This document shows positions 1 through 64,000 of a stretch of DNA of 64,000 bases, piece after piece. This DNA is from Planctomycetota bacterium (GTDB taxonomy: Bacteria > Planctomycetota > Phycisphaerae > Phycisphaerales > UBA1924). Every line of letters starts with the position of its first letter. The stretch's first letter is position 1. Under the pieces are notes generated by a model, which saw only the letters and a list, made by a program, of their open reading frames with translations, was not told the origin of the DNA and made no database searches. Both the position numbers and the translations under genes were made by a program. The stretch spans positions 1 through 64,000 of the forward strand of contig CAUJHH010000032.1 of assembly GCA_963204725.1 (NCBI GenBank), in the 5' to 3' direction.

Positions 1-1
1 C

Positions 2-898
2 CCCGCGCTCGACACGGTTGCCCCGGCCAGCCAGCCGGTGGACTGGGCTCTCTACGGGGTGCCATTCGATGGCGGCGTGACCTACCGACCCGGCGCACGG
101 TTCGGACCCCGTGCCGTACGAGATGCCTCGCAGTATGTCAAGCCGTACTCGATCGAGCATGATGCCAACGTCTGCGAGCTGCTCTCGCTCGCGGACGCAG
201 GTGATGCGCCGATCCGGCCCTACGGCATCAAAGAGACGCTGGATGCCGTGACGGGCTTTGCTGAGTCCATCGGCGATCCTTCTCACACCAGACTCCTCGC
301 TGTCGGTGGCGATCACTCGATTGCCTACGCCAACATCCGAGCGACCTGGCTCCGGCGCGGCCGGCCAGCCCGCGGCCTGGCCCTTATCCATTTCGATAGC
401 CATCTCGATACGGTGGACACCGTGTGGGGGGAACGTTGGGGACACGCCTCTCCCTTCATCCGAGCGATCGAGGATGGCCTGATCGACCCAGACAGCATGC
501 TCAGCGTCGGAATCAAGGGACCCCTGAATCGCCGAGATGATCTCGACTATGCGGCGTCCAAAGGGATCACGATCCTCACGTACAACAGATGGAAGGCGGA
601 GGGCCACGCCGTCATCGCCGAGTTCCTTCACCGCATTGGCGAGCGCGAGACCTATCTCACCTTCGATATCGATTGCGTTGATCCCGCGTTCGCACCCGGG
701 ACCGGCACCCCTTGCGTCGGTGGCTTTACGAGCGCGGAGGCGCTCTCCACCTTGCGGTCGTTCCGCGGCGCAAACATCGTGGGTGCCGATGTCGTTGAAG
801 TGCTCCCCGACCGAGACGTCTCGGACATCACCGCATTCCTGGCTTCGCACATCGCGTTCGAGATCATCGCCCTCGACGCCGCCCGGCGGAAGTGCTGA
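2..898 (+). CDS. speB: Agmatinase/arginase-family ureohydrolase, 5' end outside window
   Basis: Binuclear manganese ureohydrolase that splits urea from agmatine or a related guanidino compound, in the cytoplasm. Counting from the GTG at 38, the metal-site motifs are GGDHS (90-94), FDSHLD (119-124) and DIDCVDP (210-216), followed by the GTGTP motif common in agmatinases. The GVPFDGG opening normally lies about 30 residues into the protein, and the frame stays open to the left edge, so the true start is probably outside the window and the GTG at 38 is internal. The DAHxD motif reads DSHLD, a tolerated variant. The gene ends 9 bp from the convergent gene at 908. Family membership is clear; agmatine rather than arginine or formiminoglutamate as substrate is inferred. 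Confidence 0.85.
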   Translation, partial: PALDTVAPASQPVDWALYGVPFDGGVTYRPGARFGPRAVRDASQYVKPYSIEHDANVCELLSLADAGDAPIRPYGIKETLDAVTGFAESIGDPSHTRLLAVGGDHSIAYANIRATWLRRGRPARGLALIHFDSHLDTVDTVWGERWGHASPFIRAIEDGLIDPDSMLSVGIKGPLNRRDDLDYAASKGITILTYNRWKAEGHAVIAEFLHRIGERETYLTFDIDCVDPAFAPGTGTPCVGGFTSAEALSTLRSFRGANIVGADVVEVLPDRDVSDITAFLASHIAFEIIALDAARRKC

Positions 899-907
899 CA
901 CGAGCAC

Positions 908-1747
908 CTACCAATGCCGACGTCGGCCCATAATCGCGATCCCGAGCAACCCGGTCGCAAACGTCCCCGGAGAGGGGATCACGGTATCGAGGTACGACGT
1001 CAGCGTGCGGAGCGTAATCTCCGTCGCCTGCACCGCGGCGTCGTAGGGCGTGTCGACGCCAACATGAATGTGCCCCGCCGCGAAGTTGCGGAACGCAGCG
1101 TCCGGCGAGTTATTCATCGAGTTGTACCAGACACCGTGGAGCCCGATGAACTCCGACAGGAAGTTCCCGCCGGTACCGGTCGAATCAATGTACACGTCAT
1201 CGATGATGCCGGCCGCCTCGACCGCGGACCGAATGTCATCGATCGGCAGGGAAGTGAACAGGTCCGTCCCGACAGGCAAGGCCTGAAAGATCGGAATGTT
1301 CTCATCCGGCAGCGTGGGAGAGCTGTAATCGGGTGACCATCGGTTGCGGGCCCGGCGCCGATGTCGCGTCTCGATTTCCCAAGAGCTCCCCGCGTTCCCG
1401 CGGCTGAAGGTGATGATCGCAACGGGCTTCAACTCCTCGGTGATCCGTGCCCAGTCCGCCACCGTATCCTGGTAATCAACCTCGAAGTCGCCCTCACCCT
1501 TGCCCCAGTTCGGGCCGGACTGTCCCGGAAACTCTGGGAAGAAGGAGTGGATGTTGTACCCGAGTCCCTCCCAGTCTTCACCCGCCCACCCGTCCGGGTT
1601 CTGCGAGGAGCTGGAGCTGAATTGACGCACCATGTTGTTCGTCTGGGGCCAATACGCGGTGATCATGATGTTCCGCGTGAAGTCCGCCCGCGCGATGCTG
1701 GAAAGGCTCGCCACAATGACCAAGGGCACAAACTGCATCATCCGCAT
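908..1747 (-). CDS. Secreted C15-peptidase-like protein lacking catalytic Cys, PEP-CTERM-like tail
   Basis: 279 residues from the ATG at 1747, chosen because GGAGGAG lies 6 bases upstream and a signal peptide follows (about 1-21). The middle resembles pyroglutamyl-peptidase I (family C15): an LFTSLPIDDIRSAVEAAG stretch (about 163-180), then a GT-x-x block (191-195) where C15 enzymes carry the nucleophile in GTFVC, and the GHIHVG histidine motif (225-230). Here the block reads GTGGN, so the cysteine appears replaced by asparagine while the histidine is kept. The C-terminus, PSP followed by a hydrophobic stretch and GRRR (258-277), looks like a PEP-CTERM sorting signal. Likely an exported, cell-surface protein with a C15 fold that is not a conventional cysteine peptidase. 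Function unknown. Confidence 0.6.
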   Translation of the reverse strand: MRMMQFVPLVIVASLSSIARADFTRNIMITAYWPQTNNMVRQFSSSSSQNPDGWAGEDWEGLGYNIHSFFPEFPGQSGPNWGKGEGDFEVDYQDTVADWARITEELKPVAIITFSRGNAGSSWEIETRHRRRARNRWSPDYSSPTLPDENIPIFQALPVGTDLFTSLPIDDIRSAVEAAGIIDDVYIDSTGTGGNFLSEFIGLHGVWYNSMNNSPDAAFRNFAAGHIHVGVDTPYDAAVQATEITLRTLTSYLDTVIPSPGTFATGLLGIAIMGRRRHW

Positions 1748-1887
1748 GAGCGACTCCTCCAGGCAGCGCTGACGCCCGATCGCAACACGAGGTCCGGCCG
1801 AGCCTTCGCGCCATCTCGTGGAGTATGCGCCATGTTCGGGATTCGTCAATCAGATTGAGCACAATGAGCCCATCAACACCCGATTCC

Positions 1888-1893
1888 TACACT
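1888..1893 (+). promoter_or_regulatory. TACACT -10-like box just before a start codon
   Basis: TACACT ends 7 bases before the ATG at 1901, the position of a -10 element for a transcript beginning at or very near the start codon. There is no Shine-Dalgarno sequence. No convincing -35 is visible. Same pattern as 12317, 57741 and 63920. Confidence 0.4.
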
Positions 1894-1900
1894 CCGCCCC

Positions 1901-3130
1901 ATGGACGACGCGGGTCAACGCATCCGATGGAGCCGCGTGCTCGGCTGGGGCATCTACCTTGCGGTGTCGTGGACGTGGTGCATCGGCATGTTCCTGCCGA
2001 TCCTGCTGTTGCGAGACTTCGGCCTGCTGGGGTATATCGCCTTCGCCCTTCCAAACGTGGTAGGTGCCGCAGCGATGGGCTGGATCCTGACCAGCCCGGA
2101 TGCGAGCCGCCGATTTGTAGAGCGGCATCGGCTTGCGTGCATCGCCTTCGGGGCCATCACGGTTCTCTTCCACCTGGTCTTCACACTGCGAGTCTTGGCG
2201 CCATTCAGCGTGTTGAACGGTGCGATGCTTGGCGTCGCGGTGATCCTGCTCGCTCCGTTGTTGCTCTCTTGGCTCGATCGCCCCCGTCTCATCGCTCTTG
2301 TCACCTACGCCATCAGCCTCGGCACGGTGGCGACCCTCGCCGCGCGCGGCTGGATCCCGACACCCGAACTCGACCCGTCTTCCGCAGCCTCGCTGCACTC
2401 GATGCGACTGGCGACACACGAAACGCTGTTTCTCGCGCCGGCCTGCGCTTTCGGATTCCTGTTCTGCCCGTACCTGGATCTGACGTTTCATCGCGCCAGA
2501 CAAGGCCTTGATGGCGCCGAGTCTCGCCTCGGATTTGGACTCGGGTTCGGTGTGTTCTTCCTTGCGATGATCCTCTTCACCATCGCGTATGCTCCCATGT
2601 TCGCGCCCCGGCATGCCACGATCGGGCCGCGTCCGCAGCCCCTGCTCGTGAGCGCACTGCTGTTGCACCTTGGCGCACAGACCGCTGCCACAATCGCCTT
2701 TCACCTTCGCGCCCTTCGCGGCACACGCCCCACTCCACTCGGGCGAGGAGCCTTCTGGTCGCTCGCGGTGCTGTCGATCTTCATTGCGGGCTCGTTGTTG
2801 CTGTCTCGACCCGTGGCAACGTCGGTTCCGGCGTTTGCCGACCCAAACGAGCGACTCATCTGGTATCGCATGTTCATGTCCTTCTACGCGCTGGCATTTC
2901 CGGGCTATGTCTGGCTCGTCGCGATCCCAACCCGCGATGGCCACGCGGGCATCCATGGCCGTGAGGGCCGACGGAAGCTCGCGACCCTTGCGATTGCGAT
3001 CCTGTTCGCCTCTCCCTGTTTCTGGCTCGGCTTCGTGGAGCGCCAGACGTGGTGGCTGGTTCCAGGCATTCTGGTCATTCTGGGCTCTCGACTGCTGGTG
3101 ACGCCCCGAGCACATCGCCGGCCCCGTTGA
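1901..3130 (+). CDS. Polytopic inner-membrane protein, unknown function
   Basis: 409 residues with about ten or more hydrophobic segments spread along the whole length, starting with GWGIYLAVSWTWCIGMF (about 16-32). I do not recognise the family. The first 60 residues recall the opening helices of sodium-solute symporters, but no diagnostic motif is present and the rest does not follow that pattern. The ATG at 1901 follows a TACACT box and has no Shine-Dalgarno sequence. The last 56 bases overlap the convergent queG gene, so the two genes share coding DNA at their 3' ends. A transporter role is possible but unproven. Confidence 0.7.
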   Translation: MDDAGQRIRWSRVLGWGIYLAVSWTWCIGMFLPILLLRDFGLLGYIAFALPNVVGAAAMGWILTSPDASRRFVERHRLACIAFGAITVLFHLVFTLRVLAPFSVLNGAMLGVAVILLAPLLLSWLDRPRLIALVTYAISLGTVATLAARGWIPTPELDPSSAASLHSMRLATHETLFLAPACAFGFLFCPYLDLTFHRARQGLDGAESRLGFGLGFGVFFLAMILFTIAYAPMFAPRHATIGPRPQPLLVSALLLHLGAQTAATIAFHLRALRGTRPTPLGRGAFWSLAVLSIFIAGSLLLSRPVATSVPAFADPNERLIWYRMFMSFYALAFPGYVWLVAIPTRDGHAGIHGREGRRKLATLAIAILFASPCFWLGFVERQTWWLVPGILVILGSRLLVTPRAHRRPR

Positions 3131-4226
3131 GCGATCGATCCAACGACGCGAGCACTTCTCGGGCGGTTGCCCGCACCATCTCCGGCTCATTCGGGTTCCA
3201 CATCGCATCCTCGATGGCCCGACGATAGCGGGACATGCGAACGCCACTCTCCGGTATCGCCGCCAAGTTCCCGATCGCGATCAACGCGTTCCGCTTCATC
3301 ATGGAGAGCGTTGCCCGCTTCATCGCCGACGAGTTGAATGCACTCCGGCGCGCGTTCGCGTCCCACCCCAGCACATCTAGCAGATCGAAGCCCGCGTGCC
3401 GTGTCGCGTACGCGTGGGAGACCAGCCCCTCGCTCCTGCGCACGCCCCGAACCGTCGGCGCGTTGTGTGGGCATACTTCCTGGCATACATCACAACCGTA
3501 CACCCAACTACCTATGGGCGTGCGGAGGGAGTCATCGATCCTGTCGCGATGCTCGATCGTCAGGTAGGAAATGCAACGGCGCGCATCGACGTGGTAAGGT
3601 GTGATTGCACCGGTCGGACACGCGTCGATGCAGCGTGTGCACGTGCCACAGTGGTCCTCAATTCGCTCCTGAGCCGTCGGTGCCTCGAGCGTGAGCGTGG
3701 TCGCGAACCCGCCGAGCGCGAAGTAGCTGCCGAGCTCCGGATGGATGAGCATGGTGTTCTTGGCGCTCCAGCCCATCCCACAACGTTCGGCCATCTCGCG
3801 CTCGAGCACGGGCGCGGTATCCACGAACGAGCGAAACCTGTGACCCGGATGCTCGGCTCTCAGAGCGTCGCACACGTCATGGAGTCGTCGCTTCATGACC
3901 CGGTGGTAATCATCACCCCGCACGTATCGCGCAATGCGAGCGTTCGATGACCCCGGCCCGACGACCTCAGGCTCGCCGCGCGCCGCGTACAAGTCCGCAA
4001 CCATGACGAATGATCTCGCGCCGTCGAGCAGCCTCGATGGATTCAGACGCACTTCGAGCGCCTCGGTCATGAAATCCATGTCGCCGTGTCGGCCGTCGTC
4101 AAGCCATGCGAGCAGTTCGCTCGCGTGCGCCGGAGGATCCACGCCGCACACCCCCGCGAGGGCAAATCCCCTCGCAAGGCATCGCTCGATGACATCACCA
4201 GCAAGTTCGATGGGTGTGAGACTCAT
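3075..4226 (-). CDS. queG: Epoxyqueuosine reductase QueG
   Basis: Cobalamin-dependent iron-sulfur enzyme that reduces epoxyqueuosine to queuosine in the wobble base of GUN tRNAs, the last step of queuosine synthesis. 383 residues, normal for the family. Two 4Fe-4S motifs are visible: CGTCTRCIDACP (193-204) and CDVCQEVCP (245-253), with an extra cysteine near 218 that completes the first ferredoxin-like set. The VDTAPVLERE segment (about 135-144) contains the conserved active-site aspartate. It lies 45 bp downstream of the TIM-barrel gene at 4272 on the same strand and may be cotranscribed. Its 3' end overlaps the convergent membrane-protein gene by 56 bp. Confidence 0.93.
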   Translation of the reverse strand: MSLTPIELAGDVIERCLARGFALAGVCGVDPPAHASELLAWLDDGRHGDMDFMTEALEVRLNPSRLLDGARSFVMVADLYAARGEPEVVGPGSSNARIARYVRGDDYHRVMKRRLHDVCDALRAEHPGHRFRSFVDTAPVLEREMAERCGMGWSAKNTMLIHPELGSYFALGGFATTLTLEAPTAQERIEDHCGTCTRCIDACPTGAITPYHVDARRCISYLTIEHRDRIDDSLRTPIGSWVYGCDVCQEVCPHNAPTVRGVRRSEGLVSHAYATRHAGFDLLDVLGWDANARRSAFNSSAMKRATLSMMKRNALIAIGNLAAIPESGVRMSRYRRAIEDAMWNPNEPEMVRATAREVLASLDRSLNGAGDVLGASPAVESPE

Positions 4227-4271
4227 CGCACTGATCCACCGCGTCGAGCGCGAGGTCGCTTCCTCGGCATT

Positions 4272-5132
4272 TCAGCGGAGCGCCGAACCGCTGAGGGCGC
4301 GATCACTCGGCGTTGCCGACCACTGGCGGAGTCGCGACGCGGCCTCGGCGAGCACCGCCCCGGGCTCACCGAGTTCCGGCATCCACAGGCGATCCCACTC
4401 AACGACAACCCAGCCGCTGAAGCGATTCGACGAAAGGTGGCGCACAAGACCCTCGCAACCGAGCGTGCCCTCGCCGATGGGGCAAGGAACGCCCGACCGC
4501 ACGTCCTTGAGTTTGACCATCCACAACCTGTCCGCCAATGCGTTCACGCCGTCAATCGGTGACTCTCCGGTACCGATCGCCGCTCCGGGCGAATACGACG
4601 CTCCGAGCAACGGGTGGTCGACCTCGGCAATGACGCGCGCGATGTCGCTCGCCATCGGAAACGAGCCGCCGTTCTCCAGAACGATCTTCACGCCGGTGTT
4701 GCGGGCCGCGTCCACCACCGTGGAGAGCCGCTCGACGACCCGACGTTCTGCAAGCTTTGTGTTGTCACCTTCGCGATATTCAAAGCCGAACACGCGCACG
4801 AAGGGCACATCCAACGCCGCGGCCATGTGGATGATCGACTTGGCGTCTCGAACGCTGCGATCGATGTCGGTGATCACCCTGCCGATCACGGGCGGGAAGA
4901 TCGGCTCATCGAATCGGCATCCGGTACCAAGTGAACACGGCGTGACACCCGCACCCTCAAGAGCCTCTCGCAGCTTCGACGCCGCGGTGTGGGCCGGATC
5001 GCAAGCGATCGAGGAAGAGCCGAATCCAAAGGTCCGCAGCTCCACCCCATCAAACTCGCTGCTTGAGGCGAACGAGACGACCTGCTCCATCGTCCACTCT
5101 GGGCAAGCCACCGTGCTGAAAGCCAGTTTCAT
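4272..5132 (-). CDS. Sugar phosphate isomerase/epimerase-like TIM-barrel protein
   Basis: 286 residues of the xylose-isomerase-like TIM-barrel superfamily (AP endonuclease family 2 fold). It opens with MKLAFSTVACPEW and an EFDGVELR strand (about 28-36), and carries an IVLENGGSFP segment near the middle and a GWVVVEWDR strand near the C-terminus, which supply metal-binding acidic residues typical of the fold. Many planctomycete paralogues act on sugars or inositols, but the substrate cannot be told from sequence. The ATG at 5132 has GAGGG about 10 bases upstream. queG follows after 45 bp. Confidence 0.75.
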   Translation of the reverse strand: MKLAFSTVACPEWTMEQVVSFASSSEFDGVELRTFGFGSSSIACDPAHTAASKLREALEGAGVTPCSLGTGCRFDEPIFPPVIGRVITDIDRSVRDAKSIIHMAAALDVPFVRVFGFEYREGDNTKLAERRVVERLSTVVDAARNTGVKIVLENGGSFPMASDIARVIAEVDHPLLGASYSPGAAIGTGESPIDGVNALADRLWMVKLKDVRSGVPCPIGEGTLGCEGLVRHLSSNRFSGWVVVEWDRLWMPELGEPGAVLAEAASRLRQWSATPSDRALSGSALR

Positions 5133-5785
5133 GTGCGCGATCCCTCTGGCCCTGAAGGGCCCGAACAGAGGTCAATCGTCCGCGCGGCGACCGCCCGGGT
5201 CAAACCCCGCGAGTTTGCAACCCCAAACAAGTCTTCCATCACCGGATGGGACCATACCAGCCGCCGGACCGCACTGGAACGATTGGTCCGCCCGAGTTCC
5301 CTTGGTCATACAAGTGGTCCGCCGGAACCGTGTCTTGCGCCGATCCTGCCCGCGACCGCTCAATCGAATCGGACACTTTAGTTGGCGGAGCGGACGCCGC
5401 GATGTTCGGACACTCGCGACGCCTGGCCGGACAGAACTGGGCGGCACACGGAGTCATTCGTGCATCGACGCGCCAATCACTCGACCAAGAGTCATGGACG
5501 ACTCGCCCGAATCATCGCACACTCGATGCTCGCCAGCTGCGCGTTCGCGGGCGCCGCATCGAGCGGTTGCGGATTCTCGGCCCGGGACGACTTTGTTGGT
5601 GTCCGATCCATCCAACTTATCGCCAGCCCCGGAGACCATTCGGCATTTGCGGCTCGCTCGCAGTATCCATCCATGTGCCGATTCTCGGACAGTCCAGGTT
5701 CACTCTCGGCAGTTCCAGAAACACCCGACTGGCCTTGAAGCGTGTCCTCTCGACCGCGCTAACGTAGCGTGTCTGGAGGCACCCT
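5133..5785. other. 653-bp stretch without a supported gene
   Basis: Lies between the divergent TIM-barrel gene (start 5132) and tryptophan dioxygenase (start 5786), so it should hold both promoters. Short frames cross it on both strands but none has a Shine-Dalgarno site plus a recognisable domain. One plus-strand frame (ATG at 5526, 70 codons) contains AASSGC, a lipobox-like string, with too weak a hydrophobic segment to call. No tRNA fold or terminator stands out. Confidence 0.5.
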
Positions 5786-6670
5786 ATGAGCAAACCCGAA
5801 GCAGGTTCGCTGGAGTCCGGCGTCGTCACGGACTTCAAGGACAAGATGACCTACGCGCAATACTTGGACCTCGAGCGGGTGCTGAACGCGCAGCACCCGC
5901 TCTCTCAACCTCCACATCACGACGAGATGCTCTTTATCATCATCCACCAGACCACAGAACTCTGGTTCAAGCTGGTGATCCACGAGTTGCGATCCGCCAT
6001 GACGCACATCCGCGCCGATCGGCTCGAGCCCGCTTTCAAGATACTGGCGCGCGTCAAGCACATCCAGGCCCAGCTTCTGGACCAGTGGTCTGTCCTGGCC
6101 ACATTGACGCCGAGCGAGTACGTCCAGTTCCGCCATGTGCTCGGTCCATCCAGCGGCTTCCAGTCGGTTCAGTTTCGCACTGTCGAGTTCTTAATGGGCA
6201 ACAAGAACCGCGCCATGCTCGGGGTTCACGCCCACGATCCAGCGGCTCACGCGCAGCTCAAGGCCGATCTCGAGGCCCCGAGTCTCTATGACGAGTTTCT
6301 CGCGCACCTGTCTCGACGTGGCATGCCGGTACCCAAGGAAGTTCTGACGCGCGACTACGCCGAGGTCCACACGAGCCACGCCGGAGTCGTTGATGTGTTC
6401 AAGGACATCTACGAGAACACCGGGAACAACTGGGACGCCTACGAGATGTGTGAAAAGCTCGTGGATGTCGACGAGCAATACGCCCTTTGGCGGTTTCGAC
6501 ACATGAACGTAGTCTGGCGAGTCATCGGGCTCAAGTCCGGCACCGGCGGCACCTCGGGCGTCAACTTCCTCCAACGAACCGTCGGCATCCGCTTCTTCCC
6601 TGAGCTCTGGGAGGTGCGAACCGTGATCGGCCCGCCAACACACGGCCTCCCTACGCGTCGCCCGATCTAA
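5786..6670 (+). CDS. kynA: Tryptophan 2,3-dioxygenase
   Basis: Haem enzyme that opens the indole ring of L-tryptophan to N-formylkynurenine, the first step of the kynurenine pathway, cytoplasmic. 294 residues, matching the bacterial family. Visible landmarks: [10 protein letters not shown] (54-63) in the active site, the [16 protein letters not shown] block (112-127) whose arginine binds the substrate carboxylate, the haem-ligand histidine at about 239 in [11 protein letters not shown], and SGTGGTSG (about 251-258) of the mobile loop. The ATG has GGAGGC upstream. The kynureninase-like gene follows 20 bp later, so the pair is almost certainly an operon. Confidence 0.95.
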
Positions 6671-6690
6671 TCCTCCTGTGAGACGTCGTC

Positions 6691-7953
6691 ATGTCAACTC
6701 CGACCGATACAGCCGGAATCCTCTCTTTTCCTGAGATCGACTCTGCGGTCGAGGCGCTGGGATCAGGCCCGCTGCAAGAGCGATTGCTCATCGAACACGT
6801 GCATCCTCTCTTCTCGCGCGTGCTCGCTCGGACCGAGTCCTATCTTGCAAACCACTCGCTTGGTCGCCCACTGGACCGCGCCGAGTCCGACGTCGCCCGT
6901 TTCGCTACGCTCTGGCAGCGGGACATGGATGAGGCCTGGGGTCCATGGCTCGCCGAGTTGACCGCGTTCCGCGCACGCATTGCGGCTCTCATCGGGCTCT
7001 CCCGTACGGACGCCGTCGTATCAAAGCCCGGCGCGGGCCAAGGCCTTCGGGCGGTGCTCAATGCGCTCCCGAGGCCAAAGGACGGCAAGCTCCATCACGT
7101 CGTCACCACCCGTGCCGAATTCGACTCGATCGACTTCATCATCAAGACGTATCAGGAGCAGGGCCGCATCCGCGTCACATGGATCGCGACCCACGAGGGC
7201 CTCCTCGATCAGGAGGAGATCATCCGGGCCATGAATCCCTCGGTTGATCTGGTTGTCGTCAGCCATGTCGTCTTCGCAACCGGGCAGTTGCTCGACAGGG
7301 CGGACCAGATCGTGGCCGCCGCTCATCGGGCGGGGTCACTCTGCCTCCTCGACATGTACCACTCCGCGGGCGTCGTGCCGCTCTCGATGGAAGCGCTGGG
7401 TGCCGACTTCGGAATCGGCGGCTCGTACAAGTACCTCCGCGGAGGTCCGGGCGCGGGTTGGCTCGCGATCCATCCTCGTCACCTCTCGGAAGGTCAACCG
7501 CCATTGCGGACGCTGGACACCGGCTGGTTTGCGAAGAAGGACACCTTCGGCTTCGCCAGAGACGAGAGGCCACTCCTCGCGCCGGGTGGCGATGCATGGA
7601 TGGAGTGCACGCCTTTCGTGCTCGGCGCGTACCAGGCGGCTGCGGGACTCGCGTTGCTCCGGTCGCTCGGTGTCGATCGGCTGCGTGAGTACAGCGTCGG
7701 CCAGCAGGCATTCCTCGCAGACCGATTGCGGGCCCAAGATGTGCCGATCCGTCTCGTCGAGCCCCGAGGCGCGTTCCTGCTCGTCCCAAGCAAGGACGCC
7801 CCCGCTCTCTCGAGGGCCCTCAAGCTCGGGGGGCTCAGTACCGACGCGCGCGGTGCTCATGTCCGGCTCTGTCCGGATATCCTGAATACCAGGGAGGAAC
7901 TCGATCTCGCGGCTGCGACGATCGCCCGCGTCAAGACTGCGGCAGGACTCTGA
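6691..7953 (+). CDS. kynU: Kynureninase-like PLP enzyme
   Basis: Fold-type I PLP enzyme of the class V aminotransferase group. 420 residues. The PLP lysine is K247 in GGSYKYLRGGPGAG, a form close to kynureninases, and DMYHSAG (221-227) supplies the aspartate and histidine that hold the cofactor. It would hydrolyse kynurenine to anthranilate and alanine. The position 20 bp after tryptophan dioxygenase supports this over other class V activities. No arylformamidase gene is next to the pair. The last 23 bases overlap the convergent histidine-kinase gene. Confidence 0.85.
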   Translation: MSTPTDTAGILSFPEIDSAVEALGSGPLQERLLIEHVHPLFSRVLARTESYLANHSLGRPLDRAESDVARFATLWQRDMDEAWGPWLAELTAFRARIAALIGLSRTDAVVSKPGAGQGLRAVLNALPRPKDGKLHHVVTTRAEFDSIDFIIKTYQEQGRIRVTWIATHEGLLDQEEIIRAMNPSVDLVVVSHVVFATGQLLDRADQIVAAAHRAGSLCLLDMYHSAGVVPLSMEALGADFGIGGSYKYLRGGPGAGWLAIHPRHLSEGQPPLRTLDTGWFAKKDTFGFARDERPLLAPGGDAWMECTPFVLGAYQAAAGLALLRSLGVDRLREYSVGQQAFLADRLRAQDVPIRLVEPRGAFLLVPSKDAPALSRALKLGGLSTDARGAHVRLCPDILNTREELDLAAATIARVKTAAGL

Positions 7954-8824
7954 CGCCGCCCAACGCCGGGAGAATAATCGTGAAGTCGGTTCCCGCGCCC
8001 GGGTCAGAGTGGACATCGAGCCGCCCACCATGCGCTTCGACGAGGCGCCGAGCGGTGGGTAGACCGAGCCCACTTCCTCCGGCCTTGGTGGTGAAATAGG
8101 GCTCAAAGACGCGGTCGAGGCGATCGGACGCGATCCCCAGCCCGGTGTCGATCACATGGAGCCTCACCTCGGGGTTACGTTCCGCGTCAAGCGTTCCCTC
8201 GGTCCGAAGAATCAGCTCCCGCGCCCTCGTCGCGTCTGTGCCAGCCATTGCCTGCACGCCATTGAGCATGAGGTTGAGCAACGCCTGCTTCAGATGCGGG
8301 ACGTCGAGATCCGCCATCAATGGTGCGCCATGAAGACTCTCGCGGATCCGCACGCCCTGGCTCTCGGCCTGAGGGAGGAAGAAGTCGATCAGGTCCCGCA
8401 CAACTTCATTCAGGTCCGTCGGCACGCGCTCGAGCTTGAGATCGCCAGCAAAACGCAGAAAATCGGTCAAGATGCCTCGCAGGCGCTCGACCTCACGCCT
8501 GAGCGACGAGATCCGACGAATGAGACGTCCCTTCTCTTCCTCCGCAATGGGCGTCTCCTCGATCGTCTCGGCCAGCAGCTGCGCGTTCAGACCAATCGTC
8601 GAGAGTGGATTCTTGATCTCGTGCGCGAGCCCCCCGGTCATCGCCCCGATCTCTGCCATCCGTTCCGCAGCGCGAGCCCGACGCTCCGCGGCACGTACCT
8701 TTCGGAGGTGACGCACGATGATCCAGCGCGCCGCTCCAGCAGTAAGAAGCACGCCGCTACCAAAGGCTACGAGCCCAATTGTCACGGATGGCTGCACAAG
8801 CATCCCCCATACCACCAGCGCCAA
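7931..8824 (-). CDS. Membrane sensor histidine kinase, no partner regulator nearby
   Basis: 297 residues. The first 40 form one or two membrane helices with almost no periplasmic loop, then a coiled linker, the dimerisation box with the phosphorylated histidine H68 in GGLAHEIKNPLST, an N-box near LLNLMLNGVQAM, a DTGLGI G1 box and a GSGLGLPTARRLVEAHGG G2 segment. It resembles the NtrB/AtoS class. The only start for the full length is a TTG at 8824; an ATG at 8803 is an alternative that would shorten the first helix. No response regulator is adjacent. It lies 67 bp after the cold-shock gene on the same strand. Confidence 0.85.
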   Translation of the reverse strand: MALVVWGMLVQPSVTIGLVAFGSGVLLTAGAARWIIVRHLRKVRAAERRARAAERMAEIGAMTGGLAHEIKNPLSTIGLNAQLLAETIEETPIAEEEKGRLIRRISSLRREVERLRGILTDFLRFAGDLKLERVPTDLNEVVRDLIDFFLPQAESQGVRIRESLHGAPLMADLDVPHLKQALLNLMLNGVQAMAGTDATRARELILRTEGTLDAERNPEVRLHVIDTGLGIASDRLDRVFEPYFTTKAGGSGLGLPTARRLVEAHGGRLDVHSDPGAGTDFTIILPALGGVRVLPQS

Positions 8825-8891
8825 GCGGAGGTCCCGCCGACGAGGGATGCAGATGCTATGGAGCCGGTCGATCCGAGATCGGCGTCATCGC

Positions 8892-9182
8892 CTACCTGCG
8901 GGGCGTACGAGCGTAGTTCCGGCGAGGAACAACATTGACCTCAAGCCCATCCGGGCCACGCACAATCTTTGTTGCCTTCCAGCCCTTCTCTGTCTGCTCC
9001 GCGTCGTATGTGACAGTCGAGCCATCCTTCAGCGCACGGAATCCCTCGCCGAGGATAACCGAGAAATGCGCGAAGATGTCTTGCCCCTGCGGCCCGACAA
9101 TGAAGCCATACCCCTTGCGCGGGTCGAACCACTTCACAGTTCCCTCGGCACCCTCGAGCCGCTGGATCACCTCGTCCGTCAT
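8892..9182 (-). CDS. Cold-shock domain protein
   Basis: 96 residues from the ATG at 9182, preceded by GGGAGA. It is a single-stranded nucleic-acid-binding OB-fold protein of the CspA family with RNP1 as KGYGFI and RNP2 as DIFAHFS. It differs from classic 65-70-residue Csp proteins by a short N-terminal lead (MTDEVIQRLEGA) and a basic C-terminal tail, RRNYARTPRR. The 5' region is long and carries a good promoter at 9304-9333, giving a leader of about 115 nt, as is usual for cold-shock mRNAs. Confidence 0.9.
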   Translation of the reverse strand: MTDEVIQRLEGAEGTVKWFDPRKGYGFIVGPQGQDIFAHFSVILGEGFRALKDGSTVTYDAEQTEKGWKATKIVRGPDGLEVNVVPRRNYARTPRR

Positions 9183-9303
9183 GGGAACTCTCCCAGACCA
9201 ATGCAGCACTTGAAGGGTCTATCCAATACGAGCCCCAAATGCCAGCGCAAGTTCGTATTCCCGACAAGAGCCCACGATTTGTACACTCACTCGATCGAAG
9301 ACC

Positions 9304-9333
9304 ATTGTGGCCACAAATGGCCACCAATGTCAA
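9304..9333 (-). promoter_or_regulatory. Promoter of the cold-shock gene, with overlapping near-palindrome
   Basis: On the minus strand, a perfect TTGACA (9333-9328) is followed after 18 bases by CACAAT (9309-9304). Transcription would begin near 9297, leaving a leader of about 115 nt. The spacer and the -10 are covered by an imperfect palindrome, CATTGTGGCCA / TGGCCACCAATG (9303-9329), which could be an operator. Confidence 0.5.
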
Positions 9334-9387
9334 ATAACGTTTCCCATCTTATCGAGGCGAGTTGGGAGAACGCAACAGAAACAAAAG

Positions 9388-9417
9388 ACAAGGGCCCGAT
9401 AACTATCGAGCCCTTGT
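9388..9417 (-). terminator. Rho-independent terminator of pnp
   Basis: ACAAGGGC (9388-9395) pairs with GCCCTTGT (9410-9417), with an inner CGAT/ATCG stem and a 4-base loop. On the minus strand it is followed by CTTTTGTTTC. It sits 40 bp after the pnp stop codon. Confidence 0.75.
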
Positions 9418-9457
9418 AACACGCTGCAAATGCAAGACTTAGAACAATCCGAAAACG

Positions 9458-11611
9458 TCAGGCTGGCGACGGCGCACTTTCCGATGCCATCGCGGCTTTG
9501 CGGCTGAGCTTGATTCGGCCCTGGTCATCAACCAGCAGCACCTTCACCTTCACCACATCACCAAGCTTCACGACATCGCTGACGCTCTTCACGAAGCCAT
9601 CTGCCAGTTCGGAGATGTGGCACATGCCGTCGGTGCCTGGTGCCAACTCCACGAACGCTCCGAAGTCCTTGATGCTGACGACCTTGCCTGTGTAGATGGT
9701 TCCGACCTTGATCTCGGCGCACAGGGCCTCGATCTCACTGCGGGCCTGCTCGATCGACTCACCGTTCGGCGCCGAGACCATAACTGTGCCGTCGTCCTCG
9801 ACGTCAATGGTCACGCCGTAGCGATCCTGCAGGGCACGAATCATCTTGCCGCCCGGCCCGATCAGCTTGCCGATCTTGTCCGGATCGATCTGGATCGTGA
9901 CGAGGCGCGGGGCGTAGACCGAGATCGACTGACGCGGGGCCGGGATGATCGACTCCATACGGTCGATGATCTCGAGGCGGCCGATGCGGGCCTGCTCAAA
10001 GATTCGCTCGATCTGGGCGATGGTGAGGCCACGCGTCTTGAGATCGAGCTGGATGCCCGTAATGCCCTCACGCGTGCCGGCGACCTTGAAGTCCATGTCG
10101 CCGAAGAAGTCTTCTTCGCCGATGATGTCGGTGACGAAAAGCTCGTTCTTGTCGTTATCGTCGGCGAAGCGACCGACCGAGATACCGGCGCACGTTCCTT
10201 TGATCGGAACGCCCGCATCCATCAGGGCGAGGCAGCCGCCGCACACCGAGGCCATTGAGGACGAGCCGTTCGACTCGGTGATGTCGCTGACAACGCGGAT
10301 CGTGTAGGGGAACTCCTCGGGAGAGGGCAGGATGCCCATCAGCGAACGCTCTGCGAGCGCGCCGTGGCCGATCTCGCGACGGCCGGGGCCCATGATGCGC
10401 TTGGCCTCGCCGGTCGAGAAGGGAGGGAAGTTGTAGTGCAGCGTGAACTTCTTGGAGTACTCGGGGATCAGCCCGTCAATGATCTGCTCGTCCTTGGCCG
10501 TGCCAAGCGTGCAGGAGACCAGCGACTGCGTCTCGCCGCGCTGGAACAGAGCCGAGCCGTGAGTCCGCGGGAAGACGCTGACCGCGCCCTCGATCTTGCG
10601 GATCTCGGTCGCCTTGCGACCGTCGGCCCGCGTCTGCTTTTCAACGATCAGCTTCCGGGTCATCTTCTCTTCGAGGCGCTTGAACGCCTCCTTGGCAAAA
10701 CCCCGACGCTTCACACTCTCCTGGTGCTGGGCGACGTTGCCGTCGGACTTAAGGGCGAAGTGGGTGTCGAGCATCGCCTTGCGCAGCTCGTCAACCTTGG
10801 CGCCGCGGTCCGCCTTGCCCGGAATCTGGCGTGCCGCGAGAAGATCCTTCTCTGCCAGCTCGCGGACCCGATCCACAATCTCCTGCGGCGGGAGGAAGAG
10901 GTCGCCGATGACCTTCGGCTGGCCGCACTTCTTCGTCAGCTCGTCGATCAGTCCCAGAATCTCGAGAACCGCCTTGTGGCCGAAGGCGACCGCATCGAGA
11001 ACCGGCTTCTCGCCGATCTCTGCGGCACCGACCTCGATCATGTTGACGCCGTCCTTGTGACCGGCGAGAACCAGATCCAGATCGCTGTAATCAAGCTGCG
11101 AAACCGTCGGATTGAGAACAAACGTCGGGCCGCTGTCCGTGTGGATGCGTCCAACGCGAACGGTGGCCGTCGGCCCCTCGAAGGGAACGTTCGACAGCGC
11201 GAGCGCCGCCGAGGCCGCTGTGCCAGCCAGCACATCCGTGTCGTTCTCGCCGTCGTGGCTCATGACCCAGACCTGGATCTGCACCTCGTCGAGGAAACCA
11301 TCGGGGAAGAGCGGGCGGATCGGGCGGTCGATCATCCGCATCGTGAGGACTTCCTTCTCGTTGGGAGCACCTTCACGCTTGCGGAAGCCACCCGGGAACT
11401 TTCCAGCTGCGGAAGTCTTCTCCCGGTAGTCCACCGTCAGCGGGAAGAAGTCGATCCCCTCGCGAGGGTTCGCCCGCACGACCGTGGCGAGCACCGTCGA
11501 CTCGCCGTACGTCGCCATGACCGCCGCGGAGCAGAGCTTCGCGATCTTGCCGGTCTCGAGGATGAGCTTGCGTCCGCCGATCTCTCGCTCGACGCGGATG
11601 AGTTCTGCCAT
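9458..11611 (-). CDS. pnp: Polynucleotide phosphorylase
   Basis: 3'-5' phosphorolytic exoribonuclease of RNA decay and quality control. 717 residues with the full set of domains: first RNase PH core (about 10-145), helical linker, second RNase PH core (about 330-470), a KH domain around the GPGGKMIR motif, and a C-terminal S1 domain starting near [17 protein letters not shown]. It follows rpsO on the same strand with a hairpin between, the same order as in many bacteria, and ends in a clear terminator at 9388-9417. Confidence 0.97.
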
Positions 11612-11793
11612 GTTGTTCTGGTCCTTCTGCGCTGCGGGCCGTGCGCGAGCATCGCGCGACGACGCCTGGGTTCGATTGACCCATCCGATCCTTCAAGGCA
11701 GAAGGCACGACGCAGACGCTCAACTTTCATGCTCGGCTGCGCCGTGCCCACTGCCGCTCGGGACCGGCGGGTTGGGCTTGCACGTACGAAAGA

Positions 11794-11821
11794 GGCCCGC
11801 ACGCGTCTCCGCTTGCGGGCC
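11794..11821 (-). terminator. Hairpin between rpsO and pnp
   Basis: GGCCCGCA (11794-11801) pairs with TGCGGGCC (11814-11821) around a 12-base loop. On the minus strand TCTTTCGT follows. It lies 13 bp after rpsO and could terminate or attenuate transcription into pnp, or be a processing site. Confidence 0.5.
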
Positions 11822-11833
11822 CTCAAATCCTCG

Positions 11834-12103
11834 TTACTTACGCAGGCCAAGACGCTGGATGGTCTCGGTGTACTTCTCGTGATTGGTACGAGACAGGTAC
11901 CGGAGCAGACGATTGCGTCGGCTGACCATCATCAGCAGCCCTCGGCGGCTGTGCACATCCTTGCGGTGCTGCTGCAGGTGGCCCGAGAGCGACTTGATCC
12001 GATCGGTCAGAATCGCGATCTGAGTTTCGGGCGAACCGCTGTCGGTCGCGTGACGCTGGAAACCCTTGATGGTCGCGGCTTTGGTCTCTGCAGAAATGGC
12101 CAT
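11834..12103 (-). CDS. rpsO: 30S ribosomal protein S15
   Basis: 89 residues, exactly the usual S15 length, from the ATG at 12103. The family pattern is clear: GSPETQIAILTDRI (about 22-35), then SGHLQQHRKDVHSRRGLL with the conserved HxxDxHSRRGL core, and an RNRLLRYL stretch that binds 16S rRNA helices. In-frame sequence upstream of 12103 is not ribosomal protein. pnp follows, and the leader region carries a 12-bp inverted repeat at 12238-12266. Confidence 0.97.
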   Translation of the reverse strand: MAISAETKAATIKGFQRHATDSGSPETQIAILTDRIKSLSGHLQQHRKDVHSRRGLLMMVSRRNRLLRYLSRTNHEKYTETIQRLGLRK

Positions 12104-12237
12104 GAAAGCGTCGCCCCGGAAAGATGCGTTGAGAGCCCGAATCTCGGACGGCACGACAGTCGCGCAGCGGTCCCGAGTCGGAAGAGGACTGTAGACGCCT
12201 CCCAATCCGGTATCAACGAGACACACCCACTCGGATC

Positions 12238-12266
12238 GGCTTTGGTTTGGATAACAAACCAAAGCC
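12238..12266. promoter_or_regulatory. Perfect 12-bp inverted repeat between rpsO and aspC
   Basis: GGCTTTGGTTTG (12238-12249) and CAAACCAAAGCC (12255-12266) are exact inverted copies around a GATAA spacer. It lies in the 224-bp divergent gap, 61 bp before the aminotransferase and 134 bp before rpsO. Neither gene ends here, so it is not a simple terminator. It could be an operator or an rpsO leader hairpin. Confidence 0.5.
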
Positions 12267-12316
12267 AAACCACTCACTTTCTCTTGCACCGAGGCGGACA
12301 TCGCATCGCCGACTTC

Positions 12317-12322
12317 TACCCT
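12317..12322 (+). promoter_or_regulatory. TACCCT -10-like box at the aminotransferase start
   Basis: TACCCT ends 5 bases before the ATG at 12328. No Shine-Dalgarno sequence is present, consistent with a leaderless mRNA. Confidence 0.35.
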
Positions 12323-12327
12323 GTTGC

Positions 12328-13593
12328 ATGACCACAATTGGAATCTCGCGCCGCGTCTCGTCGCTGAAAGCCTCCGTGACGGTCGCGATGATGAACCGAG
12401 CCAAACAGATGCAGGCCTCTGGCATCGATGTTCTGTCATTCGCCGCTGGCGAGCCGGACTTTGATACGCCCGACGCCATCAAGCAGTCTGCCATCGATGC
12501 GCTTCGCGCGGGGCAGACCAAGTACATGCCGACTCTCGGCGACATGCCGACCCGCCAGACTATCGCCGACAAACTGACCAAGGAGAACCAGATCCCCGGT
12601 CTTAAGGGCGAGCACATCGCCATCTCAGCCGGAGGCAAACATTCTCTCTACGTCCTGTGCCACTGCCTCCTCGACGCCGCGGCACCGGGTGAGCAGCCGT
12701 GGGAGGTCGTCCTCCCTGTTCCGTCCTGGGTGAGTTACGCGCCAATCGCCGAGTTGGCCGGCGGACGCGTGGTTGAGGTCCCGACCACGCTCAAGAGCGA
12801 CTTCAAGGCGACCGCCGAGCAGATTCGCCATGCGATCACGCCGCGCAGTCGCATGCTCATTCTCAACAGCCCCAGCAATCCCTGCGGCACGATGTACTCG
12901 GAAAGGGAGCTTCGAGAGATCGCGACCGTGGTTGCGGAAGCGGCACGCACCATCGCCCCGCATCTGGTCATTGTTTCCGATGAGATCTACGAGAAGATCG
13001 TCTACGGCGGCACCCGCCACTTCTCGATCGGCTCCGTGCCCGAAGTCGCCGAGCGCACGATCACCCTCAACGGACTCTCAAAGGCGTACGCGATGACCGG
13101 CTGGCGGGTCGGTTACACCGGATGTCCGGGCGAATGGGGCAAGCAATTCACGAGCGCGATGGCGACACTGCAAGGACAGATGTCCACAAACATCACGTCG
13201 TTCGTCTATCCCGCGATCCGGACCGCGCTCAATGAGTGCGGCGCCGAGGTCGAGGCCATGCGGACCGCATTCGCGACCAGAGCCGGAGTGATCTCGAAGC
13301 GGCTCCAAGCCATCGATGGCCTCCGCACGCCGCGGCCGACCGGCGCGTTCTATGCATTCCCCGATGTCTCCGCACACTTTGGCACCGTTTCGCCCGCCGG
13401 CAAGAGGATCGCGTCCTCGCTCGATCTCTGCGAGGCGCTCCTCGCGGAGGCGCATGTCGCGTTCGTGCCGGGAGAAGACTTCGGCGGGTGCGGAGGCAAC
13501 CACCTCCGCATCAGTTTCGCGTGCAGCGAGCAGCAGATCGAGAGCGGCATGGACCGATTCGAGTCGTTCCTTGGCAAATTGACGCGGGCTTGA
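12328..13593 (+). CDS. Aspartate aminotransferase-type class I aminotransferase
   Basis: PLP enzyme moving amino groups between aspartate (or a similar amino acid) and 2-oxo acids. 421 residues from the ATG at 12328. Key sites: FAAGEPDFDTP (38-48), the SPSNPCGT loop (181-188), SDEIYEKIVY (217-226), the PLP lysine K252 in LNGLSKAYAMTGWR, and R260. The family is the AspC-Iγ/prephenate aminotransferase group seen in many non-enteric bacteria, so a role in arogenate formation is also possible. The upstream in-frame extension to 12247 has no start signal. Confidence 0.85.
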   Translation: MTTIGISRRVSSLKASVTVAMMNRAKQMQASGIDVLSFAAGEPDFDTPDAIKQSAIDALRAGQTKYMPTLGDMPTRQTIADKLTKENQIPGLKGEHIAISAGGKHSLYVLCHCLLDAAAPGEQPWEVVLPVPSWVSYAPIAELAGGRVVEVPTTLKSDFKATAEQIRHAITPRSRMLILNSPSNPCGTMYSERELREIATVVAEAARTIAPHLVIVSDEIYEKIVYGGTRHFSIGSVPEVAERTITLNGLSKAYAMTGWRVGYTGCPGEWGKQFTSAMATLQGQMSTNITSFVYPAIRTALNECGAEVEAMRTAFATRAGVISKRLQAIDGLRTPRPTGAFYAFPDVSAHFGTVSPAGKRIASSLDLCEALLAEAHVAFVPGEDFGGCGGNHLRISFACSEQQIESGMDRFESFLGKLTRA

Positions 13594-13622
13594 TCGCCCC
13601 GTGATTCCGCGAAGAACTCGCT

Positions 13623-14543
13623 CTACCGCTCGTCGGAGCCGCTCGCGTCGCCCGGATCCGGTGTCGCGGGCGACCTCTCGTCCGACGTGCGGCGCTCCGG
13701 AATAACAACGTCCGGCAGGTCCGCGCTCTCGGAATCCAACCGCTCCGCCAGCGTTACCTTGATCTCTGCTTCGCCGGTCTCGCCGTGCTCAAGCCCGATC
13801 TTGACCTCCTGGCGGCGCACAAGCTCGAGCATCGCGAGAAAGAGCCCGATCATCTCGCCGTGCGGCCGTCCCAGAAAGAGGTCCGCAAAGCGCATCGAGC
13901 CGCGTGGCCCCACCTCTCGCCTCAGGCGATCGACGATGTCTGCGGCATGGAGTTCGATCGGCGTATCGTCGTATGTGACCTGATGCTCGCCGAGCCGCTC
14001 GAAAATCAGCATCGACGAGACGCGCCGAAATGCTTCCACGAGATCGTTCAGGTTCAGGTCCTCAACGTGGATCTCTCCCGACGCAGCGTCGATCGCAGCC
14101 TGGAGCGCATCCCCATCAATACCCGTCGCAGTCGCAGGATACCGACGCGACCACTCCTCGCGCCGTCGCTCCAGCCCATCGGCCAGATCCCTGAATCGTT
14201 TGTACGCGAGCAACTGCTTTACCAGATCGGACCGAGGATCCGGTGCGAGCGCGTCGAGTCCGCTCCGCGCTTCCCCGTCGGCCTGCTCCGGCCGCGGCAT
14301 GAGCAATTGGCTCTTGATCTCCATCAACGTCGCGGCCATGACAAGGAACTCACCCGCGAGTTCGATGTCGATCCTCACGTGCCCCTTGTCCAGCTCCGAC
14401 AGATACTCAAGATACTGACGAGCGATCGCGGCGACCGGGATGTCGTGGATATCGACCTCCGCCCGCCGAATCAGGAACAGCAGCAGATCCAGAGGTCCCT
14501 CGAAGGCGTCCAGCCGAACGCGATAGTCCTGGTTCGCCACCAT
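13623..14543 (-). CDS. scpA: Segregation and condensation protein A
   Basis: Kleisin subunit that bridges the SMC heads in chromosome condensation. About 306 residues. The N-terminal FEGPLDLLLFLIRR motif is diagnostic; a helical middle and a C-terminal winged-helix segment around MIGLFLAMLELVRRQEVKI follow. The ATG at 14543 is preferred because GGAGG lies 8 bases upstream; ATG at 14558 is the alternative. No scpB or smc is adjacent. The last 30 residues are polar and likely disordered. It is divergent from kdsD with 89 bp between. Confidence 0.92.
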   Translation of the reverse strand: MVANQDYRVRLDAFEGPLDLLLFLIRRAEVDIHDIPVAAIARQYLEYLSELDKGHVRIDIELAGEFLVMAATLMEIKSQLLMPRPEQADGEARSGLDALAPDPRSDLVKQLLAYKRFRDLADGLERRREEWSRRYPATATGIDGDALQAAIDAASGEIHVEDLNLNDLVEAFRRVSSMLIFERLGEHQVTYDDTPIELHAADIVDRLRREVGPRGSMRFADLFLGRPHGEMIGLFLAMLELVRRQEVKIGLEHGETGEAEIKVTLAERLDSESADLPDVVIPERRTSDERSPATPDPGDASGSDER

Positions 14544-14617
14544 GTTCCGGGCCTCCATTCCCCGACTCCGACCGAACGACTCGTGCTCTCCGACGCGCGA
14601 GCTCCGACCGTCCAGTG

Positions 14618-14623
14618 TACCCT
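14618..14623 (+). promoter_or_regulatory. TACCCT -10-like box before kdsD
   Basis: TACCCT ends 9 bases before the ATG at 14633, without a Shine-Dalgarno sequence. It would give a leader of about 3 nt. No good -35 is visible. Confidence 0.3.
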
Positions 14624-14632
14624 CTAGCTCCC

Positions 14633-15685
14633 ATGTCGAGCGGCCCCATCCCCCACAGCGATCCCCGCATCCTCTCCGACGAGTTGGCCTACGCCCGCGC
14701 GGTGCTGAAGGCCGAAGCAACGGCAATTGTCGGGCTTGTCCACGCAGCTCTCGAAGACGGCGATGCGTTCACCCGGGCTGTCGGACTCATCACGGGCTGC
14801 GCCGAGGCGGGCGGGACCGTGCTGGTCTCTGGCCTTGGCAAGAGCGGACTGGTCGGCGCAAAGATCTCCGCGACGCTCTCAAGTCTCGGCATCCCCTCGC
14901 ACGCTGTCCATCCCGCGGAAGCTGCCCACGGCGACCTCGGGCGATTCCGCCAGAACGACACGGTGATCTGCATCTCACACTCCGGCGAGACGGACGAGGT
15001 TGTCGACCTCGCCGCGACACTCCGGCAGGACGGTCTCCCGATCATCGCGATCTCCGGCGGCGTCCACAACGCCCCATCCAGTCTCGAGCGTCTCGCGACC
15101 GTTTCATTGCGTCTGGGCGTGCTCGAAGAGGCCGGCGCGCCCACGCTCATCGCACCGACATCTTCGACCACGGCAACGATGGCCCTCGGCGATGCACTGG
15201 CACTCTGCGCCGCCCGTCGACGCCAGTTCACCGAAGCAGACTTTGCGAAGCGCCACCCGGGCGGAAGCCTCGGTGGGCTGCTCCGACCCGTCACCGATCT
15301 GCTCCGCTTCAGCGTCGGAAAGAACTTCCCTGTCGTCGGCGACGAACTCCCCGTCGGCGAAGCGCTCCGGAGCGCGACCGACAGCGGCCGCCGCCCGGGC
15401 GCGCTGCTGCTGACCGATCGTGACAGCGGCCGCCTCACCGGCATCTTCACCGATGGAGACCTCCGCCGCCTCGTCTTGCGCGATCCTGGCGAACTCGCAA
15501 AGCCGATCCGCGACGTGATGACACGGAACCCACGCACGCTCCCGCACACAGCTCTGGTGCGCGACGCTGTCCGGATGGTTCGCGAATTCCGCGCCGACGA
15601 GATCCCCGTCGTTGACGATGAACTTCGCCCGATCGGCTTGCTCGACGTGCAGGACCTGATTGCCATGAAACTTGTGAAGGATTGA
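14633..15685 (+). CDS. kdsD: Arabinose-5-phosphate isomerase KdsD
   Basis: Converts ribulose 5-phosphate to arabinose 5-phosphate, the first committed step to KDO for lipid A core. 350 residues. A SIS domain with GLGKSGLVGAKISATLSS near residues 68-85 and ISHSGETDE at about 112-120 is followed by two CBS domains (about 220-345) with the GIFTDGDLRR signature. It heads the kdsD-kdsC-lptC-like operon; its stop lies 9 bp before the kdsC start. The same gene order occurs in enterobacteria ahead of lptA-lptB. Confidence 0.93.
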   Translation: MSSGPIPHSDPRILSDELAYARAVLKAEATAIVGLVHAALEDGDAFTRAVGLITGCAEAGGTVLVSGLGKSGLVGAKISATLSSLGIPSHAVHPAEAAHGDLGRFRQNDTVICISHSGETDEVVDLAATLRQDGLPIIAISGGVHNAPSSLERLATVSLRLGVLEEAGAPTLIAPTSSTTATMALGDALALCAARRRQFTEADFAKRHPGGSLGGLLRPVTDLLRFSVGKNFPVVGDELPVGEALRSATDSGRRPGALLLTDRDSGRLTGIFTDGDLRRLVLRDPGELAKPIRDVMTRNPRTLPHTALVRDAVRMVREFRADEIPVVDDELRPIGLLDVQDLIAMKLVKD

Positions 15686-15693
15686 GGAACGCA

Positions 15694-16206
15694 ATGCCTC
15701 GCGATGGCTCGAAGGTCGAATTGCTCGTACTCGATGTCGATGGCGTCCTTTCCGACGGCGCGATCGTTCACGGCCCCGAGGGCTTCGAGCTCAAGCGCTT
15801 CAACACCAAGGACGGATTTGGCCTCCAGCTCTGGCGGCAGATGGGCTTTCGCGCCTGCATCATCACCGGGCGCTCCAGCGACGCCGTCACAACCCGCGCT
15901 CGCGAACTCGGGCTCGATCCCGTCGCGCAAGGCGTCAAGGACAAACAAGCGTCGCTCTCCGCCATGCTCAAGACACTCGGGGTGACCCTGGACCGTGTTG
16001 CCGTCGTTGGCGATGATTGGCCGGACATCAGAATCATGAGGCTGTCGGCCTACGCCATCGCCCCTGCGGATGCGATGCCCGAGACGATTGCCGCCGCGGA
16101 CCACGTCACAAACGCGTGCGGCGGTCGCGGGGCCGTCCGCGAAGCCGTGGAACACTTGCTCGGTTTGAAGGGCCTCATGGAGAAGGCCCGCTCCCTCTAC
16201 CATTGA
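15694..16206 (+). CDS. kdsC: KDO-8-phosphate phosphatase KdsC
   Basis: HAD phosphatase without a cap domain that removes phosphate from KDO 8-phosphate. 170 residues, family-typical. Motif I is LDVDGVLSDG, motif II ITGRSS, and motif IV VGDDWPDI (near 106-113). The ATG at 15694 has GAGGAA upstream; an in-frame TTG at 15682 overlaps kdsD but has no site. The next gene starts 3 bp after the stop, indicating tight coupling. Confidence 0.93.
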   Translation: MPRDGSKVELLVLDVDGVLSDGAIVHGPEGFELKRFNTKDGFGLQLWRQMGFRACIITGRSSDAVTTRARELGLDPVAQGVKDKQASLSAMLKTLGVTLDRVAVVGDDWPDIRIMRLSAYAIAPADAMPETIAAADHVTNACGGRGAVREAVEHLLGLKGLMEKARSLYH

Positions 16207-16209
16207 ACC

Positions 16210-19200
16210 ATGCCACCCCGCCGCATGCTCAAAGCTCGCTTCTACGGCCTGATCGGGGCTGGTGCCTTCGCGCTCGCGGCTGGCGGGCTTGTCGTCGTGC
16301 TCGTTCTCTTATCAGAGCGTCCGAGTGACACCGCGTCCGACGCGGATACGCCCGCCCCACCGGACATCAGAGATGCACTGCCTCAGCACGCTTCGGTCGG
16401 AGCGATGGCGGGCAAAGATCTCCGCGTCCAGATGATGGACAAGGTCGATCCCACTCGCCAGTCGGGCGAACTCCGCGCCGCCGTCGTCGACCCTATGCAA
16501 CTCCCGGGCCACTACGCTGTCGACAAACCGCAGATATGGATGTTCCTGAAGAGCGGCAAGACACTCTTCGTACGCGCGGATTCCGGGCAGTTGGTTATGC
16601 CCTCACGCCGCCAGGAACCGGAGTCCGGCGTGCTTCGCGGCTCCGTAGAGATCCGAATCTACGATGTGATCGGCGTCGGTGATGAGTCCACGCTCGGTCC
16701 ACCCTCCATCGTTGCCAAGACCGCGCTGCTCACCTTCGACACGACAGTGCCAGAGATGGAGTCCCCACAGCCTTTCACTGTCGAGGGGAACGGCATTCTC
16801 TTCGAGGGGCAGACCCTCCGCGTCCTTGCCAGCCAGACCCGCGAGAGACTCGAGCTTGTCGAAGTGCTCCGAGGTGGAAGGCTCGTTTACACTCCATCCA
16901 ATCGCGAGGGCAAGCGAGCATCCAACCAACCGATCGGAGAGCCCGTAACCGGTAGCTCTCGATCCGAACCGGGATCGGTTCTCCGACTGGCCTCTTTCCA
17001 GCCGACGGAACGCCCCGCTTCCGCGCCACGCCAGCGAGAGGATCGCGCGAGCACGCCAAGTACCGCTGCCACGCCGCCAGATGCCCCGAACATCGTGAAC
17101 TACCTGACCACGTTCTCGGACAAGGTCGTTGTGACCCAGACGACACGCGTCCTGACCGGCGACCGCCTCGACGTCTGGTCGCGCGTCGTCGACGGACGTC
17201 TTCCCGATGGAGCAATCGGGGGCAGCGATTCGCGCGGATCAGGCCCAAGCACTCCCACGCCTCAGAATGCTGGCAATCCTCCATCTTCGACGCGCGCCAG
17301 AAGCGAGCCGCAGAGTCAGACGCCCCCGAATTCGCTTCCGGCTGCTCCGAAGGACGAGTCTGTGTATCTGACGTGGACGGGAGCGATGGTCGCTCGCCCG
17401 CTCTCGACGGAGCCACGTGAACTCGAGCTGGACGATGTCTGGTTGCGTGTGACCGCCGACCAGACCGGTGTCGTGCAGATGGACGATCGAGCGACAGCTG
17501 CCGAGGGACGATGCGCCTTGCTCGACTACGCAGGGACAAGGCAGGAACTCAGCATCGCCCGCTCTGGCGCGCTCGGCGCCACGCTGACGATGCCTGATCG
17601 CGGCCGGATCACCGCCACTCGCATCGAACAAAACCTCGCAACTGGCGTAGGACATGTTCCGGGCGCCGGCACGATCGAGTCACTCGAGGGAGATGATCCT
17701 CGCGACGCGAGCCGTCCCATGGCCCGCTGGGACCGAGACGCGACGTTCCTGTTCGAGGTGGTAGACGGCCGAATGTCCGACCAGTTGCGCGAGGCAATGC
17801 TCGAGGGAAGCGTCCTTGCTTCGTCGAACGGCTCATCCATTGGCGGCGAGTCTATCCACGCCCACTTCGCCCCTTCCGCTGACGCCTCGCCCACACTCGC
17901 AAGAGTCCGCGCCGATGGCGCGGTCATCGCCCGAGACGCGAAGGGCAACTCCATTCAATCTGACACGCTCGATGTCGCATTCGAGCCCGTATCCGATGGC
18001 AACGACCCAGATCCAAGCGTCGCGACCGCGATCGGCTCGGTCAGAGTGACCAGCGAACGGGGAGAGGTCGTGACAGCCGCGCTCGTCGAAGCGCAGTTGG
18101 AGCGCGACCAGTCGGGCAATCTGACGTCGCGCGCCGTCCGTGCGGAAGAATGGGTCGAGATCACAACTCCCGACGGGCGCAGAGCGCTCGCTCCGCTGCT
18201 GATCGCCGATGTCCCCGGCCAGATCGTCGACCTGATCGGCCCCGGCTCCCGCGTCTCGCAGACGACCGAGAGCACCACAACGGTTGCTGAAGGCGCGCGG
18301 ATCCAGCTTCAGGGGCTCTCGAGCGCGATCGAAGTCTCGGGGCCTGGTACGTTCTCGCATGGCCCGGTTGATCCGACCGCCGATTCGGACACCCGCGCGA
18401 TCCAGGCCCGGTGGACCGAGTCGATGCGATTCGACGACGCAAGGGGGACTCTCCGCGCCCGAGGAGACGTTCAGGCAACCTCGAACGTCTCCGACCTTGA
18501 GCGTCAGACACTCGATGCCGATGAGATCGAAGCAAGACTCGAGACTCCCGACCTCTACAACCAGCGCGTTCGCGATGCCAGACGCGATGGGCGACCCGTT
18601 CCCGACCGGGAGATCCTCTTCGCACAGGCCGTCTCCGACGCATCGGGAGGCGCGGAGTCACGAATCCAAGCTGCGTATTACACACTGGACGAGGCCGCGC
18701 CCGAAGGAAGGCGGCTCGAACGCCTCTTCCAGGCCCAAGGTGCGACGATCACAAGCGACAACTCGGCACGCTTCGTGGAGATTCCCGGTCCCGGCCGTAT
18801 GGTCGTTGCCGACTTGAGACCTCGCGACGCCGGCGGTTCCGGCACCTCCGCGGCCTCACCGGCACCCGGCTCGTCGCGGGGTCGCTCCCTCTTTGAGTGG
18901 GCAGGATCGATGCGCTTCGATCGTGAACCCGGTGTCATCCGGCTGAACGACAAGGCCAGCATGGTCCAGCGCCGACTGGAAGACAACGGCGTGCTCAATG
19001 TCGCTGGCGACATCCTGGAAGCGAGAGTGCGAGAAACCCCGGTCTCGCCGGAATCAGCGGAACCCAGCTTCGATCTCACCGGGGTCACAGCGCGTGGAAA
19101 TGTCGTCGTCACGGAACGGATGGGAACACCGCTGGTCTTGAAGCGTGAGATTCTCGCCGGCACGCTCGACTACGACACCGTCCGTGCCGTGGCCGAGGCA

Positions 19201-19338
19201 ACGGCCGCCGACGGCGAGGCCGTCACGCTCTTCGAGACCGAGCGAGGCACGCCTGTCCGAGCCCGCAGCATTCTCTGGGATCTGGCGAGGGATCGGATCG
19301 ACATCCGGGGGCTCGGCACGGTTTCGAGTCCGCGCTGA
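16210..19338 (+). CDS. Giant LptC/OstA-repeat LPS-transport-like protein
   Basis: 1042 residues with one N-terminal membrane helix (about 11-35) and a large presumed periplasmic part. Segments with the beta-strand rhythm of LptA/LptC/OstA domains recur: FSDKVVVTQTTRVLTGDRLD near 301, SVRVTSERGEVVTAALVEA near 610, ARGDVQATSNVSDLERQTLD near 750 and TARGNVVVTERMGTPLVLKR near 958. Proline- and serine-rich linkers separate them (about 230-290 and 335-375). By position after kdsD and kdsC it occupies the place of lptC-lptA. The inference is that an LptC-type anchor is fused to several OstA-like units that could form a continuous LPS conduit. Ordinary LptC is about 190 residues and LptA about 180, so the size is extraordinary. 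Confidence 0.65.
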   Translation: MPPRRMLKARFYGLIGAGAFALAAGGLVVVLVLLSERPSDTASDADTPAPPDIRDALPQHASVGAMAGKDLRVQMMDKVDPTRQSGELRAAVVDPMQLPGHYAVDKPQIWMFLKSGKTLFVRADSGQLVMPSRRQEPESGVLRGSVEIRIYDVIGVGDESTLGPPSIVAKTALLTFDTTVPEMESPQPFTVEGNGILFEGQTLRVLASQTRERLELVEVLRGGRLVYTPSNREGKRASNQPIGEPVTGSSRSEPGSVLRLASFQPTERPASAPRQREDRASTPSTAATPPDAPNIVNYLTTFSDKVVVTQTTRVLTGDRLDVWSRVVDGRLPDGAIGGSDSRGSGPSTPTPQNAGNPPSSTRARSEPQSQTPPNSLPAAPKDESVYLTWTGAMVARPLSTEPRELELDDVWLRVTADQTGVVQMDDRATAAEGRCALLDYAGTRQELSIARSGALGATLTMPDRGRITATRIEQNLATGVGHVPGAGTIESLEGDDPRDASRPMARWDRDATFLFEVVDGRMSDQLREAMLEGSVLASSNGSSIGGESIHAHFAPSADASPTLARVRADGAVIARDAKGNSIQSDTLDVAFEPVSDGNDPDPSVATAIGSVRVTSERGEVVTAALVEAQLERDQSGNLTSRAVRAEEWVEITTPDGRRALAPLLIADVPGQIVDLIGPGSRVSQTTESTTTVAEGARIQLQGLSSAIEVSGPGTFSHGPVDPTADSDTRAIQARWTESMRFDDARGTLRARGDVQATSNVSDLERQTLDADEIEARLETPDLYNQRVRDARRDGRPVPDREILFAQAVSDASGGAESRIQAAYYTLDEAAPEGRRLERLFQAQGATITSDNSARFVEIPGPGRMVVADLRPRDAGGSGTSAASPAPGSSRGRSLFEWAGSMRFDREPGVIRLNDKASMVQRRLEDNGVLNVAGDILEARVRETPVSPESAEPSFDLTGVTARGNVVVTERMGTPLVLKREILAGTLDYDTVRAVAEATAADGEAVTLFETERGTPVRARSILWDLARDRIDIRGLGTVSSPR

Positions 19339-19348
19339 GCACGAACGC

Positions 19349-19909
19349 TCAGGTCGATGAGCGGTCAACGATCCGGTAGTGCTCACGCTCGCCACGACCA
19401 CGCAACGGATAGTCCTTCCGAAGCGGATGTGCCGGGAACGACTCCCAGGTCAGAATCCTGCGCAGGTCTGGGTGATTCCGGAAGCGGATACCGAACATGT
19501 CGAAAACCTCACGCTCGGTCCACTCTGCACCCGGCCAAAGATCGGTCACCGAATCCAGCGCGAGCGCGGGATCCTCGACCGTGCCATCGGTCGGCAGTGA
19601 GGGGTCGAGGTATGTCTTCACAAAGAACCGGTCGTCCCGCGAGTTGCTGATGAGGTTGTAGACCACGGCGAATCGCCCGGGCATCGCGGCCGGGTAGTTC
19701 AGGTAGTCAATGCCGATCACATCCGATAGAAAGTTGAAGTCGCAACGGGGATCGCCCTTGAGCAACGACATCACCCGATGCAGGTCGGCGGGCTCAACGA
19801 TCAGCGTCGATTGACCGCGGAACTCGGTCGCTCGGAACCTTGACGCGCGGAACGCGTCTTTCACGATCTGGAAGATCGGGTGCTCGAGATTCGGCTTTGT
19901 CTGCGCCAT
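19349..19909 (-). CDS. nuoC: NADH-quinone oxidoreductase subunit C
   Basis: Peripheral-arm subunit of respiratory complex I (30-kDa family). 186 residues from the ATG at 19909, with GAGG 7 bases upstream. The diagnostic block is EWTEREVFDMFGIRFRNHPD, followed by RRILT and the conserved HPLRKDYPL close to the C-terminus. No other nuo gene is in the window, which is unusual because nuoC is normally flanked by nuoB and nuoD. The stop is 10 bp from the convergent OstA-repeat gene. Confidence 0.93.
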   Translation of the reverse strand: MAQTKPNLEHPIFQIVKDAFRASRFRATEFRGQSTLIVEPADLHRVMSLLKGDPRCDFNFLSDVIGIDYLNYPAAMPGRFAVVYNLISNSRDDRFFVKTYLDPSLPTDGTVEDPALALDSVTDLWPGAEWTEREVFDMFGIRFRNHPDLRRILTWESFPAHPLRKDYPLRGRGEREHYRIVDRSST

Positions 19910-19996
19910 GCGGTCCTCGCGAAAGTGAGCCCGGGCGGCCGGGCGAGTTTCCAAGGGGCAACTGTAGCCGCCACGCCCGGTTCCAACCCCCCGCAG

Positions 19997-20653
19997 TCAC
20001 CCGATCCACGACTCCAGCAGGCCGATCTGCTCGGTCTCTGACTCTCCCGTCAGAATGAGCGGAATCTTGCGATCGCGTGCGATTCTCGCGAACGGTTCCA
20101 AGAAGGTGCTCGCGATCAATCCGACGTGGATCGGCATCTCGTCCATCAGCCCATCCTCGCCGATGATCGCATTGGTCAACACAATCGCTCCGATACCGGG
20201 GCACCCCTCAAGCACCTCCGCGAATCTCGTCAAGTGGTCCTCCGCCCGCTCCAGCATCGTCGGAGCAAGCATCGCGATGGGATCGAACGCGAGTTCAAGC
20301 CCGCCAGTCTCGGCCCTGACGAAGCCCAGGCAGCGTTGGACATCCGAAAGCACGTCCAGGTGATGAGGTCGAATCAGTATCCGTGGTCTCTCGCTCACTC
20401 TGGCACCGGCACTCAGAGCTCTCAGCCGCTCGCACCACGCGCCAAAGGCATTCGCACCGTGTTGTCCCCACGTGCGATACGGCTCATCCAGACACCCGCT
20501 CCTCACGATCAGCGTCCGATCGCCGGGCTCGATGGCTTTATCAACGCACGAATGCCCTTCGATCAGGGGGTTCCGCAATTCGAACCACCCGACCCTCTCG
20601 CCGTTCAACGCCACGATCTCACCACTCGGCTTGCAGAAGAGAACCTTTGTCAC
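19997..20653 (-). CDS. Conserved-looking protein of unknown function
   Basis: 218 residues from a GTG at 20653. An upstream TTG at 20662 is possible, but the GTG has TATTGT 5 bases before it, matching the leaderless pattern in this window. No domain was recognised with certainty. The central part, LAFDPIAMLAPTMLERAEDH followed by IGAIVLTNAIIGEDG, has the alternating strand and helix character of a TIM-barrel or Rossmann enzyme, and the C-terminus reads IPLILTGESETEQIGLLESW. It starts back to back with the gene at 20674. It could work with nuoC downstream, but nothing proves that. Confidence 0.6.
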   Translation of the reverse strand: MTKVLFCKPSGEIVALNGERVGWFELRNPLIEGHSCVDKAIEPGDRTLIVRSGCLDEPYRTWGQHGANAFGAWCERLRALSAGARVSERPRILIRPHHLDVLSDVQRCLGFVRAETGGLELAFDPIAMLAPTMLERAEDHLTRFAEVLEGCPGIGAIVLTNAIIGEDGLMDEMPIHVGLIASTFLEPFARIARDRKIPLILTGESETEQIGLLESWIG

Positions 20654-20658
20654 GCGCG

Positions 20659-20664
20659 ACAATA
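20659..20664 (-). promoter_or_regulatory. TATTGT -10-like box of a divergent pair
   Basis: On the minus strand TATTGT ends 5 bases before the GTG at 20653. On the plus strand the same bases read ACAATA, 9 bases before the ATG at 20674, so the two divergent genes may share overlapping promoters. Confidence 0.3.
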
Positions 20665-20673
20665 GCGGCGCAC

Positions 20674-21045
20674 ATGCTGCGCGTCACGCAAGGTCCGCGC
20701 CAGTTACACCGTGGAGTGATCCGAATCGCCCCGTCGATAGTGCTCCCCGAACGGGAACAGTCATGGAGCCATGCGTTGGTCGGACTCCTCTTTGAACAGT
20801 TCATCTCTCACACACCGACGGCCGTCGACGCCGACCCCGCGCCCGCACTTCGGCGCGATCAGCTCGTCGACCGAATCGTCGGATTCAACCCCTCGGCCAA
20901 CCCGACATTCCTCCTCCGCTTCCCCGAGGAACGGCTCGAGGAGTACCTGAGCCACCTCCAGATCGCGTCGGAGCCCAGGGGATCCCGCTGGGTTCGCTCG
21001 GCTTCGACTCCGGCGATCGTGTGGCACGAGTCACCGACCGACTAA
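20674..21045 (+). CDS. Small protein of unknown function
   Basis: 123 residues with codon use like its neighbours (G or C strongly favoured at third positions), which supports a real gene. No domain was recognised. Features: an RIAPSIVLPERE start, a predicted helix ALVGLLFEQFI, an LRRDQLVDRIVGFNP middle, and an acidic-basic LRFPEERLEEYLSHL helix. No signal peptide or membrane segment. It is divergent from the gene at 19997 with only 20 bp between start codons. Confidence 0.5.
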   Translation: MLRVTQGPRQLHRGVIRIAPSIVLPEREQSWSHALVGLLFEQFISHTPTAVDADPAPALRRDQLVDRIVGFNPSANPTFLLRFPEERLEEYLSHLQIASEPRGSRWVRSASTPAIVWHESPTD

Positions 21046-21195
21046 AGCGACCTTATCCGGCTGCGCCCCACCAGCCCCCATGAATCACCTTGCTCTCAGG
21101 CCCGCGGCGCGGGCGGGTGTGGTGGACCCCCCGCGCCGCCGCCGCGCGCCGATCCGCCACCGAGAACATCGAGCGGACTTTCTGTTCCCGGACTC

Positions 21196-21333
21196 ATGCC
21201 CGACCCTCCAGCGGCCGATGTTGAACCCGAATCCGGAACGCTTCAAGACCGCGTCGGAACCGGTCCGATAAGCCCCTTTCGGCGCGCGGATCGACCGTTC
21301 AGCGCGTGGCACCCCTCGGAGCACCTGAAATGA
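21196..21333 (+). CDS. Possible 45-codon upstream frame coupled to the PD40 lipoprotein
   Basis: ATG at 21196 to TGA at 21331-21333. The stop overlaps the lipoprotein start as ATGA. The sequence is proline-rich and acidic at first (PDPPAADVEPESGTL) and has no recognised family. The overlap and acceptable codon use are the only support. It may be a translation-coupling leader or chance. Confidence 0.25.
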   Translation: MPDPPAADVEPESGTLQDRVGTGPISPFRRADRPFSAWHPSEHLK

Positions 21334-22622
21334 ACGCCCTTCATACCGCCGCCACCATCTTGGCGTTCAGCGCCGCCGCGGTGAGCGGCTGCCAGAGTAG
21401 TGATCACGCCGCTCTCACCGGTCCCGCAACAATTGAGGCAGATCCCCGGCCCGCACATGCCACTCTCAAGCCCGAGCAACACGCCACGCCCAGCCGCGCC
21501 GAGAGCGTCGGAACTCGCTGGTCGAGCGTCGATATCGCCTTTGAGCCCCCCAGCAGCACCTACGACAACGCATTACTGAACTCGCTCCCCTTTGACGCCG
21601 AAAGCGGCATCAGCGATCGCCACACACCAAACGCGACCCAGGTCACGTACACGTTCGATGGTGCCGACTTCGATCCGACCATATCCGCCGACGGCTCGTT
21701 CGTCGTCTACGCCAGCACACAGCATCGCCCGACTCCCGACATCTACATCAAGCGTGTCGGCTCGAGCGTGCTCACCCAGTTGACAAACGATCCCGCCAGC
21801 GATGCGATGCCCGCGCTCAGCCCCGACGGCTCACGCGTCGCTTTTTGTTCCGATCGCGCCGGCAACTGGGATATCTACGTCATGCCGGTCTCGGGCGGCC
21901 ACGCCGTTCAGATCACCACCGACTCATCCTCCGAACTCCACCCGTCATGGTCGCCCGACGGCTCCCGCATCGTCTTCGGCCGCCTCGGCCAGACATCCAA
22001 CCGATGGGAGATGTGGGTGGTCGATGTGTCGAACCCCGCCGTCTCCGAGTTCATCGGGAACGGCATGTTCCCACAGTGGTGCCCCACCGCGAGCACAGGT
22101 GAGTTGGGTGCAGATCGCATCCTCTTCCAGCGCAGCCGCGAAAGAGGTGACCGCGCGTTCGGGCTCTGGACGATCGACTACCGGGACGGACGCGTGGGCA
22201 ACCTCACGCAGATCATCGCCTCGCCCCTCGCCGCCTTCATCAATGCCTCATGGTCGCCGGATGGCGCGCACGTCGTCTTCGCATCTGTTCCGACTCCGAG
22301 CAGCTGGAATCGCGCGTCCGGCACGCGTCCCCCCAAGTCCGAACTCTGGATGATGCCCGTCACGGGCGGCTCCCGCGTAGCGCTCACGTCCGGCGATGCT
22401 GTCGACCTCATGCCGACCTGGGGACCGGACAACCGAATCTACTTCATCTCGGACCGCTCCGGCGCTGACAACATCTGGTCGATGGACCTCTCCGCAGCCA
22501 TCCTGGCCGCAACCGGCTTCGAACCCGAGACACGCTCGGTCATTACCGGCCACGGCGTCCGCACCGTCACGACTGGTCAGGACCAGCCTTTCGCCAACGT
22601 GCAGCAAGACGGACACGACTGA
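21330..22622 (+). CDS. TolB-like PD40 beta-propeller lipoprotein
   Basis: 430 residues from the ATG at 21330. A lipoprotein signal ends in AVSGC with the lipid cysteine at 21. The rest is a WD40-like/PD40 propeller, with blades marked by SADGSFVVYAS, LSPDGSRVAFCSDRAGNWDI, WSPDGSRIVFG, WSPDGAHVVFAS and WGPDNRIYFISDRSGADNI. TolB of the Tol-Pal system has the same propeller, but the N-terminal TolB domain is not evident, so this is a lipid-anchored propeller of unknown partner. A second lipoprotein gene follows after an 84-bp gap. Confidence 0.8.
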   Translation: MNALHTAATILAFSAAAVSGCQSSDHAALTGPATIEADPRPAHATLKPEQHATPSRAESVGTRWSSVDIAFEPPSSTYDNALLNSLPFDAESGISDRHTPNATQVTYTFDGADFDPTISADGSFVVYASTQHRPTPDIYIKRVGSSVLTQLTNDPASDAMPALSPDGSRVAFCSDRAGNWDIYVMPVSGGHAVQITTDSSSELHPSWSPDGSRIVFGRLGQTSNRWEMWVVDVSNPAVSEFIGNGMFPQWCPTASTGELGADRILFQRSRERGDRAFGLWTIDYRDGRVGNLTQIIASPLAAFINASWSPDGAHVVFASVPTPSSWNRASGTRPPKSELWMMPVTGGSRVALTSGDAVDLMPTWGPDNRIYFISDRSGADNIWSMDLSAAILAATGFEPETRSVITGHGVRTVTTGQDQPFANVQQDGHD

Positions 22623-22633
22623 AACGCCGGTAA

Positions 22634-22651
22634 CCGCGCCGAGAGGCGCGG
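22634..22651 (+). repeat. GC-rich hairpin between the two lipoprotein genes
   Basis: CCGCGCC (22634-22640) and GGCGCGG (22645-22651) pair around a GAGA tetraloop, 11 bp after the PD40 gene. No T-tract follows, so it is more likely an mRNA-stability or processing structure than a terminator. Confidence 0.4.
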
Positions 22652-22706
22652 CCGCCGATTGACTGAAACCCGACCGGAGGACCGGCGGCGAACGAGGCAG
22701 GACGCC

Positions 22707-23522
22707 ATGACAACCGCACCGACCATGCTCAAGCTCCGGCACGCACACTCGATTGTGCGCGCCGGGTTCCTCTCGCTTCTTGCCCTCCTGCTATCGCAAT
22801 CGCTCCTCGCGTGCGACAGCGGGCACAAGGATCGCTCGCTCACGCCGCCTCGCGTGCTCGTGGCTCCGTACGACTCGGTCCATGGAGAGACCCTCTGGGC
22901 CGTTGCGCCCCTCCGCAACGAATCAGGGACCACGCTGATCAGCGGCTTCGAGATCACCGACAAGGTGATTCTCGCGGTCGAAGAGGTCCGAGGCCTCCGC
23001 TGCCTCCCGCTGAACCGCGTGATCGAGGCGATGCGGTCGCTCGAGATCCAGACCGTTCGCACACCCGATGACGCTCGACGTCTCGCAAGCGCGCTGGGCG
23101 CAGACGGACTGATCGTCGGCTCCGTCACGGCGTACGACCCATACAACCCGCCGAAGATCGGCCTCGTGCTCGCGCTCTATGCCGCGTCCGCATCAATGAC
23201 CGCCGCCTCAGATCTGGACCCTCGTTCACTCAGTGTGCAGCCGACCGACTCCTCTGCATCCGGTGCCGCGAACCGCAACAGGGTCCCCGCATCGGTCGTC
23301 TCGCAGGTGCTGGATGCCGCGAACCACCAGGTGCTCATGGACGTAAAGGCCTATGCGCAGGGACGTCACGACGACCGCAGCGCACTCGGCTGGGAGGTTT
23401 ACCTCGAGAGCATGGATCGGTACGCGCAGTTCGCGGCCCACCACGCGGTGGACCGGTTGGTGCAGAACGAATGGCTCCGGCTCACCAACGAGACCGGGCG
23501 ACAGGCACAAGCCCCCCACTGA
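22707..23522 (+). CDS. Lipoprotein with CsgG/LpoB-like fold features
   Basis: 271 residues from the ATG at 22707. The signal peptide has a long hydrophobic run and a lipobox LLAC with the lipid cysteine at 36. The mature start, RVLVAPYDSVHGETLWAVAP, then a VEEVRGLRCLPLNRVIEAM helix and LGADGLIVGSVTAYDPYNPP resemble the CsgG, LpoB and FlgT-like alpha/beta fold, in which a variable-name paralogue reports a GTV-type strand. A tail with AANHQVLMDVKAYAQGR follows. The inference is an outer-membrane lipoprotein of the periplasm, with an unknown role next to the PD40 lipoprotein. Confidence 0.65.
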   Translation: MTTAPTMLKLRHAHSIVRAGFLSLLALLLSQSLLACDSGHKDRSLTPPRVLVAPYDSVHGETLWAVAPLRNESGTTLISGFEITDKVILAVEEVRGLRCLPLNRVIEAMRSLEIQTVRTPDDARRLASALGADGLIVGSVTAYDPYNPPKIGLVLALYAASASMTAASDLDPRSLSVQPTDSSASGAANRNRVPASVVSQVLDAANHQVLMDVKAYAQGRHDDRSALGWEVYLESMDRYAQFAAHHAVDRLVQNEWLRLTNETGRQAQAPH

Positions 23523-23539
23523 TCCCGCAGGCCTCGTCG

Positions 23540-23560
23540 GCCGGGGAGGGAGGCCCCGGC
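23540..23560 (+). repeat. GC-rich hairpin before the 88-residue gene
   Basis: GCCGGGG (23540-23546) pairs with CCCCGGC (23554-23560) around AGGGAGG. The purine loop would be the only Shine-Dalgarno-like sequence before the ATG at 23572 and is 18 bases away. Confidence 0.35.
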
Positions 23561-23571
23561 GCGAGACCACC

Positions 23572-23838
23572 ATGTCCAGCAATCGCGACCACGTCCGAAC
23601 CGCTCCGCGAAGTGTGCGCGTCACACTTGCCACCGGGAAGCATCGGTGGACGTTTGACTGCGATCAGACGGGACGCGACGCGCTCGACCACGCACTCCAC
23701 GGGTTGTCCACAAAGCCCGGCCTGAGCTTCACTGACGCCGACGCGCTGATCGTGCGCCGCGCAGTCGCCGAGGGCTTAGGACTAATCCCGCAAATCCCAT
23801 CAACCTCGACGCAGGACCGCCCCCCGACCGGCCGATAA
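23572..23838 (+). CDS. Small basic protein, unknown
   Basis: 88 residues. Strand-like start VRVTLATGKHRWTFDCD, then a helix with RDALDHALHGL and an ADALIVRRAVAEGL helix. No signal peptide, metal motif or recognised domain. It is 50 bp after the lipoprotein and 23 bp before the recombinase gene, so it could be cotranscribed with either. Codon use fits the neighbours. Confidence 0.5.
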   Translation: MSSNRDHVRTAPRSVRVTLATGKHRWTFDCDQTGRDALDHALHGLSTKPGLSFTDADALIVRRAVAEGLGLIPQIPSTSTQDRPPTGR

Positions 23839-23861
23839 AGCAGGGCGCACAGGAGTCTCAT

Positions 23862-24905
23862 ATGTCCTCTCTTGCCATCACAACTGCGTTCGCCGGATAC
23901 CTCATCGACGAGCGCCACTTCAGCCCCTACACCGCACGCTGCTACGGCGCAGACCTGCGACAGTACGTCGAGTTCCTGTGTGCAGAGCACGGAACCGAGG
24001 TCGTTGAGAAGCGAGAAGAGGAGATCTTCAAGCAGCTCGCCGATCGAGCGGCACAGCCCGGTCAGACCAAGGCCGATCACGGCGTCATCGCCAAGATCGC
24101 GCCGCACTCTGTGACAGGCCTCATCTGCGACGCCACCCCGGATTCGATCCGCGCGTTCCTGGCCAATCTCGGTGAGCAGCAGTACTCCGCCGCCACGATG
24201 GCCCGCAAGATCGCGACGCTCCGCTCGTTCTACAAGTGGGCCGATCGGCGTGGATTCTCCACGACCAATCCCATGACCATGATTCGCACGCCCCGGCAGG
24301 GCAAGCGTCTCCCCAAGGCAATCACTGTTGAGCAGGTCGAACGCCTCCTCTCAGCACCCGGCGACGCCGACGTTCTCGGCGTGCGCGATCGAGCCATGCT
24401 CGAGACGCTCTATTCCACCGGCATCCGTGTCAGCGAGCTTGTCGGATTCGACCTCGAAGATCTGGACATCACGGGAGAGGCCCTCCGCGTCCGCGGCAAG
24501 GGCAAGAAGGAGCGCCTCGTTCCCCTCGGCTCGCACGCGCTCGCCTCGATCACCCGCTACATCGCGATGGTGAAAGCCGACGCTCGGTACGCACAGAATT
24601 GGACGGATGCTCGCCCCGCTCATCCGTTCTTCATGAACAAGCACGGCCAGCGTCTCTCGAGCCGCTCCGTGCGTCGGAAGCTCGACAAGTACTTGATCCG
24701 TGTCGGTCTCGATCCCTCGATCAGTCCGCACACGCTCCGGCACTCGTTCGCGACCCACCTGCTCGACAACGGTGCCGACCTTCGCAGCGTGCAGGAGCTC
24801 CTTGGCCACCAATCGCTCAGCACCACGCAGATCTACACGCACCTGACCTCGCAGCGGGCCCGCGAGGCGTACAAGAACGCCCACCCCCGGGCCGAAGCCA
24901 GTTGA
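23862..24905 (+). CDS. xerC: Tyrosine recombinase of the XerC/XerD type
   Basis: Site-specific recombinase expected to resolve chromosome dimers at dif. 347 residues. Catalytic residues are all present: R189 in TGIRVSEL, the beta-strand lysine near 213-216 in GKGKKE, H290 and R293 in HTLRHSFATHLL, H316 in LLGHQSLSTTQIYTH and the nucleophile Y325. The N-terminal SAM-like domain carries an extra stretch of roughly 40 residues (about 45-88) not seen in typical 300-residue Xer proteins. AGGAG precedes the ATG. No mobile-element ends were seen nearby, which favours a housekeeping Xer over an integrase. Confidence 0.85.
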   Translation: MSSLAITTAFAGYLIDERHFSPYTARCYGADLRQYVEFLCAEHGTEVVEKREEEIFKQLADRAAQPGQTKADHGVIAKIAPHSVTGLICDATPDSIRAFLANLGEQQYSAATMARKIATLRSFYKWADRRGFSTTNPMTMIRTPRQGKRLPKAITVEQVERLLSAPGDADVLGVRDRAMLETLYSTGIRVSELVGFDLEDLDITGEALRVRGKGKKERLVPLGSHALASITRYIAMVKADARYAQNWTDARPAHPFFMNKHGQRLSSRSVRRKLDKYLIRVGLDPSISPHTLRHSFATHLLDNGADLRSVQELLGHQSLSTTQIYTHLTSQRAREAYKNAHPRAEAS

Positions 24906-24926
24906 TCCGTCGAGCCCGCCTCCCTG

Positions 24927-26204
24927 TCAAGATCCAGGCAGCGAATCGAGAATCGCCCCGGCGATCTCAGCTCGCAGTTGCTCGGAGCGTGCCTCCGCGC
25001 CGTCGAGCACAATCACGCGTGTGATATAGCCGCCCCGGTCGATCACGCACATCACAGACTGTGATCCGGGCGCGATCGCATCGATCGTTCGACGACCGGG
25101 CATGGTCCACACCAGCCCAGGCGAGTCCAGCGCAAGATCCCCCATCTCCGCCACAATCGACTCGAACCTCTCGGCTTCGAATCCAGCACCATCAAAGACC
25201 GCCGCTGGAACCAGCAACGCACCGACGCCGTGTCCCCGATCCCCCGCGACGACGCGATCACGCACACGCCCACGCAGCGCAGCGCGTGCCGCCTCAATCC
25301 CGAGTCGAACATCACGCAGGATCGAAGCCCGCGCCGCGGTCTCTCGCTCCGCACGGAATAACACCACCAGTGAAGCGCCAATCGACCCCTGACTCTGACC
25401 GGCCGATCCCGGTTCCGTCGCTTCGGAGAGCCGCCAGGACCTTCCATCTGCCCGCACCCATCCCACGGCTGGAAAGAGGTCCCCCGGCACGATCGTCGGC
25501 TTCCGGTCCATCAATTCTGCCAGATTCCCACGCCGATCCAGCCCCTCCGTCTGCGGCTTCCAGTCACCCGGATCGCCGGGCTCAAGACGCTCGATCGCGA
25601 TCGAGAGTTGAACCAGAGGTCCGCTGCTGGGCCCCGACACCTCCACATGCACAAGCCGAGCGGTCTCTCGATCGATCGTTGCCTGCAGCGCAAACTCATC
25701 GCTCACGCCACCCAAGACCCAGCCCCCGCCGGAGGGCGCCTCGGTGACACTGCTCCACTTGATCGATGGCGTGACCGGGGTCCAATCCTCTCGTCCCATC
25801 GCGATCGCAAGCCCGGGCGAGACAACCGGTGGCAGCACGTCCGACAGACGTGACATCGGGTCACCCGCTGCCTCGACTCCCCACCACGCTCCCGTCTCAC
25901 GAGAACCTACCGCTACGATCCCATCGGACCCCGACCACACCCGCATCGAAGGAAGCTCGAGCAGGATCGATCCCACCCCCGTCCCGCGTGGCTCGGCCCG
26001 CACGACGATCGCCGCGCTCTCGCGCCGCCCGATCGCATCTGTAACATCGATCGAAATCCGCTCCGCGAATGGACCTGCTCGATACGCGACTCGAGCCTCC
26101 GCAATCAATGCCGACGCCTCTGGCACCTGCGCCGCAGCGTTCGGCGCGAACATCGCAACCAGGAGCCCCAGCGATCCCCATCTCCGACTTGCCATGCTGC
26201 TCAC
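24927..26204 (-). CDS. Exported two-domain protein: LolA-like part plus cysteine-free redoxin-like part
   Basis: 425 residues from a GTG at 26204, favoured because GGGAGG lies 5 bases upstream; ATG at 26195 is the alternative. A signal peptide ends near AAAQ. The first half (about 25-230), with LIAEARVAYRAGPFAERISI and repeated beta strands, looks like the LolA/DUF2092 periplasmic fold. The second half, LVVLFRAERETAARASILRDV and then QSVMCVIDRGGYITRVIVLD, follows a thioredoxin/AhpC layout but has no CxxC at the expected place. Both assignments are from pattern only. It follows folK by 17 bp and may be cotranscribed with it. Confidence 0.5.
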   Translation of the reverse strand: MSSMASRRWGSLGLLVAMFAPNAAAQVPEASALIAEARVAYRAGPFAERISIDVTDAIGRRESAAIVVRAEPRGTGVGSILLELPSMRVWSGSDGIVAVGSRETGAWWGVEAAGDPMSRLSDVLPPVVSPGLAIAMGREDWTPVTPSIKWSSVTEAPSGGGWVLGGVSDEFALQATIDRETARLVHVEVSGPSSGPLVQLSIAIERLEPGDPGDWKPQTEGLDRRGNLAELMDRKPTIVPGDLFPAVGWVRADGRSWRLSEATEPGSAGQSQGSIGASLVVLFRAERETAARASILRDVRLGIEAARAALRGRVRDRVVAGDRGHGVGALLVPAAVFDGAGFEAERFESIVAEMGDLALDSPGLVWTMPGRRTIDAIAPGSQSVMCVIDRGGYITRVIVLDGAEARSEQLRAEIAGAILDSLPGS

Positions 26205-26221
26205 GCGAGCCTCCCACACAT

Positions 26222-26734
26222 TCAATGGATGCCGAGCCCATCGAGCGCCTCGCCGACGGTCACGCCAAGCGATGGAATCGTCGCGTGCGAGGCGATCTCT
26301 GCCAGCGGCGCAAGAACAAACTCCCGCTCACCGATCCTGGGATGTGGCACAGTCAACCCGTCGGCCTGTACGCACAAAGTTCCGAAGAGCAGCAGATCCA
26401 GATCGAGCGTTCGCGGCCCCCACCGCTCCCCCGTCGCCCGATCTCGCCCGTGTGTCGCCTCGATTCGCAGCAATTCCGCCATCAGATCATGTGGCGCCAG
26501 GGTCGTCTCGATCGCAACCGCGCCGTTGAGAAAGTCCGGCTGATCGACCGGCCCCACCGGTGCTGTCTGGTGCCAACCCGAACGCGCAAGCACACGCGAC
26601 CCGGTCAGGCCACCGAGAGCTCGAACAGCCGATTCCAGCACCGCTTCACGATCGCCGAGATTCGATCCCAGCCCGACATACGCCACTGTCGGCCTCGGTC
26701 GCGGTGCTTTGCGAACTCTGCCAGCCTCTTCCAT
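26222..26734 (-). CDS. folK: HPPK, folate biosynthesis pyrophosphokinase
   Basis: Transfers pyrophosphate from ATP to 6-hydroxymethyl-7,8-dihydropterin. 170 residues from the ATG at 26734; an upstream in-frame start at 26770 overlaps the terminator. Landmarks are YVGLGSNLGDRE near the start, the GPRTLDLDLLLFG magnesium-site motif, and VPHPRIGEREFVLAPLAEI. It lies downstream of the sigma-28 gene but beyond its terminator, so it probably has its own promoter. The standard folB or folP partner genes are not adjacent. Confidence 0.93.
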   Translation of the reverse strand: MEEAGRVRKAPRPRPTVAYVGLGSNLGDREAVLESAVRALGGLTGSRVLARSGWHQTAPVGPVDQPDFLNGAVAIETTLAPHDLMAELLRIEATHGRDRATGERWGPRTLDLDLLLFGTLCVQADGLTVPHPRIGEREFVLAPLAEIASHATIPSLGVTVGEALDGLGIH

Positions 26735-26770
26735 GGACGAGAGCCAAGCAGGGCTGGTGATGGAAAGCAA

Positions 26771-26797
26771 GCGGGCCCGGATTGAATCCGGGCCCGC
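26771..26797 (-). terminator. Terminator of the flagellar locus after the sigma-28 gene
   Basis: A perfect 12-bp stem, GCGGGCCCGGAT (26771-26782) with ATCCGGGCCCGC (26786-26797), around a 3-base loop. On the minus strand TTGCTTTCC follows. It marks the 3' end of the long flagellar transcript. Confidence 0.75.
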
Positions 26798-26832
26798 GTG
26801 GCATTCGTTCGCGATCCATATGGGGACGCAAG

Positions 26833-27705
26833 TCAGTCGTCGCCCCCGTCGTCCTCGAGTTCCTTCATCTTGTGCTGCATCTGAGCCTTCAGCCGTGCCA
26901 GAATCGAGGAGTGCATCTGGCTGACACGCGACTCAGAGAGTGCAAGCGTCGAACCGATCTCCTTCATCGTCATCCCTTCGTAGTAGTACAGGATGACAAT
27001 GAGCCGCTCGGCCCGAGACAGACCCTTGGTCATCATCTCGCGAAGGTCTCTGCTCTGCAGCATGCGCAGCGGATTCCGCTGCGTCTCATCACGGATCACG
27101 TCGATCTCACGCAACTCCCTCGTTCCATCGGAGCCGAAGCACTTGCGTGTGAGACTGATTGTGTTCACGGCCACCGAGTCTCGCTTGTATTTCTCGAACT
27201 CCTCGAACGGGACGCCGAGGCGCTGCGCAACCTGCTGATCCGAGGCCTCTTCTCCGGTCTCCATCTCGATCTTCTGGCGCGCGTGCTCGACCTTCGACGT
27301 CCGATGACGAACGAGCCGCGGCACCCAATCCATCGATCGCAACTCGTCGAGAATCGCGCCCCGGATTCGCGGAGCGCAATACGTCTCGAACTTGACTTTG
27401 CGTTCCAGGTCAAAGGCGTCGATCGCATCCATCAGACCGAAGAGACCCGCGGACATCAGGTCCTCGATGTCGACCTCGTCCGGAAGGCGGGCGTAGATCC
27501 TCTCGGCGTTGTAGCGCACAAGCGGCAGGAACTTCTCCATGAGATAGTTCCGCAGGTCTTGCGTGCTGCTCTTCTGGTATTCCTTCCAGACTTCTTCGAT
27601 CGGCCACGATTCATACGCAGACCCGGCAAGCCACGCCTCGGCGTGACGTGCCGCGTAGCGGCCGTGTCCTCTCATGCCATGACGCAACGATTTCGCTGCT
27701 GACAT
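26833..27705 (-). CDS. fliA: Flagellar sigma factor, sigma-28 FliA/WhiG family
   Basis: Alternative sigma factor expected to direct late flagellar genes. 290 residues. Region 2 carries LPLVRYNAERIYARLP and DLMSAGLFGLMDAIDAFD, with the YCAPRIRGAILDELRSMDWVPR segment that is typical of FliA and WhiG. Region 4 ends in EGMTMKEIGSTLALSESRVSQ (helix-turn-helix; shown in part). AAGGAG precedes the ATG. It is the last gene of the flagellar array. No flgM anti-sigma gene is in the window. Confidence 0.92.
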   Translation of the reverse strand: MSAAKSLRHGMRGHGRYAARHAEAWLAGSAYESWPIEEVWKEYQKSSTQDLRNYLMEKFLPLVRYNAERIYARLPDEVDIEDLMSAGLFGLMDAIDAFDLERKVKFETYCAPRIRGAILDELRSMDWVPRLVRHRTSKVEHARQKIEMETGEEASDQQVAQRLGVPFEEFEKYKRDSVAVNTISLTRKCFGSDGTRELREIDVIRDETQRNPLRMLQSRDLREMMTKGLSRAERLIVILYYYEGMTMKEIGSTLALSESRVSQMHSSILARLKAQMQHKMKELEDDGGDD

Positions 27706-27871
27706 CTGGTCTGCTCCTTGACCCTCGACGTCGAGTCATCAATGTTCGACGAGGCAGAGCGCCCCGCCATTCACATGCTCGCACCCGGACCATCCTTGGC
27801 CTAGTGTGGGCAGAGTATACATACTCCGCAGCACCACGCAGGCCATATCCACAACTTGTCCACTCAAACTT

Positions 27872-28198
27872 TTACGCCGCACGACGTCCCTCCAACGGAC
27901 CCGCACCGATCTCGCCGGCCAGCTCGGACTCTGCCCCCGCGCTGGACGTCACAGCCGACGCCACCGCCGACGCCGCCTGGATCGATTCAATCTCTCTCGC
28001 AACCGCCTCAGAGGCGATGCGTGACAACACCCATCCGAGCGCCGACCCGACCATGCGGCACACAATCAGCACCACGATGGCACGCCCCAGAACCGTGACC
28101 GCGCTGTTCTGCGCGAGCAGCCCCGCCGAAATCGCCACTGCGAATCCGGTCAGAGCGAAACTAGCGCCGATCGCCCGGCCGATGGATTCCACGATCAC
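27872..28198 (-). CDS. Small membrane protein in the flagellar locus, unknown
   Basis: 108 residues. Two hydrophobic segments are visible: ASFALTGFAVAISAGLLA (about 12-29) and AVTVLGRAIVVLIVCRMVG (about 33-51). A polar alanine- and glutamate-rich tail follows. It lies between flhG and fliA on the same strand. No family was recognised. The location suggests a role in flagellar number control or placement, but this is only context. Confidence 0.55.
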   Translation of the reverse strand: MIVESIGRAIGASFALTGFAVAISAGLLAQNSAVTVLGRAIVVLIVCRMVGSALGWVLSRIASEAVAREIESIQAASAVASAVTSSAGAESELAGEIGAGPLEGRRAA

Positions 28199-28324
28199 TC
28201 ACACCCCGTTCAACGGCCCACTCTCCACGGGCCGAACGGGCGACATCGGATCGCTCGACCTCAGGATTGAGCCGATCCGGTCGACGACCACAAAATCGCA
28301 TTATCAGACGACCTCAGCGCGGGT

Positions 28325-29302
28325 TCAGCGCGACGAACGCCGCGATGTCTTGCCGAGGGCCGAAACGCCCAGTCGGTCCGCGACGGCCTCGGAGAGTGCC
28401 GTGATCTCTGTCCTGGCTCGCGACCGTCCCGACGTGTAGAGCATTGGGCTCCGGGTCCGCGCAGCGACAATCATGTCCCGGTCCCACGAAACCGCTCCGA
28501 TCACTCCGAGTTCCAGACTCAGGAATCGCTTCGTCACTGCGCCGAGCCGCTCGGTAACGCGCTCAACCTCGACGCGACCGCCCACTTGGTTCAGCAGCAA
28601 CGACAACCCGTTGATCGAACGTAACTCCTCAAGCCGCAAGCACTTCATGAGGCCGTAGGCATCCGCAATCGCTGCCGGTTCCGGCGTCGCAACCACAATG
28701 GGGAGGTCGGCCGCGTGCATCCAAGCACGAACATTCATGCCGATACCAGCGCCGGCATCCACCACGACCACATCCGCCTCGCCGCCGAGCGTGCCAAGTC
28801 CCGCCGCCAGCTCGCGGCAGCCAGTCGCTCCAAGATCGGCAGCCCGCGTCGTCGCCGCAGCCCCGGGCACGAGCCGAAATCCAAACGGGGTGGGCACCGA
28901 CAGCGTCGCGAGCGTCACCACTTCGGCCCGGTCCGATCTGCCACGAATCGCCGCATCGAGCCTGCGTGACGGAGACATACCGCACACAACATCGACGTTT
29001 GCCGTTCCAAGGTCGCCATCAACCAGGGTCACCCGCAGCCCGCTCCGAGAGAGCGCAATCGAGAGATTGACCGCAATCGCGGTCTTTCCCACGCCCCCCT
29101 TGCCGGACCCGATTGCCAGGACACGAGGCCATCCCGTTCGGCTGCCGCCTGTATCCGATCGAGCCGAGGAGCGATCAACCCGCGCTTCAGGAGCCCGCAC
29201 CGCGCTCTCTGCCAAAGACCGCAGCCGCGCCGCCTGGTCGGCATACGCCGGCTCTGCACGCGAACCCGTCGGAATCGCAACAGCGATGGAGGGCACGCTC
29301 AT
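28325..29302 (-). CDS. flhG: FlhG/YlxH MinD-like ATPase
   Basis: ParA/MinD-type ATPase that limits flagellar number by stimulating the FlhF GTPase. 325 residues. The deviant Walker A motif is GKGGVGKT (67-74), followed by LVDGDLGTANVDVVCG and VVVVDAGAGIGMNV (DxxG type). An N-terminal extension (1-60) is rich in alanine and arginine, where FlhG proteins carry the FlhF-activating motif. Its start overlaps the end of flhF by 4 bp, so the two are translationally coupled. Confidence 0.9.
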   Translation of the reverse strand: MSVPSIAVAIPTGSRAEPAYADQAARLRSLAESAVRAPEARVDRSSARSDTGGSRTGWPRVLAIGSGKGGVGKTAIAVNLSIALSRSGLRVTLVDGDLGTANVDVVCGMSPSRRLDAAIRGRSDRAEVVTLATLSVPTPFGFRLVPGAAATTRAADLGATGCRELAAGLGTLGGEADVVVVDAGAGIGMNVRAWMHAADLPIVVATPEPAAIADAYGLMKCLRLEELRSINGLSLLLNQVGGRVEVERVTERLGAVTKRFLSLELGVIGAVSWDRDMIVAARTRSPMLYTSGRSRARTEITALSEAVADRLGVSALGKTSRRSSR

Positions 29303-30747
29303 CCGGCATGCTCCCCGATGCTCGACACACCCCGGCGCTCGTGACCGAGCAACATCGTGGCGATCCGCTCGCCGCTCGCGAGTGCGATATTGTCGGGCAC
29401 GTCCTGTCCATTCGTGATGTATGTGACGCCCATTCCAAGAGCCCTGGGCACGTTCAAGAGCGAACCGAGCAAGACCGCCTCATCAAGCTTGGTGAATGCG
29501 ATGCTCGTCGGTCGGAGCGCATTGAACGCCGCCGCCGCCTCAAGAATCACCGGTTCCGCTGCAGTTGTGGAGAGCACCAGGTGAATCCGGTCGGGCTCGG
29601 CGACAGCGAGCACCTCGGCGAGTTCCTCGATCCGTCCAGTGTCGCGTTGCGAGCGTCCGGCCGTGTCTACGAGAACAACGTCATACTCGTTCGCCCTCGC
29701 CATCGCGTCGGCCATCTCTTGCGGGCCATGCACCACATCGACCGGCAATCCGATGATCCCCGCATATGTCTTGATCTGCTCGACGGCCGCGATGCGGTAG
29801 GTGTCCGCCGCGATCAACGCGACCCGCTTGCCCTTCCGCAGGGACATGTCCGCCGCAAGCTTGGCGATCGTCGTCGTCTTTCCAACGCCCGTCGGCCCGA
29901 CCAATGCAACCACCATGGCGCGGCCACGCCTCGCCCCGACTGGCTCGGACTCCGGCGCGATGGGAATCATCGACGCGAGCACGCTCCGAATCGCACGGTG
30001 CATCCCGGCGCTGCTCCCGCCGATGGTTGAATCGCCGCGGACCCGCTCAACCAACTCTTCGATCCAAGCCGGTGCTGCCCCGTGCCGACGAAGGGTGTTG
30101 ACACACTCTCCCAGAGGCCCGCCGATGAAAGATCCCAAATCGACCGGCTTGCCTACCCGATCGCCCGCCGACTCTCCGGACGGTCCTCGCCGGGAGATCT
30201 CCAGTACTTCTCCGACGAGTCGCTTGATGGAAGCCAATTCGGCCTCGAGCGACGCCCGCGCATTGTCGTCAACCGGATTCAACTCCACTCGCGTTCGAGG
30301 GATCTCGGCACGCCCCGCAGGCTCCCGGTTCACACCCGTTACGGGACTGATCGCAGGAATCGGAGCCAAAGAACGGAGTCCCGTGGGCACCGGCGGTTCC
30401 GCCTTCGTCCGCGCCTGCTCCGGTGCCGCTCTCGCCATACCCGACACAGACCGCATGGGAGCGTCACTCGCGGCATACGCCCGCGCCACCGCCGGGATCG
30501 CCGCAGTTGCAGACGCAAGCGTCGGACCCCTTCCCGCACCCGCGCCAACAGTGGCGCGAGCCCGAGGACCCGGTGCGCGCTGATCCGAAGAAGCCGTGAT
30601 CTCCACCATCGTTCGCGAGCCCACGCCCATCACGCCGCCGACCTTGAAAGTCCGTGCGTGGAGAATGACGGCGTCCTTCCCGAGGTCCTTCTTGACCTCC
30701 GAGAGCGCCTCCGCCATGTTGTGTGCGCGATATGTCTTGAGTTCCAT
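29299..30747 (-). CDS. flhF: FlhF, SRP-type GTPase for flagellar placement
   Basis: SRP-family GTPase that recruits the basal body to its polar or defined site. 482 residues from the ATG at 30747. It begins with MELKTYRAHNMAEALSEVKK, the B-domain motif, has a variable alanine-rich middle (about 70-190), and an NG domain with GPTGVGKTTTIAKLAAD near 281, AADTYRIAAVEQIKTYA, DTAGRS and TKLDE. The presence of flhF and flhG suggests numerically controlled flagella rather than peritrichous ones. Confidence 0.93.
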   Translation of the reverse strand: MELKTYRAHNMAEALSEVKKDLGKDAVILHARTFKVGGVMGVGSRTMVEITASSDQRAPGPRARATVGAGAGRGPTLASATAAIPAVARAYAASDAPMRSVSGMARAAPEQARTKAEPPVPTGLRSLAPIPAISPVTGVNREPAGRAEIPRTRVELNPVDDNARASLEAELASIKRLVGEVLEISRRGPSGESAGDRVGKPVDLGSFIGGPLGECVNTLRRHGAAPAWIEELVERVRGDSTIGGSSAGMHRAIRSVLASMIPIAPESEPVGARRGRAMVVALVGPTGVGKTTTIAKLAADMSLRKGKRVALIAADTYRIAAVEQIKTYAGIIGLPVDVVHGPQEMADAMARANEYDVVLVDTAGRSQRDTGRIEELAEVLAVAEPDRIHLVLSTTAAEPVILEAAAAFNALRPTSIAFTKLDEAVLLGSLLNVPRALGMGVTYITNGQDVPDNIALASGERIATMLLGHERRGVSSIGEHAG

Positions 30748-30836
30748 CGGCACCGTCCCTGGGCCTCGTCGTGCGTCCTGCGCGCTCACTGTAGCAGATC
30801 TATACGATCCACATCCGCTCACCGTCTCCTATCTGA

Positions 30837-32993
30837 TCACGCGGCCGCCACCGCCGGTTTCGCCAGACTCGGTGGCACGCCGATCAGCCCCATCGACTCC
30901 ACTTCCACGCCCGAGGCCACCTCGTTGTACCCCAGCACCGCCACCGCCGGCATGTGCGGATCCAGGATCTGACGAACCGCTCCGCGAACCTGAGGCGAGG
31001 CAACCACCACCGGATGCGCCCCTGTCGCCGTGACCCGCCGGAGGCCATCACCGATCTGCTCCGCGATCGCGTTCGCGACCCGCGCGGGAATCGTGAAGGT
31101 CGTCCCGGCCGCACTCCGGTCGATGTAGCCGCCAATCACGTCTTCCAACGACGGGTCGAGCGTCACACACGCCAGATTCAACTTGCCTTCCGGCGTCTGT
31201 GTCGCGTATTGCTGGCAGATCGATCGCTTCAGCCCGTTCCTGACGTATTCGGTCAGGATGTCCAGATCCTTGGTCCGAGGCCCCCACTCCGAAAGCGTCT
31301 CCAGAATCGTCTCCATGTCCCGTACCGGAACACGCTCGCGCAGCAGATTCTGAAGGATCCGCTGCAGTTCCGCCGGCTTGATGATCGCCGACACGGTCTC
31401 TTCCACCAGCTTCGGAGCTCGTTCCTTGAGCGGCTCCAACAGATTCGCCACCTCTTGCCTCGTCAGCAGCTCATCCGCGTGTCGCTTGATCACCTCCGTC
31501 AGATGCGTCGCAACAACGCTCGTTGGATCGACAACCGTGTAGTTCATGGACTCAGCACGCGCGCGCTGCGACGGCTCGATCCACCACGCGTCGAGACCGA
31601 ACGCCGGCTCGCGTGTCCGCTCTCCATCGACCTTGCCCTCGGCAATCCCCGAGTCCATCGCGAGCAGGCGATCGGGCCGCACCGTGCCGCTCGCCACGAC
31701 CGCACCTCGCACCTTGACGCGATACTCGGTCGATTGAAGCTGCACGTTGTCTCGCATCCGCACGGGCGGCATGACCAGCCCAAGCTCGATCGCAAGCTGC
31801 CGACGAACCGCTGCGATCCGCTCCAGCAGCGTCCCGCCCTGGCCAGGATCAACCAGCGACACCAGCCCGTATCCGACCTCAAGCTCGAGCGTGTCGACCT
31901 TGAGAAGCGACTCCACGGGTGGCGGCTCCGACTTCACAGGCGCACTCGCCGCCGCCGTCGCTTCCTCCTGCTTCAGCCGCTTTCCTCGCCTCATGGACCA
32001 CGCGATCCAACCGATCCCTCCCGCACACGACAGCAGCGGGATCGTCGGCAGCGGCGTCATGGCCAGAAGCACGAGGAAGCCCGCCGTGATCACAAGACCC
32101 CGCGGCTGGCTGATCAACTGCCCGGTGAGTTCCTGCCCGAGATCCTCACGCGAGCCCGATCGTGTCACGATCAGCGCAGAGGCGATCGAGATGATGAACG
32201 ACGGGATCTGGCTCGTCAGCCCGTCACCGATCGTCAGCTTGGTGAACACCTCGGCGGTCTGCATCGCCGGCCAGCCCCGTTCGATGATGCCGATCGCGAA
32301 CCCGCCAAGCACGTTGATGATCGTGATGATGATTCCCGCGACCGCATCGCCTCGCACGAACTTGCTGGCGCCGTCCATCGCGCCGAAGAAGTCCGCTTCC
32401 TGCCTGATCTCCTCGCGCCGCCGCCTGGCCTCCGGCTCGTCGATCATCCCCGCGTTGAGATCCGCATCGATCGCCATCTGCTTGCCCGGCATCGCATCCA
32501 GCGTGAACCTCGCAGCAACCTCGCTGACTCGCCCGGCGCCCTTCGTGATCACTACAAACTGAACGATCACGATAATCAGGAAGATCACCACGCCAACGAA
32601 CAACGAGTCGCCCGCCACGAAGTTCCCGAACGCGCGGATGACGTTTCCCGCCACCCCCGCCGCCGCCTCCGGCGTCGCCGCGTCCGCCGTGAGAATCAGC
32701 CGCGTGGACGCGATGTTCAGCACAAGCCGCGCCAGCGTTGTCGCCAGCAGCAGCGAAGGAAACACCGAGAACTCAAGCGGCTTGGCCATGTAGATGCACG
32801 TAAGCAGCACGATCACCGACGCCGCGATGTTCATGGAGATCATCACATCCATCAGCACCGGAGGCAGCGGCACCACGATCACCATGATCATCATCACGAA
32901 CGCCATGGGCACGATGTACCCGCGGTGGCGCGAGACAACCGCCGCGATCCCGCTCGCGATGCCGCCCCCTGAGCTCCGGTCCGCCTCCGCCAA
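30837..32993 (-). CDS. flhA: Flagellar export gate protein FlhA
   Basis: Type III export gate component. 718 residues, standard length. The N-terminal half has eight membrane helices (from about 29 to 310) with the conserved cytoplasmic loop GRVSEVAARFTLDAMPGKQ and MAIDADLNAG. The C-terminal cytoplasmic half (about 350-705) forms the nonameric ring that docks export substrates. 28 bp downstream of flhB and 89 bp upstream of flhF. Confidence 0.97.
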   Translation of the reverse strand: MAEADRSSGGGIASGIAAVVSRHRGYIVPMAFVMMIMVIVVPLPPVLMDVMISMNIAASVIVLLTCIYMAKPLEFSVFPSLLLATTLARLVLNIASTRLILTADAATPEAAAGVAGNVIRAFGNFVAGDSLFVGVVIFLIIVIVQFVVITKGAGRVSEVAARFTLDAMPGKQMAIDADLNAGMIDEPEARRRREEIRQEADFFGAMDGASKFVRGDAVAGIIITIINVLGGFAIGIIERGWPAMQTAEVFTKLTIGDGLTSQIPSFIISIASALIVTRSGSREDLGQELTGQLISQPRGLVITAGFLVLLAMTPLPTIPLLSCAGGIGWIAWSMRRGKRLKQEEATAAASAPVKSEPPPVESLLKVDTLELEVGYGLVSLVDPGQGGTLLERIAAVRRQLAIELGLVMPPVRMRDNVQLQSTEYRVKVRGAVVASGTVRPDRLLAMDSGIAEGKVDGERTREPAFGLDAWWIEPSQRARAESMNYTVVDPTSVVATHLTEVIKRHADELLTRQEVANLLEPLKERAPKLVEETVSAIIKPAELQRILQNLLRERVPVRDMETILETLSEWGPRTKDLDILTEYVRNGLKRSICQQYATQTPEGKLNLACVTLDPSLEDVIGGYIDRSAAGTTFTIPARVANAIAEQIGDGLRRVTATGAHPVVVASPQVRGAVRQILDPHMPAVAVLGYNEVASGVEVESMGLIGVPPSLAKPAVAAA

Positions 32994-33021
32994 AGACTAC
33001 TCCTCCGCGACTCCGGGCCTC

Positions 33022-34089
33022 TCAGGCCGTTTGCCGCTCAAGTCGATACACATACGCCAGCACCTCGGCAACCGCTTCGAACTGCTCCGAGTCGATCGCG
33101 TGCCCCACCTCAACGTTGTAGTAGAGCGCTCGCGCAAGCGGAGGCCGCTCGACGATCGGCACCCCGTGCGCCGCCGCCACCTCGCGGATGCGATAGGCCA
33201 GCAGGTCGGCGCCCTTCGCCGTCACCACCGGTGCCCTCATCTTCTCCTGGTCATATCGGAGCGCGACAGCAAAGTGCGTCGGATTCGTGACGATCACGTC
33301 GGCCTTCGGCACATCACTCTGGATCCGCTGCATCGCCATCTCGAACGCGATCTTCATGCGTCTGCGTCGGATCTCCGGGTCACCCTCCATCGATCTGCGC
33401 TCTTCCTTCACCTCGTGCTTGGTCATGCGGAGGTCCTTCGTGTGCTGCCACTTCTGGTACCAGAAATCCAGCACACCCAGCACGAAGAAGATCGCGATCA
33501 CCCAGGCCGCGAGCTCCACCACCACGCCCAGCATCACCGACACGCCCGCCATGACCCCGAGATTCGGCAACATCGCGAGCTTGGGCATGCTCGCGGTCAA
33601 GACGATCGTGGCGATCCCGGCCGCGATCGCCAGCTTCGCGGTTCCCATCCCGCCCTTGACGAATCCTCTGAGCCCGAAGAGTCGCTTCACGCCCGCGATC
33701 GGGTTCAACTTGTCAAGCTTCGGCTTCAGTGGATAGGTCGTGAATAGCCAACCGATCTGCATCAGGTGCGCAATCGCGGCCGTCACGAACATGATGATCA
33801 TGAACGGTGCGGCCGTCACGACGCCCTCGATCGCCACCCATCGCAGCGTCCGGGCCATGTCAACGACCGTGAGCGACGAAGAGTCCGAATCGAGCCCGAG
33901 CGTCCGGCGCATCACGGCCGCCATCACGCCCGACATCCAGCCGCCCAGCACCAAGAGCGTGGCCATGCCGACCGCCACCTCGATCGCGCCCGACAACTCC
34001 GTGCTCTTGGCGACCTGCCCTTTGTTCCGGGCCTCGCCCAGCCGGCGTCCGGTGGGCGCCTCCGTGCGTTCTCCTAGTTCTTCGGCCAT
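33022..34089 (-). CDS. flhB: Flagellar export switch protein FlhB
   Basis: 355 residues. The four-helix membrane domain (about 33-210) is preceded by the family lead GERTEAPTGRRLGEAR. The cytoplasmic domain contains the self-cleaving NPTH motif (269-272), which switches export from hook to filament substrates. It overlaps the end of fliR by 16 bp. Confidence 0.97.
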   Translation of the reverse strand: MAEELGERTEAPTGRRLGEARNKGQVAKSTELSGAIEVAVGMATLLVLGGWMSGVMAAVMRRTLGLDSDSSSLTVVDMARTLRWVAIEGVVTAAPFMIIMFVTAAIAHLMQIGWLFTTYPLKPKLDKLNPIAGVKRLFGLRGFVKGGMGTAKLAIAAGIATIVLTASMPKLAMLPNLGVMAGVSVMLGVVVELAAWVIAIFFVLGVLDFWYQKWQHTKDLRMTKHEVKEERRSMEGDPEIRRRRMKIAFEMAMQRIQSDVPKADVIVTNPTHFAVALRYDQEKMRAPVVTAKGADLLAYRIREVAAAHGVPIVERPPLARALYYNVEVGHAIDSEQFEAVAEVLAYVYRLERQTA

Positions 34090-34889
34090 GGCGCCCCTCC
34101 TCGCTCATCACCCAGGGAGCCAGACCACACCTCGACGTCGCGCGTCATCCCGCGCATCGAGTCGACGCTCGCCTCTCCGATCACGTGCATCGACAATGCC
34201 AACACACCGATCCCGATCAGGATCTTCAGCATGAACCCCACAGTCATCGTGTTGATCTGCGGCACGAATTTGCCCAGCAGCCCCATCACCACCAGCACCG
34301 CGCCCACCACGCCCCACACCGGCGCCGCGACCCGCACCGAGAACTCCAGGCCCGCGCCCAACACCCCGGTAAGCGTCTCGATCGGCAGCATGTCGGCGCC
34401 AAATCCGCCGAGTGGCACACGCTCGAACGTCGCGAGCAGCGAAAGGAACAACGACTCAAGTCCGCCGACCGCGACGAAAGTCGCAAACCCCACAAAGAAG
34501 AGCATCTGGCCAATCGCATCAACTTCTGCGTCAGCCTCTGGGTTGTACACGCGCGCGAGATTCAACCCCATCTGATGGCCCATGAGCACGCCGGCCAGAT
34601 CAAGCGCGAGCAGCGGCACGATCGCGATGACTCCCATCGACACACCGATCAGTGTCTCCGAGAGCACGAGCCACGGCAGCGAGACAAAGTCCGGGCGAAC
34701 GTCGACCCAGCCCGAACCAACGACCATCGGAGCCGCCGCCAGACCCATCGCCGCCGCGAGCAAGGCCCTGGCACGTAGCGGCACGGTCACGCTCGACACC
34801 ATGGGCGCAAAGACGAACAAACCCGCGATACGAGCGACCACCAGCAACCACGGCACTGCATGAGCCACAAGCGGCTCAACGCCCTCCAT
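34074..34889 (-). CDS. fliR: Flagellar export protein FliR
   Basis: 271 residues from the ATG at 34889, which has AGGAGG 5 bases upstream. Six hydrophobic helices cover the full length, with the conserved GLFVFAPMVSSVTVPLRAR near the first helix. It belongs to the FliPQR export channel. Starts 11 bp after the fliQ stop and overlaps flhB. Confidence 0.93.
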   Translation of the reverse strand: MEGVEPLVAHAVPWLLVVARIAGLFVFAPMVSSVTVPLRARALLAAAMGLAAAPMVVGSGWVDVRPDFVSLPWLVLSETLIGVSMGVIAIVPLLALDLAGVLMGHQMGLNLARVYNPEADAEVDAIGQMLFFVGFATFVAVGGLESLFLSLLATFERVPLGGFGADMLPIETLTGVLGAGLEFSVRVAAPVWGVVGAVLVVMGLLGKFVPQINTMTVGFMLKILIGIGVLALSMHVIGEASVDSMRGMTRDVEVWSGSLGDERGGAPWPKN

Positions 34890-34899
34890 CCGAGGCCTC

Positions 34900-35151
34900 C
34901 TACGAGAGCGTAAACGCCTCGATGGCGTACTCAACCAGGCGCTGCGCAATCCATGGAATGAGCAGCGCCGCCACGATCACCATCACGCCGATCTTGGGCA
35001 CAAACGTCAGCGTCTGGTCCTGGATCGATGTCACAGACTGAAAGATGCTGATGGCAAGCCCCACAATCATCCCGACGAGCAGGATCGGGGCCGCGATCTT
35101 CAGCATCACCAGCAGCATCTGTGTCGCCATCTCGATCGCATTCTCGTCCAT
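34900..35151 (-). CDS. fliQ: Flagellar export protein FliQ
   Basis: 83 residues with two membrane helices. Typical FliQ pattern: a TQMLLVMLKIAAPILLVGM helix, then VGLAISIFQSVTSIQDQTL in the connecting loop and a second helix at VMVIVAALLIPWI. It is the small channel subunit assembled with FliP and FliR. Lies 21 bp after fliP. Confidence 0.95.
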   Translation of the reverse strand: MDENAIEMATQMLLVMLKIAAPILLVGMIVGLAISIFQSVTSIQDQTLTFVPKIGVMVIVAALLIPWIAQRLVEYAIEAFTLS

Positions 35152-35172
35152 GCCAATTCCTCCTGCGATCGA

Positions 35173-36150
35173 CTAGAGCACCGTGCCCACAAGTGTGGAA
35201 GCAACGTCACCCACCATTGCGTAGGCACGATCCACGACATCGAGCATCGCGCTCGGGACACCGTCGCCCACACCTCGCTCCGCCGTCACAAAGCTCGTCA
35301 GCAGCCCCCCGACGACCAGCCGCCAACCATCCACAAGGATGAACAGCAGCAGCTTGAAAGGCAGCGAAATGAGAACGGGGGGGAGCATCATCATGCTCAT
35401 CGAGATCAGCACGCTCGCGATCACCATGTCGATGACGAGAAACGGCAGATAAACCCTGAATCCCATCAGGAATCCGACCTTCAACTCACTCAGCACGAAC
35501 GAGGGCACCAGCGTCACCATGTCCACGTCCGCCCGCGTCAGCCGCTCGGGCTCGGACGTGTCCACGCCCCGATACTCGAGGACCATGTACACGCTCGACC
35601 AGTTCCCGCTCGCATCGATCTGGTCGAACATGAAGTCACGGAGCGGCTGCTTCGCCTTCGTCCACAGCGTGTCGTAATCCGTGATCTCGCCCGCTCGATA
35701 CGGCTCTACCGCCTCTTGCCAGATCCGCTCGGCCGTCGGCGCCATCACCAGCATCGTCATGAACAACGCCAATCCTGTCACCACCTGAGGCGGCGGCAGG
35801 GCCTGCGTCCCCATCGCCTGCTTCAACAACCCCAACACCACCAGGATCCTCAGGAAGCACGTGCAAAGAAGCATGATCGACGGCACCAGTGAGATCACCG
35901 TCAGCACGAGCATCACGTTGAGCGCCGCTGAGAGGCCGACACCCTCCCGCCCCGATCCTCCACGACCAGTCATCGTCCCCGCCGCGTCGTCCAGCACCCG
36001 CAGAGGGTTCAGCGTTCCCGCCATCGTGTCCGCAAAAAGATCCGTTGCAATTGTCGGCGCTGCAGAAACGTCCGCAGGCGGTCCGTACTGCCCGAACGCA
36101 GACATCGCGATCGCTGCCAGCATCGTGATGGCAAGAGCAAGCCGCCTCAT
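35173..36150 (-). CDS. fliP: Flagellar export protein FliP
   Basis: 325 residues, longer than the usual 245 because of an N-terminal extension. A cleavable signal peptide (about 1-20) precedes about 50 extra residues before the conserved core. The core has SLVPSIMLLCTCFLRILVVL, GLALFMTMLVMAPT, and SELKVGFLMGFRVYLPFLVI, the FliP signatures. It is the main channel subunit. Its start overlaps the fliO end by 4 bp. Confidence 0.95.
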   Translation of the reverse strand: MRRLALAITMLAAIAMSAFGQYGPPADVSAAPTIATDLFADTMAGTLNPLRVLDDAAGTMTGRGGSGREGVGLSAALNVMLVLTVISLVPSIMLLCTCFLRILVVLGLLKQAMGTQALPPPQVVTGLALFMTMLVMAPTAERIWQEAVEPYRAGEITDYDTLWTKAKQPLRDFMFDQIDASGNWSSVYMVLEYRGVDTSEPERLTRADVDMVTLVPSFVLSELKVGFLMGFRVYLPFLVIDMVIASVLISMSMMMLPPVLISLPFKLLLFILVDGWRLVVGGLLTSFVTAERGVGDGVPSAMLDVVDRAYAMVGDVASTLVGTVL

Positions 36151-37034
36151 CGTGACGCCCCGATCCTCATCGCCTCAAGCCGTGACCTCAACGCCGCCGC
36201 GCCATCCGCCCTCGAAGGACGCGACGAGTCCCCGGCCTCCGTCCGATTCTCCGGCGACTGCCGCGACGATGCCGCCGGCACGCCGCGATCGCTCGTTCGA
36301 TTGGACACCTTGGGCTCGAACCAATCCGCTCGCGCGATCGGAGGCACCACAGTCACTGCACGCTCTGACGGGCTCGCGCCCTCGCTCATGCGATCGACGA
36401 TCTCACGGAATTTCTTCGCAACGCTCTCACCAGATTCATCTCTGGTCTTGACAAGGATTGACGCGACCTCTTCCGGCTCGGCGACCTCGGACAGCGTCGT
36501 AAGGCGAGCCCCGCCACGGCCGGCTGTTTGACCGACCAGCACGATGCGACGATCAAGCTGCAGCAACAGCAGCGTCTGGCCCTTTGCAATCGGATACCGC
36601 CCGATCACACTGAGCACACCTGCTGGCGCCTTGCCGCCCGGACCACACGCGCCGAGCAGCCCTCCGTGCCGCTTCGCGAGCACGCGCACTCCGACCGCAA
36701 GGCCCAGAATGATGGTGACCACACCTCCGAGCACCGCAATCGTGCGCACCCCATCCATGACGCCGGCACGAGGCTGGCCGCTCGCCGATCGGAGCGGCTG
36801 AGTCTCGATCTCCGGCCGCCCCAGCCCGCGCCGCTCCGTCGCGCTCTGCGGCACCCCTTCTTCTACTCCGTACCCGCTCGCTCCTGTGGGAGCAACAACC
36901 GTGGTCCCAGGGTGGGAATAGGCCTCGGGCTCGGGCCCGGCGGCGCTCGCCGTGAGCGCGGCCACGCACACCACCGCGGCACACGCCGCCGACCTCAGGC
37001 ACAAACCAGACCTGTCTACAAATCGCTCGCCCAT
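36147..37034 (-). CDS. fliO: FliO-type export assembly protein with signal peptide
   Basis: 295 residues. An N-terminal signal-like segment (about 15-32) is followed by a low-complexity stretch and one membrane helix, IAVLGGVVTIILGLAVGVRVLAK. Then comes the FliO signature SVIGRYPIAKGQTLLLLQL with DRRIVLVGQT. FliO helps assemble the FliP ring. The gene order fliO-fliP-fliQ-fliR-flhB-flhA is complete. The polar C-terminal tail of about 90 residues is unusually long. Confidence 0.85.
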   Translation of the reverse strand: MGERFVDRSGLCLRSAACAAVVCVAALTASAAGPEPEAYSHPGTTVVAPTGASGYGVEEGVPQSATERRGLGRPEIETQPLRSASGQPRAGVMDGVRTIAVLGGVVTIILGLAVGVRVLAKRHGGLLGACGPGGKAPAGVLSVIGRYPIAKGQTLLLLQLDRRIVLVGQTAGRGGARLTTLSEVAEPEEVASILVKTRDESGESVAKKFREIVDRMSEGASPSERAVTVVPPIARADWFEPKVSNRTSDRGVPAASSRQSPENRTEAGDSSRPSRADGAAALRSRLEAMRIGASR

Positions 37035-37086
37035 CGCGCCATCCTGGCTCGAGTCCGGACACGATCCTCGTGTCCCAATTCACATG

Positions 37087-37452
37087 TCACGCCGATGCTC
37101 TCACCCGCTCCGTCGGCGCCTCCACGATCTCGCTGATTCGCACGCAGAAATTGTCGTTCAGCACGAGAATCTCCCCGCGCGCCACGTGGCGATCGTTCAC
37201 GTAGACATCCACCGGATCACCCGCGAGCTTCTCAAGCTCAACGACCGCTCCCTCGCCGAGCTTCAGCACGTCTTCAACGAGCATCCGCGTCCGGCCCAGC
37301 TCGATCTTCACGTTCAGCGTCACGTCCGACAGCAGCGACATGCCCTGAATGCTCGACCCGGCACCTGATGCCGAGAGATCCGGCATCTGGAACTTCGTCG
37401 GCTCCGCGCTCGGCACACTCGGTTCCCCGCTCTGTACTGGTTGCTCTGACAT
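37087..37452 (-). CDS. fliN: Flagellar motor switch protein FliN
   Basis: 121 residues. The C-terminal half is a SpoA domain with LLSDVTLNVKIELGRTRM, the VLKLGEGAVVELEKLAGDP stretch, and VARGEILVLNDNFCVRI. FliN forms the base of the C-ring with FliM and FliG. Here fliN follows fliL directly; fliM, which normally lies between, is absent. The 160-bp gap upstream holds two hairpins (37481-37521). Confidence 0.93.
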   Translation of the reverse strand: MSEQPVQSGEPSVPSAEPTKFQMPDLSASGAGSSIQGMSLLSDVTLNVKIELGRTRMLVEDVLKLGEGAVVELEKLAGDPVDVYVNDRHVARGEILVLNDNFCVRISEIVEAPTERVRASA

Positions 37453-37480
37453 TGGCTCCGCCTATGCAGAAAGAAGCCCC

Positions 37481-37521
37481 GGCGCAATCGCGCCGAGAAG
37501 GGACGCTCCGCTATCGGAGCG
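37481..37521 (-). repeat. Two tandem hairpins between fliL and fliN
   Basis: CGCTCCG (37504-37510) pairs with CGGAGCG (37515-37521), followed on the minus strand by TCCCTTCT. The second, GGCGC (37481-37485) with GCGCC (37490-37494), is followed by GGGGCTTCTTTCT. Both have pyrimidine-rich 3' sides and could attenuate transcription into fliN. Confidence 0.45.
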
Positions 37522-37612
37522 ATCGCGTCGCCAACGCCAATATTGCCGATCTGCGCAATCTCCGCGCTGCCGACGCGCCGGAGCGGCGCGTTGCCACTGC
37601 CCGAGGCCCCCA

Positions 37613-38143
37613 TCAATCGATCTGCATCCCCTTGCACCGGGGAATCAGCACACGCTCGATGTACGCGTGCCCGTCGGCGTCCATCCCCATCACCTCGTTC
37701 ATGTAGGCAACGAGCTGCCGGTTCATGGTCTCCAGCCCCGGCTCCTTCAACTGAGCGTGACTCGCGCGCCGGAAGAGCATCGAGACGCCCTCCTTAACCT
37801 CCGCCGAACGCGCCTGAAGCAGGAATGTGACGTGGTCCTCGTGCTTCGCTTTGACCTTCAGGAAGATCTCGACATCCCACAGCCACACCCGACCCGTCTG
37901 CATATTCTGAAAGCGATCCTCGACCAGCGGGACCTCAACCTGCGCATCCTGCGCCGCGGTCTCATCCCCGTGGATGCTCGCCGCCTCGCTCTTCGCCGGC
38001 GTCGACATCATCTTCACCACAGCAAAGACGGCGAGACCCTCGACCGCCATGAGTGCCCCGACGACGAGAGGCATCGGCAGCCCCTTCTTCTTCGCAGGCG
38101 TCTCGTTCCCACCCTCGGCCAGCTTTGCTTGCTCACTCGACAT
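37613..38143 (-). CDS. fliL: FliL-type flagellar basal-body protein
   Basis: 176 residues from the ATG at 38143. Cytoplasmic lysine-rich start, one membrane helix (MPLVVGALMAVEGLAVFAVV), then a periplasmic FliL domain with VWLWDVEIFLKVKAKHEDH and a C-terminal MNRQLVAYMNEVMGMDADG segment. FliL forms rings around the stator. No motA or motB gene is beside it. The C-terminus, IERVLIPRCKGMQID, resembles the conserved end of the family. Confidence 0.82.
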   Translation of the reverse strand: MSSEQAKLAEGGNETPAKKKGLPMPLVVGALMAVEGLAVFAVVKMMSTPAKSEAASIHGDETAAQDAQVEVPLVEDRFQNMQTGRVWLWDVEIFLKVKAKHEDHVTFLLQARSAEVKEGVSMLFRRASHAQLKEPGLETMNRQLVAYMNEVMGMDADGHAYIERVLIPRCKGMQID

Positions 38144-38185
38144 CCCGCGCTCCCACCTCTCTGTCAACCGTCCGTCCGCGCCGCA

Positions 38186-38461
38186 TCACGCGGCGCGACG
38201 ACCACTCGATCCCGCCCCGGACTCCGGCGAGATGCGACCCGCCACACCGCCCGCAGACGGCTCCTCACGAGAGCCAACCGCGATCGCGATCACCGAGCTG
38301 AACGCCAGCACGACCACGATCGCGCCCACGAACTGCCCCAGAGACGATCCCGGGGTCACGCCCATCGCCATCGCAAACATACAGACGCCAGCCAGAATCG
38401 CCCCCACCTTGTGGTGGCGCTCCATTCCGCCGAGTCCGTTGAATCGCTCTGCAAGGCGCAT
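38186..38461 (-). CDS. Small two-helix membrane protein in the flagellar locus
   Basis: 91 residues from the ATG at 38461, preferred because GGAG lies 6 bases upstream and because the upstream in-frame extension (to 38596) is arginine-rich with rare codons. Two hydrophobic helices are GAILAGVCMFAMAMGV and LGQFVGAIVVVLAFSSVIAIA. The C-terminal tail is glycine- and serine-rich. It lies between flgE and fliL, where some species carry flbD or motA; it matches neither. Function unknown. Confidence 0.5.
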   Translation of the reverse strand: MRLAERFNGLGGMERHHKVGAILAGVCMFAMAMGVTPGSSLGQFVGAIVVVLAFSSVIAIAVGSREEPSAGGVAGRISPESGAGSSGRRAA

Positions 38462-38621
38462 GGCGTGCTCCGATCCGACCATGCCGGTCGGACCCCTGAG
38501 CATCGGCACACCGCGTCTGGCTCTTGACGCACCCCGCCTCGACATCCCCCGCATCCCGATCCAACGGCCGGTCCTGCGGGCCGCATGGCTCAGCATTGTG
38601 TTATCGGACGCCGGCTGGACC

Positions 38622-40379
38622 TCATCGGCCGATCAACAGCAGTTGCTGGATCAGGTCGTCGGCGGTCCGCAGCAAACGCGACGAGGCGGAGTACCCCGTC
38701 GAGGCCGTAATCATGGTGATGAACTCCTGCCCGAGATCGACGTTGGAGAGCTCAAGAGCGCCACTGACGATCGCGCCGGCCCCAAGCTCGCCCGGCGCTC
38801 CCTCGACCGCAGGGCCACTGTTTGCGCCTGTGGCGTAGATGTTGTTTCCAAGATCGACCAGTCCCTCGGCGTTCCGGAACGTCGCGAGCGCGATCTGGCC
38901 GAGCGTGCGCGTCAGCCCGTTCGTAAAGACACCGGTCACAACGCCATCCGCGCCGATGCCGAAGTCAGCGAGCGTTCCGATCGGGGACCCATCTCGATAG
39001 GCCGCGGCAATGGCCGACGTGGTGTCTGCCAACGCAGTCACCTCGCCCGATTCGTCCTGAAGATCGATCTCGAACGTCAAGGCCGGTGTGGCGCCAGTGC
39101 CCGATCGATCGATCGTCACAGCGATCGGCGTCGTTGTCAGGAGCCTTCCCTCGGTATTGAACGAGATACTCCCGCTGGTAACGCGAACATCGTCCCCCGC
39201 ATTGTCGCGCGACTCAACGTAGTACCGCCAGGTCGTGCCGAGATCGCCTCTGGACTCCAGCACCATCGACATCTCAACCTGCACCGGCAATCCGAGCGAG
39301 TCGTACACGATGAACGCGGTTCGCTCCGACTCGCCGTCCGCGTCCTGCACGGTCGTCGGAATGAACGGCGTGCCCGCCAGAGTTCCATCCGCCTCAAGCA
39401 ACCGCAAGTCCGCGGCGTCGATCTGGAGCGCGTTCACCTGGCCCGTGTTCCCGATCACGGTCAGCACGCCTGTCGCCGGATCAACGGAAACGCCGGGCGT
39501 CTGACCATCGGGATTCGTGCCGCCGATGTCATGAAGACCGAGCGACCGAGTCAGGAAGTCCAGGAAGTCCTGCACGGTCGTTGTGGAGTCGATCCCAAAC
39601 TCAGCCGTCGGAAGCGTCGCTCCATTGCGCTGCGCTCCGCGAAGCTCGATCGACTGACCCGCAGCAAACAGCGGCAACCCGCTCCCGGGCGCCGCCGGAC
39701 TCTCGATCTCGATCAGCAGGCTGCTCGTCTGGAGGACATTGGTGCCGGTTGGCGGGACAGTCGCACCAGCGATCAGCCCGAAGCCCGCTGTGGACGATGA
39801 ACCGAGTCTCACTTCAGACCCGCGCGTCGACACGATGCCCGCGCCGTTCAGATTACCTGTGACCTGCGAGTACGTCGTGGCCTCAGCAATTCTCAGCTCT
39901 CCGAGAGGAATCGACATCCCGACCATTTCATCGCGAAGGATGTTGTAGTCTCTGTCAACCGTGTATCCGAGAAGCCGCTCACCGGTGACCATCGCCAGCT
40001 CGCCCGCCGCGTTCTGGCGGAACCCTCCCGCTCGCGTATACCCCACCTCCCCGGCCTTCTCGACAATGAAGAATCCATTGCCATCGATTCCCATGTCCCG
40101 TGCATCACCGGTCGGACTGATTGCTCCGCCGCCCATGTGGCGCTGCGTGCCCGCGACTTGCACACCGAACCCGACCTGGGATGGATTCGTTCCCCCCGTC
40201 GAGGTGCCCGGGGGCGTGCCGGAGCTGAGCGTACGACCGAACATGTTCGAGAAACTCACGCTGCTCGACTTGAACGCTGTCGTGTTCGCGTTCGCGATGT
40301 TATTGCCGACCACTTCGATCGCGCGCGAGTTCGCAGCCAGACCGGTCAGACCCGTGTAGAAAGCCGTTGTCGTCGCCAT
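38622..40379 (-). CDS. flgE: Flagellar hook protein FlgE
   Basis: 585 residues. The N-terminal rod/hook motif VGNNIANANTTAFKSSSVSF and the second box GNGFFIVEKAGEVGYTRAGG are typical. The middle (about 170-430) is a long variable surface region with Thr- and Gly-rich strands. The C-terminus includes VDLGNNIYATGANSGPAVEG and ELSNVDLGQEFITMI, ending in a helix that packs the axial core. GGAGGG precedes the ATG. The size is larger than the E. coli hook protein (about 400 residues), as in many environmental species. Confidence 0.95.
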   Translation of the reverse strand: MATTTAFYTGLTGLAANSRAIEVVGNNIANANTTAFKSSSVSFSNMFGRTLSSGTPPGTSTGGTNPSQVGFGVQVAGTQRHMGGGAISPTGDARDMGIDGNGFFIVEKAGEVGYTRAGGFRQNAAGELAMVTGERLLGYTVDRDYNILRDEMVGMSIPLGELRIAEATTYSQVTGNLNGAGIVSTRGSEVRLGSSSTAGFGLIAGATVPPTGTNVLQTSSLLIEIESPAAPGSGLPLFAAGQSIELRGAQRNGATLPTAEFGIDSTTTVQDFLDFLTRSLGLHDIGGTNPDGQTPGVSVDPATGVLTVIGNTGQVNALQIDAADLRLLEADGTLAGTPFIPTTVQDADGESERTAFIVYDSLGLPVQVEMSMVLESRGDLGTTWRYYVESRDNAGDDVRVTSGSISFNTEGRLLTTTPIAVTIDRSGTGATPALTFEIDLQDESGEVTALADTTSAIAAAYRDGSPIGTLADFGIGADGVVTGVFTNGLTRTLGQIALATFRNAEGLVDLGNNIYATGANSGPAVEGAPGELGAGAIVSGALELSNVDLGQEFITMITASTGYSASSRLLRTADDLIQQLLLIGR

Positions 40380-40423
40380 TGTGCACCCTCCGCGCCCACG
40401 CTCGGACGCAAGGCCTCAGACTC

Positions 40424-40918
40424 TCAATCGCTCCCCGACCCGTCGTCCTGCCCGAGCGCCCGCGCCAGTGACGGTCCGAGCACGCCCACACGGGGCACGC
40501 CGACCTCCGCGCCATCTGCGCGTGCACTCGACGGCGCAGATGCGACCGCGTCGATTCCTTCCATCATCTCCCCCGACGCCGGATCGAACTCGCCCCGCAC
40601 CTCGCGAGTCATCACGTCGACCTTGACAAGCCGACCATCGATCGCGACCAGCGCGTGGCTCGCGCCGCCCGCGTGCAGCCGGTCCAGCACGGGCCCGAGC
40701 CGCGCCAGCTGCTCATCGCTTAGCTTCACATCCGCACTCTTCGCGATCCGCACAGGCAGCCCGCTCTCGAGCGAGCCCGCTCTGGCCTGCTCGAGCATCG
40801 CCGCGAAGTCCAGTCCGATCCCACCCGACGCCGGCGCGCCGGATCTCGGAATCGCGATGCGCTCCGGCCCGTTCACACCCGCGCCCAACGATTTCAACAG
40901 CTCATCGCCGCTCGCCAT
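40424..40918 (-). CDS. Flagellar operon protein (flgD-flgE interval family)
   Basis: 164 residues. The central segment, KLSDEQLARLGPVLDRLHAG followed by ALVAIDGRLVKVDVMTREV, matches the layout of the small flagellar operon protein found between flgD and flgE in Bacillus and other bacteria (TIGR02530 type). It abuts flgD with no gap: the flgD stop is at 40919 and this ATG at 40918. Role unknown in all species; hook assembly is presumed from position. Confidence 0.7.
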   Translation of the reverse strand: MASGDELLKSLGAGVNGPERIAIPRSGAPASGGIGLDFAAMLEQARAGSLESGLPVRIAKSADVKLSDEQLARLGPVLDRLHAGGASHALVAIDGRLVKVDVMTREVRGEFDPASGEMMEGIDAVASAPSSARADGAEVGVPRVGVLGPSLARALGQDDGSGSD

Positions 40919-41344
40919 TCACGCGCCCTCCGCAACCGGGGCGAGGATCTCGTCAAGATTCCCCATCGGCATCCTCGCGCCGCCCTTCAGATTCAGCACC
41001 GCGCCCGACTGGGTGCGCGTCACGGAGGCAACCTCGTCTTCCACACGCTTGCTCGTGTCTGTCAGCCCGCTCACTCGCTTGCCGATCAACCCCGCTGCGC
41101 CCGCGAGCTCGTTCTGCGCCACCATCGCCTCAAGTCGGTTCTGCAGTTCCAGATCCGATTGGATCGAGCGGATGCTCGAGAGCTGCTCCAGGAGAGCCCC
41201 TGTGTCGTTGGGCTCCAGGGGATCCTGATTCTGCAGTTCGGTGAGGATGATCTTGGTGAACTCCTCGCTGCTCAGGCCGCTGAACGCGTCCCCCGCAGCC
41301 GTCCGCGATCCCTCGCCCGCTCCCAGCACGCCGTCGATCGCCAT
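40919..41344 (-). CDS. flgD: Hook-cap protein FlgD, short form
   Basis: 141 residues. It contains the conserved N-terminal FlgD block: FTKIILTELQNQDPLEPND and LLEQLSSIRSIQSDLELQN. The C-terminal half only reaches a short SVTRTQSGAVLNLKGGARM-like segment, so the FlgD Ig-like and Tudor domains of E. coli FlgD (231 residues) are missing or very reduced. It would still cap the growing hook. Follows fliK by 25 bp. Confidence 0.88.
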   Translation of the reverse strand: MAIDGVLGAGEGSRTAAGDAFSGLSSEEFTKIILTELQNQDPLEPNDTGALLEQLSSIRSIQSDLELQNRLEAMVAQNELAGAAGLIGKRVSGLTDTSKRVEDEVASVTRTQSGAVLNLKGGARMPMGNLDEILAPVAEGA

Positions 41345-41369
41345 CGCTCACTCCTTCGTTGCTGGCCCG

Positions 41370-42701
41370 CTACGCCACCGCATCCAGCCGCAGAACGCCG
41401 TCCCACCCGATCCTCGTCGCGCCCGCGACCCCATACGCGCCACGGAGATCCGAGCCGACCGGGGCCTCAGGCGACCGTCCGCCCAGCGCACCGGTGGCAC
41501 GCTCCATCCATCGAGAGCGCCCCGGCGCTCCTTCATGCTCACCTGACCGATTTCCATCGGCCGGGCGATCCCCACCCTCGTCTCTCATCGCGCGATCCTC
41601 GCGCTGAGCATCCGACTCTCGCGCCGGATGCCCCGGCTCCGTGCTCCGCACGGGGCCCTCCACCTTGATGGACTCCACCTCGAACCCGCGCGACTCCAGC
41701 GCGGCCCGAAGGCTTGCCACGTCTCGCTCCAGCAAAGACCGTGCCTCATCACTCGACGCAACGACCCGCACCCCCACCACGCCATGCTCAATCCGAACGT
41801 GTGCACGGACTTCGCCGAGATGCTCCGGCCTCAGTCGCAACGCAACGTCTCCGCCCTTCCCCTTCAGCACCTGCGCCAGTCCACGCGAAACCTGCGCCGC
41901 GAGCGGCGATTCCTGCTCCATCCTGAACGGGGATTCGCCGGCCCTGCCTCCCGCCGCGCCACGGGACGAACCGACCAACCGAGCCAGCGATTCGCGTCCA
42001 CCATCGGCCGAAACGCCTCCACCCGCAGTTCCACCGGCGCTCGCACCCGCTTGGATCGTTCCGCTCGAGCCCACCGCTCGCGCAGGGGCAGTTCCACCCA
42101 TATCCGCACGCCCCGGCTCTTTCGGTGAGACAGCGAGGCCAACCGCGTTGCCCGTTCCCGATCTTGCTGCATCTGCGCCGGCGACCGAAGCCACACCAGC
42201 GTCCTTCGCGCTCGGCCCAGCGTGAGATACAACCTTCTCATGCCGCGTCGCTCGGAGAGCCGCTTCGCCCGTCTCTCCGCTCCCTGGCTGTGTCGAACCG
42301 CCATCTGCGACCGGCGTGAGAACGGCCGGAGCGCCGAATTCATTCGAGCCCGACTTGCTCCGCGTTCGGGGCGAACTCGGTGCATCGCCGTGCAGGCGAT
42401 CGACCGTCTCGTTCGTTTCAGCCTGCTGGCCTTCACCGATCTTCAATTGCTTGTTATCGATAACCTCGCGCTGCTGATCGACGGGACGCCCTTCCGCGAT
42501 CACCGCCGCCACATCGACCCTGCCATCCAGCGTGGTCGGAATCGCAGACGCGGTCCCCTCAAGGCGCGTAAGCACGCTCTCGAACGAGCCCTTGGCCCCT
42601 TCTCTCGCACGCTCTCGCGTCTTCTCAACGGCTCCGCCGCCGGTCTCGATCCCTGATTGGCCGACGCGCTCCGGCGTCAGCTCACTCACCGTCAACGACA
42701 A
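41370..42701 (-). CDS. fliK: Hook-length control protein FliK
   Basis: 443 residues from a TTG at 42701 with GAGGG 7 bases upstream; longer forms would overlap the motE-like gene. The first 300 residues are low-complexity, rich in Gly, Ala, Ser and Thr, as in FliK rulers. The C-terminal Flg_hook domain has VALRLRPEHLGEVRAHVRIE and LERDVASLRAALESRGFEVE. It is the molecular ruler that triggers the FlhB switch. The tail after about 415 is charged and disordered. Confidence 0.88.
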   Translation of the reverse strand: MSLTVSELTPERVGQSGIETGGGAVEKTRERAREGAKGSFESVLTRLEGTASAIPTTLDGRVDVAAVIAEGRPVDQQREVIDNKQLKIGEGQQAETNETVDRLHGDAPSSPRTRSKSGSNEFGAPAVLTPVADGGSTQPGSGETGEAALRATRHEKVVSHAGPSAKDAGVASVAGADAARSGTGNAVGLAVSPKEPGRADMGGTAPARAVGSSGTIQAGASAGGTAGGGVSADGGRESLARLVGSSRGAAGGRAGESPFRMEQESPLAAQVSRGLAQVLKGKGGDVALRLRPEHLGEVRAHVRIEHGVVGVRVVASSDEARSLLERDVASLRAALESRGFEVESIKVEGPVRSTEPGHPARESDAQREDRAMRDEGGDRPADGNRSGEHEGAPGRSRWMERATGALGGRSPEAPVGSDLRGAYGVAGATRIGWDGVLRLDAVA

Positions 42702-42711
42702 GCGGCATCCC

Positions 42712-43434
42712 TCAGGAACCCGCGTTGGCCGAGAGCCCGAGCCCCGCAGGCCCATTCGGCACCTCAACCCCGCGCTTCCTGATCCGCTCCAGCAAATCGG
42801 CTGCCACATCGGATTGGCCCGCCGCGATGAACTCGGACACCACCGCCGCCCGCTTCCGGTCCTGCATCGAATTCAAATACGCCACGACCTGCTCGACATC
42901 CCCAGCTCTGAGGATCTCCCCGAGCGCATTCATCGCATTCGCCGCATCCAGCGCCTCAAGCACCGAAACGGACTTGCGGAACTGCTTGTTCCCTTCCGTC
43001 TCCTTGATCTGCTCGCGCAGCGCCGCAAAGGACGACTCCCGCTCCTCAAGCAGCAGGAGGTCGGCGTCGATCTTGCGCTGCTCCCGCGCAATCGACTGCT
43101 GCATCTGGGTGATTTCCTTGCGCAACCGCTCGAGGCGCTGCTCCTCGTCGGCGTTCCGCTGGATCCGCATGTCCATCGCATCAGCGAACGGAACCGGCGA
43201 TCCCTCTTTCTTCCGCTGCTCCTCGGCCGCCGCCGCCGCTTCCGCCGCTCTCGCCGCTTCATCTCTGGCGGCACGCTCCTGTTCCTGCGCCACAGTCTCC
43301 ACGAATGTCTCTCGGACACGTTGGACACGATCCCGATCGATCCGCCCGCCCGCAACCAGCCACCCGACAATCCCCAGCAGCGCGACCAGATTGGCCACGG
43401 CCATGACAGAGAGTGCATTCCAGATCGTGCGCAT
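42712..43434 (-). CDS. MotE-like coiled-coil protein with MgtE-N-type end
   Basis: 240 residues from the ATG at 43434, which overlaps the fliJ stop by one base (TGATG). One N-terminal membrane helix (about 12-30), a long alanine-glutamate coiled coil (about 40-150), then a C-terminal helical segment, ALGEILRAGDVEQVVAYLN and RKRAAVVSEFIAAGQS, of the MgtE_N/MotE type. MotE proteins serve the flagellar stator protein MotC in other bacteria. No motC is seen here. The placement between fliJ and fliK is typical for this family. Confidence 0.75.
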   Translation of the reverse strand: MRTIWNALSVMAVANLVALLGIVGWLVAGGRIDRDRVQRVRETFVETVAQEQERAARDEAARAAEAAAAAEEQRKKEGSPVPFADAMDMRIQRNADEEQRLERLRKEITQMQQSIAREQRKIDADLLLLEERESSFAALREQIKETEGNKQFRKSVSVLEALDAANAMNALGEILRAGDVEQVVAYLNSMQDRKRAAVVSEFIAAGQSDVAADLLERIRKRGVEVPNGPAGLGLSANAGS

Positions 43435-43931
43435 CACCAAGCTCCTTCAACACTGCAAGCCTCGTCGTCCTCGCTCTGACGCCCATGGCGCGAGACCACA
43501 AGGTCATCGATCACGCGCTGCTCAGCCCGCGCCGCATCCGCCACCCATTCCTCGAGCTTCCGCTCGCGTAGCTCTTCGATCGCTCTCCGACGCGTCGTCG
43601 CCTCGAGCAGGATGACTCTCGCCCGCTCCACCTCGCGCTCCGCTGCCGCCAGCGTCAACGCCGCCCGCTTGAGCGCCGCCAGGTCCCTCAGCGTCGCCCC
43701 GGCTTGCAGCCGCACGGAAGCGATCTTCACGCCTCCCGAACCGCTCGAACCGATGGCCAGCCGCTCCCTCCACTCGACTCGCCCCGCGTCGACCCGCGCC
43801 TCGATCACTCTCGCCTCCCGCTCCGCTGCTGCTCGCGCACGCTCGCACACGCCCATCGCGAGCATCGCACGCTCCTCCTCGCGAGCCCGCATCCGCAGCA
43901 CGGACTCGAGTTCGAAGACGAATCTTGCCAC
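43434..43931 (-). CDS. fliJ: Flagellar export chaperone FliJ
   Basis: 165 residues, nearly all alpha-helical coiled coil. The start FVFELESVLRMRAREEE is the family hallmark. It would work with the FliI ATPase in export-substrate escort. Stop overlaps the next start by one base. The sequence is highly Arg- and Ala-rich, like the GC-rich codon context. Confidence 0.85.
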   Translation of the reverse strand: MARFVFELESVLRMRAREEERAMLAMGVCERARAAAEREARVIEARVDAGRVEWRERLAIGSSGSGGVKIASVRLQAGATLRDLAALKRAALTLAAAEREVERARVILLEATTRRRAIEELRERKLEEWVADAARAEQRVIDDLVVSRHGRQSEDDEACSVEGAW

Positions 43932-43944
43932 GCATCACCGCCCT

Positions 43945-45354
43945 TCACGCCCGCCGTGCCGCCGCGACTCGCTTCTGCACCATGTCTCCCGAGACAAGCG
44001 CAAGCTTCACCAGCTCAGACCGTGCCGCATCAAACTCGACGCGCTCGTCTCGCCCCTGGGTGAGCAGCGCATCGATCCTCCCCATCAACTCGATCGCCAC
44101 GTCTGTCTCCACGCTCGACCCCTTCGCGTACGCGCCGATGCGGACCAGCTCCTCAACCTCCCGGTGCATCGCGACCAGCCGCTGCACCTGCCGGCGAGCC
44201 GACTGGTGCCCCTTGTCCGTCACGTCGTCCGCCACGCGACTGACCGAGTCCAGCACATCGATTGCCGGATAATGCCCACGCTGCGCCAGTTTGCGCGAGA
44301 GCCACACATGCCCATCGAGAATACCCCTCGACGCGTCCGCGACCGGCTCGGTCATGTCGTCGCCCTCGACCAGCACGCTGAACAAGCCCGTGACCGATCC
44401 CGACTTTCCACCCGGAAGGTCGACCGCGCCCGCACGCTCCATCAGCTGCGCGAGCGCCGCGAACACGCTCGGCGTGTACCCCCTCGTCGCGGGCGGCTCG
44501 CCCACGCTCAGTCCGATCTGCCGCTGCGAGTGCGCGAACCGCGTCACCGAGTCCATGATCAGCATCACATCCATCGCGCGATCGCGAAACCACTCAGAGA
44601 TCGCCATCGCAACCAACGCCGCTCGCACACGCATGAGAGGCGATTCGTCTCCCGTCGCCACCACAACAACCGATCTCGCCAGCCCGTCGGAACCCAGTGT
44701 GTGCTCGACAAAGTCGCGCACCTCGCGCCCGCGCTCGCCGATCAGCGCGATGACAGAAACGTCCGCGCTTGTGCGCTTCGCAACCGTGCCGAGCAGCGTG
44801 CTCTTTCCAACCCCCGGTCCAGCGAAGATACCCATGCGCTGCCCGCGCCCGAGCGTCATCATCAGATCGATCGCACGCACGCCGGAATCGATCCGCTCCG
44901 TCACTCGGCGCCTCGACATCGCGCGCAACGGCTCCGGCGACAGCGTGGTCGGCATCAGCCCGGTGAGCGCTGGTCCGCCGTCGATCGGACGTCCAAGTCC
45001 GTCGATCACGCGCCCGATCAGCGAGACCCCGGCGCCGACCGTTGGAGATATCTGCTCTCCGCGCGCGGGATCGCCCGGCCTCACACCCTCCATCCGGCCC
45101 AGTGTCATCACCACCGCTCGTTCGCGAGAGAAGCCCACGATCTCGCCCGCGCACCGCGCGTCGCCCCGCCCGATCGAGACCACCGTGCCGATCGGCAGCG
45201 GAAGATCCTCCACCAGCACCGTCATGCCCTTCAACGCCGCGACTCGACCGACCACGCACAGGCTCTGGGTTCGACCGATCATCGAAAGCTCCGGCGCAAG
45301 CCCCATGACCACGCCCGCCGCGCTCTCTCTGGCTCTGCCCGGTCCACTGCTCAT
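43945..45354 (-). CDS. fliI: Flagellum-specific ATPase FliI
   Basis: 469 residues, related to F1 beta. Walker A is AGPGVGKSTLLG (about 175-186) and the Walker B region is DVMLIMDSVTRFAHSQRQIG, with the conserved GEPPATRGYTPSVFA motif after it. It energises export with FliH and FliJ. Start overlaps the fliH end by 4 bp (ATGA). 13 bp before fliJ. Confidence 0.97.
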   Translation of the reverse strand: MSSGPGRARESAAGVVMGLAPELSMIGRTQSLCVVGRVAALKGMTVLVEDLPLPIGTVVSIGRGDARCAGEIVGFSRERAVVMTLGRMEGVRPGDPARGEQISPTVGAGVSLIGRVIDGLGRPIDGGPALTGLMPTTLSPEPLRAMSRRRVTERIDSGVRAIDLMMTLGRGQRMGIFAGPGVGKSTLLGTVAKRTSADVSVIALIGERGREVRDFVEHTLGSDGLARSVVVVATGDESPLMRVRAALVAMAISEWFRDRAMDVMLIMDSVTRFAHSQRQIGLSVGEPPATRGYTPSVFAALAQLMERAGAVDLPGGKSGSVTGLFSVLVEGDDMTEPVADASRGILDGHVWLSRKLAQRGHYPAIDVLDSVSRVADDVTDKGHQSARRQVQRLVAMHREVEELVRIGAYAKGSSVETDVAIELMGRIDALLTQGRDERVEFDAARSELVKLALVSGDMVQKRVAAARRA

Positions 45355-46136
45355 GCCGCGGATCTCGACTGCTCGCCGGCTTCATCGTCGCGCGACGCCA
45401 GCTTGGGCTCGGATGCCGACCCCGTCGTGCCTCGCTCGATACCCGTCCCGATCGACGCCGCCAATCTCTCGACCTGGGAGCGGATTGTCGCGTCGACCAC
45501 GCCCCCGGTCTCCGTCCGCACGACACACCCACCCCGGTCGATCGACGCGTCCGACACCAGTTCCGCGTGCGTGACATCAGCAAACTTCGACGCAATCGCC
45601 GGAATCGCCTCCCGCACCAGCGCCTCGTCGTCGGGATGAACCGCGACCGTGATCCGCGTCGACCTTGCAATCACCTCGAGTGCCGCCTCGAGTTGCCTCG
45701 TCACGACCCGCTCATCAACCTCGACCACCCGCTTCACCACGCGTTCGGCCAGCATGACCGCGAGCGTAAGCGCGTCCCTTCGCAGCGCACCGAGCATCTC
45801 CGCTCGCGCGCCCTCGAAGGCCTCGATCGATCCCTCCCACGCCCGCTGCACGCGTTCGAGCTCCGCGGCCGCTGCTTCGAACGCCTCTCGCTTTCCGGCC
45901 TCGGCTCCCGCCCTGCGCCCCTCCTCCTGCCCGCGCTCGAACCCCTGCGCCCTTCCCTCTTCCACAGCACCCTCGATCAAGCGGGTTCGCTCCGCCTTCG
46001 CCTCCGACAGGATCTTCTCGACCTCGGCGCGTGCCGACACCGCCGCACGCTCACCCTCGCGCGCTATGTCCCCGAGATTGATCACAAGCGCCTCGCGCGC
46101 CATCTGCTGAATGTCCGGTCGTCGGATCAGACCCAT
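45351..46136 (-). CDS. fliH: FliH-type export regulator
   Basis: 261 residues from the ATG at 46136. A long N-terminal coiled coil with AEVEKILSEAKAERTRLIE and GRAQGFERGQEEGRRAGAEA is followed by a C-terminal V-ATPase-E-like domain with LALAVMLAERVVKRVVEVDE-like helices and VHPDDEALV. It regulates FliI and tethers it to the C-ring through FliN. It lies 39 bp from fliG. Confidence 0.85.
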   Translation of the reverse strand: MGLIRRPDIQQMAREALVINLGDIAREGERAAVSARAEVEKILSEAKAERTRLIEGAVEEGRAQGFERGQEEGRRAGAEAGKREAFEAAAAELERVQRAWEGSIEAFEGARAEMLGALRRDALTLAVMLAERVVKRVVEVDERVVTRQLEAALEVIARSTRITVAVHPDDEALVREAIPAIASKFADVTHAELVSDASIDRGGCVVRTETGGVVDATIRSQVERLAASIGTGIERGTTGSASEPKLASRDDEAGEQSRSAA

Positions 46137-46175
46137 CGCACACTCTCCGTCCAACGAGGTCCCGCGCCACGGCTT

Positions 46176-47213
46176 CTAGACCATCATCTCGCTCTCGCCG
46201 CGTCCGGAGATCGCCACCTCGCCCGATTCCTCCAGTCGCCTCACAACATCCACGACCCGCTGCTGAGCACTCTCCACATCGCTGACTCGCACCGGCCCCA
46301 TGTACTCCATGTCCTCCTTGATCATCGAGGCGGCACGCTCCGACATGTTCGCGAAGATCTTCTGCTTCAGCTCCTCGCTCGCTGTCTTGAGCGCCAGAGC
46401 CAGCTCGCTGTTCTCGACCTCCTTCAGCACGGCCTGGATTCCCTTCTCGTTGACCATCAGGATGTCCTCGAACACAAACATCAGACGCCTGATCTGCTCG
46501 ACAAGATCCGGATCGTCCGCCTCGAGGCCCTCCATGATCGACTTCTCCGTCGATCGGTCCGCCAGGTTGAGAATCTCCGCGACAGTCGGCACACCGCCCG
46601 CCTTCTCCATCGATTGCGTCAGCATGCTCGCCAGTCGACTCTCAAGCCCTCGCTCGACCTCGCGGATCACCTCCGGATTGGTCTGCTCCATGTTCGCGAT
46701 TCGCTTGATCACCTCGATCTGCTTCTGCACCGGCAGCCCGCCGATGATCTCCGCCGCCTTGTGGTGCGGGAGATGGCACGTGATGAGAGCGATCGTCTGC
46801 GGATGCTCATCCTGAATGAACGTCAGCAGGTTGTCGGTTTCTGCGCGCTGCAGGAAGCTGAACGGCGTCTTCTGCACCTGCGTCTGGATCTGCGAGAGCA
46901 CACGCTCTGCCTGCTTCGGATCGAGCGACTGCCCGAGCACCTGCTTGGCGTACTCGAGGCTCCCCTCGTTCATGAATCGCTGCGCGATCGTCAGGTTGTA
47001 GAACTCCTCGACCACCGCCGCCTGGAGCGGATCGGGCACCCGACCGAGGCCCGCGAGCTCGCGCGTCACCTCCTCCACCATTTCGGGAGCCATCGCCTTG
47101 AGCATCAGCGATGCCTGCTCGGGACCGACCGCCAGCAGCAGGATCGCCGCCTTGGTCAACCCCTCGAGCTCCGCCGGGTCGCTCGGCAATTTGTCGTGCG
47201 GCTTTCTCGCCAT
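46176..47213 (-). CDS. fliG: Motor switch protein FliG
   Basis: 345 residues. It has the three FliG parts: N-terminal AAILLLAVGPEQASLMLKAM, middle EHPQTIALITCHLPHHKAAE, and C-terminal FVFEDILMVNEKGIQAVLKE with the charged torque helix DMEYMGPVRVSDVESAQQR. It links FliF to FliM/FliN and receives stator force. 31 bp after fliF. Confidence 0.97.
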   Translation of the reverse strand: MARKPHDKLPSDPAELEGLTKAAILLLAVGPEQASLMLKAMAPEMVEEVTRELAGLGRVPDPLQAAVVEEFYNLTIAQRFMNEGSLEYAKQVLGQSLDPKQAERVLSQIQTQVQKTPFSFLQRAETDNLLTFIQDEHPQTIALITCHLPHHKAAEIIGGLPVQKQIEVIKRIANMEQTNPEVIREVERGLESRLASMLTQSMEKAGGVPTVAEILNLADRSTEKSIMEGLEADDPDLVEQIRRLMFVFEDILMVNEKGIQAVLKEVENSELALALKTASEELKQKIFANMSERAASMIKEDMEYMGPVRVSDVESAQQRVVDVVRRLEESGEVAISGRGESEMMV

Positions 47214-47244
47214 CCGTCACTCCACGCTCAACGTTCCAATCGAC

Positions 47245-48948
47245 TCATTGCTCCGATTGCAGCCACCGGTTCAGGACCCGCGAAGTTCCCGACGGATCTG
47301 ACTGCACGATCTCACCGAGTTGCTCGAGCATCTTCTGCACCCGCACCGATCCCTCCTCGATCTCGATGCCCGCCATTGCGGTCTCCATCTCGTCCGCCTC
47401 GCCCACGACACTCGCGCCTGTCTCAAGCGTCGGCGGCACACCAACGAGCTCACGCGCCGAGGGCAGCACAACAGGCTTGCTCGCCTTCCGCACCATCATG
47501 AACATCATCCCCACGGCCGCGAGCGCGAGCACGCCGAGCACGCCCTTCTCGACCAGGCCGCCGCCGAGCGCCAGGATCCCGCCACCGCCATCGGAACCAA
47601 ACATCCCCGCCTGGGTCGCGCCCGCGTCGCCGAGAGGCGGCAGTTCCACCGGAACCATCGAGACTCGAACCTCTCCCTCAACGCCCTGCGCCCTGACATG
47701 GGGCAACAGGCTGGCTCGGATGTCCGCCTCGATCTCCGCAAACTTGTCCTTCACCTCCTGCGCCGTCACCGAGGCCGGCGCAGCGCCAGCCGCTGCCGTA
47801 CCGGACGCCATGTCTTTCGCCTTCTTCACGAGCGCCTCAACGTACCCCTGCGGCACGTTCACGCTCGCTGCCATCCGGGTCGTCATTCCCCGCGGATCGA
47901 CGACACGTTCGGTCTTCGACCCGACCTTGTTCTCCATCTCGGTCTGCGTGTCCTTCTGTTCCGACTTCTGCCCCGTTCCCGAGGCCCCACGCGAAATGTC
48001 CTGCCCCTGGTTCGATCGGATCCCGGGCTCCGCCGAGCCGCCGCCGGAGGAGTCCGTCACACTGTTCTTTGTCTCACGCGCCAGGAGCGACACCGTCCCT
48101 CCCTCATCCGGAGAGGAGTACAGCGTCGACTGCGAATCGCGCCTGGTGATGTCCACCTCGGCAGTGACCGCGACGACCACCCCGGGGATGTACGACACAA
48201 GGTCCAGAATCTGGCGACGCTTCGCCTCCTCCGCCAGCGCCGCCGCATCGCGATACTGCGTGGGCAGGAACTGGTCAGACGACGTTGGCGTCCGCTGGCG
48301 CCCCGTCGATCCATCAATCACGCGCACGCTCTCGACGGCAAGGCCGGACTTTGCTCCGCTCACGAGAGATGCAATCGCGTCGACTGTCGCCTGATCCAGA
48401 GCCCTCCCGCTGTCTGAGAACACCGTCACAGATGCCGTTGGCTTCCGCACCGCCGCACCAAGCCCGACCGCCTGCGGCGCATCAATCAGCACCGTCGCCC
48501 GCTTGATACCCCTGAAATTGGAGATGACGCGCCCGAGCTCGTTCTGGAGCGCGATCTGGAACATCTGCTCGTTCTGCGTGCGAGAGTTCTGCCAACTCTG
48601 TTTGTCGACAAGGTTCTGGAAAAGCAGCGAGGTGTCACCGGGAAGCTGCCCCTCCTCCTGGAGCATCGCGATCGCGCGGCTCTCAGTCCCGGGCTTCACC
48701 ATCACCTTTCCGGCCTCGTCCTTCACCGCGAAGTTCGCCGTGCGCAGAATCGACATCGCCCGCGATTGCTCCGCGGGCGCAATCCCCGGCAACAGCTCCA
48801 CAAACGACGGCCTGCCCGCGTACTGGGCCACGACGAAGAGCGTCATCGCCGCGATCACACCGATCGAACCGGCCAACAGCTTCTGCGTCGCCGTGAGCGA
48901 GCCCAACTGCTTGCGAATCAACGCGATGGCGTTCTGCAGACGCTCCAA
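47245..48948 (-). CDS. fliF: MS-ring protein FliF
   Basis: 567 residues from a TTG at 48948 with AGGAGG 6 bases before it. A GTG at 49020 extends the frame but has no ribosome site. N-terminal helix (about 25-44, IGVIAAMTLFVVAQYAG), ring-building motif domains with GTESRAIAMLQEEGQLPG and RGIKRATVLIDAPQAVGLG, a disordered Ser/Gly region (about 310-370), a second membrane helix (VLGVLALAAVGMMFMMVRKA), and a C-terminal FliG-binding tail ending in SRVLNRWLQSEQ. A hairpin at 48968-48986 lies in the leader. Confidence 0.95.
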   Translation of the reverse strand: MERLQNAIALIRKQLGSLTATQKLLAGSIGVIAAMTLFVVAQYAGRPSFVELLPGIAPAEQSRAMSILRTANFAVKDEAGKVMVKPGTESRAIAMLQEEGQLPGDTSLLFQNLVDKQSWQNSRTQNEQMFQIALQNELGRVISNFRGIKRATVLIDAPQAVGLGAAVRKPTASVTVFSDSGRALDQATVDAIASLVSGAKSGLAVESVRVIDGSTGRQRTPTSSDQFLPTQYRDAAALAEEAKRRQILDLVSYIPGVVVAVTAEVDITRRDSQSTLYSSPDEGGTVSLLARETKNSVTDSSGGGSAEPGIRSNQGQDISRGASGTGQKSEQKDTQTEMENKVGSKTERVVDPRGMTTRMAASVNVPQGYVEALVKKAKDMASGTAAAGAAPASVTAQEVKDKFAEIEADIRASLLPHVRAQGVEGEVRVSMVPVELPPLGDAGATQAGMFGSDGGGGILALGGGLVEKGVLGVLALAAVGMMFMMVRKASKPVVLPSARELVGVPPTLETGASVVGEADEMETAMAGIEIEEGSVRVQKMLEQLGEIVQSDPSGTSRVLNRWLQSEQ

Positions 48949-49115
48949 GACCGGCCTCCTGCCGCGCGTCTCCGTTCCACGGAGACATCCGTCCGGCGGG
49001 CCTGACCCGTCGGGCGACACCTACCTTCGGCCAGAATCGTCCGATTGCTTCAACCTGCGCGAACGAAGCGCAGCCGCCGCGCCTGTGGCGCAGTTCTTGC
49101 CGCGCACCCACCGCA

Positions 49116-49433
49116 TCACACGCGCATCTGCTTGACCTCTTCGAGCGCGTCCATCATCCGATTCCGCACGCTCTGCAGCGCCCGGAATGCGAGATCCGCC
49201 TTGTGCGTCGCGAGGATGACGCCCTCGACGTCCTGACGCTCGCCGGTCTGGATCTGCTCGATCGCCCGCGTCGCGTCCTGCTGCAACTCGTTGACCTGCT
49301 CAATGTTCCGCATCAGTACGTCGCGGAACGAAGGACCGCCGTCAGTCTTGCCGGGAGCCGCCGAAGGCGCAATCCGACCGACCGGACCAACGCCCCCGTC
49401 TCCGCTCCGAATCAGTCCTAGTGGATCAGACAC
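49116..49433 (-). CDS. fliE: Basal-body protein FliE
   Basis: 105 residues from a GTG at 49433, with GAGGG 8 bases upstream. A glycine-rich first third is followed by the family helix SFRDVLMRNIEQVNELQQD and the C-terminal VILATHKADLAFRALQSVRN. It joins the MS ring to the rod. A sigma-54-type promoter lies just upstream (49471-49487). Confidence 0.93.
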   Translation of the reverse strand: MSDPLGLIRSGDGGVGPVGRIAPSAAPGKTDGGPSFRDVLMRNIEQVNELQQDATRAIEQIQTGERQDVEGVILATHKADLAFRALQSVRNRMMDALEEVKQMRV

Positions 49434-49470
49434 CTTGCAGCCCTCTGGTTCGACCGTTCGTCACAGCATA

Positions 49471-49487
49471 CGCACGAGCCGTGCCAA
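49471..49487 (-). promoter_or_regulatory. Sigma-54-type promoter upstream of fliE
   Basis: On the minus strand the sequence reads TTGGCACG-GCTC-GTGCG. GG and GC are 10 bases apart, as required for -24/-12 promoters, and the -24 half is a full match. The -12 half is GTGC rather than TTGC. Expected start near 49460, leaving about 27 nt with a Shine-Dalgarno site before the fliE GTG. Confidence 0.6.
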
Positions 49488-49499
49488 GTCCCGTAGGTC

Positions 49500-49916
49500 T
49501 CAGGCCAGCAGACGCAGCGCCTGCGACAGCATCGACTTGGTCGCCTCCGCCGCCTGCACATTCGCCTCATACGACCGCACCGCTTCCATCGCGTTGAGCT
49601 GCTCAACCACCGGGTTGATGTCCGGCACCTTTACATACCCGCGATCGTCGGCGAAAGGGTGGGTCGGATCGTGCTTCTCGATCAGCGCGTCCTCGTCGAT
49701 CATCACGCGGGCGACGTGCACGCCCAGGCGTCGCCCCTCGGGCGTGCTCGCGCTCGGATCTCCCGGAGCAAACATCACCTGCCGCTTGCGATACGGGTTG
49801 TACCGCCCCTGTGAATCCACCAGCGTATCGCGATTCGCGATATTCGCCGCGATCGAGGCGAACCTCGCCCGCTCAGCCACCATGCCGCTGGTCGAGATAT
49901 CGAGCGATCCATACAT
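49500..49916 (-). CDS. flgC: Rod protein FlgC
   Basis: 138 residues. Standard FlgC pattern: LDISTSGMVAERARFASIAA near the start, NIANRDTL, and the C-terminal motif YVKVPDINPVVEQLNAMEAV with RSYEANVQAAEATKSM. It is a proximal rod subunit. 20 bp after flgB. Confidence 0.96.
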   Translation of the reverse strand: MYGSLDISTSGMVAERARFASIAANIANRDTLVDSQGRYNPYRKRQVMFAPGDPSASTPEGRRLGVHVARVMIDEDALIEKHDPTHPFADDRGYVKVPDINPVVEQLNAMEAVRSYEANVQAAEATKSMLSQALRLLA

Positions 49917-49936
49917 CAGCCACGCTCCTCACGCGC

Positions 49937-50380
49937 TCACACCCGCTGCGAGATCGCAGTTTTCAGTGTCTCGGTCTGGCTCCGCATCAGATCGATCGCA
50001 ACGCGATACGCCGACGCGTTCTCCGCCATGTCCTGCATCAGCCGCTCAAGATCCCTGTTGTTCCGGTCGTGGAACATCACCCCGCCGCGCGCCTCGTGGG
50101 GCGTGAGCCTGAGCCCGTTCGTCCCCATCTCAATCTCACGCGACTCGCCCAGACGAAGCTCCCCCTGCATGCCCCCCGCCGTCCCGGCCCGCTCACGCCG
50201 CTCCTGCACCGCGCTGCGCAGGAACTGCTGAAACGTGGTCGGCGCGACATCGCGCTGAACAAAGTCCGGCGTGCTCAGATTCGCGATGTTGTGCGCCAGC
50301 AATTTCTGTCGCGCAGCCGCGTACCCGATCGCCAGTTCCAGCGAGGGCATCGCGCCCGAGTTGACGATTCCATCGATCAT
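49937..50380 (-). CDS. flgB: Rod protein FlgB
   Basis: 147 residues from the ATG at 50380, where the alignment with other FlgB starts (MIDGIVNSG) fits well and GAGGG lies 7 bases upstream. The family box AAARQKLLAHNIANLSTPDF is present, and the C-terminus reads LMRSQTETLKTAIS. The -12/-24 site at 50393-50409 would place the transcript start only about 2 bases before this ATG, so either the mRNA is nearly leaderless or the gene is also read from the regulator upstream. Confidence 0.93.
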   Translation of the reverse strand: MIDGIVNSGAMPSLELAIGYAAARQKLLAHNIANLSTPDFVQRDVAPTTFQQFLRSAVQERRERAGTAGGMQGELRLGESREIEMGTNGLRLTPHEARGGVMFHDRNNRDLERLMQDMAENASAYRVAIDLMRSQTETLKTAISQRV

Positions 50381-50392
50381 CACGCCACCCTC

Positions 50393-50409
50393 AGCAAACT
50401 CCGCGCCAA
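50393..50409 (-). promoter_or_regulatory. Sigma-54-type promoter upstream of flgB
   Basis: Minus-strand sequence TTGGCGCG-GAGT-TTGCT. Spacing between GG and GC is 10 bases, and the match to the TTGGCRCG-N4-TTGCW consensus is complete. It lies in the 44-bp gap between the sigma-54 activator gene and flgB. Confidence 0.7.
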
Positions 50410-50424
50410 CACCGTGCATACCCG

Positions 50425-51921
50425 CTACAGCGTCTCGGCCACGATCTTCTCTTCCTTCCACTTCTTGATCTTGAGGCCCAGCGTCCGAACCCCTATCCCC
50501 AGAGCCCGCGCCGTCTTCAGCCGATGCCCATCCAGCCGCTCAAGCGTCTTCAGGATCGCCATCCGCTCGATCTCCTCAAGGGTCAATCCGTCCATCTCAA
50601 GGCCTGTCGGCTTGCTCTCAACCATCCGCTCGTAGGGGCTCGCACCGTTGAGGCCGACGGCGCCGATCATCGCTGCGGCGCCGCTTCCGCCATCAACTCC
50701 CGGTGTGCCCGCCATCGCCCCGCCGAGCAGCCACGGCTCGATCAGCGACGCCGGCATCTCCACACTCCCCGCGCCCGTCGCAGCCCAGATCACAACCGCA
50801 CGCTCACAGATATTCTGAAGCTCGCGCACATTCCCCGGCCACGCGTACGAACACAGCAGGTCCATCGCGCCGGGCTCAAACCCCATCGAGCTCCGCCCGT
50901 CACGCAGACATATCTCATCAACGAAGTGCTCCGCCAGTTCCGGAACATCCTCCGAGCGATCCCGCAGCGGCGGCACATGAATCGGCAGCACATTCAACCG
51001 GAAGAACAGATCCTGCCTGAACTGGCCCGCCGATACCGAGCGAGGCAGATCCCGATTGCTCGTCGCGACCACCCGAACATCCACGCCGATCGTGATCGAG
51101 GATCCCACCCGCTCGAACGCCCGCTCCTGCAGCACGCGCAGCAGTTTGGCCTGAACGCTCGGGCTCACCTCGCTGATCTCATCCAGAAGCAGCGCGCCGC
51201 CGTCCGCCAGTTCGAATCTCCCCTTGCGAAGCTTGTCCGCGCCCGTAAACGCTCCCCGCTCATGCCCGAACAACTCGCTCTCAAGCAGCGATTCGGACAG
51301 CGCGGCGCAGTTCACCGCAAGCATCGGTCGCGCCGATCGCGGCGAGATCTCATGGATCGCTCTCGCGACGACCTCCTTGCCAGATCCGGACTCGCCGCAG
51401 ATCAGCACGTTCCCGTGCGAAGCCGCAACCGCCAGGACCTGCTCCTTGACGCGCCGAATCGCCGGCGACGACCCGATCAGCCGCTCCAACCCGCGAAGCT
51501 CGATCTGTCCGTCCTTCCGCCCGGTCGCGATGCGCAACACCGCATTCTCTCGCACGATCCCCGTGTGCTGCACCGCTCGCTTGATCGCGACGATCAACTC
51601 GTCCCCCTCGAACGGCTTGGTCAGGTAGTCAAACGCACCGAGTCGCATCGCCTTGACGGCCGTTTCGATCGTGCCAAACGCTGTCATGAGCACGATCGGG
51701 AGCTCCTCGTCGATCGCGCGGACACGCTCGATCAACTCCAGCCCGCTAAGCCCCGGCATCCGCAGATCAGTCACCACCGCATCCGGGCGGCGCTTGGCGA
51801 TCATGTCAAGCGCCGCGGGGCCGTCCGGCGCACTCATCACCTCGAACCCGGCCCTCTCCAGCGTGACGCCCACACTGTCACGCATCATCTCCTTGTCGTC
51901 CACAACCAGAACGGTGCTCAT
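50425..51921 (-). CDS. NtrC-family sigma-54 flagellar regulator (FlrC/FlgR-like)
   Basis: 498 residues from the ATG at 51921. Receiver domain with phospho-acceptor D52 in VVTDLRMPGLSG, AAA+ domain with GESGSGKEVVAR near 172, the sigma-54 contact motif GAFTGA near 222 in GHERGAFTGADK, and a C-terminal Fis-type helix-turn-helix with IERMAILKTLERLDG and ARALGIGVRTL. It overlaps its kinase by 4 bp and sits just before flgB and a sigma-54 promoter, so it most likely activates the basal-body genes. Confidence 0.92.
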   Translation of the reverse strand: MSTVLVVDDKEMMRDSVGVTLERAGFEVMSAPDGPAALDMIAKRRPDAVVTDLRMPGLSGLELIERVRAIDEELPIVLMTAFGTIETAVKAMRLGAFDYLTKPFEGDELIVAIKRAVQHTGIVRENAVLRIATGRKDGQIELRGLERLIGSSPAIRRVKEQVLAVAASHGNVLICGESGSGKEVVARAIHEISPRSARPMLAVNCAALSESLLESELFGHERGAFTGADKLRKGRFELADGGALLLDEISEVSPSVQAKLLRVLQERAFERVGSSITIGVDVRVVATSNRDLPRSVSAGQFRQDLFFRLNVLPIHVPPLRDRSEDVPELAEHFVDEICLRDGRSSMGFEPGAMDLLCSYAWPGNVRELQNICERAVVIWAATGAGSVEMPASLIEPWLLGGAMAGTPGVDGGSGAAAMIGAVGLNGASPYERMVESKPTGLEMDGLTLEEIERMAILKTLERLDGHRLKTARALGIGVRTLGLKIKKWKEEKIVAETL

Positions 51922-52868
51922 CCCGCGTGCTCCCTGCATGAAGGTCCAGCGCCCGCCGCTCCCGCGGCCGGACGCCTGGGCAACCACAACTCAACGCACG
52001 CGCCGCTCGGACGCTCGCGCCGCACTACAACTCGTCCACCATGGGCCTCGACAATCCGATGCACGATCGAGAGCCCGAGCCCGGTGCCCGCCGCCCGCGT
52101 CGTGTAGAACGGATTGAACATCCTCGCGATGACTTCATCACTCATCCCCGGCCCTGTGTCTCGCACACAGAGCACGCTCCACCCCTCACCCAACCTCTCC
52201 TCCCGCGCGCCCAGCGTGAGCCCGTGATCTGCCACCCGCTCTCCGCTCTCTCCCATCGCCTCGAGCGCGTTCCGCACGACATTTACAAGCGCACGCTCAA
52301 CGAGCGCCGCGTCGCACCGCACCACCGCTTCATTCACGATCGCCCACTCGACCCGAATCCCTCCCGGCACACGCGCCGCGACGTCCGCGCACTGCTCAAA
52401 CGCACGCTCCAGCAGCGCCGCGGCATCCGCTTCCGCCACACGGGGCTGGATCTCCCTCGCGAATGCCAGCACATCGCCCACGACCGCGTTGAGCCCGCGC
52501 GCCGCCGCACCGATCTTCCGGGCGATCTCGCGAGGCCCATCCATCTCGGCGAGATCCTCTTCCAGCATCCGCGCATACAGATTGATCGAGCCCGCCGGAT
52601 TCCGCACCTCGTGCGCAATCCCCGCCGCCATCTCCCCGATCGCCGCCAGCCGCCTGGATCGCTCGAGCTCCTCGTTCGCGCGTGCCAACTCCTCGTTCAG
52701 CCGCGACACCTCGGATCGGAGCTGCCCATGCGTCTGCTCCAGCCGCGATGTCACCTCGTTGAACGCGCCAATCAGCTCCGCCAGGTCCGCCGGCGTCATC
52801 GCCGCCGCACCCTGTGCGCCCCGCAGCCCCTCGACACCCTCGATCGCCGCCGTTCCCACGTCGCTCAT
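51918..52868 (-). CDS. Cytoplasmic sensor kinase paired with the flagellar regulator
   Basis: 316 residues with no membrane helix. A helical N-terminal sensor (about 1-75) leads to the H-box with H86 in IAHEVRNPAGSINLYAR, an N-box near LVNVVRNALEAMG, and the DTGPGMSDE and GTGLGLSIVHRIVEAHGG ATP-site boxes. The partner regulator follows with a 4-bp overlap. It resembles FlrB and FleS, which sense the basal-body assembly state through cytoplasmic parts. 4-bp overlap with the flgN-like gene upstream. Confidence 0.9.
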   Translation of the reverse strand: MSDVGTAAIEGVEGLRGAQGAAAMTPADLAELIGAFNEVTSRLEQTHGQLRSEVSRLNEELARANEELERSRRLAAIGEMAAGIAHEVRNPAGSINLYARMLEEDLAEMDGPREIARKIGAAARGLNAVVGDVLAFAREIQPRVAEADAAALLERAFEQCADVAARVPGGIRVEWAIVNEAVVRCDAALVERALVNVVRNALEAMGESGERVADHGLTLGAREERLGEGWSVLCVRDTGPGMSDEVIARMFNPFYTTRAAGTGLGLSIVHRIVEAHGGRVVVRRERPSGACVELWLPRRPAAGAAGAGPSCREHAG

Positions 52869-53335
52869 CCCTCGCGGTCCTGGAATCTCGCCCCATACGC
52901 CGGGGACTCGCCATAGGCCGAGACGGCCCGACGCGTCTTGCCCACCGACGCGAGCTCGCTGGCAATCCCGTCACGCTGCTCGGCCAGACGCTCGCGATCC
53001 CGCTCGTCACGCTCGTTGATCTCCGCCGCCAGCCGCTCCATCGCCTGAACCCTCGCTGCCAAGCGTTCCCGCGAGGGCACATCGATCAGCGCAAGTGAAG
53101 ACGCCCAGCGATCCCGCAGAGGTCGCTGCTGCTCCGCAACTGTGGCCAGTTCGTCCAGAACGCTCTGTCGCGAATGAAGCACACCCAGCACGCCCTCGGC
53201 GTCCCCGGCCTCCACAAGCTCAGATTGTCGTTGTGACAGAGCATCGAGCGCGGCGTACAGCGCACACTGGCGCTCCACCAGCGCCTCGAATCGCCCGCGC
53301 CAATCTGTCTCGACCGAGCCGCTTCCTCGCGTCAT
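52865..53335 (-). CDS. FlgN-like helical chaperone
   Basis: 156 residues from the ATG at 53335, which has AGGAGGT 5 bases upstream. Almost wholly helical: FEALVERQCALYAALDALSQ, then LGVLHSRQSVLDELATVAE and RLAARVQAMERLAAEINERD. This fits FlgN, the chaperone of hook-filament junction proteins, but FlgN is poorly conserved and FliT-like or other coiled-coil proteins cannot be ruled out. No flgK or flgL is in the window. Overlaps the kinase by 4 bp. Confidence 0.6.
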   Translation of the reverse strand: MTRGSGSVETDWRGRFEALVERQCALYAALDALSQRQSELVEAGDAEGVLGVLHSRQSVLDELATVAEQQRPLRDRWASSLALIDVPSRERLAARVQAMERLAAEINERDERDRERLAEQRDGIASELASVGKTRRAVSAYGESPAYGARFQDREG

Positions 53336-53367
53336 CCCGGACCTCCTGTCCAGTTCCGCGCCAACCG

Positions 53368-55890
53368 TCAGTCCTCGCCCGACGCCCTCGACTGCTCGAG
53401 CGCGTACAGCCGTGCGCTGGCTTCCAGCCAACGCTCCCAATCTCGTTTCGTCATCGGCAGGTTCGGGTCATCCCAAACACTTTCCGGCAGAGACTCGTAG
53501 AATCGCCTCGCCCGCAGGTTCGCCGTCCGCGCCCGCTCCCAGTCGCCACGCTCCACGTATGCGTTGACGATCTGCACCATCGCAACGAGCGAGGCGGGAT
53601 CGTTCGGATACAGCTCTCGAGCCTTCTCGTACCGACGAATCGCGTCGTCGAACCTCCCAAGGTCGTACGCACAGTCACCCTGATAGAACATTGCATTCCG
53701 CAGATACAACGACTCGAGCGCCCGACGCTTCCTCGCCTCTTTCTCTCCGATCGCTTCCGCCGAGAGCCCGTACTGCTCGATCGCCAGCGTCAACCGCTGC
53801 CGCAGTGTCTCCTCGAGTTCCACACGGTCCGCGTCCGGCATCGCTCCACGCAGCACGCCGCGGATCCGCTCGGCGTCCCGGCGGCAGGAATCCGCCAACC
53901 TGAATCGCCACAATGCAGTCCGCCCGTCCTCGGGATACCGCTCAAGGCCCTCCGTGTACCGCTCGATCGCACGCGTCCATCGCTCCGTGCGCTCGTACAG
54001 ACCCGCCAGTTCGACCAGAGCGCCCCGGTACACATTGGCCCGTGTCCCCGAGATCGAGCCATCGACGACCGAAAGCAGCAATTCCTCGGCCTCACCGTCG
54101 TTCTCGAGCTTTCCGTCAAGAAGCAGACACTGTGCCAGCGGCACATAGCTCGCATCCGCGTACGGACCCACTCGCACGCCCACATCCCTCAGCGACCGAT
54201 CCGCAATGATCGCCCGGAACACCTCCGACCCACGCTCATACTCGCCACGCGCCTGATACGCTGTCCCCAGCCGGAATCGCCCCTCCGCGTGCCGACCGTC
54301 ACTCGGAAACGACTCCGTGAACTCAAGCAGCGCAGCCACCGCCTCGTCGCGATCTCCCGCAAGGTCGTAGGCGTCCGCCGCGTCCCAGATTGAGTTCGCA
54401 TACGCCTGCGCGTCGTCCGCGACGCTCGACGCGTGCAGGTTCGCATACATCCCCGCCAAGCGAAGATGCATCCGCGCCTCGTCCCGTGCTCCCGGCTCCA
54501 TGGTCGCGATCTCCATCGCGGGATCCGCCGACTCACCGCGCTCCGGCAGCAGGTCCGCCGCGATCGCTCGATGCGCGACCGCGATCGCTCGGTACGTCTC
54601 CGCTGGCGCCCGTCCCTCGGGCGCGATCGCCTCCGCCAGCTCCGCGAACGCCAGCGCGCCCCGCGGATCCGGCTCGCCCCCGCGCGATGGCGTGCCCGCC
54701 ATCAACACGCGATGCTGACGCAACAGGCTCTCAATCACCTGCCCCGACTCGACCAGAGGAGAGGCCTCTCCCGCGTCCATCGCCGAAGCAAGCACTCGAT
54801 ACGCCGCCAGAGACTCGTCAAATCGTCCCAGCAACGCCTCGCACTCGCCGATCCCCAGCAACGCCCGCAGATACGTGCGACTACCGCTGAACGTCTCCGT
54901 GATCTCCAAGTACTTGTCGCGTGCCTCCTGCGTCCGCCCCTCGCGAGTCTCGATCTCCGCCTCCATCGCCAGCAGCTCGCCCCGCAACGCGTCACCGGTG
55001 CCGAGCATCTGCTCGCCCCGAGCAAGACTGCGCGCAGCCTCGACGTCCTCGCCAGTCTGCATGTACGCCCGGCCGAGCAGCAGGTGCAACTCCGCAACCT
55101 CACGCCCCGCTGTATCCGCCAGACGGGGCAGTGTCCGCAAGAGTCGAGCGATCACATCCTCGGCGTAGCCAGCGCGAAGCAGAGCTTCCGCCTGACGCGC
55201 CGTCGCCCAGGAGCGATCCTCCGGTGGCAGCGTCGCGTCCGAGAGCATCGACGAAAGCAACGCCGATGCCCTGCCGCGCCCCGCGTCACCCTCGCCGACC
55301 GCGACCTCGATCATGCGCCGATACAGCAACCGCTTCTTCGCGGGATCCTTGTCTCCCAGCTTGTCTGCCCGAGATCTCGCCTCATCCATCCGACCGAGCG
55401 ACACCAGCGTGTCAGCGAGGAAATAGGCATCCCGCGCGTCCAGCTTCTCACCGAGCTGCTCCGCCGCCAGATACTCCCGGCCCACATTCTCGTTGTTCTC
55501 AGCCAGCGAGATCCCGAGCCGCTGCTGGCCCAGATAAATCGCCCGCGCCGCCAGCGTGTGATACGCCCGCCGCTGCTCCAGTCCAACCTCGCCCGTGTCC
55601 ACCGCCGGAAAGACGCTCTCGTTCAGCAACGCAAGCGCATCCGCACTCCGATCCTCAGAGATCAGCCGCTCCGCCTGTGCCAGCGGGCGTGAGACGTCCG
55701 GCTTGGGCACGTTCGTCGCGACTCGGAACACACCGAACGCGAGCCCAGCGACGCCCACGGCCAGGAGCGGAATCTGCCAGAGTTCCTTCCACGACGGGCG
55801 TGCGCGAACCCGCTCACCCTCCGGCGTCGCCTGCTCTGGCCTCTCACCCTGTGCCGACTCGTCCGCCACGTCCAGCCCTCGCGCAGCCAT
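53368..55890 (-). CDS. Membrane-anchored TPR-repeat protein
   Basis: 840 residues from the ATG at 55890. A short cytoplasmic start is followed by one membrane helix, WQIPLLAVGVAGLAFGVFRV (about 40-60), then many tetratricopeptide-type helix pairs to the end, for instance AEQLGEKLDARDAYFLADTL and YDLGRFDDAIRRYEKARELY. TPR arrays bind partner proteins. It lies upstream of the flgN-like gene with 32 bp between, so it may be expressed with the flagellar genes, but no flagellar protein of this type is known to me. Could equally serve cell-envelope assembly. Confidence 0.7.
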   Translation of the reverse strand: MAARGLDVADESAQGERPEQATPEGERVRARPSWKELWQIPLLAVGVAGLAFGVFRVATNVPKPDVSRPLAQAERLISEDRSADALALLNESVFPAVDTGEVGLEQRRAYHTLAARAIYLGQQRLGISLAENNENVGREYLAAEQLGEKLDARDAYFLADTLVSLGRMDEARSRADKLGDKDPAKKRLLYRRMIEVAVGEGDAGRGRASALLSSMLSDATLPPEDRSWATARQAEALLRAGYAEDVIARLLRTLPRLADTAGREVAELHLLLGRAYMQTGEDVEAARSLARGEQMLGTGDALRGELLAMEAEIETREGRTQEARDKYLEITETFSGSRTYLRALLGIGECEALLGRFDESLAAYRVLASAMDAGEASPLVESGQVIESLLRQHRVLMAGTPSRGGEPDPRGALAFAELAEAIAPEGRAPAETYRAIAVAHRAIAADLLPERGESADPAMEIATMEPGARDEARMHLRLAGMYANLHASSVADDAQAYANSIWDAADAYDLAGDRDEAVAALLEFTESFPSDGRHAEGRFRLGTAYQARGEYERGSEVFRAIIADRSLRDVGVRVGPYADASYVPLAQCLLLDGKLENDGEAEELLLSVVDGSISGTRANVYRGALVELAGLYERTERWTRAIERYTEGLERYPEDGRTALWRFRLADSCRRDAERIRGVLRGAMPDADRVELEETLRQRLTLAIEQYGLSAEAIGEKEARKRRALESLYLRNAMFYQGDCAYDLGRFDDAIRRYEKARELYPNDPASLVAMVQIVNAYVERGDWERARTANLRARRFYESLPESVWDDPNLPMTKRDWERWLEASARLYALEQSRASGED

Positions 55891-55967
55891 ACAACCGCCG
55901 GAGCGCACGCCCCGGATCTCGAATTGCTATCGGACGTTCTTACCCCGCCCCTTCAGCCGCACACGCC

Positions 55968-57659
55968 CTACGCTGGCGAACCACCGCCCCCATCCTTATC
56001 TATATCGAACCGCTCGACCACAACCGTGCCGGCCGCGATATCGCCCCGATGCCGACCGCCCGGCTCGAAGAGCCCGAGCAGAGCCGCCGGGGGCAGAGCC
56101 CACTTCACCGCGTTGCGCATCCCCGCCCGCCGAAGCCCGAGCCCGCGCCGGTCGATCGCTTCTCTGCCCACCACCGGAAACACCTCGCAACCCGCAAGCA
56201 CCTTGCCGATTGTCCGCCCGAAGATCGCCTCACAGATCGTCCCCCCGACAAACCCGAACAGGATCACATCCACCAGACCCATCACGCCCATCCCTTCGGG
56301 CGTCAGACGCAGCACATCGATCACCTGTCCCGGCGTGGCCCCCATGACAACCCACACTCCCGCAAACGCCAACGCGATGTCGAGCCCCGCTGCCGCAACC
56401 CGCCGACCCGTCGCCGCAAGCGATACACCCCGCGGCATCGACAGCACCCCGCTGTCATCTCCAGTCCGCACAACAAAGAGCAACACCGCCGTTGTCGCCC
56501 CGACCAGCAGCACCACGAGCGCGCGAAAGTCCTGCGTCGAGAGCGGCCCACGCCGCGCCGCCGGTCCATCGTGCATGACAAGCCCCGTCGACACCGAGAC
56601 CTCCCACACCCTGACTCCCTCAGAAGCTTCCGCCGCACTCTCAGACCCCGTCTCCACTCCCGCGACCGGATCCGTCGCTTCCCACACGACCACCACCCGC
56701 CGCACATCCGCGAGCCAGGCGACACCGAATCGCTCCGGCACCTCGGCGTGCGAACCCAACTCCATCCACCGCTCACCGACCAGCGACCACAAGCCCAACG
56801 TGCCGCCCTCATCCCGCGCCGCCGCGACCACGAGCGGCCCAACGCCGATCACCCTCGCGGAGCCCATCGCAAACGGTGCGTCGGGCAGCCTCCGAAATCG
56901 CCACGCCTCACTCGGTGAGCGCGCCGCGTCTGAGCCCGCGAACACAGCACGCGCCGACTCCCACACGCCCCAAACCCCGCCCCGCGTTCGCCCCACGATC
57001 CGCGGCTCGCCCGCAACCGAGAGCAGTTGCACACGCTCACGCAGATCCATGCCCCCCTCGCCTTCGACCTGCGGCGGTATCCCGCTCACCCACTCTCCGC
57101 CACGCAGCAGACTCACCACCAGAGCCCGCCCGCCCGTCCCTCCATCTCCACGCGCAACCGCGACCACTCCCTCCGCCGTCCCCACCGCGCCGATCAAGCC
57201 GCCCAGACGAGGCAGCGATCGGTGCGCCTCCAGCCGTCCGCGCGGCTCATACGCATACATCCCCGCGATCGGTGTCGGCAACGCCCGCACCGATAAGACC
57301 TCGAGCACGCTCGCGTCGCGCCCCACTTCCGCATCAAAGAACAAGTACACCCGGTCGTCGCACGCAGCGACCGCCAGCGCCATCCGCTCCAACCGCACCG
57401 CAGGAAAGAGCACGCCGTCCGCCGCCCCGGTCCCTCCGGCCGCCACACTTCTTGGCGCCACATGCGCCAACATCGCTCCCGCTTCATTCTTCGGATTCGG
57501 ATCCGCAAGCACAACCCATCCGTGCGACGCGCTCCCACCAGCGCCGCCACGCGACCCGAAACTCCCCGTTGCGGGCATTCCCGGCGGCACGGTCCCTGCC
57601 AACGCCCACAGCATCGCCACCAGCCGCCAGATTCCGATCATGCTCATCATGCGCGGCAT
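55968..57659 (-). CDS. RDD-domain membrane protein with large extracytoplasmic part
   Basis: 563 residues from the ATG at 57659, which begins a signal-like helix MIGIWRLVAMLWALAG. About 350 residues of short beta-like strands with repeated tryptophan and glycine (for example GLWSLVGERWMELGS) follow, which could be a propeller. A membrane helix (LVVLLVGATTAVLLFVV) leads to a C-terminal RDD domain: RVAAAGLDIALAFAGVWVVM, LVDVILFGFVGGTICEAIFG, and RTIGKVLAGCEV. The frame is open far upstream through mutL, but those codons are only the reverse of mutL. Role unknown. Confidence 0.65.
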   Translation of the reverse strand: MPRMMSMIGIWRLVAMLWALAGTVPPGMPATGSFGSRGGAGGSASHGWVVLADPNPKNEAGAMLAHVAPRSVAAGGTGAADGVLFPAVRLERMALAVAACDDRVYLFFDAEVGRDASVLEVLSVRALPTPIAGMYAYEPRGRLEAHRSLPRLGGLIGAVGTAEGVVAVARGDGGTGGRALVVSLLRGGEWVSGIPPQVEGEGGMDLRERVQLLSVAGEPRIVGRTRGGVWGVWESARAVFAGSDAARSPSEAWRFRRLPDAPFAMGSARVIGVGPLVVAAARDEGGTLGLWSLVGERWMELGSHAEVPERFGVAWLADVRRVVVVWEATDPVAGVETGSESAAEASEGVRVWEVSVSTGLVMHDGPAARRGPLSTQDFRALVVLLVGATTAVLLFVVRTGDDSGVLSMPRGVSLAATGRRVAAAGLDIALAFAGVWVVMGATPGQVIDVLRLTPEGMGVMGLVDVILFGFVGGTICEAIFGRTIGKVLAGCEVFPVVGREAIDRRGLGLRRAGMRNAVKWALPPAALLGLFEPGGRHRGDIAAGTVVVERFDIDKDGGGGSPA

Positions 57660-57740
57660 CGTACACACGCCCCCAGCGCCCCCTCCGGCTCCAGCTAGCA
57701 TCACCCGCTCCACAACCCCATGCCCCACGGCACCTCCCCC

Positions 57741-57746
57741 TACACT
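57741..57746 (+). promoter_or_regulatory. TACACT -10-like box before mutL
   Basis: TACACT ends 6 bases before the GTG at 57753, exactly -12 to -7 if transcription begins at the start codon. No Shine-Dalgarno sequence lies before either candidate start. Confidence 0.4.
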
Positions 57747-57752
57747 CCCGAC

Positions 57753-59723
57753 GTGGCGGAGCCGCACCCCATCCCATCCCCGGAGAGTCCACTCACCGCG
57801 ACGCGCATCCGCCCGCTTCCCGCGCTCCTCGTCAACCAGATCGCCGCTGGCGAGGTCGTCGATCGACCCGCCTCCGTCGTCAAGGAACTCGTCGAGAACG
57901 CCCTCGACGCCGACGCCACGCGCATCACCGTCGAGCTTGAGCAGGGCGGCATCGAACTCGTCCGCGTCAGCGACGACGGCAGCGGCATCTCCCCCGCCGA
58001 ACTCCCCCTCGCCGTCGCGCCCCACGCCACCAGCAAGATCACCGAGGCCATCGACCTCGACCGCATCGCCACCCTCGGCTTCCGTGGCGAGGCAATCGCC
58101 TCCATCGCCTCGGTCTCGCGCCTCTCCATCCGCTCCCGGCGCGCCGACGACACCGGCGCATCCCAGATCGACGTCGAGGGCGACATCGTCTCGCCCGTCC
58201 GCCCCGCCTCCGGCCCCATCGGCACCAGCGTCACCGTCCGCAACCTCTTCTTCAACACACCGGCGCGACGCAAGTTCCTCAGGACGCCCACCACCGAGCA
58301 GGGCCGCTGCATGGACTGGCTCCGCGATCTGGCAATGGCACACCCCGCGATCGGCTTTACAGTCACCACCGACGGCCGCCGCGCACTCGACCTGCCGCCC
58401 AACCAGACGCCGCGCGAGCGCGTCCTCGCCATCATCGGCGCCGAACTCGAAGACCAACTGATCGAGGTCTCGCTCGATCAGTTCGACGACGCGCGGGGCA
58501 TGGCGATCTGGGGGCTCATCGGCCTCCCCTCCCTCGCCCGCCCCACCAGCAAGGCCCAGCACGTCTTCCTCCGTGGGCGCGTCATCCGCGACCGCACCGT
58601 GCAGCACGCCATCGCCGAGGCCTACCGCGGACTCATCGAGCCCGGCCGCTACCCCACCGCCGTCCTCATGATCGAGATGTCGCCCGAGGCCGTCGATGTC
58701 AACGTCCACCCCGCCAAGTTGGAGGTCCGTTTCCGCGACCAGTCCATGGTCCACTCCGCGGTCCTCGGCTCCCTCCGCCGCGCGCTCCAGGCACGAGATC
58801 TCACCCCCCGCCTCTCGGGCGGCACAGGGTTTGGCTCCTTCAACTCCCCGAACGCCATCCTCCCCGGAACATCCTCTGGCAGCATCGAGCCCAAGGACTT
58901 CGTCTCCTTCTTCAAGCGCGAGATCCCGGCGCAGTTCGGCGCCAGCGGCCGCCTCTCCTTCGACGCCCTCCGGCGCGCCATCGAACGCCCCGCGCCCGCG
59001 CCGCTCTCCGATGCCGCGTTCCCCGCGCAGCAGCCCGCGCCCTCCGAGACCGCGCCGACGCCAACCTCTCACGCGCTCGCGGCCGATTCACACGACGCGG
59101 CCAACGCGCCGCTCGCCCCCGATCAACTCATCGCCGCGCCCGCGCCCAAGAACGCCGCGCTCCAGGTGCACAACTCCTTCATCGTCACGCAGGACGAGCA
59201 CGGCGTCGTCATCGTCGACCAGCACGCGCTCCACGAACGCGTCATGTTCGAGTACCTCCTCCAGCGCGTCGACGCCGGAGCGCTCGAGAGCCAGCCCCTG
59301 CTCATGCCCGTCGTTGTTGAGGCCACGCCGGAGCAGATCGACCTGCTCCCCGCGCTCGAGCCCCTCCTGACACGCGTCGGCATCCGCGCCGAACCCCTCG
59401 GCCCGCGCTCGATCGGCATCCAGGCCTTCCCCACCTTCCTCTTCGAACGCGGCGTCGATCCCGTCCCCTTCATGGAGGAGATCCTCGCCAAAGCAGAAAG
59501 AGACGGTCTCGCTCCCGCGCAGGAAGAGGCCCTGCACGAGGTCCTCGACATGATGGCCTGCAAGGCCGCCGTGAAGGCCGGGGACAGGATGTCCCTCGAC
59601 GAGCTCCACGCACTGCTCGACCTGCGCGAGGGTGTCGAACGCTCCAGCAACTGCCCGCACGGCAGGCCCACAACAGTGCGCATCACCATCCGCGATCTCG
59701 AGCGCCTCTTCGGCCGGACCTGA
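57753..59723 (+). CDS. mutL: DNA mismatch repair protein MutL, endonuclease type
   Basis: 656 residues from a GTG at 57753, chosen because a TACACT box precedes it; an ATG at 57720 is the alternative. The GHKL ATPase motifs are VNQIAAGEVVDRP (28-40), VKELVENALDADAT, DDGSGI and TLGFRGEA. The C-terminal domain carries the endonuclease motif DQHA-x2-E-x4-E (DQHALHERVMFE at 489-500), the ACKAAVKAGD motif near 603 and CPHGRPT near 634. So this MutL nicks DNA itself, as in organisms without MutH. No mutS is adjacent. Confidence 0.95.
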   Translation: MAEPHPIPSPESPLTATRIRPLPALLVNQIAAGEVVDRPASVVKELVENALDADATRITVELEQGGIELVRVSDDGSGISPAELPLAVAPHATSKITEAIDLDRIATLGFRGEAIASIASVSRLSIRSRRADDTGASQIDVEGDIVSPVRPASGPIGTSVTVRNLFFNTPARRKFLRTPTTEQGRCMDWLRDLAMAHPAIGFTVTTDGRRALDLPPNQTPRERVLAIIGAELEDQLIEVSLDQFDDARGMAIWGLIGLPSLARPTSKAQHVFLRGRVIRDRTVQHAIAEAYRGLIEPGRYPTAVLMIEMSPEAVDVNVHPAKLEVRFRDQSMVHSAVLGSLRRALQARDLTPRLSGGTGFGSFNSPNAILPGTSSGSIEPKDFVSFFKREIPAQFGASGRLSFDALRRAIERPAPAPLSDAAFPAQQPAPSETAPTPTSHALAADSHDAANAPLAPDQLIAAPAPKNAALQVHNSFIVTQDEHGVVIVDQHALHERVMFEYLLQRVDAGALESQPLLMPVVVEATPEQIDLLPALEPLLTRVGIRAEPLGPRSIGIQAFPTFLFERGVDPVPFMEEILAKAERDGLAPAQEEALHEVLDMMACKAAVKAGDRMSLDELHALLDLREGVERSSNCPHGRPTTVRITIRDLERLFGRT

Positions 59724-59740
59724 AGCGCCGCGGGCTCTTC

Positions 59741-61639
59741 TCACTTCGGCGCGCTGACCCACACCGCCATCACCGGCGTCTTGCCGTTGTCGATGCGATA
59801 CTCACTCCCGAGCACGATCGGTTCCACCGCAAACCCGCCCCCATCGATCAACCGATCAACAGGGAACTCCTGCACCGTCGATCGGTGCGGCCTCGCGCGC
59901 ACGAGCATCAGCCGCCTCCCACCGGTCAGTCTCAACTCATCCTGCAGAGCTCCCAGCGATCGCGCCTCAACGCCCGACACCGGCACACGAGGCCCGACAT
60001 CCGCATAGAGCTCGATGTGCGTCCCGGCATAGAAGTCGTACGCCGGCGTCCAGTAGTCCAGCGACACGGGAGGCAGGACCGGCGAAAGCGCCGCCAACTC
60101 CGCGAACAGAGCCCGTGGATGCCGATAGGGATACAGCCGCTCACGCGCGTACCCGTACCACACGCCCTGCCCGAGCGCCATCACCACCGCGATCACGCCG
60201 ACGACCACCCGGAGCCGATCGCTCTGCCGCCGCTCCTTCGTCACCAGGAGATGCGTGAAGAACGCCCCACCCAGGATCGCAATCGCCGGCCACAGCGGCG
60301 TCATGTACCGCGCCACACCCTTCCCCAGCACGCTGAACGCGAGAAGCCCCAGTCCCGCCCACGCGATCACAAACCAAAGGCCGGCGCCAGCGCACCACGT
60401 CCCGCGTGGCCCCTTCTTCACCAGCCAGACCACCGCCACAATCGCCATCACCGAGCCGATCCCCGCCGCGTACGGCACAACCTCCAGATTGCTCAAGACC
60501 GATTCCGGATCAAAGAGCACCAGGTTCGCATCTGTCTCCGAAGACACCGACCGCGCCACCGACTCCACCCCGATCCGCGCGCCCACCAGCCGCATCCATC
60601 CATACACAGCGCCCGCCGCGAGCAGGACCATCGCAATCGGATGCGTTCGCGCGCACGCCGAGAACAGCCTCTTGAACGACTCGCGATCGAGCAGCGGCGC
60701 GAACGCCGCCCCCACCATCGCGCCCGCTCCCGCGACCAGCAACACACCAACAACATCGGTCGCCGAGTCCACTTTCAGAATCGATACACCCGCCATCGCG
60801 CGCGGAGCACCCTCCGGGCCTGCCGACACGAAATGGAACACAGCCCCGAAATCAACTAGCGTCAGCACGCCGAACGCGAGCCCGCCCACCATCGCCCCAA
60901 GCACGCGCGTCCTTGTCGTGCAAGGCACATCCGCCGCGATCGCCAGCGCCATCCCCCCGTACGCACCGAGCAGGATCGTCACCACACCCGGCGGCCCCTT
61001 CGTCAGGGCCGCCGCAACCACCGCCAGGCCCGCCACCGCGAGCGCGCCCCAGTGCATCCGCTTCCGTTCGACATGTCTCGCATACGCCGCGTGCAGCGCG
61101 CCGATCGCGATCACCGTCCATGGTGCGAGCAGGATGTCCAGCTCCCCCGTCCGCCCCGATCGCACATACAGGATCCCCGTCCCGAGAAAGACCGCCGACC
61201 ACCACGCCGCGTGCTGCGCCAGCCCATCTCGCTCCTCCGCCGCGCTCGAATCCGCGCGACGCTCTCTCTCTGTCGCCCCAAGCATCCGCCTCGTTACGAC
61301 ATACGTCGCCAGCACGCCGAGCGTCGCCGCCAGCGCAACCGTCAGCCGCAACTCAAAGACGCCCGGCACGCCGTCCCCGCCGAACGCACCGCGCACCCGC
61401 GCGATCGCGAGCTGGCACCAGTAGATCATGGGTGGCTTGGCGAGATACGCCTCGCCGTTCACCCGGGGAACCACCCACTCGCCAGATGCTCCCATGTCCC
61501 GCGCCACCAACGCGCGCATCGACTCCTGCCAATTCGAGAGCCCATGCGTCGTCAGCCCCACGAAGTACACGACCGCGCACAGCGCGAGCAGCGTCACGAT
61601 GTCCTGCCGCGCCGAGCGTCGCCCGAGTGAACTCGTCAT
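59741..61639 (-). CDS. PMT/ArnT-like membrane glycosyltransferase
   Basis: 632 residues from the ATG at 61639, 7 bp after the pgk stop, so the two genes are probably cotranscribed. About twelve membrane helices. The family motif is ALVARDMGASGEWVVPRVNG followed by YLAKPPMIYWCQLA, as in lipid-linked sugar transferases that modify lipid A or proteins (ArnT, PMT_2 group). The C-terminal third (about 520-632) is a soluble part with YDFYAGTHIELYADVGPRVP. The acceptor is unknown. The pairing with glycolytic pgk is most likely fortuitous. Confidence 0.8.
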   Translation of the reverse strand: MTSSLGRRSARQDIVTLLALCAVVYFVGLTTHGLSNWQESMRALVARDMGASGEWVVPRVNGEAYLAKPPMIYWCQLAIARVRGAFGGDGVPGVFELRLTVALAATLGVLATYVVTRRMLGATERERRADSSAAEERDGLAQHAAWWSAVFLGTGILYVRSGRTGELDILLAPWTVIAIGALHAAYARHVERKRMHWGALAVAGLAVVAAALTKGPPGVVTILLGAYGGMALAIAADVPCTTRTRVLGAMVGGLAFGVLTLVDFGAVFHFVSAGPEGAPRAMAGVSILKVDSATDVVGVLLVAGAGAMVGAAFAPLLDRESFKRLFSACARTHPIAMVLLAAGAVYGWMRLVGARIGVESVARSVSSETDANLVLFDPESVLSNLEVVPYAAGIGSVMAIVAVVWLVKKGPRGTWCAGAGLWFVIAWAGLGLLAFSVLGKGVARYMTPLWPAIAILGGAFFTHLLVTKERRQSDRLRVVVGVIAVVMALGQGVWYGYARERLYPYRHPRALFAELAALSPVLPPVSLDYWTPAYDFYAGTHIELYADVGPRVPVSGVEARSLGALQDELRLTGGRRLMLVRARPHRSTVQEFPVDRLIDGGGFAVEPIVLGSEYRIDNGKTPVMAVWVSAPK

Positions 61640-61646
61640 CTCTGGC

Positions 61647-62852
61647 TCACGCGTTGTCAAGAATCTCGATCGACTGGAACGGCTTGCCCTCGAGCATCTC
61701 GAGCGACGCCCCGCCGCCCGTCGACACGTGCGACATCTTCTGCGCGAGCCCGAACTTCTCGACAGCCGCCGCCGAATCGCCGCCACCGACAATGCTCGTC
61801 GCGCCCGCCTCGGTCGCCCGCGCGATCGCGCCCGCAACCTGTTTCGTGCCGACGCTGAACGCCGGCCACTCGAACACGCCCATCGGACCGTTCCACACGA
61901 TCGTCTTCGCCTTCGCGATCACGCCCGCATAGAGCGACTGCGTCTCCGGCCCGATGTCCAGGCCCATGTACCCGTCCTTGATCGAGTCCTTGAACGTGTG
62001 GATCTCCCCCGCGTGCTCAAGAAACTGCGTCGAGCACACGTGATCCACAGGAAGATGCAGATCGCACTTGTGCCGCGCCGCATCGTCGATGATCTTCTTC
62101 GCGAGCGCAACCTTGTCCGTCTCCACGCGGCTGTTCCCCACCTTCCGACCGAGCGCCGCCAGGAACGTGTACGCCATCGCCCCGCCCACGATCACCGCGC
62201 TCGACTTGGAGAGCAGATTGTCCACCACGCCGATCTTGTCCGACACCTTCGCCCCGCCAAGCACCACCACAAACGGCTTAGCCGGATTCTTCATCGCCTC
62301 GCCCAGATACTTCACTTCCTTCTCGACCAGGAACCCGACAACCCGGGGCTTCCCTCCCATCGCCATGGGCACAGCCACCATCGAGGCGTCGGGCCGGTGG
62401 CACGTCCCGAACGCATCGTTCACGTACACATCGCCGTACGCCGCCAGCTTCGCCGCGAACGCCGCATCGCCCTTCTTCTCTCCCTTGTGGAAGCGCAGGT
62501 TCTCAAGCATGAGAACCTCGCCATCCTTCATCGCCGCAACGCCCGCCGCCGCCGCGTCGTCCACGCAGTCCTTCGACGGGAATCCGACCTTCTTCCCGAG
62601 GATCTTCTCGAGCTTCGCCGCCGCGTGGCGCAGCGTCTCATGCTCCACAAACCCCGTCCCCTCCGGACGCCCGAGGTGCGACATCAGGATCGCACGCCCG
62701 CCCCGGTCCATCACGCTCTTGATCGTCGGTACCGCGGCTTGAATGCGCCGATCGTCCGTGATCTCCGTCCCCGACATCGGAACATTGAAATCCACGCGGA
62801 TCAGAACGCGCTTGCCGGCGACATCAACCTGGGAAATGGACTTCTTGGGCAT
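61647..62852 (-). CDS. pgk: Phosphoglycerate kinase
   Basis: Glycolytic enzyme transferring phosphate from 1,3-bisphosphoglycerate to ADP. 401 residues from the ATG at 62852, with GGAG 9 bases upstream. Substrate-site motifs: [20 protein letters not shown], and the C-terminal nucleotide loop [13 protein letters not shown] with [16 protein letters not shown]. Complete and of standard length. No gapA is adjacent. A TAGAAT hexamer (62923-62918, minus strand) 66 bp upstream is a candidate -10. Confidence 0.97.
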
Positions 62853-63137
62853 GGAAACAGACTCCAAAGATCAGCCGCCGGAGCAGCCGCAACGGGTTCA
62901 AGATGACTGCGAACCCGATTCTAGGTCCGCCACACCCCACCGCTCCCGATCCTCTGGAATACCGTACAAAATACAAATATACCTGACGTCACGCTGCCAC
63001 GCCCGAGAAAGATCAGATTGCTCGCCAGTTTCACTGGCACATTCTCGGCCGTGGTGTACTTCTTTAGATGGTGGCCGGACAACTGGCTGTGCATCTGCGC
63101 AGACACGGAGTTCGGTGAACGTCTGGGAGTTATAGAG

Positions 63138-63812
63138 ATGAACAAGTCACTGGTTGCCTTTCTCGCCTGCGGCACCGTCGCCGCGGCATTCGCTCCCGTC
63201 GCCAGCGCCGAAGTGATCGTCCCCGGCATCTACCGGCTGCACGATCATCCGGACGGTGCCATCGCGCCCCCGCCTTACGGCCTCCGCCTCGTTGAGCTCT
63301 ACGACGTGACCGCCGGCAACGACAACTTCACATTCGACTTCGACCACGCCGACTCAGAGATGTTCCTGACCTTCACCGGCACGGAGATCACCATCTCCGG
63401 CGTCTCCATGGGTGGCCGTGACACCGGCGCCGCGTGGGCTGCCGACGCCTACCTCGGCCTCTACTCTTTCTCCTTTACATACAGCATCGGCGTCTCCGGA
63501 GTCCCCGGCGACGACGACATCTACGTCGTCGCGAACATGGACAACACGGGCACGGTCACGACGCCGCTCGGCGACACGCTCGATCTGCTCGACAAGTCCA
63601 ACGGCAGCTTCTCATTCCGCCTCGGCGACGAGAGCGACGACGCTGGCCACCGCGGCTTCGCCGGCATCTCCGGCTGGGGCTGGCTCACCTACCCGGCTGG
63701 TGCCGCGCCCATGGGCACCGACTGGATCTTCACCGCAGAGCTCGTCCCCGCGCCCTCCGCGCTTGCTCTCCTCGGGGCCGCCGGACTCTTCCGCTCTCGC
63801 CGCCGCCGCTGA
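63138..63812 (+). CDS. Secreted protein with PEP-CTERM-like tail
   Basis: 224 residues from the ATG at 63138, preceded by GGGAG. A signal peptide ends near ASAE (about 1-25). The mature part is beta-rich with aspartate and glycine clusters (DNFTFDFDHADSEMFLTFTG in part) and no recognised catalytic motif. The C-terminus, VPAPSALALLGAAGLFRSRR with a final RR, is a PEP-CTERM-type sorting signal in its PAPS form: motif, hydrophobic helix, arginine cluster. It would be processed by an exosortase, none of which is in the window. Followed by a strong terminator. Confidence 0.75.
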   Translation: MNKSLVAFLACGTVAAAFAPVASAEVIVPGIYRLHDHPDGAIAPPPYGLRLVELYDVTAGNDNFTFDFDHADSEMFLTFTGTEITISGVSMGGRDTGAAWAADAYLGLYSFSFTYSIGVSGVPGDDDIYVVANMDNTGTVTTPLGDTLDLLDKSNGSFSFRLGDESDDAGHRGFAGISGWGWLTYPAGAAPMGTDWIFTAELVPAPSALALLGAAGLFRSRRRR

Positions 63813-63839
63813 TCCCTGTAAATGATCGACGCATCCATC

Positions 63840-63868
63840 AACGGGCGACCCACTTCGGGTCGCCCGTT
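63840..63868 (+). terminator. Strong hairpin after the PEP-CTERM-like gene
   Basis: AACGGGCGACCC (63840-63851) pairs perfectly with GGGTCGCCCGTT (63857-63868) around ACTTC. CCTCATTCC follows; the T-tract is weak. Confidence 0.6.
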
Positions 63869-63919
63869 CCTCATTCCGAACCAACACCCGGGCTAACCGC
63901 ACGCCCATCCCGTTTCCCC

Positions 63920-63925
63920 TACAAT
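63920..63925 (+). promoter_or_regulatory. TACAAT -10 box before the HIT gene
   Basis: TACAAT ends 8 bases before the ATG at 63934, and no Shine-Dalgarno sequence is present. It is the best of the leaderless-type -10 boxes in the window. Confidence 0.5.
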
Positions 63926-63933
63926 CACGATCC

Positions 63934-64000
63934 ATGGCCGAGACCATCTTCTCCAAGATCATCCGAGGCGAGATCCACTGCCATAGGGTCTACGAAGACG
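63934..64000 (+). CDS. HIT-family nucleotide hydrolase, 3' end outside window
   Basis: Only the first 22 codons are present. The start, MAETIFSKIIRGEI followed by a histidine and tyrosine-glutamate-aspartate, is the standard opening of the HIT (histidine triad) family of purine nucleotide hydrolases and transferases. The HxHxH triad would lie past the right edge. Family call is by this opening only. Confidence 0.75.
   Translation, partial: MAETIFSKIIRGEIHCHRVYED

Follow-up and report, generated by a model that had tools for sequence, protein, structure and literature searches.

A planctomycete gene behind kdsD-kdsC very likely encodes a single-chain LptC-LptA bridge

The window, the entire stretch of 64,000 nucleotides analyzed here, carries a kdsD-kdsC operon whose third gene encodes a protein of 1042 residues. 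This raises the question of whether one polypeptide can take the place of both LptC and a chain of LptA subunits as a periplasmic conduit for lipopolysaccharide (LPS), as an initial annotation of the DNA had proposed. The polypeptide consists of an anchor helix, an LptC-like jellyroll, and about four OstA/LptA-like segments, and longer and shorter versions of it occur phylum-wide. The gene very probably encodes a single-chain LptC-LptA bridge of the Lpt pathway, with homology and genomic context pointing to LPS transport as its function.

Reading frame, operon, and domain organization

The open reading frame from 16210 to 19338 on the plus strand starts with ATG and comprises 1042 codons plus a stop. 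It begins 3 bases past the stop of kdsC on the same strand, and its GC content by codon position is coding-like over the full length, the same as in the neighboring genes. The start of kdsC is placed at the ATG at 15694 behind GAGGAA; a longer alternative frame has a TTG start at 15682. Because nuoC follows downstream of the fused gene on the opposite strand, the operon is taken to consist of kdsD, kdsC, and the long gene. The features are as follows.

14615..15685, plus strand: kdsD, arabinose-5-phosphate isomerase with SIS and CBS domains, operon gene 1 (Pfam SIS, 3e-21; CBS, 3e-14; TIGR00393 KpsF above cut-off)
15694..16206, plus strand: kdsC, KDO-8-phosphate phosphatase, operon gene 2 (TIGR01670, 2.8e-40, above cut-off)
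16210..19338, plus strand: fused lptC-lptA gene, 1042 aa, operon gene 3 (sequence, orthologues, synteny)
16231..16311, plus strand: single membrane anchor, residues 8-34, with basic residues ahead (N-in) (AF2 helix 8-34; hydropathy maximum of 2.46 in the 19-residue window from residue 14)
16411..16899, plus strand: LptC-like β-jellyroll domain, residues 68-230 (fold match, sub-threshold TIGR04409, hhalign, Pfam match of orthologue L014)
16903..17067, plus strand: disordered linker, residues 232-286 (pLDDT < 50)
17077..17679, plus strand: OstA-like segment 1, residues 290-490, with a disordered loop at 339-380 (repeat match of 383-490 to 891-1040; strands mostly at pLDDT > 90)
17710..18369, plus strand: OstA-like segment 2, residues 501-720, roughly double the other segments in length and the family's best LptA match (PDB profile and orthologue L012 matches)
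18400..18813, plus strand: OstA-like segment 3, residues 731-868 (internal repeat match to 891-1040, 501-615, and 600-725)
18880..19329, plus strand: OstA-like segment 4, residues 891-1040, the C-terminal unit, presumably oriented toward LptD (fold matches)

The gene kdsD belongs to the operon context and lies outside the bridge itself. In most relatives, the order of a divergent scpA upstream, followed by kdsD, kdsC, and the long gene, is kept, and nearly all neighborhoods inspected show the orthologue behind kdsD and/or kdsC. The frame is not a chance one, since a single orthologue is found in 40 of 41 genomes and the position next to kdsD/kdsC is conserved; the annotated gene for a single protein of 1042 residues, placed third behind kdsD and kdsC, is thereby confirmed. 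The kdsD-kdsC-lptC order is known from enterobacteria. Profiles and synteny establish it here, so that it is not enterobacterial alone but also belongs to Planctomycetota. A TolB-like protein with a PD40 propeller is encoded downstream at 21306-22622 of the window, and its order with the operon is conserved in close relatives.

The AlphaFold2 (AF2) model, calculated with 30 orthologues, shows a mean pLDDT of 82.5 and a pTM of 0.65, with 591 residues at a pLDDT of ≥90. It is laid out as an N-terminal helix, disordered linkers at residues 35-64, 232-286, and 339-380, and ∼60 β-strands elsewhere, giving a nearly unbroken run of β-jellyrolls after the membrane helix. According to hydropathy and the AF2 model, the 1042-residue protein contains no other strong membrane segment beyond helix 8-34. 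Self-comparison of the family profile reveals four repeated modules (residues 383-490, 501-720, 731-868, and 891-1040), each of which starts at a conserved tryptophan (Trp389, Trp507, Trp735, and Trp897) and ends near GxG.

A Foldseek search of the PDB with the model returns LptD, LptC, LptA, and LptH as the top matches. In the VIA comparison, residues 63-207 match LptC (9dor_C) with a Z score of 9.8, and residues 886-1042 match LptH (14.9), LptA (14.3), the N-domain of LptD (13.7), and LptC (13.3); unrelated folds reach a Z score of at most 8.8, compared to 13 to 15 for LptA/LptC/LptD. The predicted structure thus bears out the proposed run of jellyrolls, LptC-like at the N terminus and LptH-, LptA-, and LptC-like at the C terminus. 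Teneurin, megalin, OspA, TCP10, and other low-ranking VIA and Foldseek matches were dismissed as common β arrangements. As in LptC, a single N-terminal anchor (helix 8-34) precedes a periplasmic jellyroll (the LptC match at 63-207), and residues 886-1042 form a β-jellyroll of the LptA type. The protein is an LptC fusion and not a stand-alone LptC of ∼190 residues, and its OstA-like units are covalently joined behind the membrane anchor rather than being separate, soluble, oligomerizing LptA. The C terminus is a jellyroll, and the outer-membrane β-barrel of LptD (PF04453) is absent from the 1042 residues.

Sequence homology and the other Lpt genes

Profile searches with the window protein alone remain below the cut-offs. 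The Pfam LptD_N match at residues 299-322 of OstA-like segment 1 is not significant (E value of 0.24; 12.1 bits against a cut-off of 20.4), TIGR04409 (LptC) aligns with residues 85-205 below its threshold (E value of 0.012; 15.1 bits against a cut-off of 38), and Pfam LptC is not matched; a CON_HrpB match was dismissed as chance. The 30-member family, in contrast, shows LptD_N in 24 members (best, 1e-9) and LptC in 6 (E values up to 1; best, 4.8e-4), so that the profile matches expected from the initial annotation are found at the level of the family but not of the single protein. The LptD_N cut-off is passed in the orthologues L005, L012, and L013. The match of 1e-9 covers residues 597-689 of L012, equivalent to ∼600-690 in the window protein, and Pfam LptC lies at residues 73-206 of L014. 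These positions within the family (LptC at 73-206 or 86-209 and LptA at 597-689) agree with the predicted anatomy. With four repeat modules and LptD_N matches above the cut-off in orthologues, the earlier count of "at least four" OstA-like segments is a fair one.

Compared with PDB sequences, the family profile matches LptA and LptD chains only (LptA 8onu, E value of 2e-4; LptD N-domain 9t3o, 0.006), and the part covering segment 4 also matches LptD N termini in relatives. The references for profile-profile alignment by hhalign were LptC and LptA encoded in kds operons of proteobacteria, together with a single planctomycete LptC of the stand-alone type. Canonical LptC aligns at residues 73-218 (P value of 6e-6) and LptA is placed at 601-700 and further places, with nothing found for the reversed profiles in either case. 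The annotated LptC-like anchor is therefore substantiated by helix 8-34 and the LptC-like domain at ∼68-230, which the TIGR04409 match covers below threshold and the hhalign match with a P value of 6e-6. Distant homologues in the same operon slot, for example, L088 and L147, pass the curated LptC cut-off.

The search for further Lpt genes covered the source genome and 40 relatives. The family profile detects exactly one bridge locus in 40 of these 41 genomes, the exception being a genome that is 82% complete, and the orthologous frames mostly span 950 to 1260 residues. Besides this locus, the profile matches just LptD N termini and a few stray weak sequences. PF03968 (LptA/OstA) and PF06835 (LptC) yield zero matches in the source genome. 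All LptC matches among the 41 genomes (6 genomes; E values up to 0.1) and both LptD_N matches (2 genomes; up to 1e-3) lie inside orthologues of the fused gene. No separate lptC or lptA, and hence no normal lptC-lptA pair elsewhere that would speak against the fusion, was detected by profile searches in the source genome or the 40 relatives, while LptB, LptF/G, and LptD were found. LptB is encoded in one copy as a separate gene in 40 of the 41 genomes, and LptF/G are likewise separate genes in 40. Pfam detects LptD in 28 genomes and misses it in 13; the source genome has a separate LptD on contig G000:C75, whose N-domain is missed by Pfam LptD_N. Since Pfam overlooks both the window protein and this N-domain, a separate LptA of strongly divergent sequence might go undetected.

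An LptF-like permease of 563 residues (G000:C66:4281-5969; L081) shows a PF03739 match in two pieces ∼256 residues apart, corresponding to ∼63 profile positions, which gives a periplasmic domain ∼190 residues larger than usual. The split match is also present in many relatives.

Distribution in Planctomycetota and a probable fusion to LptD

The fused design is common to Planctomycetota as a phylum and is not peculiar to the source genome. In a wider collection of loci, for which KdsD served as the search anchor, the slot behind kdsD-kdsC (or kdsD alone) is occupied elsewhere in the phylum by proteins of ∼635 to 1060 residues. Distant planctomycetes have 650- to 667-residue proteins in this slot, with strong LptC matches and two to four LptD_N stretches. 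Examples are L088 (650 residues; LptC, 9e-19; LptD_N, 5e-21), L089 (664 residues), with likewise strong LptC and LptD_N matches, and L147 from Candidatus Brocadia sapporoensis (660 residues; LptC, 1e-17; three LptD_N [LptA] stretches, 4e-23). The 294 planctomycete genomes compared contain 62 LptC matches, of which 60 fall in frames of at least 408 residues, the two exceptions being a 178-residue LptC in G061 and a second, 258-residue copy in G226. LptD_N occurs mostly two to four times per frame, either in the same frames as LptC or in LptD-sized frames. The 178-residue protein, a stand-alone LptC behind kdsD-kdsC in a planctomycete-grouped genome (G061:C55:75521-75997; L189:5510-6043), is the main exception to the fusion. 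In G070, LptD_N is found in frames of 207 and 350 residues (G070:C26:9796-10125 and G070:C87:17598-17909), possibly a stand-alone or split LptA.

In family f30 (G203, G187, G224, and G241) and in L128 and L129, the same slot encodes proteins of ∼1680 to 1840 residues from the anchor on. The candidates for a total fusion are listed below.

L187:4248-9317, plus strand: total-fusion candidate in the kdsD-kdsC slot
L186/L144, L184, and L185: total-fusion candidates in the kdsD-kdsC slot
L128:7523-12847 and L129:7043-12550: total-fusion candidates in the kdsD-kdsC slot

These proteins show an N-terminal hydrophobic anchor and an LptC signature (TIGR04409, 7e-6 in L187), and in their middle part they match the window protein at residues 510-1034 (P value of 2e-12). 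By hhalign, the C-terminal 700 residues align with the LptD of Phycisphaerales over 618 columns (E value of 3e-28; probability of 99.8%), compared to 0.3% for the reversed control; all reversed-profile controls stay below 1%. Direct Pfam and PDB-sequence searches find no LptD in this C-terminal part, where it is seen only by profile-profile comparison with planctomycete LptD and by fold search. The C-terminal 1000 residues yield a modest AlphaFold model (pLDDT of 66; pTM of 0.44). Its first 32 Foldseek matches are all LptD, the best at 9e-21, but TM-scores are low, so that it is the Foldseek E value and not a good superposition that carries the fold match. Profile comparison and modeling thus indicate that a total fusion of LptC, LptA, and LptD likely exists in one lineage. 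As a Rosetta-stone fusion to an LptD-like barrel, it supports a role of the family in LPS transport. It is probable that the LPS bridge of Planctomycetota is one covalent chain of gene-encoded length and that in one lineage it forms an LptC-LptA-LptD protein of ∼1.7 to 1.8 kaa, a single polypeptide crossing the envelope.

Proposed mechanism and relation to known Lpt systems

In the model system, LptB2FG extracts LPS, which is handed over from LptF to LptC, LptA, and LptD (PMC10094684), a transport also described by the PEZ model, as told in PMC8727689. In the planctomycete protein, the LptC-like domain would dock on the jellyroll of LptF in the LptB2FG transporter, and LPS, pushed by ATP hydrolysis, would slide along the continuous hydrophobic groove of the joined jellyrolls. 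Such sliding along one chain is suggested by the covalent linkage of LptC and LptA stations that, counted outwards from the anchor, keep the order of the model system. The C-terminal unit would finally dock on the N-terminal jellyroll of the separate outer-membrane LptD. A single chain would therefore replace LptC and the noncovalent LptA oligomer, with the number and order of units set by the gene. For the replacement proposed in the initial annotation, the architecture and the lack of separate lptC and lptA among the 41 genomes speak in favor, and a part as an LPS conduit is suggested by homology and genomic context.

The same protein could be read as an extended LptC, in which the N-terminal part acts as LptC, lengthened by jellyrolls, and a divergent stand-alone LptA completes the bridge. 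The weakness of the profiles in this order, in which a divergent LptA might escape detection, and the LptD_N frames of G070 would fit such an arrangement. It is nevertheless unlikely, as the protein itself contains strong LptA-like units and, LptD N termini aside, the family profile detects no further jellyroll protein that is convincing among the relatives; where Pfam works well, LptA stretches share the frame of LptC or lie in LptD-sized frames, with few exceptions.

Other readings retain the bridge or the fold and change the cargo or the role. A single-chain Lpt-type lipid bridge for an envelope glycolipid other than LPS would be in line with a survey in which the Lpt system of the phylum is termed "largely reduced" (PMC8871954), but this is highly unlikely in view of an operon with two KDO biosynthesis genes that is kept across the phylum, the presence of LptB, LptF/G, and LptD, and the report of LptD in all planctomycetes examined (PMC3422733). 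Long β-groove bridges are common, and several unrelated β proteins reach middling Z scores, as would be expected of a structural periplasmic tether or an AsmA/TamB-like phospholipid bridge that is OstA-like in fold alone. We regard this as extremely improbable: the best matches are LptA/LptC/LptD at Z scores of 13 to 15, compared to ≤8.8 for unrelated folds, the sequence profiles are specific to LptC/LptA, and the kds operon context and the relatives with a fused LptD-like barrel point the same way. AsmA/DUF3971-type Pfam matches are absent from the window protein and 29 relatives, a profile absence that is not decisive.

For the favored single-chain LptC-LptA bridge, both fold and pathway are already known, and the variation lies in the joining of several LptA units in one chain. 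No description of such a bridge was found in the open-licence literature, which is weak evidence of absence and agrees with the initial annotation, where the design was considered undescribed. The "largely reduced" system reported in the survey of PMC8871954 may reflect lptA and lptC hidden in an unrecognized fused gene. The same cause likely underlies the choice of LptD and BamA as markers in PMC3422733, these being the sole tested outer-membrane genes that were specific and conserved enough. How many LptA copies build one bridge has yet to be settled for the model system (PMC10094684); with the unit number written in one gene, the length, order, and permanence of the bridge become directly testable. 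Natural forms of ∼650, ∼1000, and, fused to LptD, ∼1700 to 1800 residues are available, and the one-chain bridge could be studied structurally as a single construct.

The proteobacterial bridge, LptB2FG-LptC-LptA(n)-LptDE, shares with the planctomycete protein the jellyroll fold, the N-terminal anchor, the order of LptC followed by LptA-like units, the upstream kdsD-kdsC, and separate LptB, LptF, LptG, and LptD. It differs in its separate LptC (∼190 residues) and LptA (∼180 residues), the latter oligomerizing noncovalently in unknown number (PMC10094684), compared to one chain in planctomycetes. The Lpt cluster of diderm Firmicutes likewise encodes small OstA-domain proteins, presumably LptA and LptC, but as two separate proteins of ∼200 residues and with no LptD found (PMC5007114). 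Verrucomicrobia, relatives within the PVC group, also have an Lpt system, in which LptA and LptC are assigned to two distinct neighboring genes, Mfum_1152 and Mfum_1153 (PMC10542722). LetB and, in Veillonella parvula, a long MlaD (PMC10665443) resemble the fused protein in that a single type of polypeptide reaches across the periplasm in place of several components, whereas these MCE-domain phospholipid systems are unrelated in fold and cargo.

A short fusion is found in Omnitrophota, where one open reading frame behind kdsC (L126:7535-8359) fuses LptC (2e-15) to an LptA-like stretch (4e-7), with homologues in L133, L174, and L127 and sizes of 274 to 333 residues. In contrast to the planctomycete operon, the gene order is kdsD-kdsC-lptCA-lptB, with a single LptA-like stretch and lptB directly next. 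These short LptC-LptA fusions possibly represent an intermediate stage of the long bridge.
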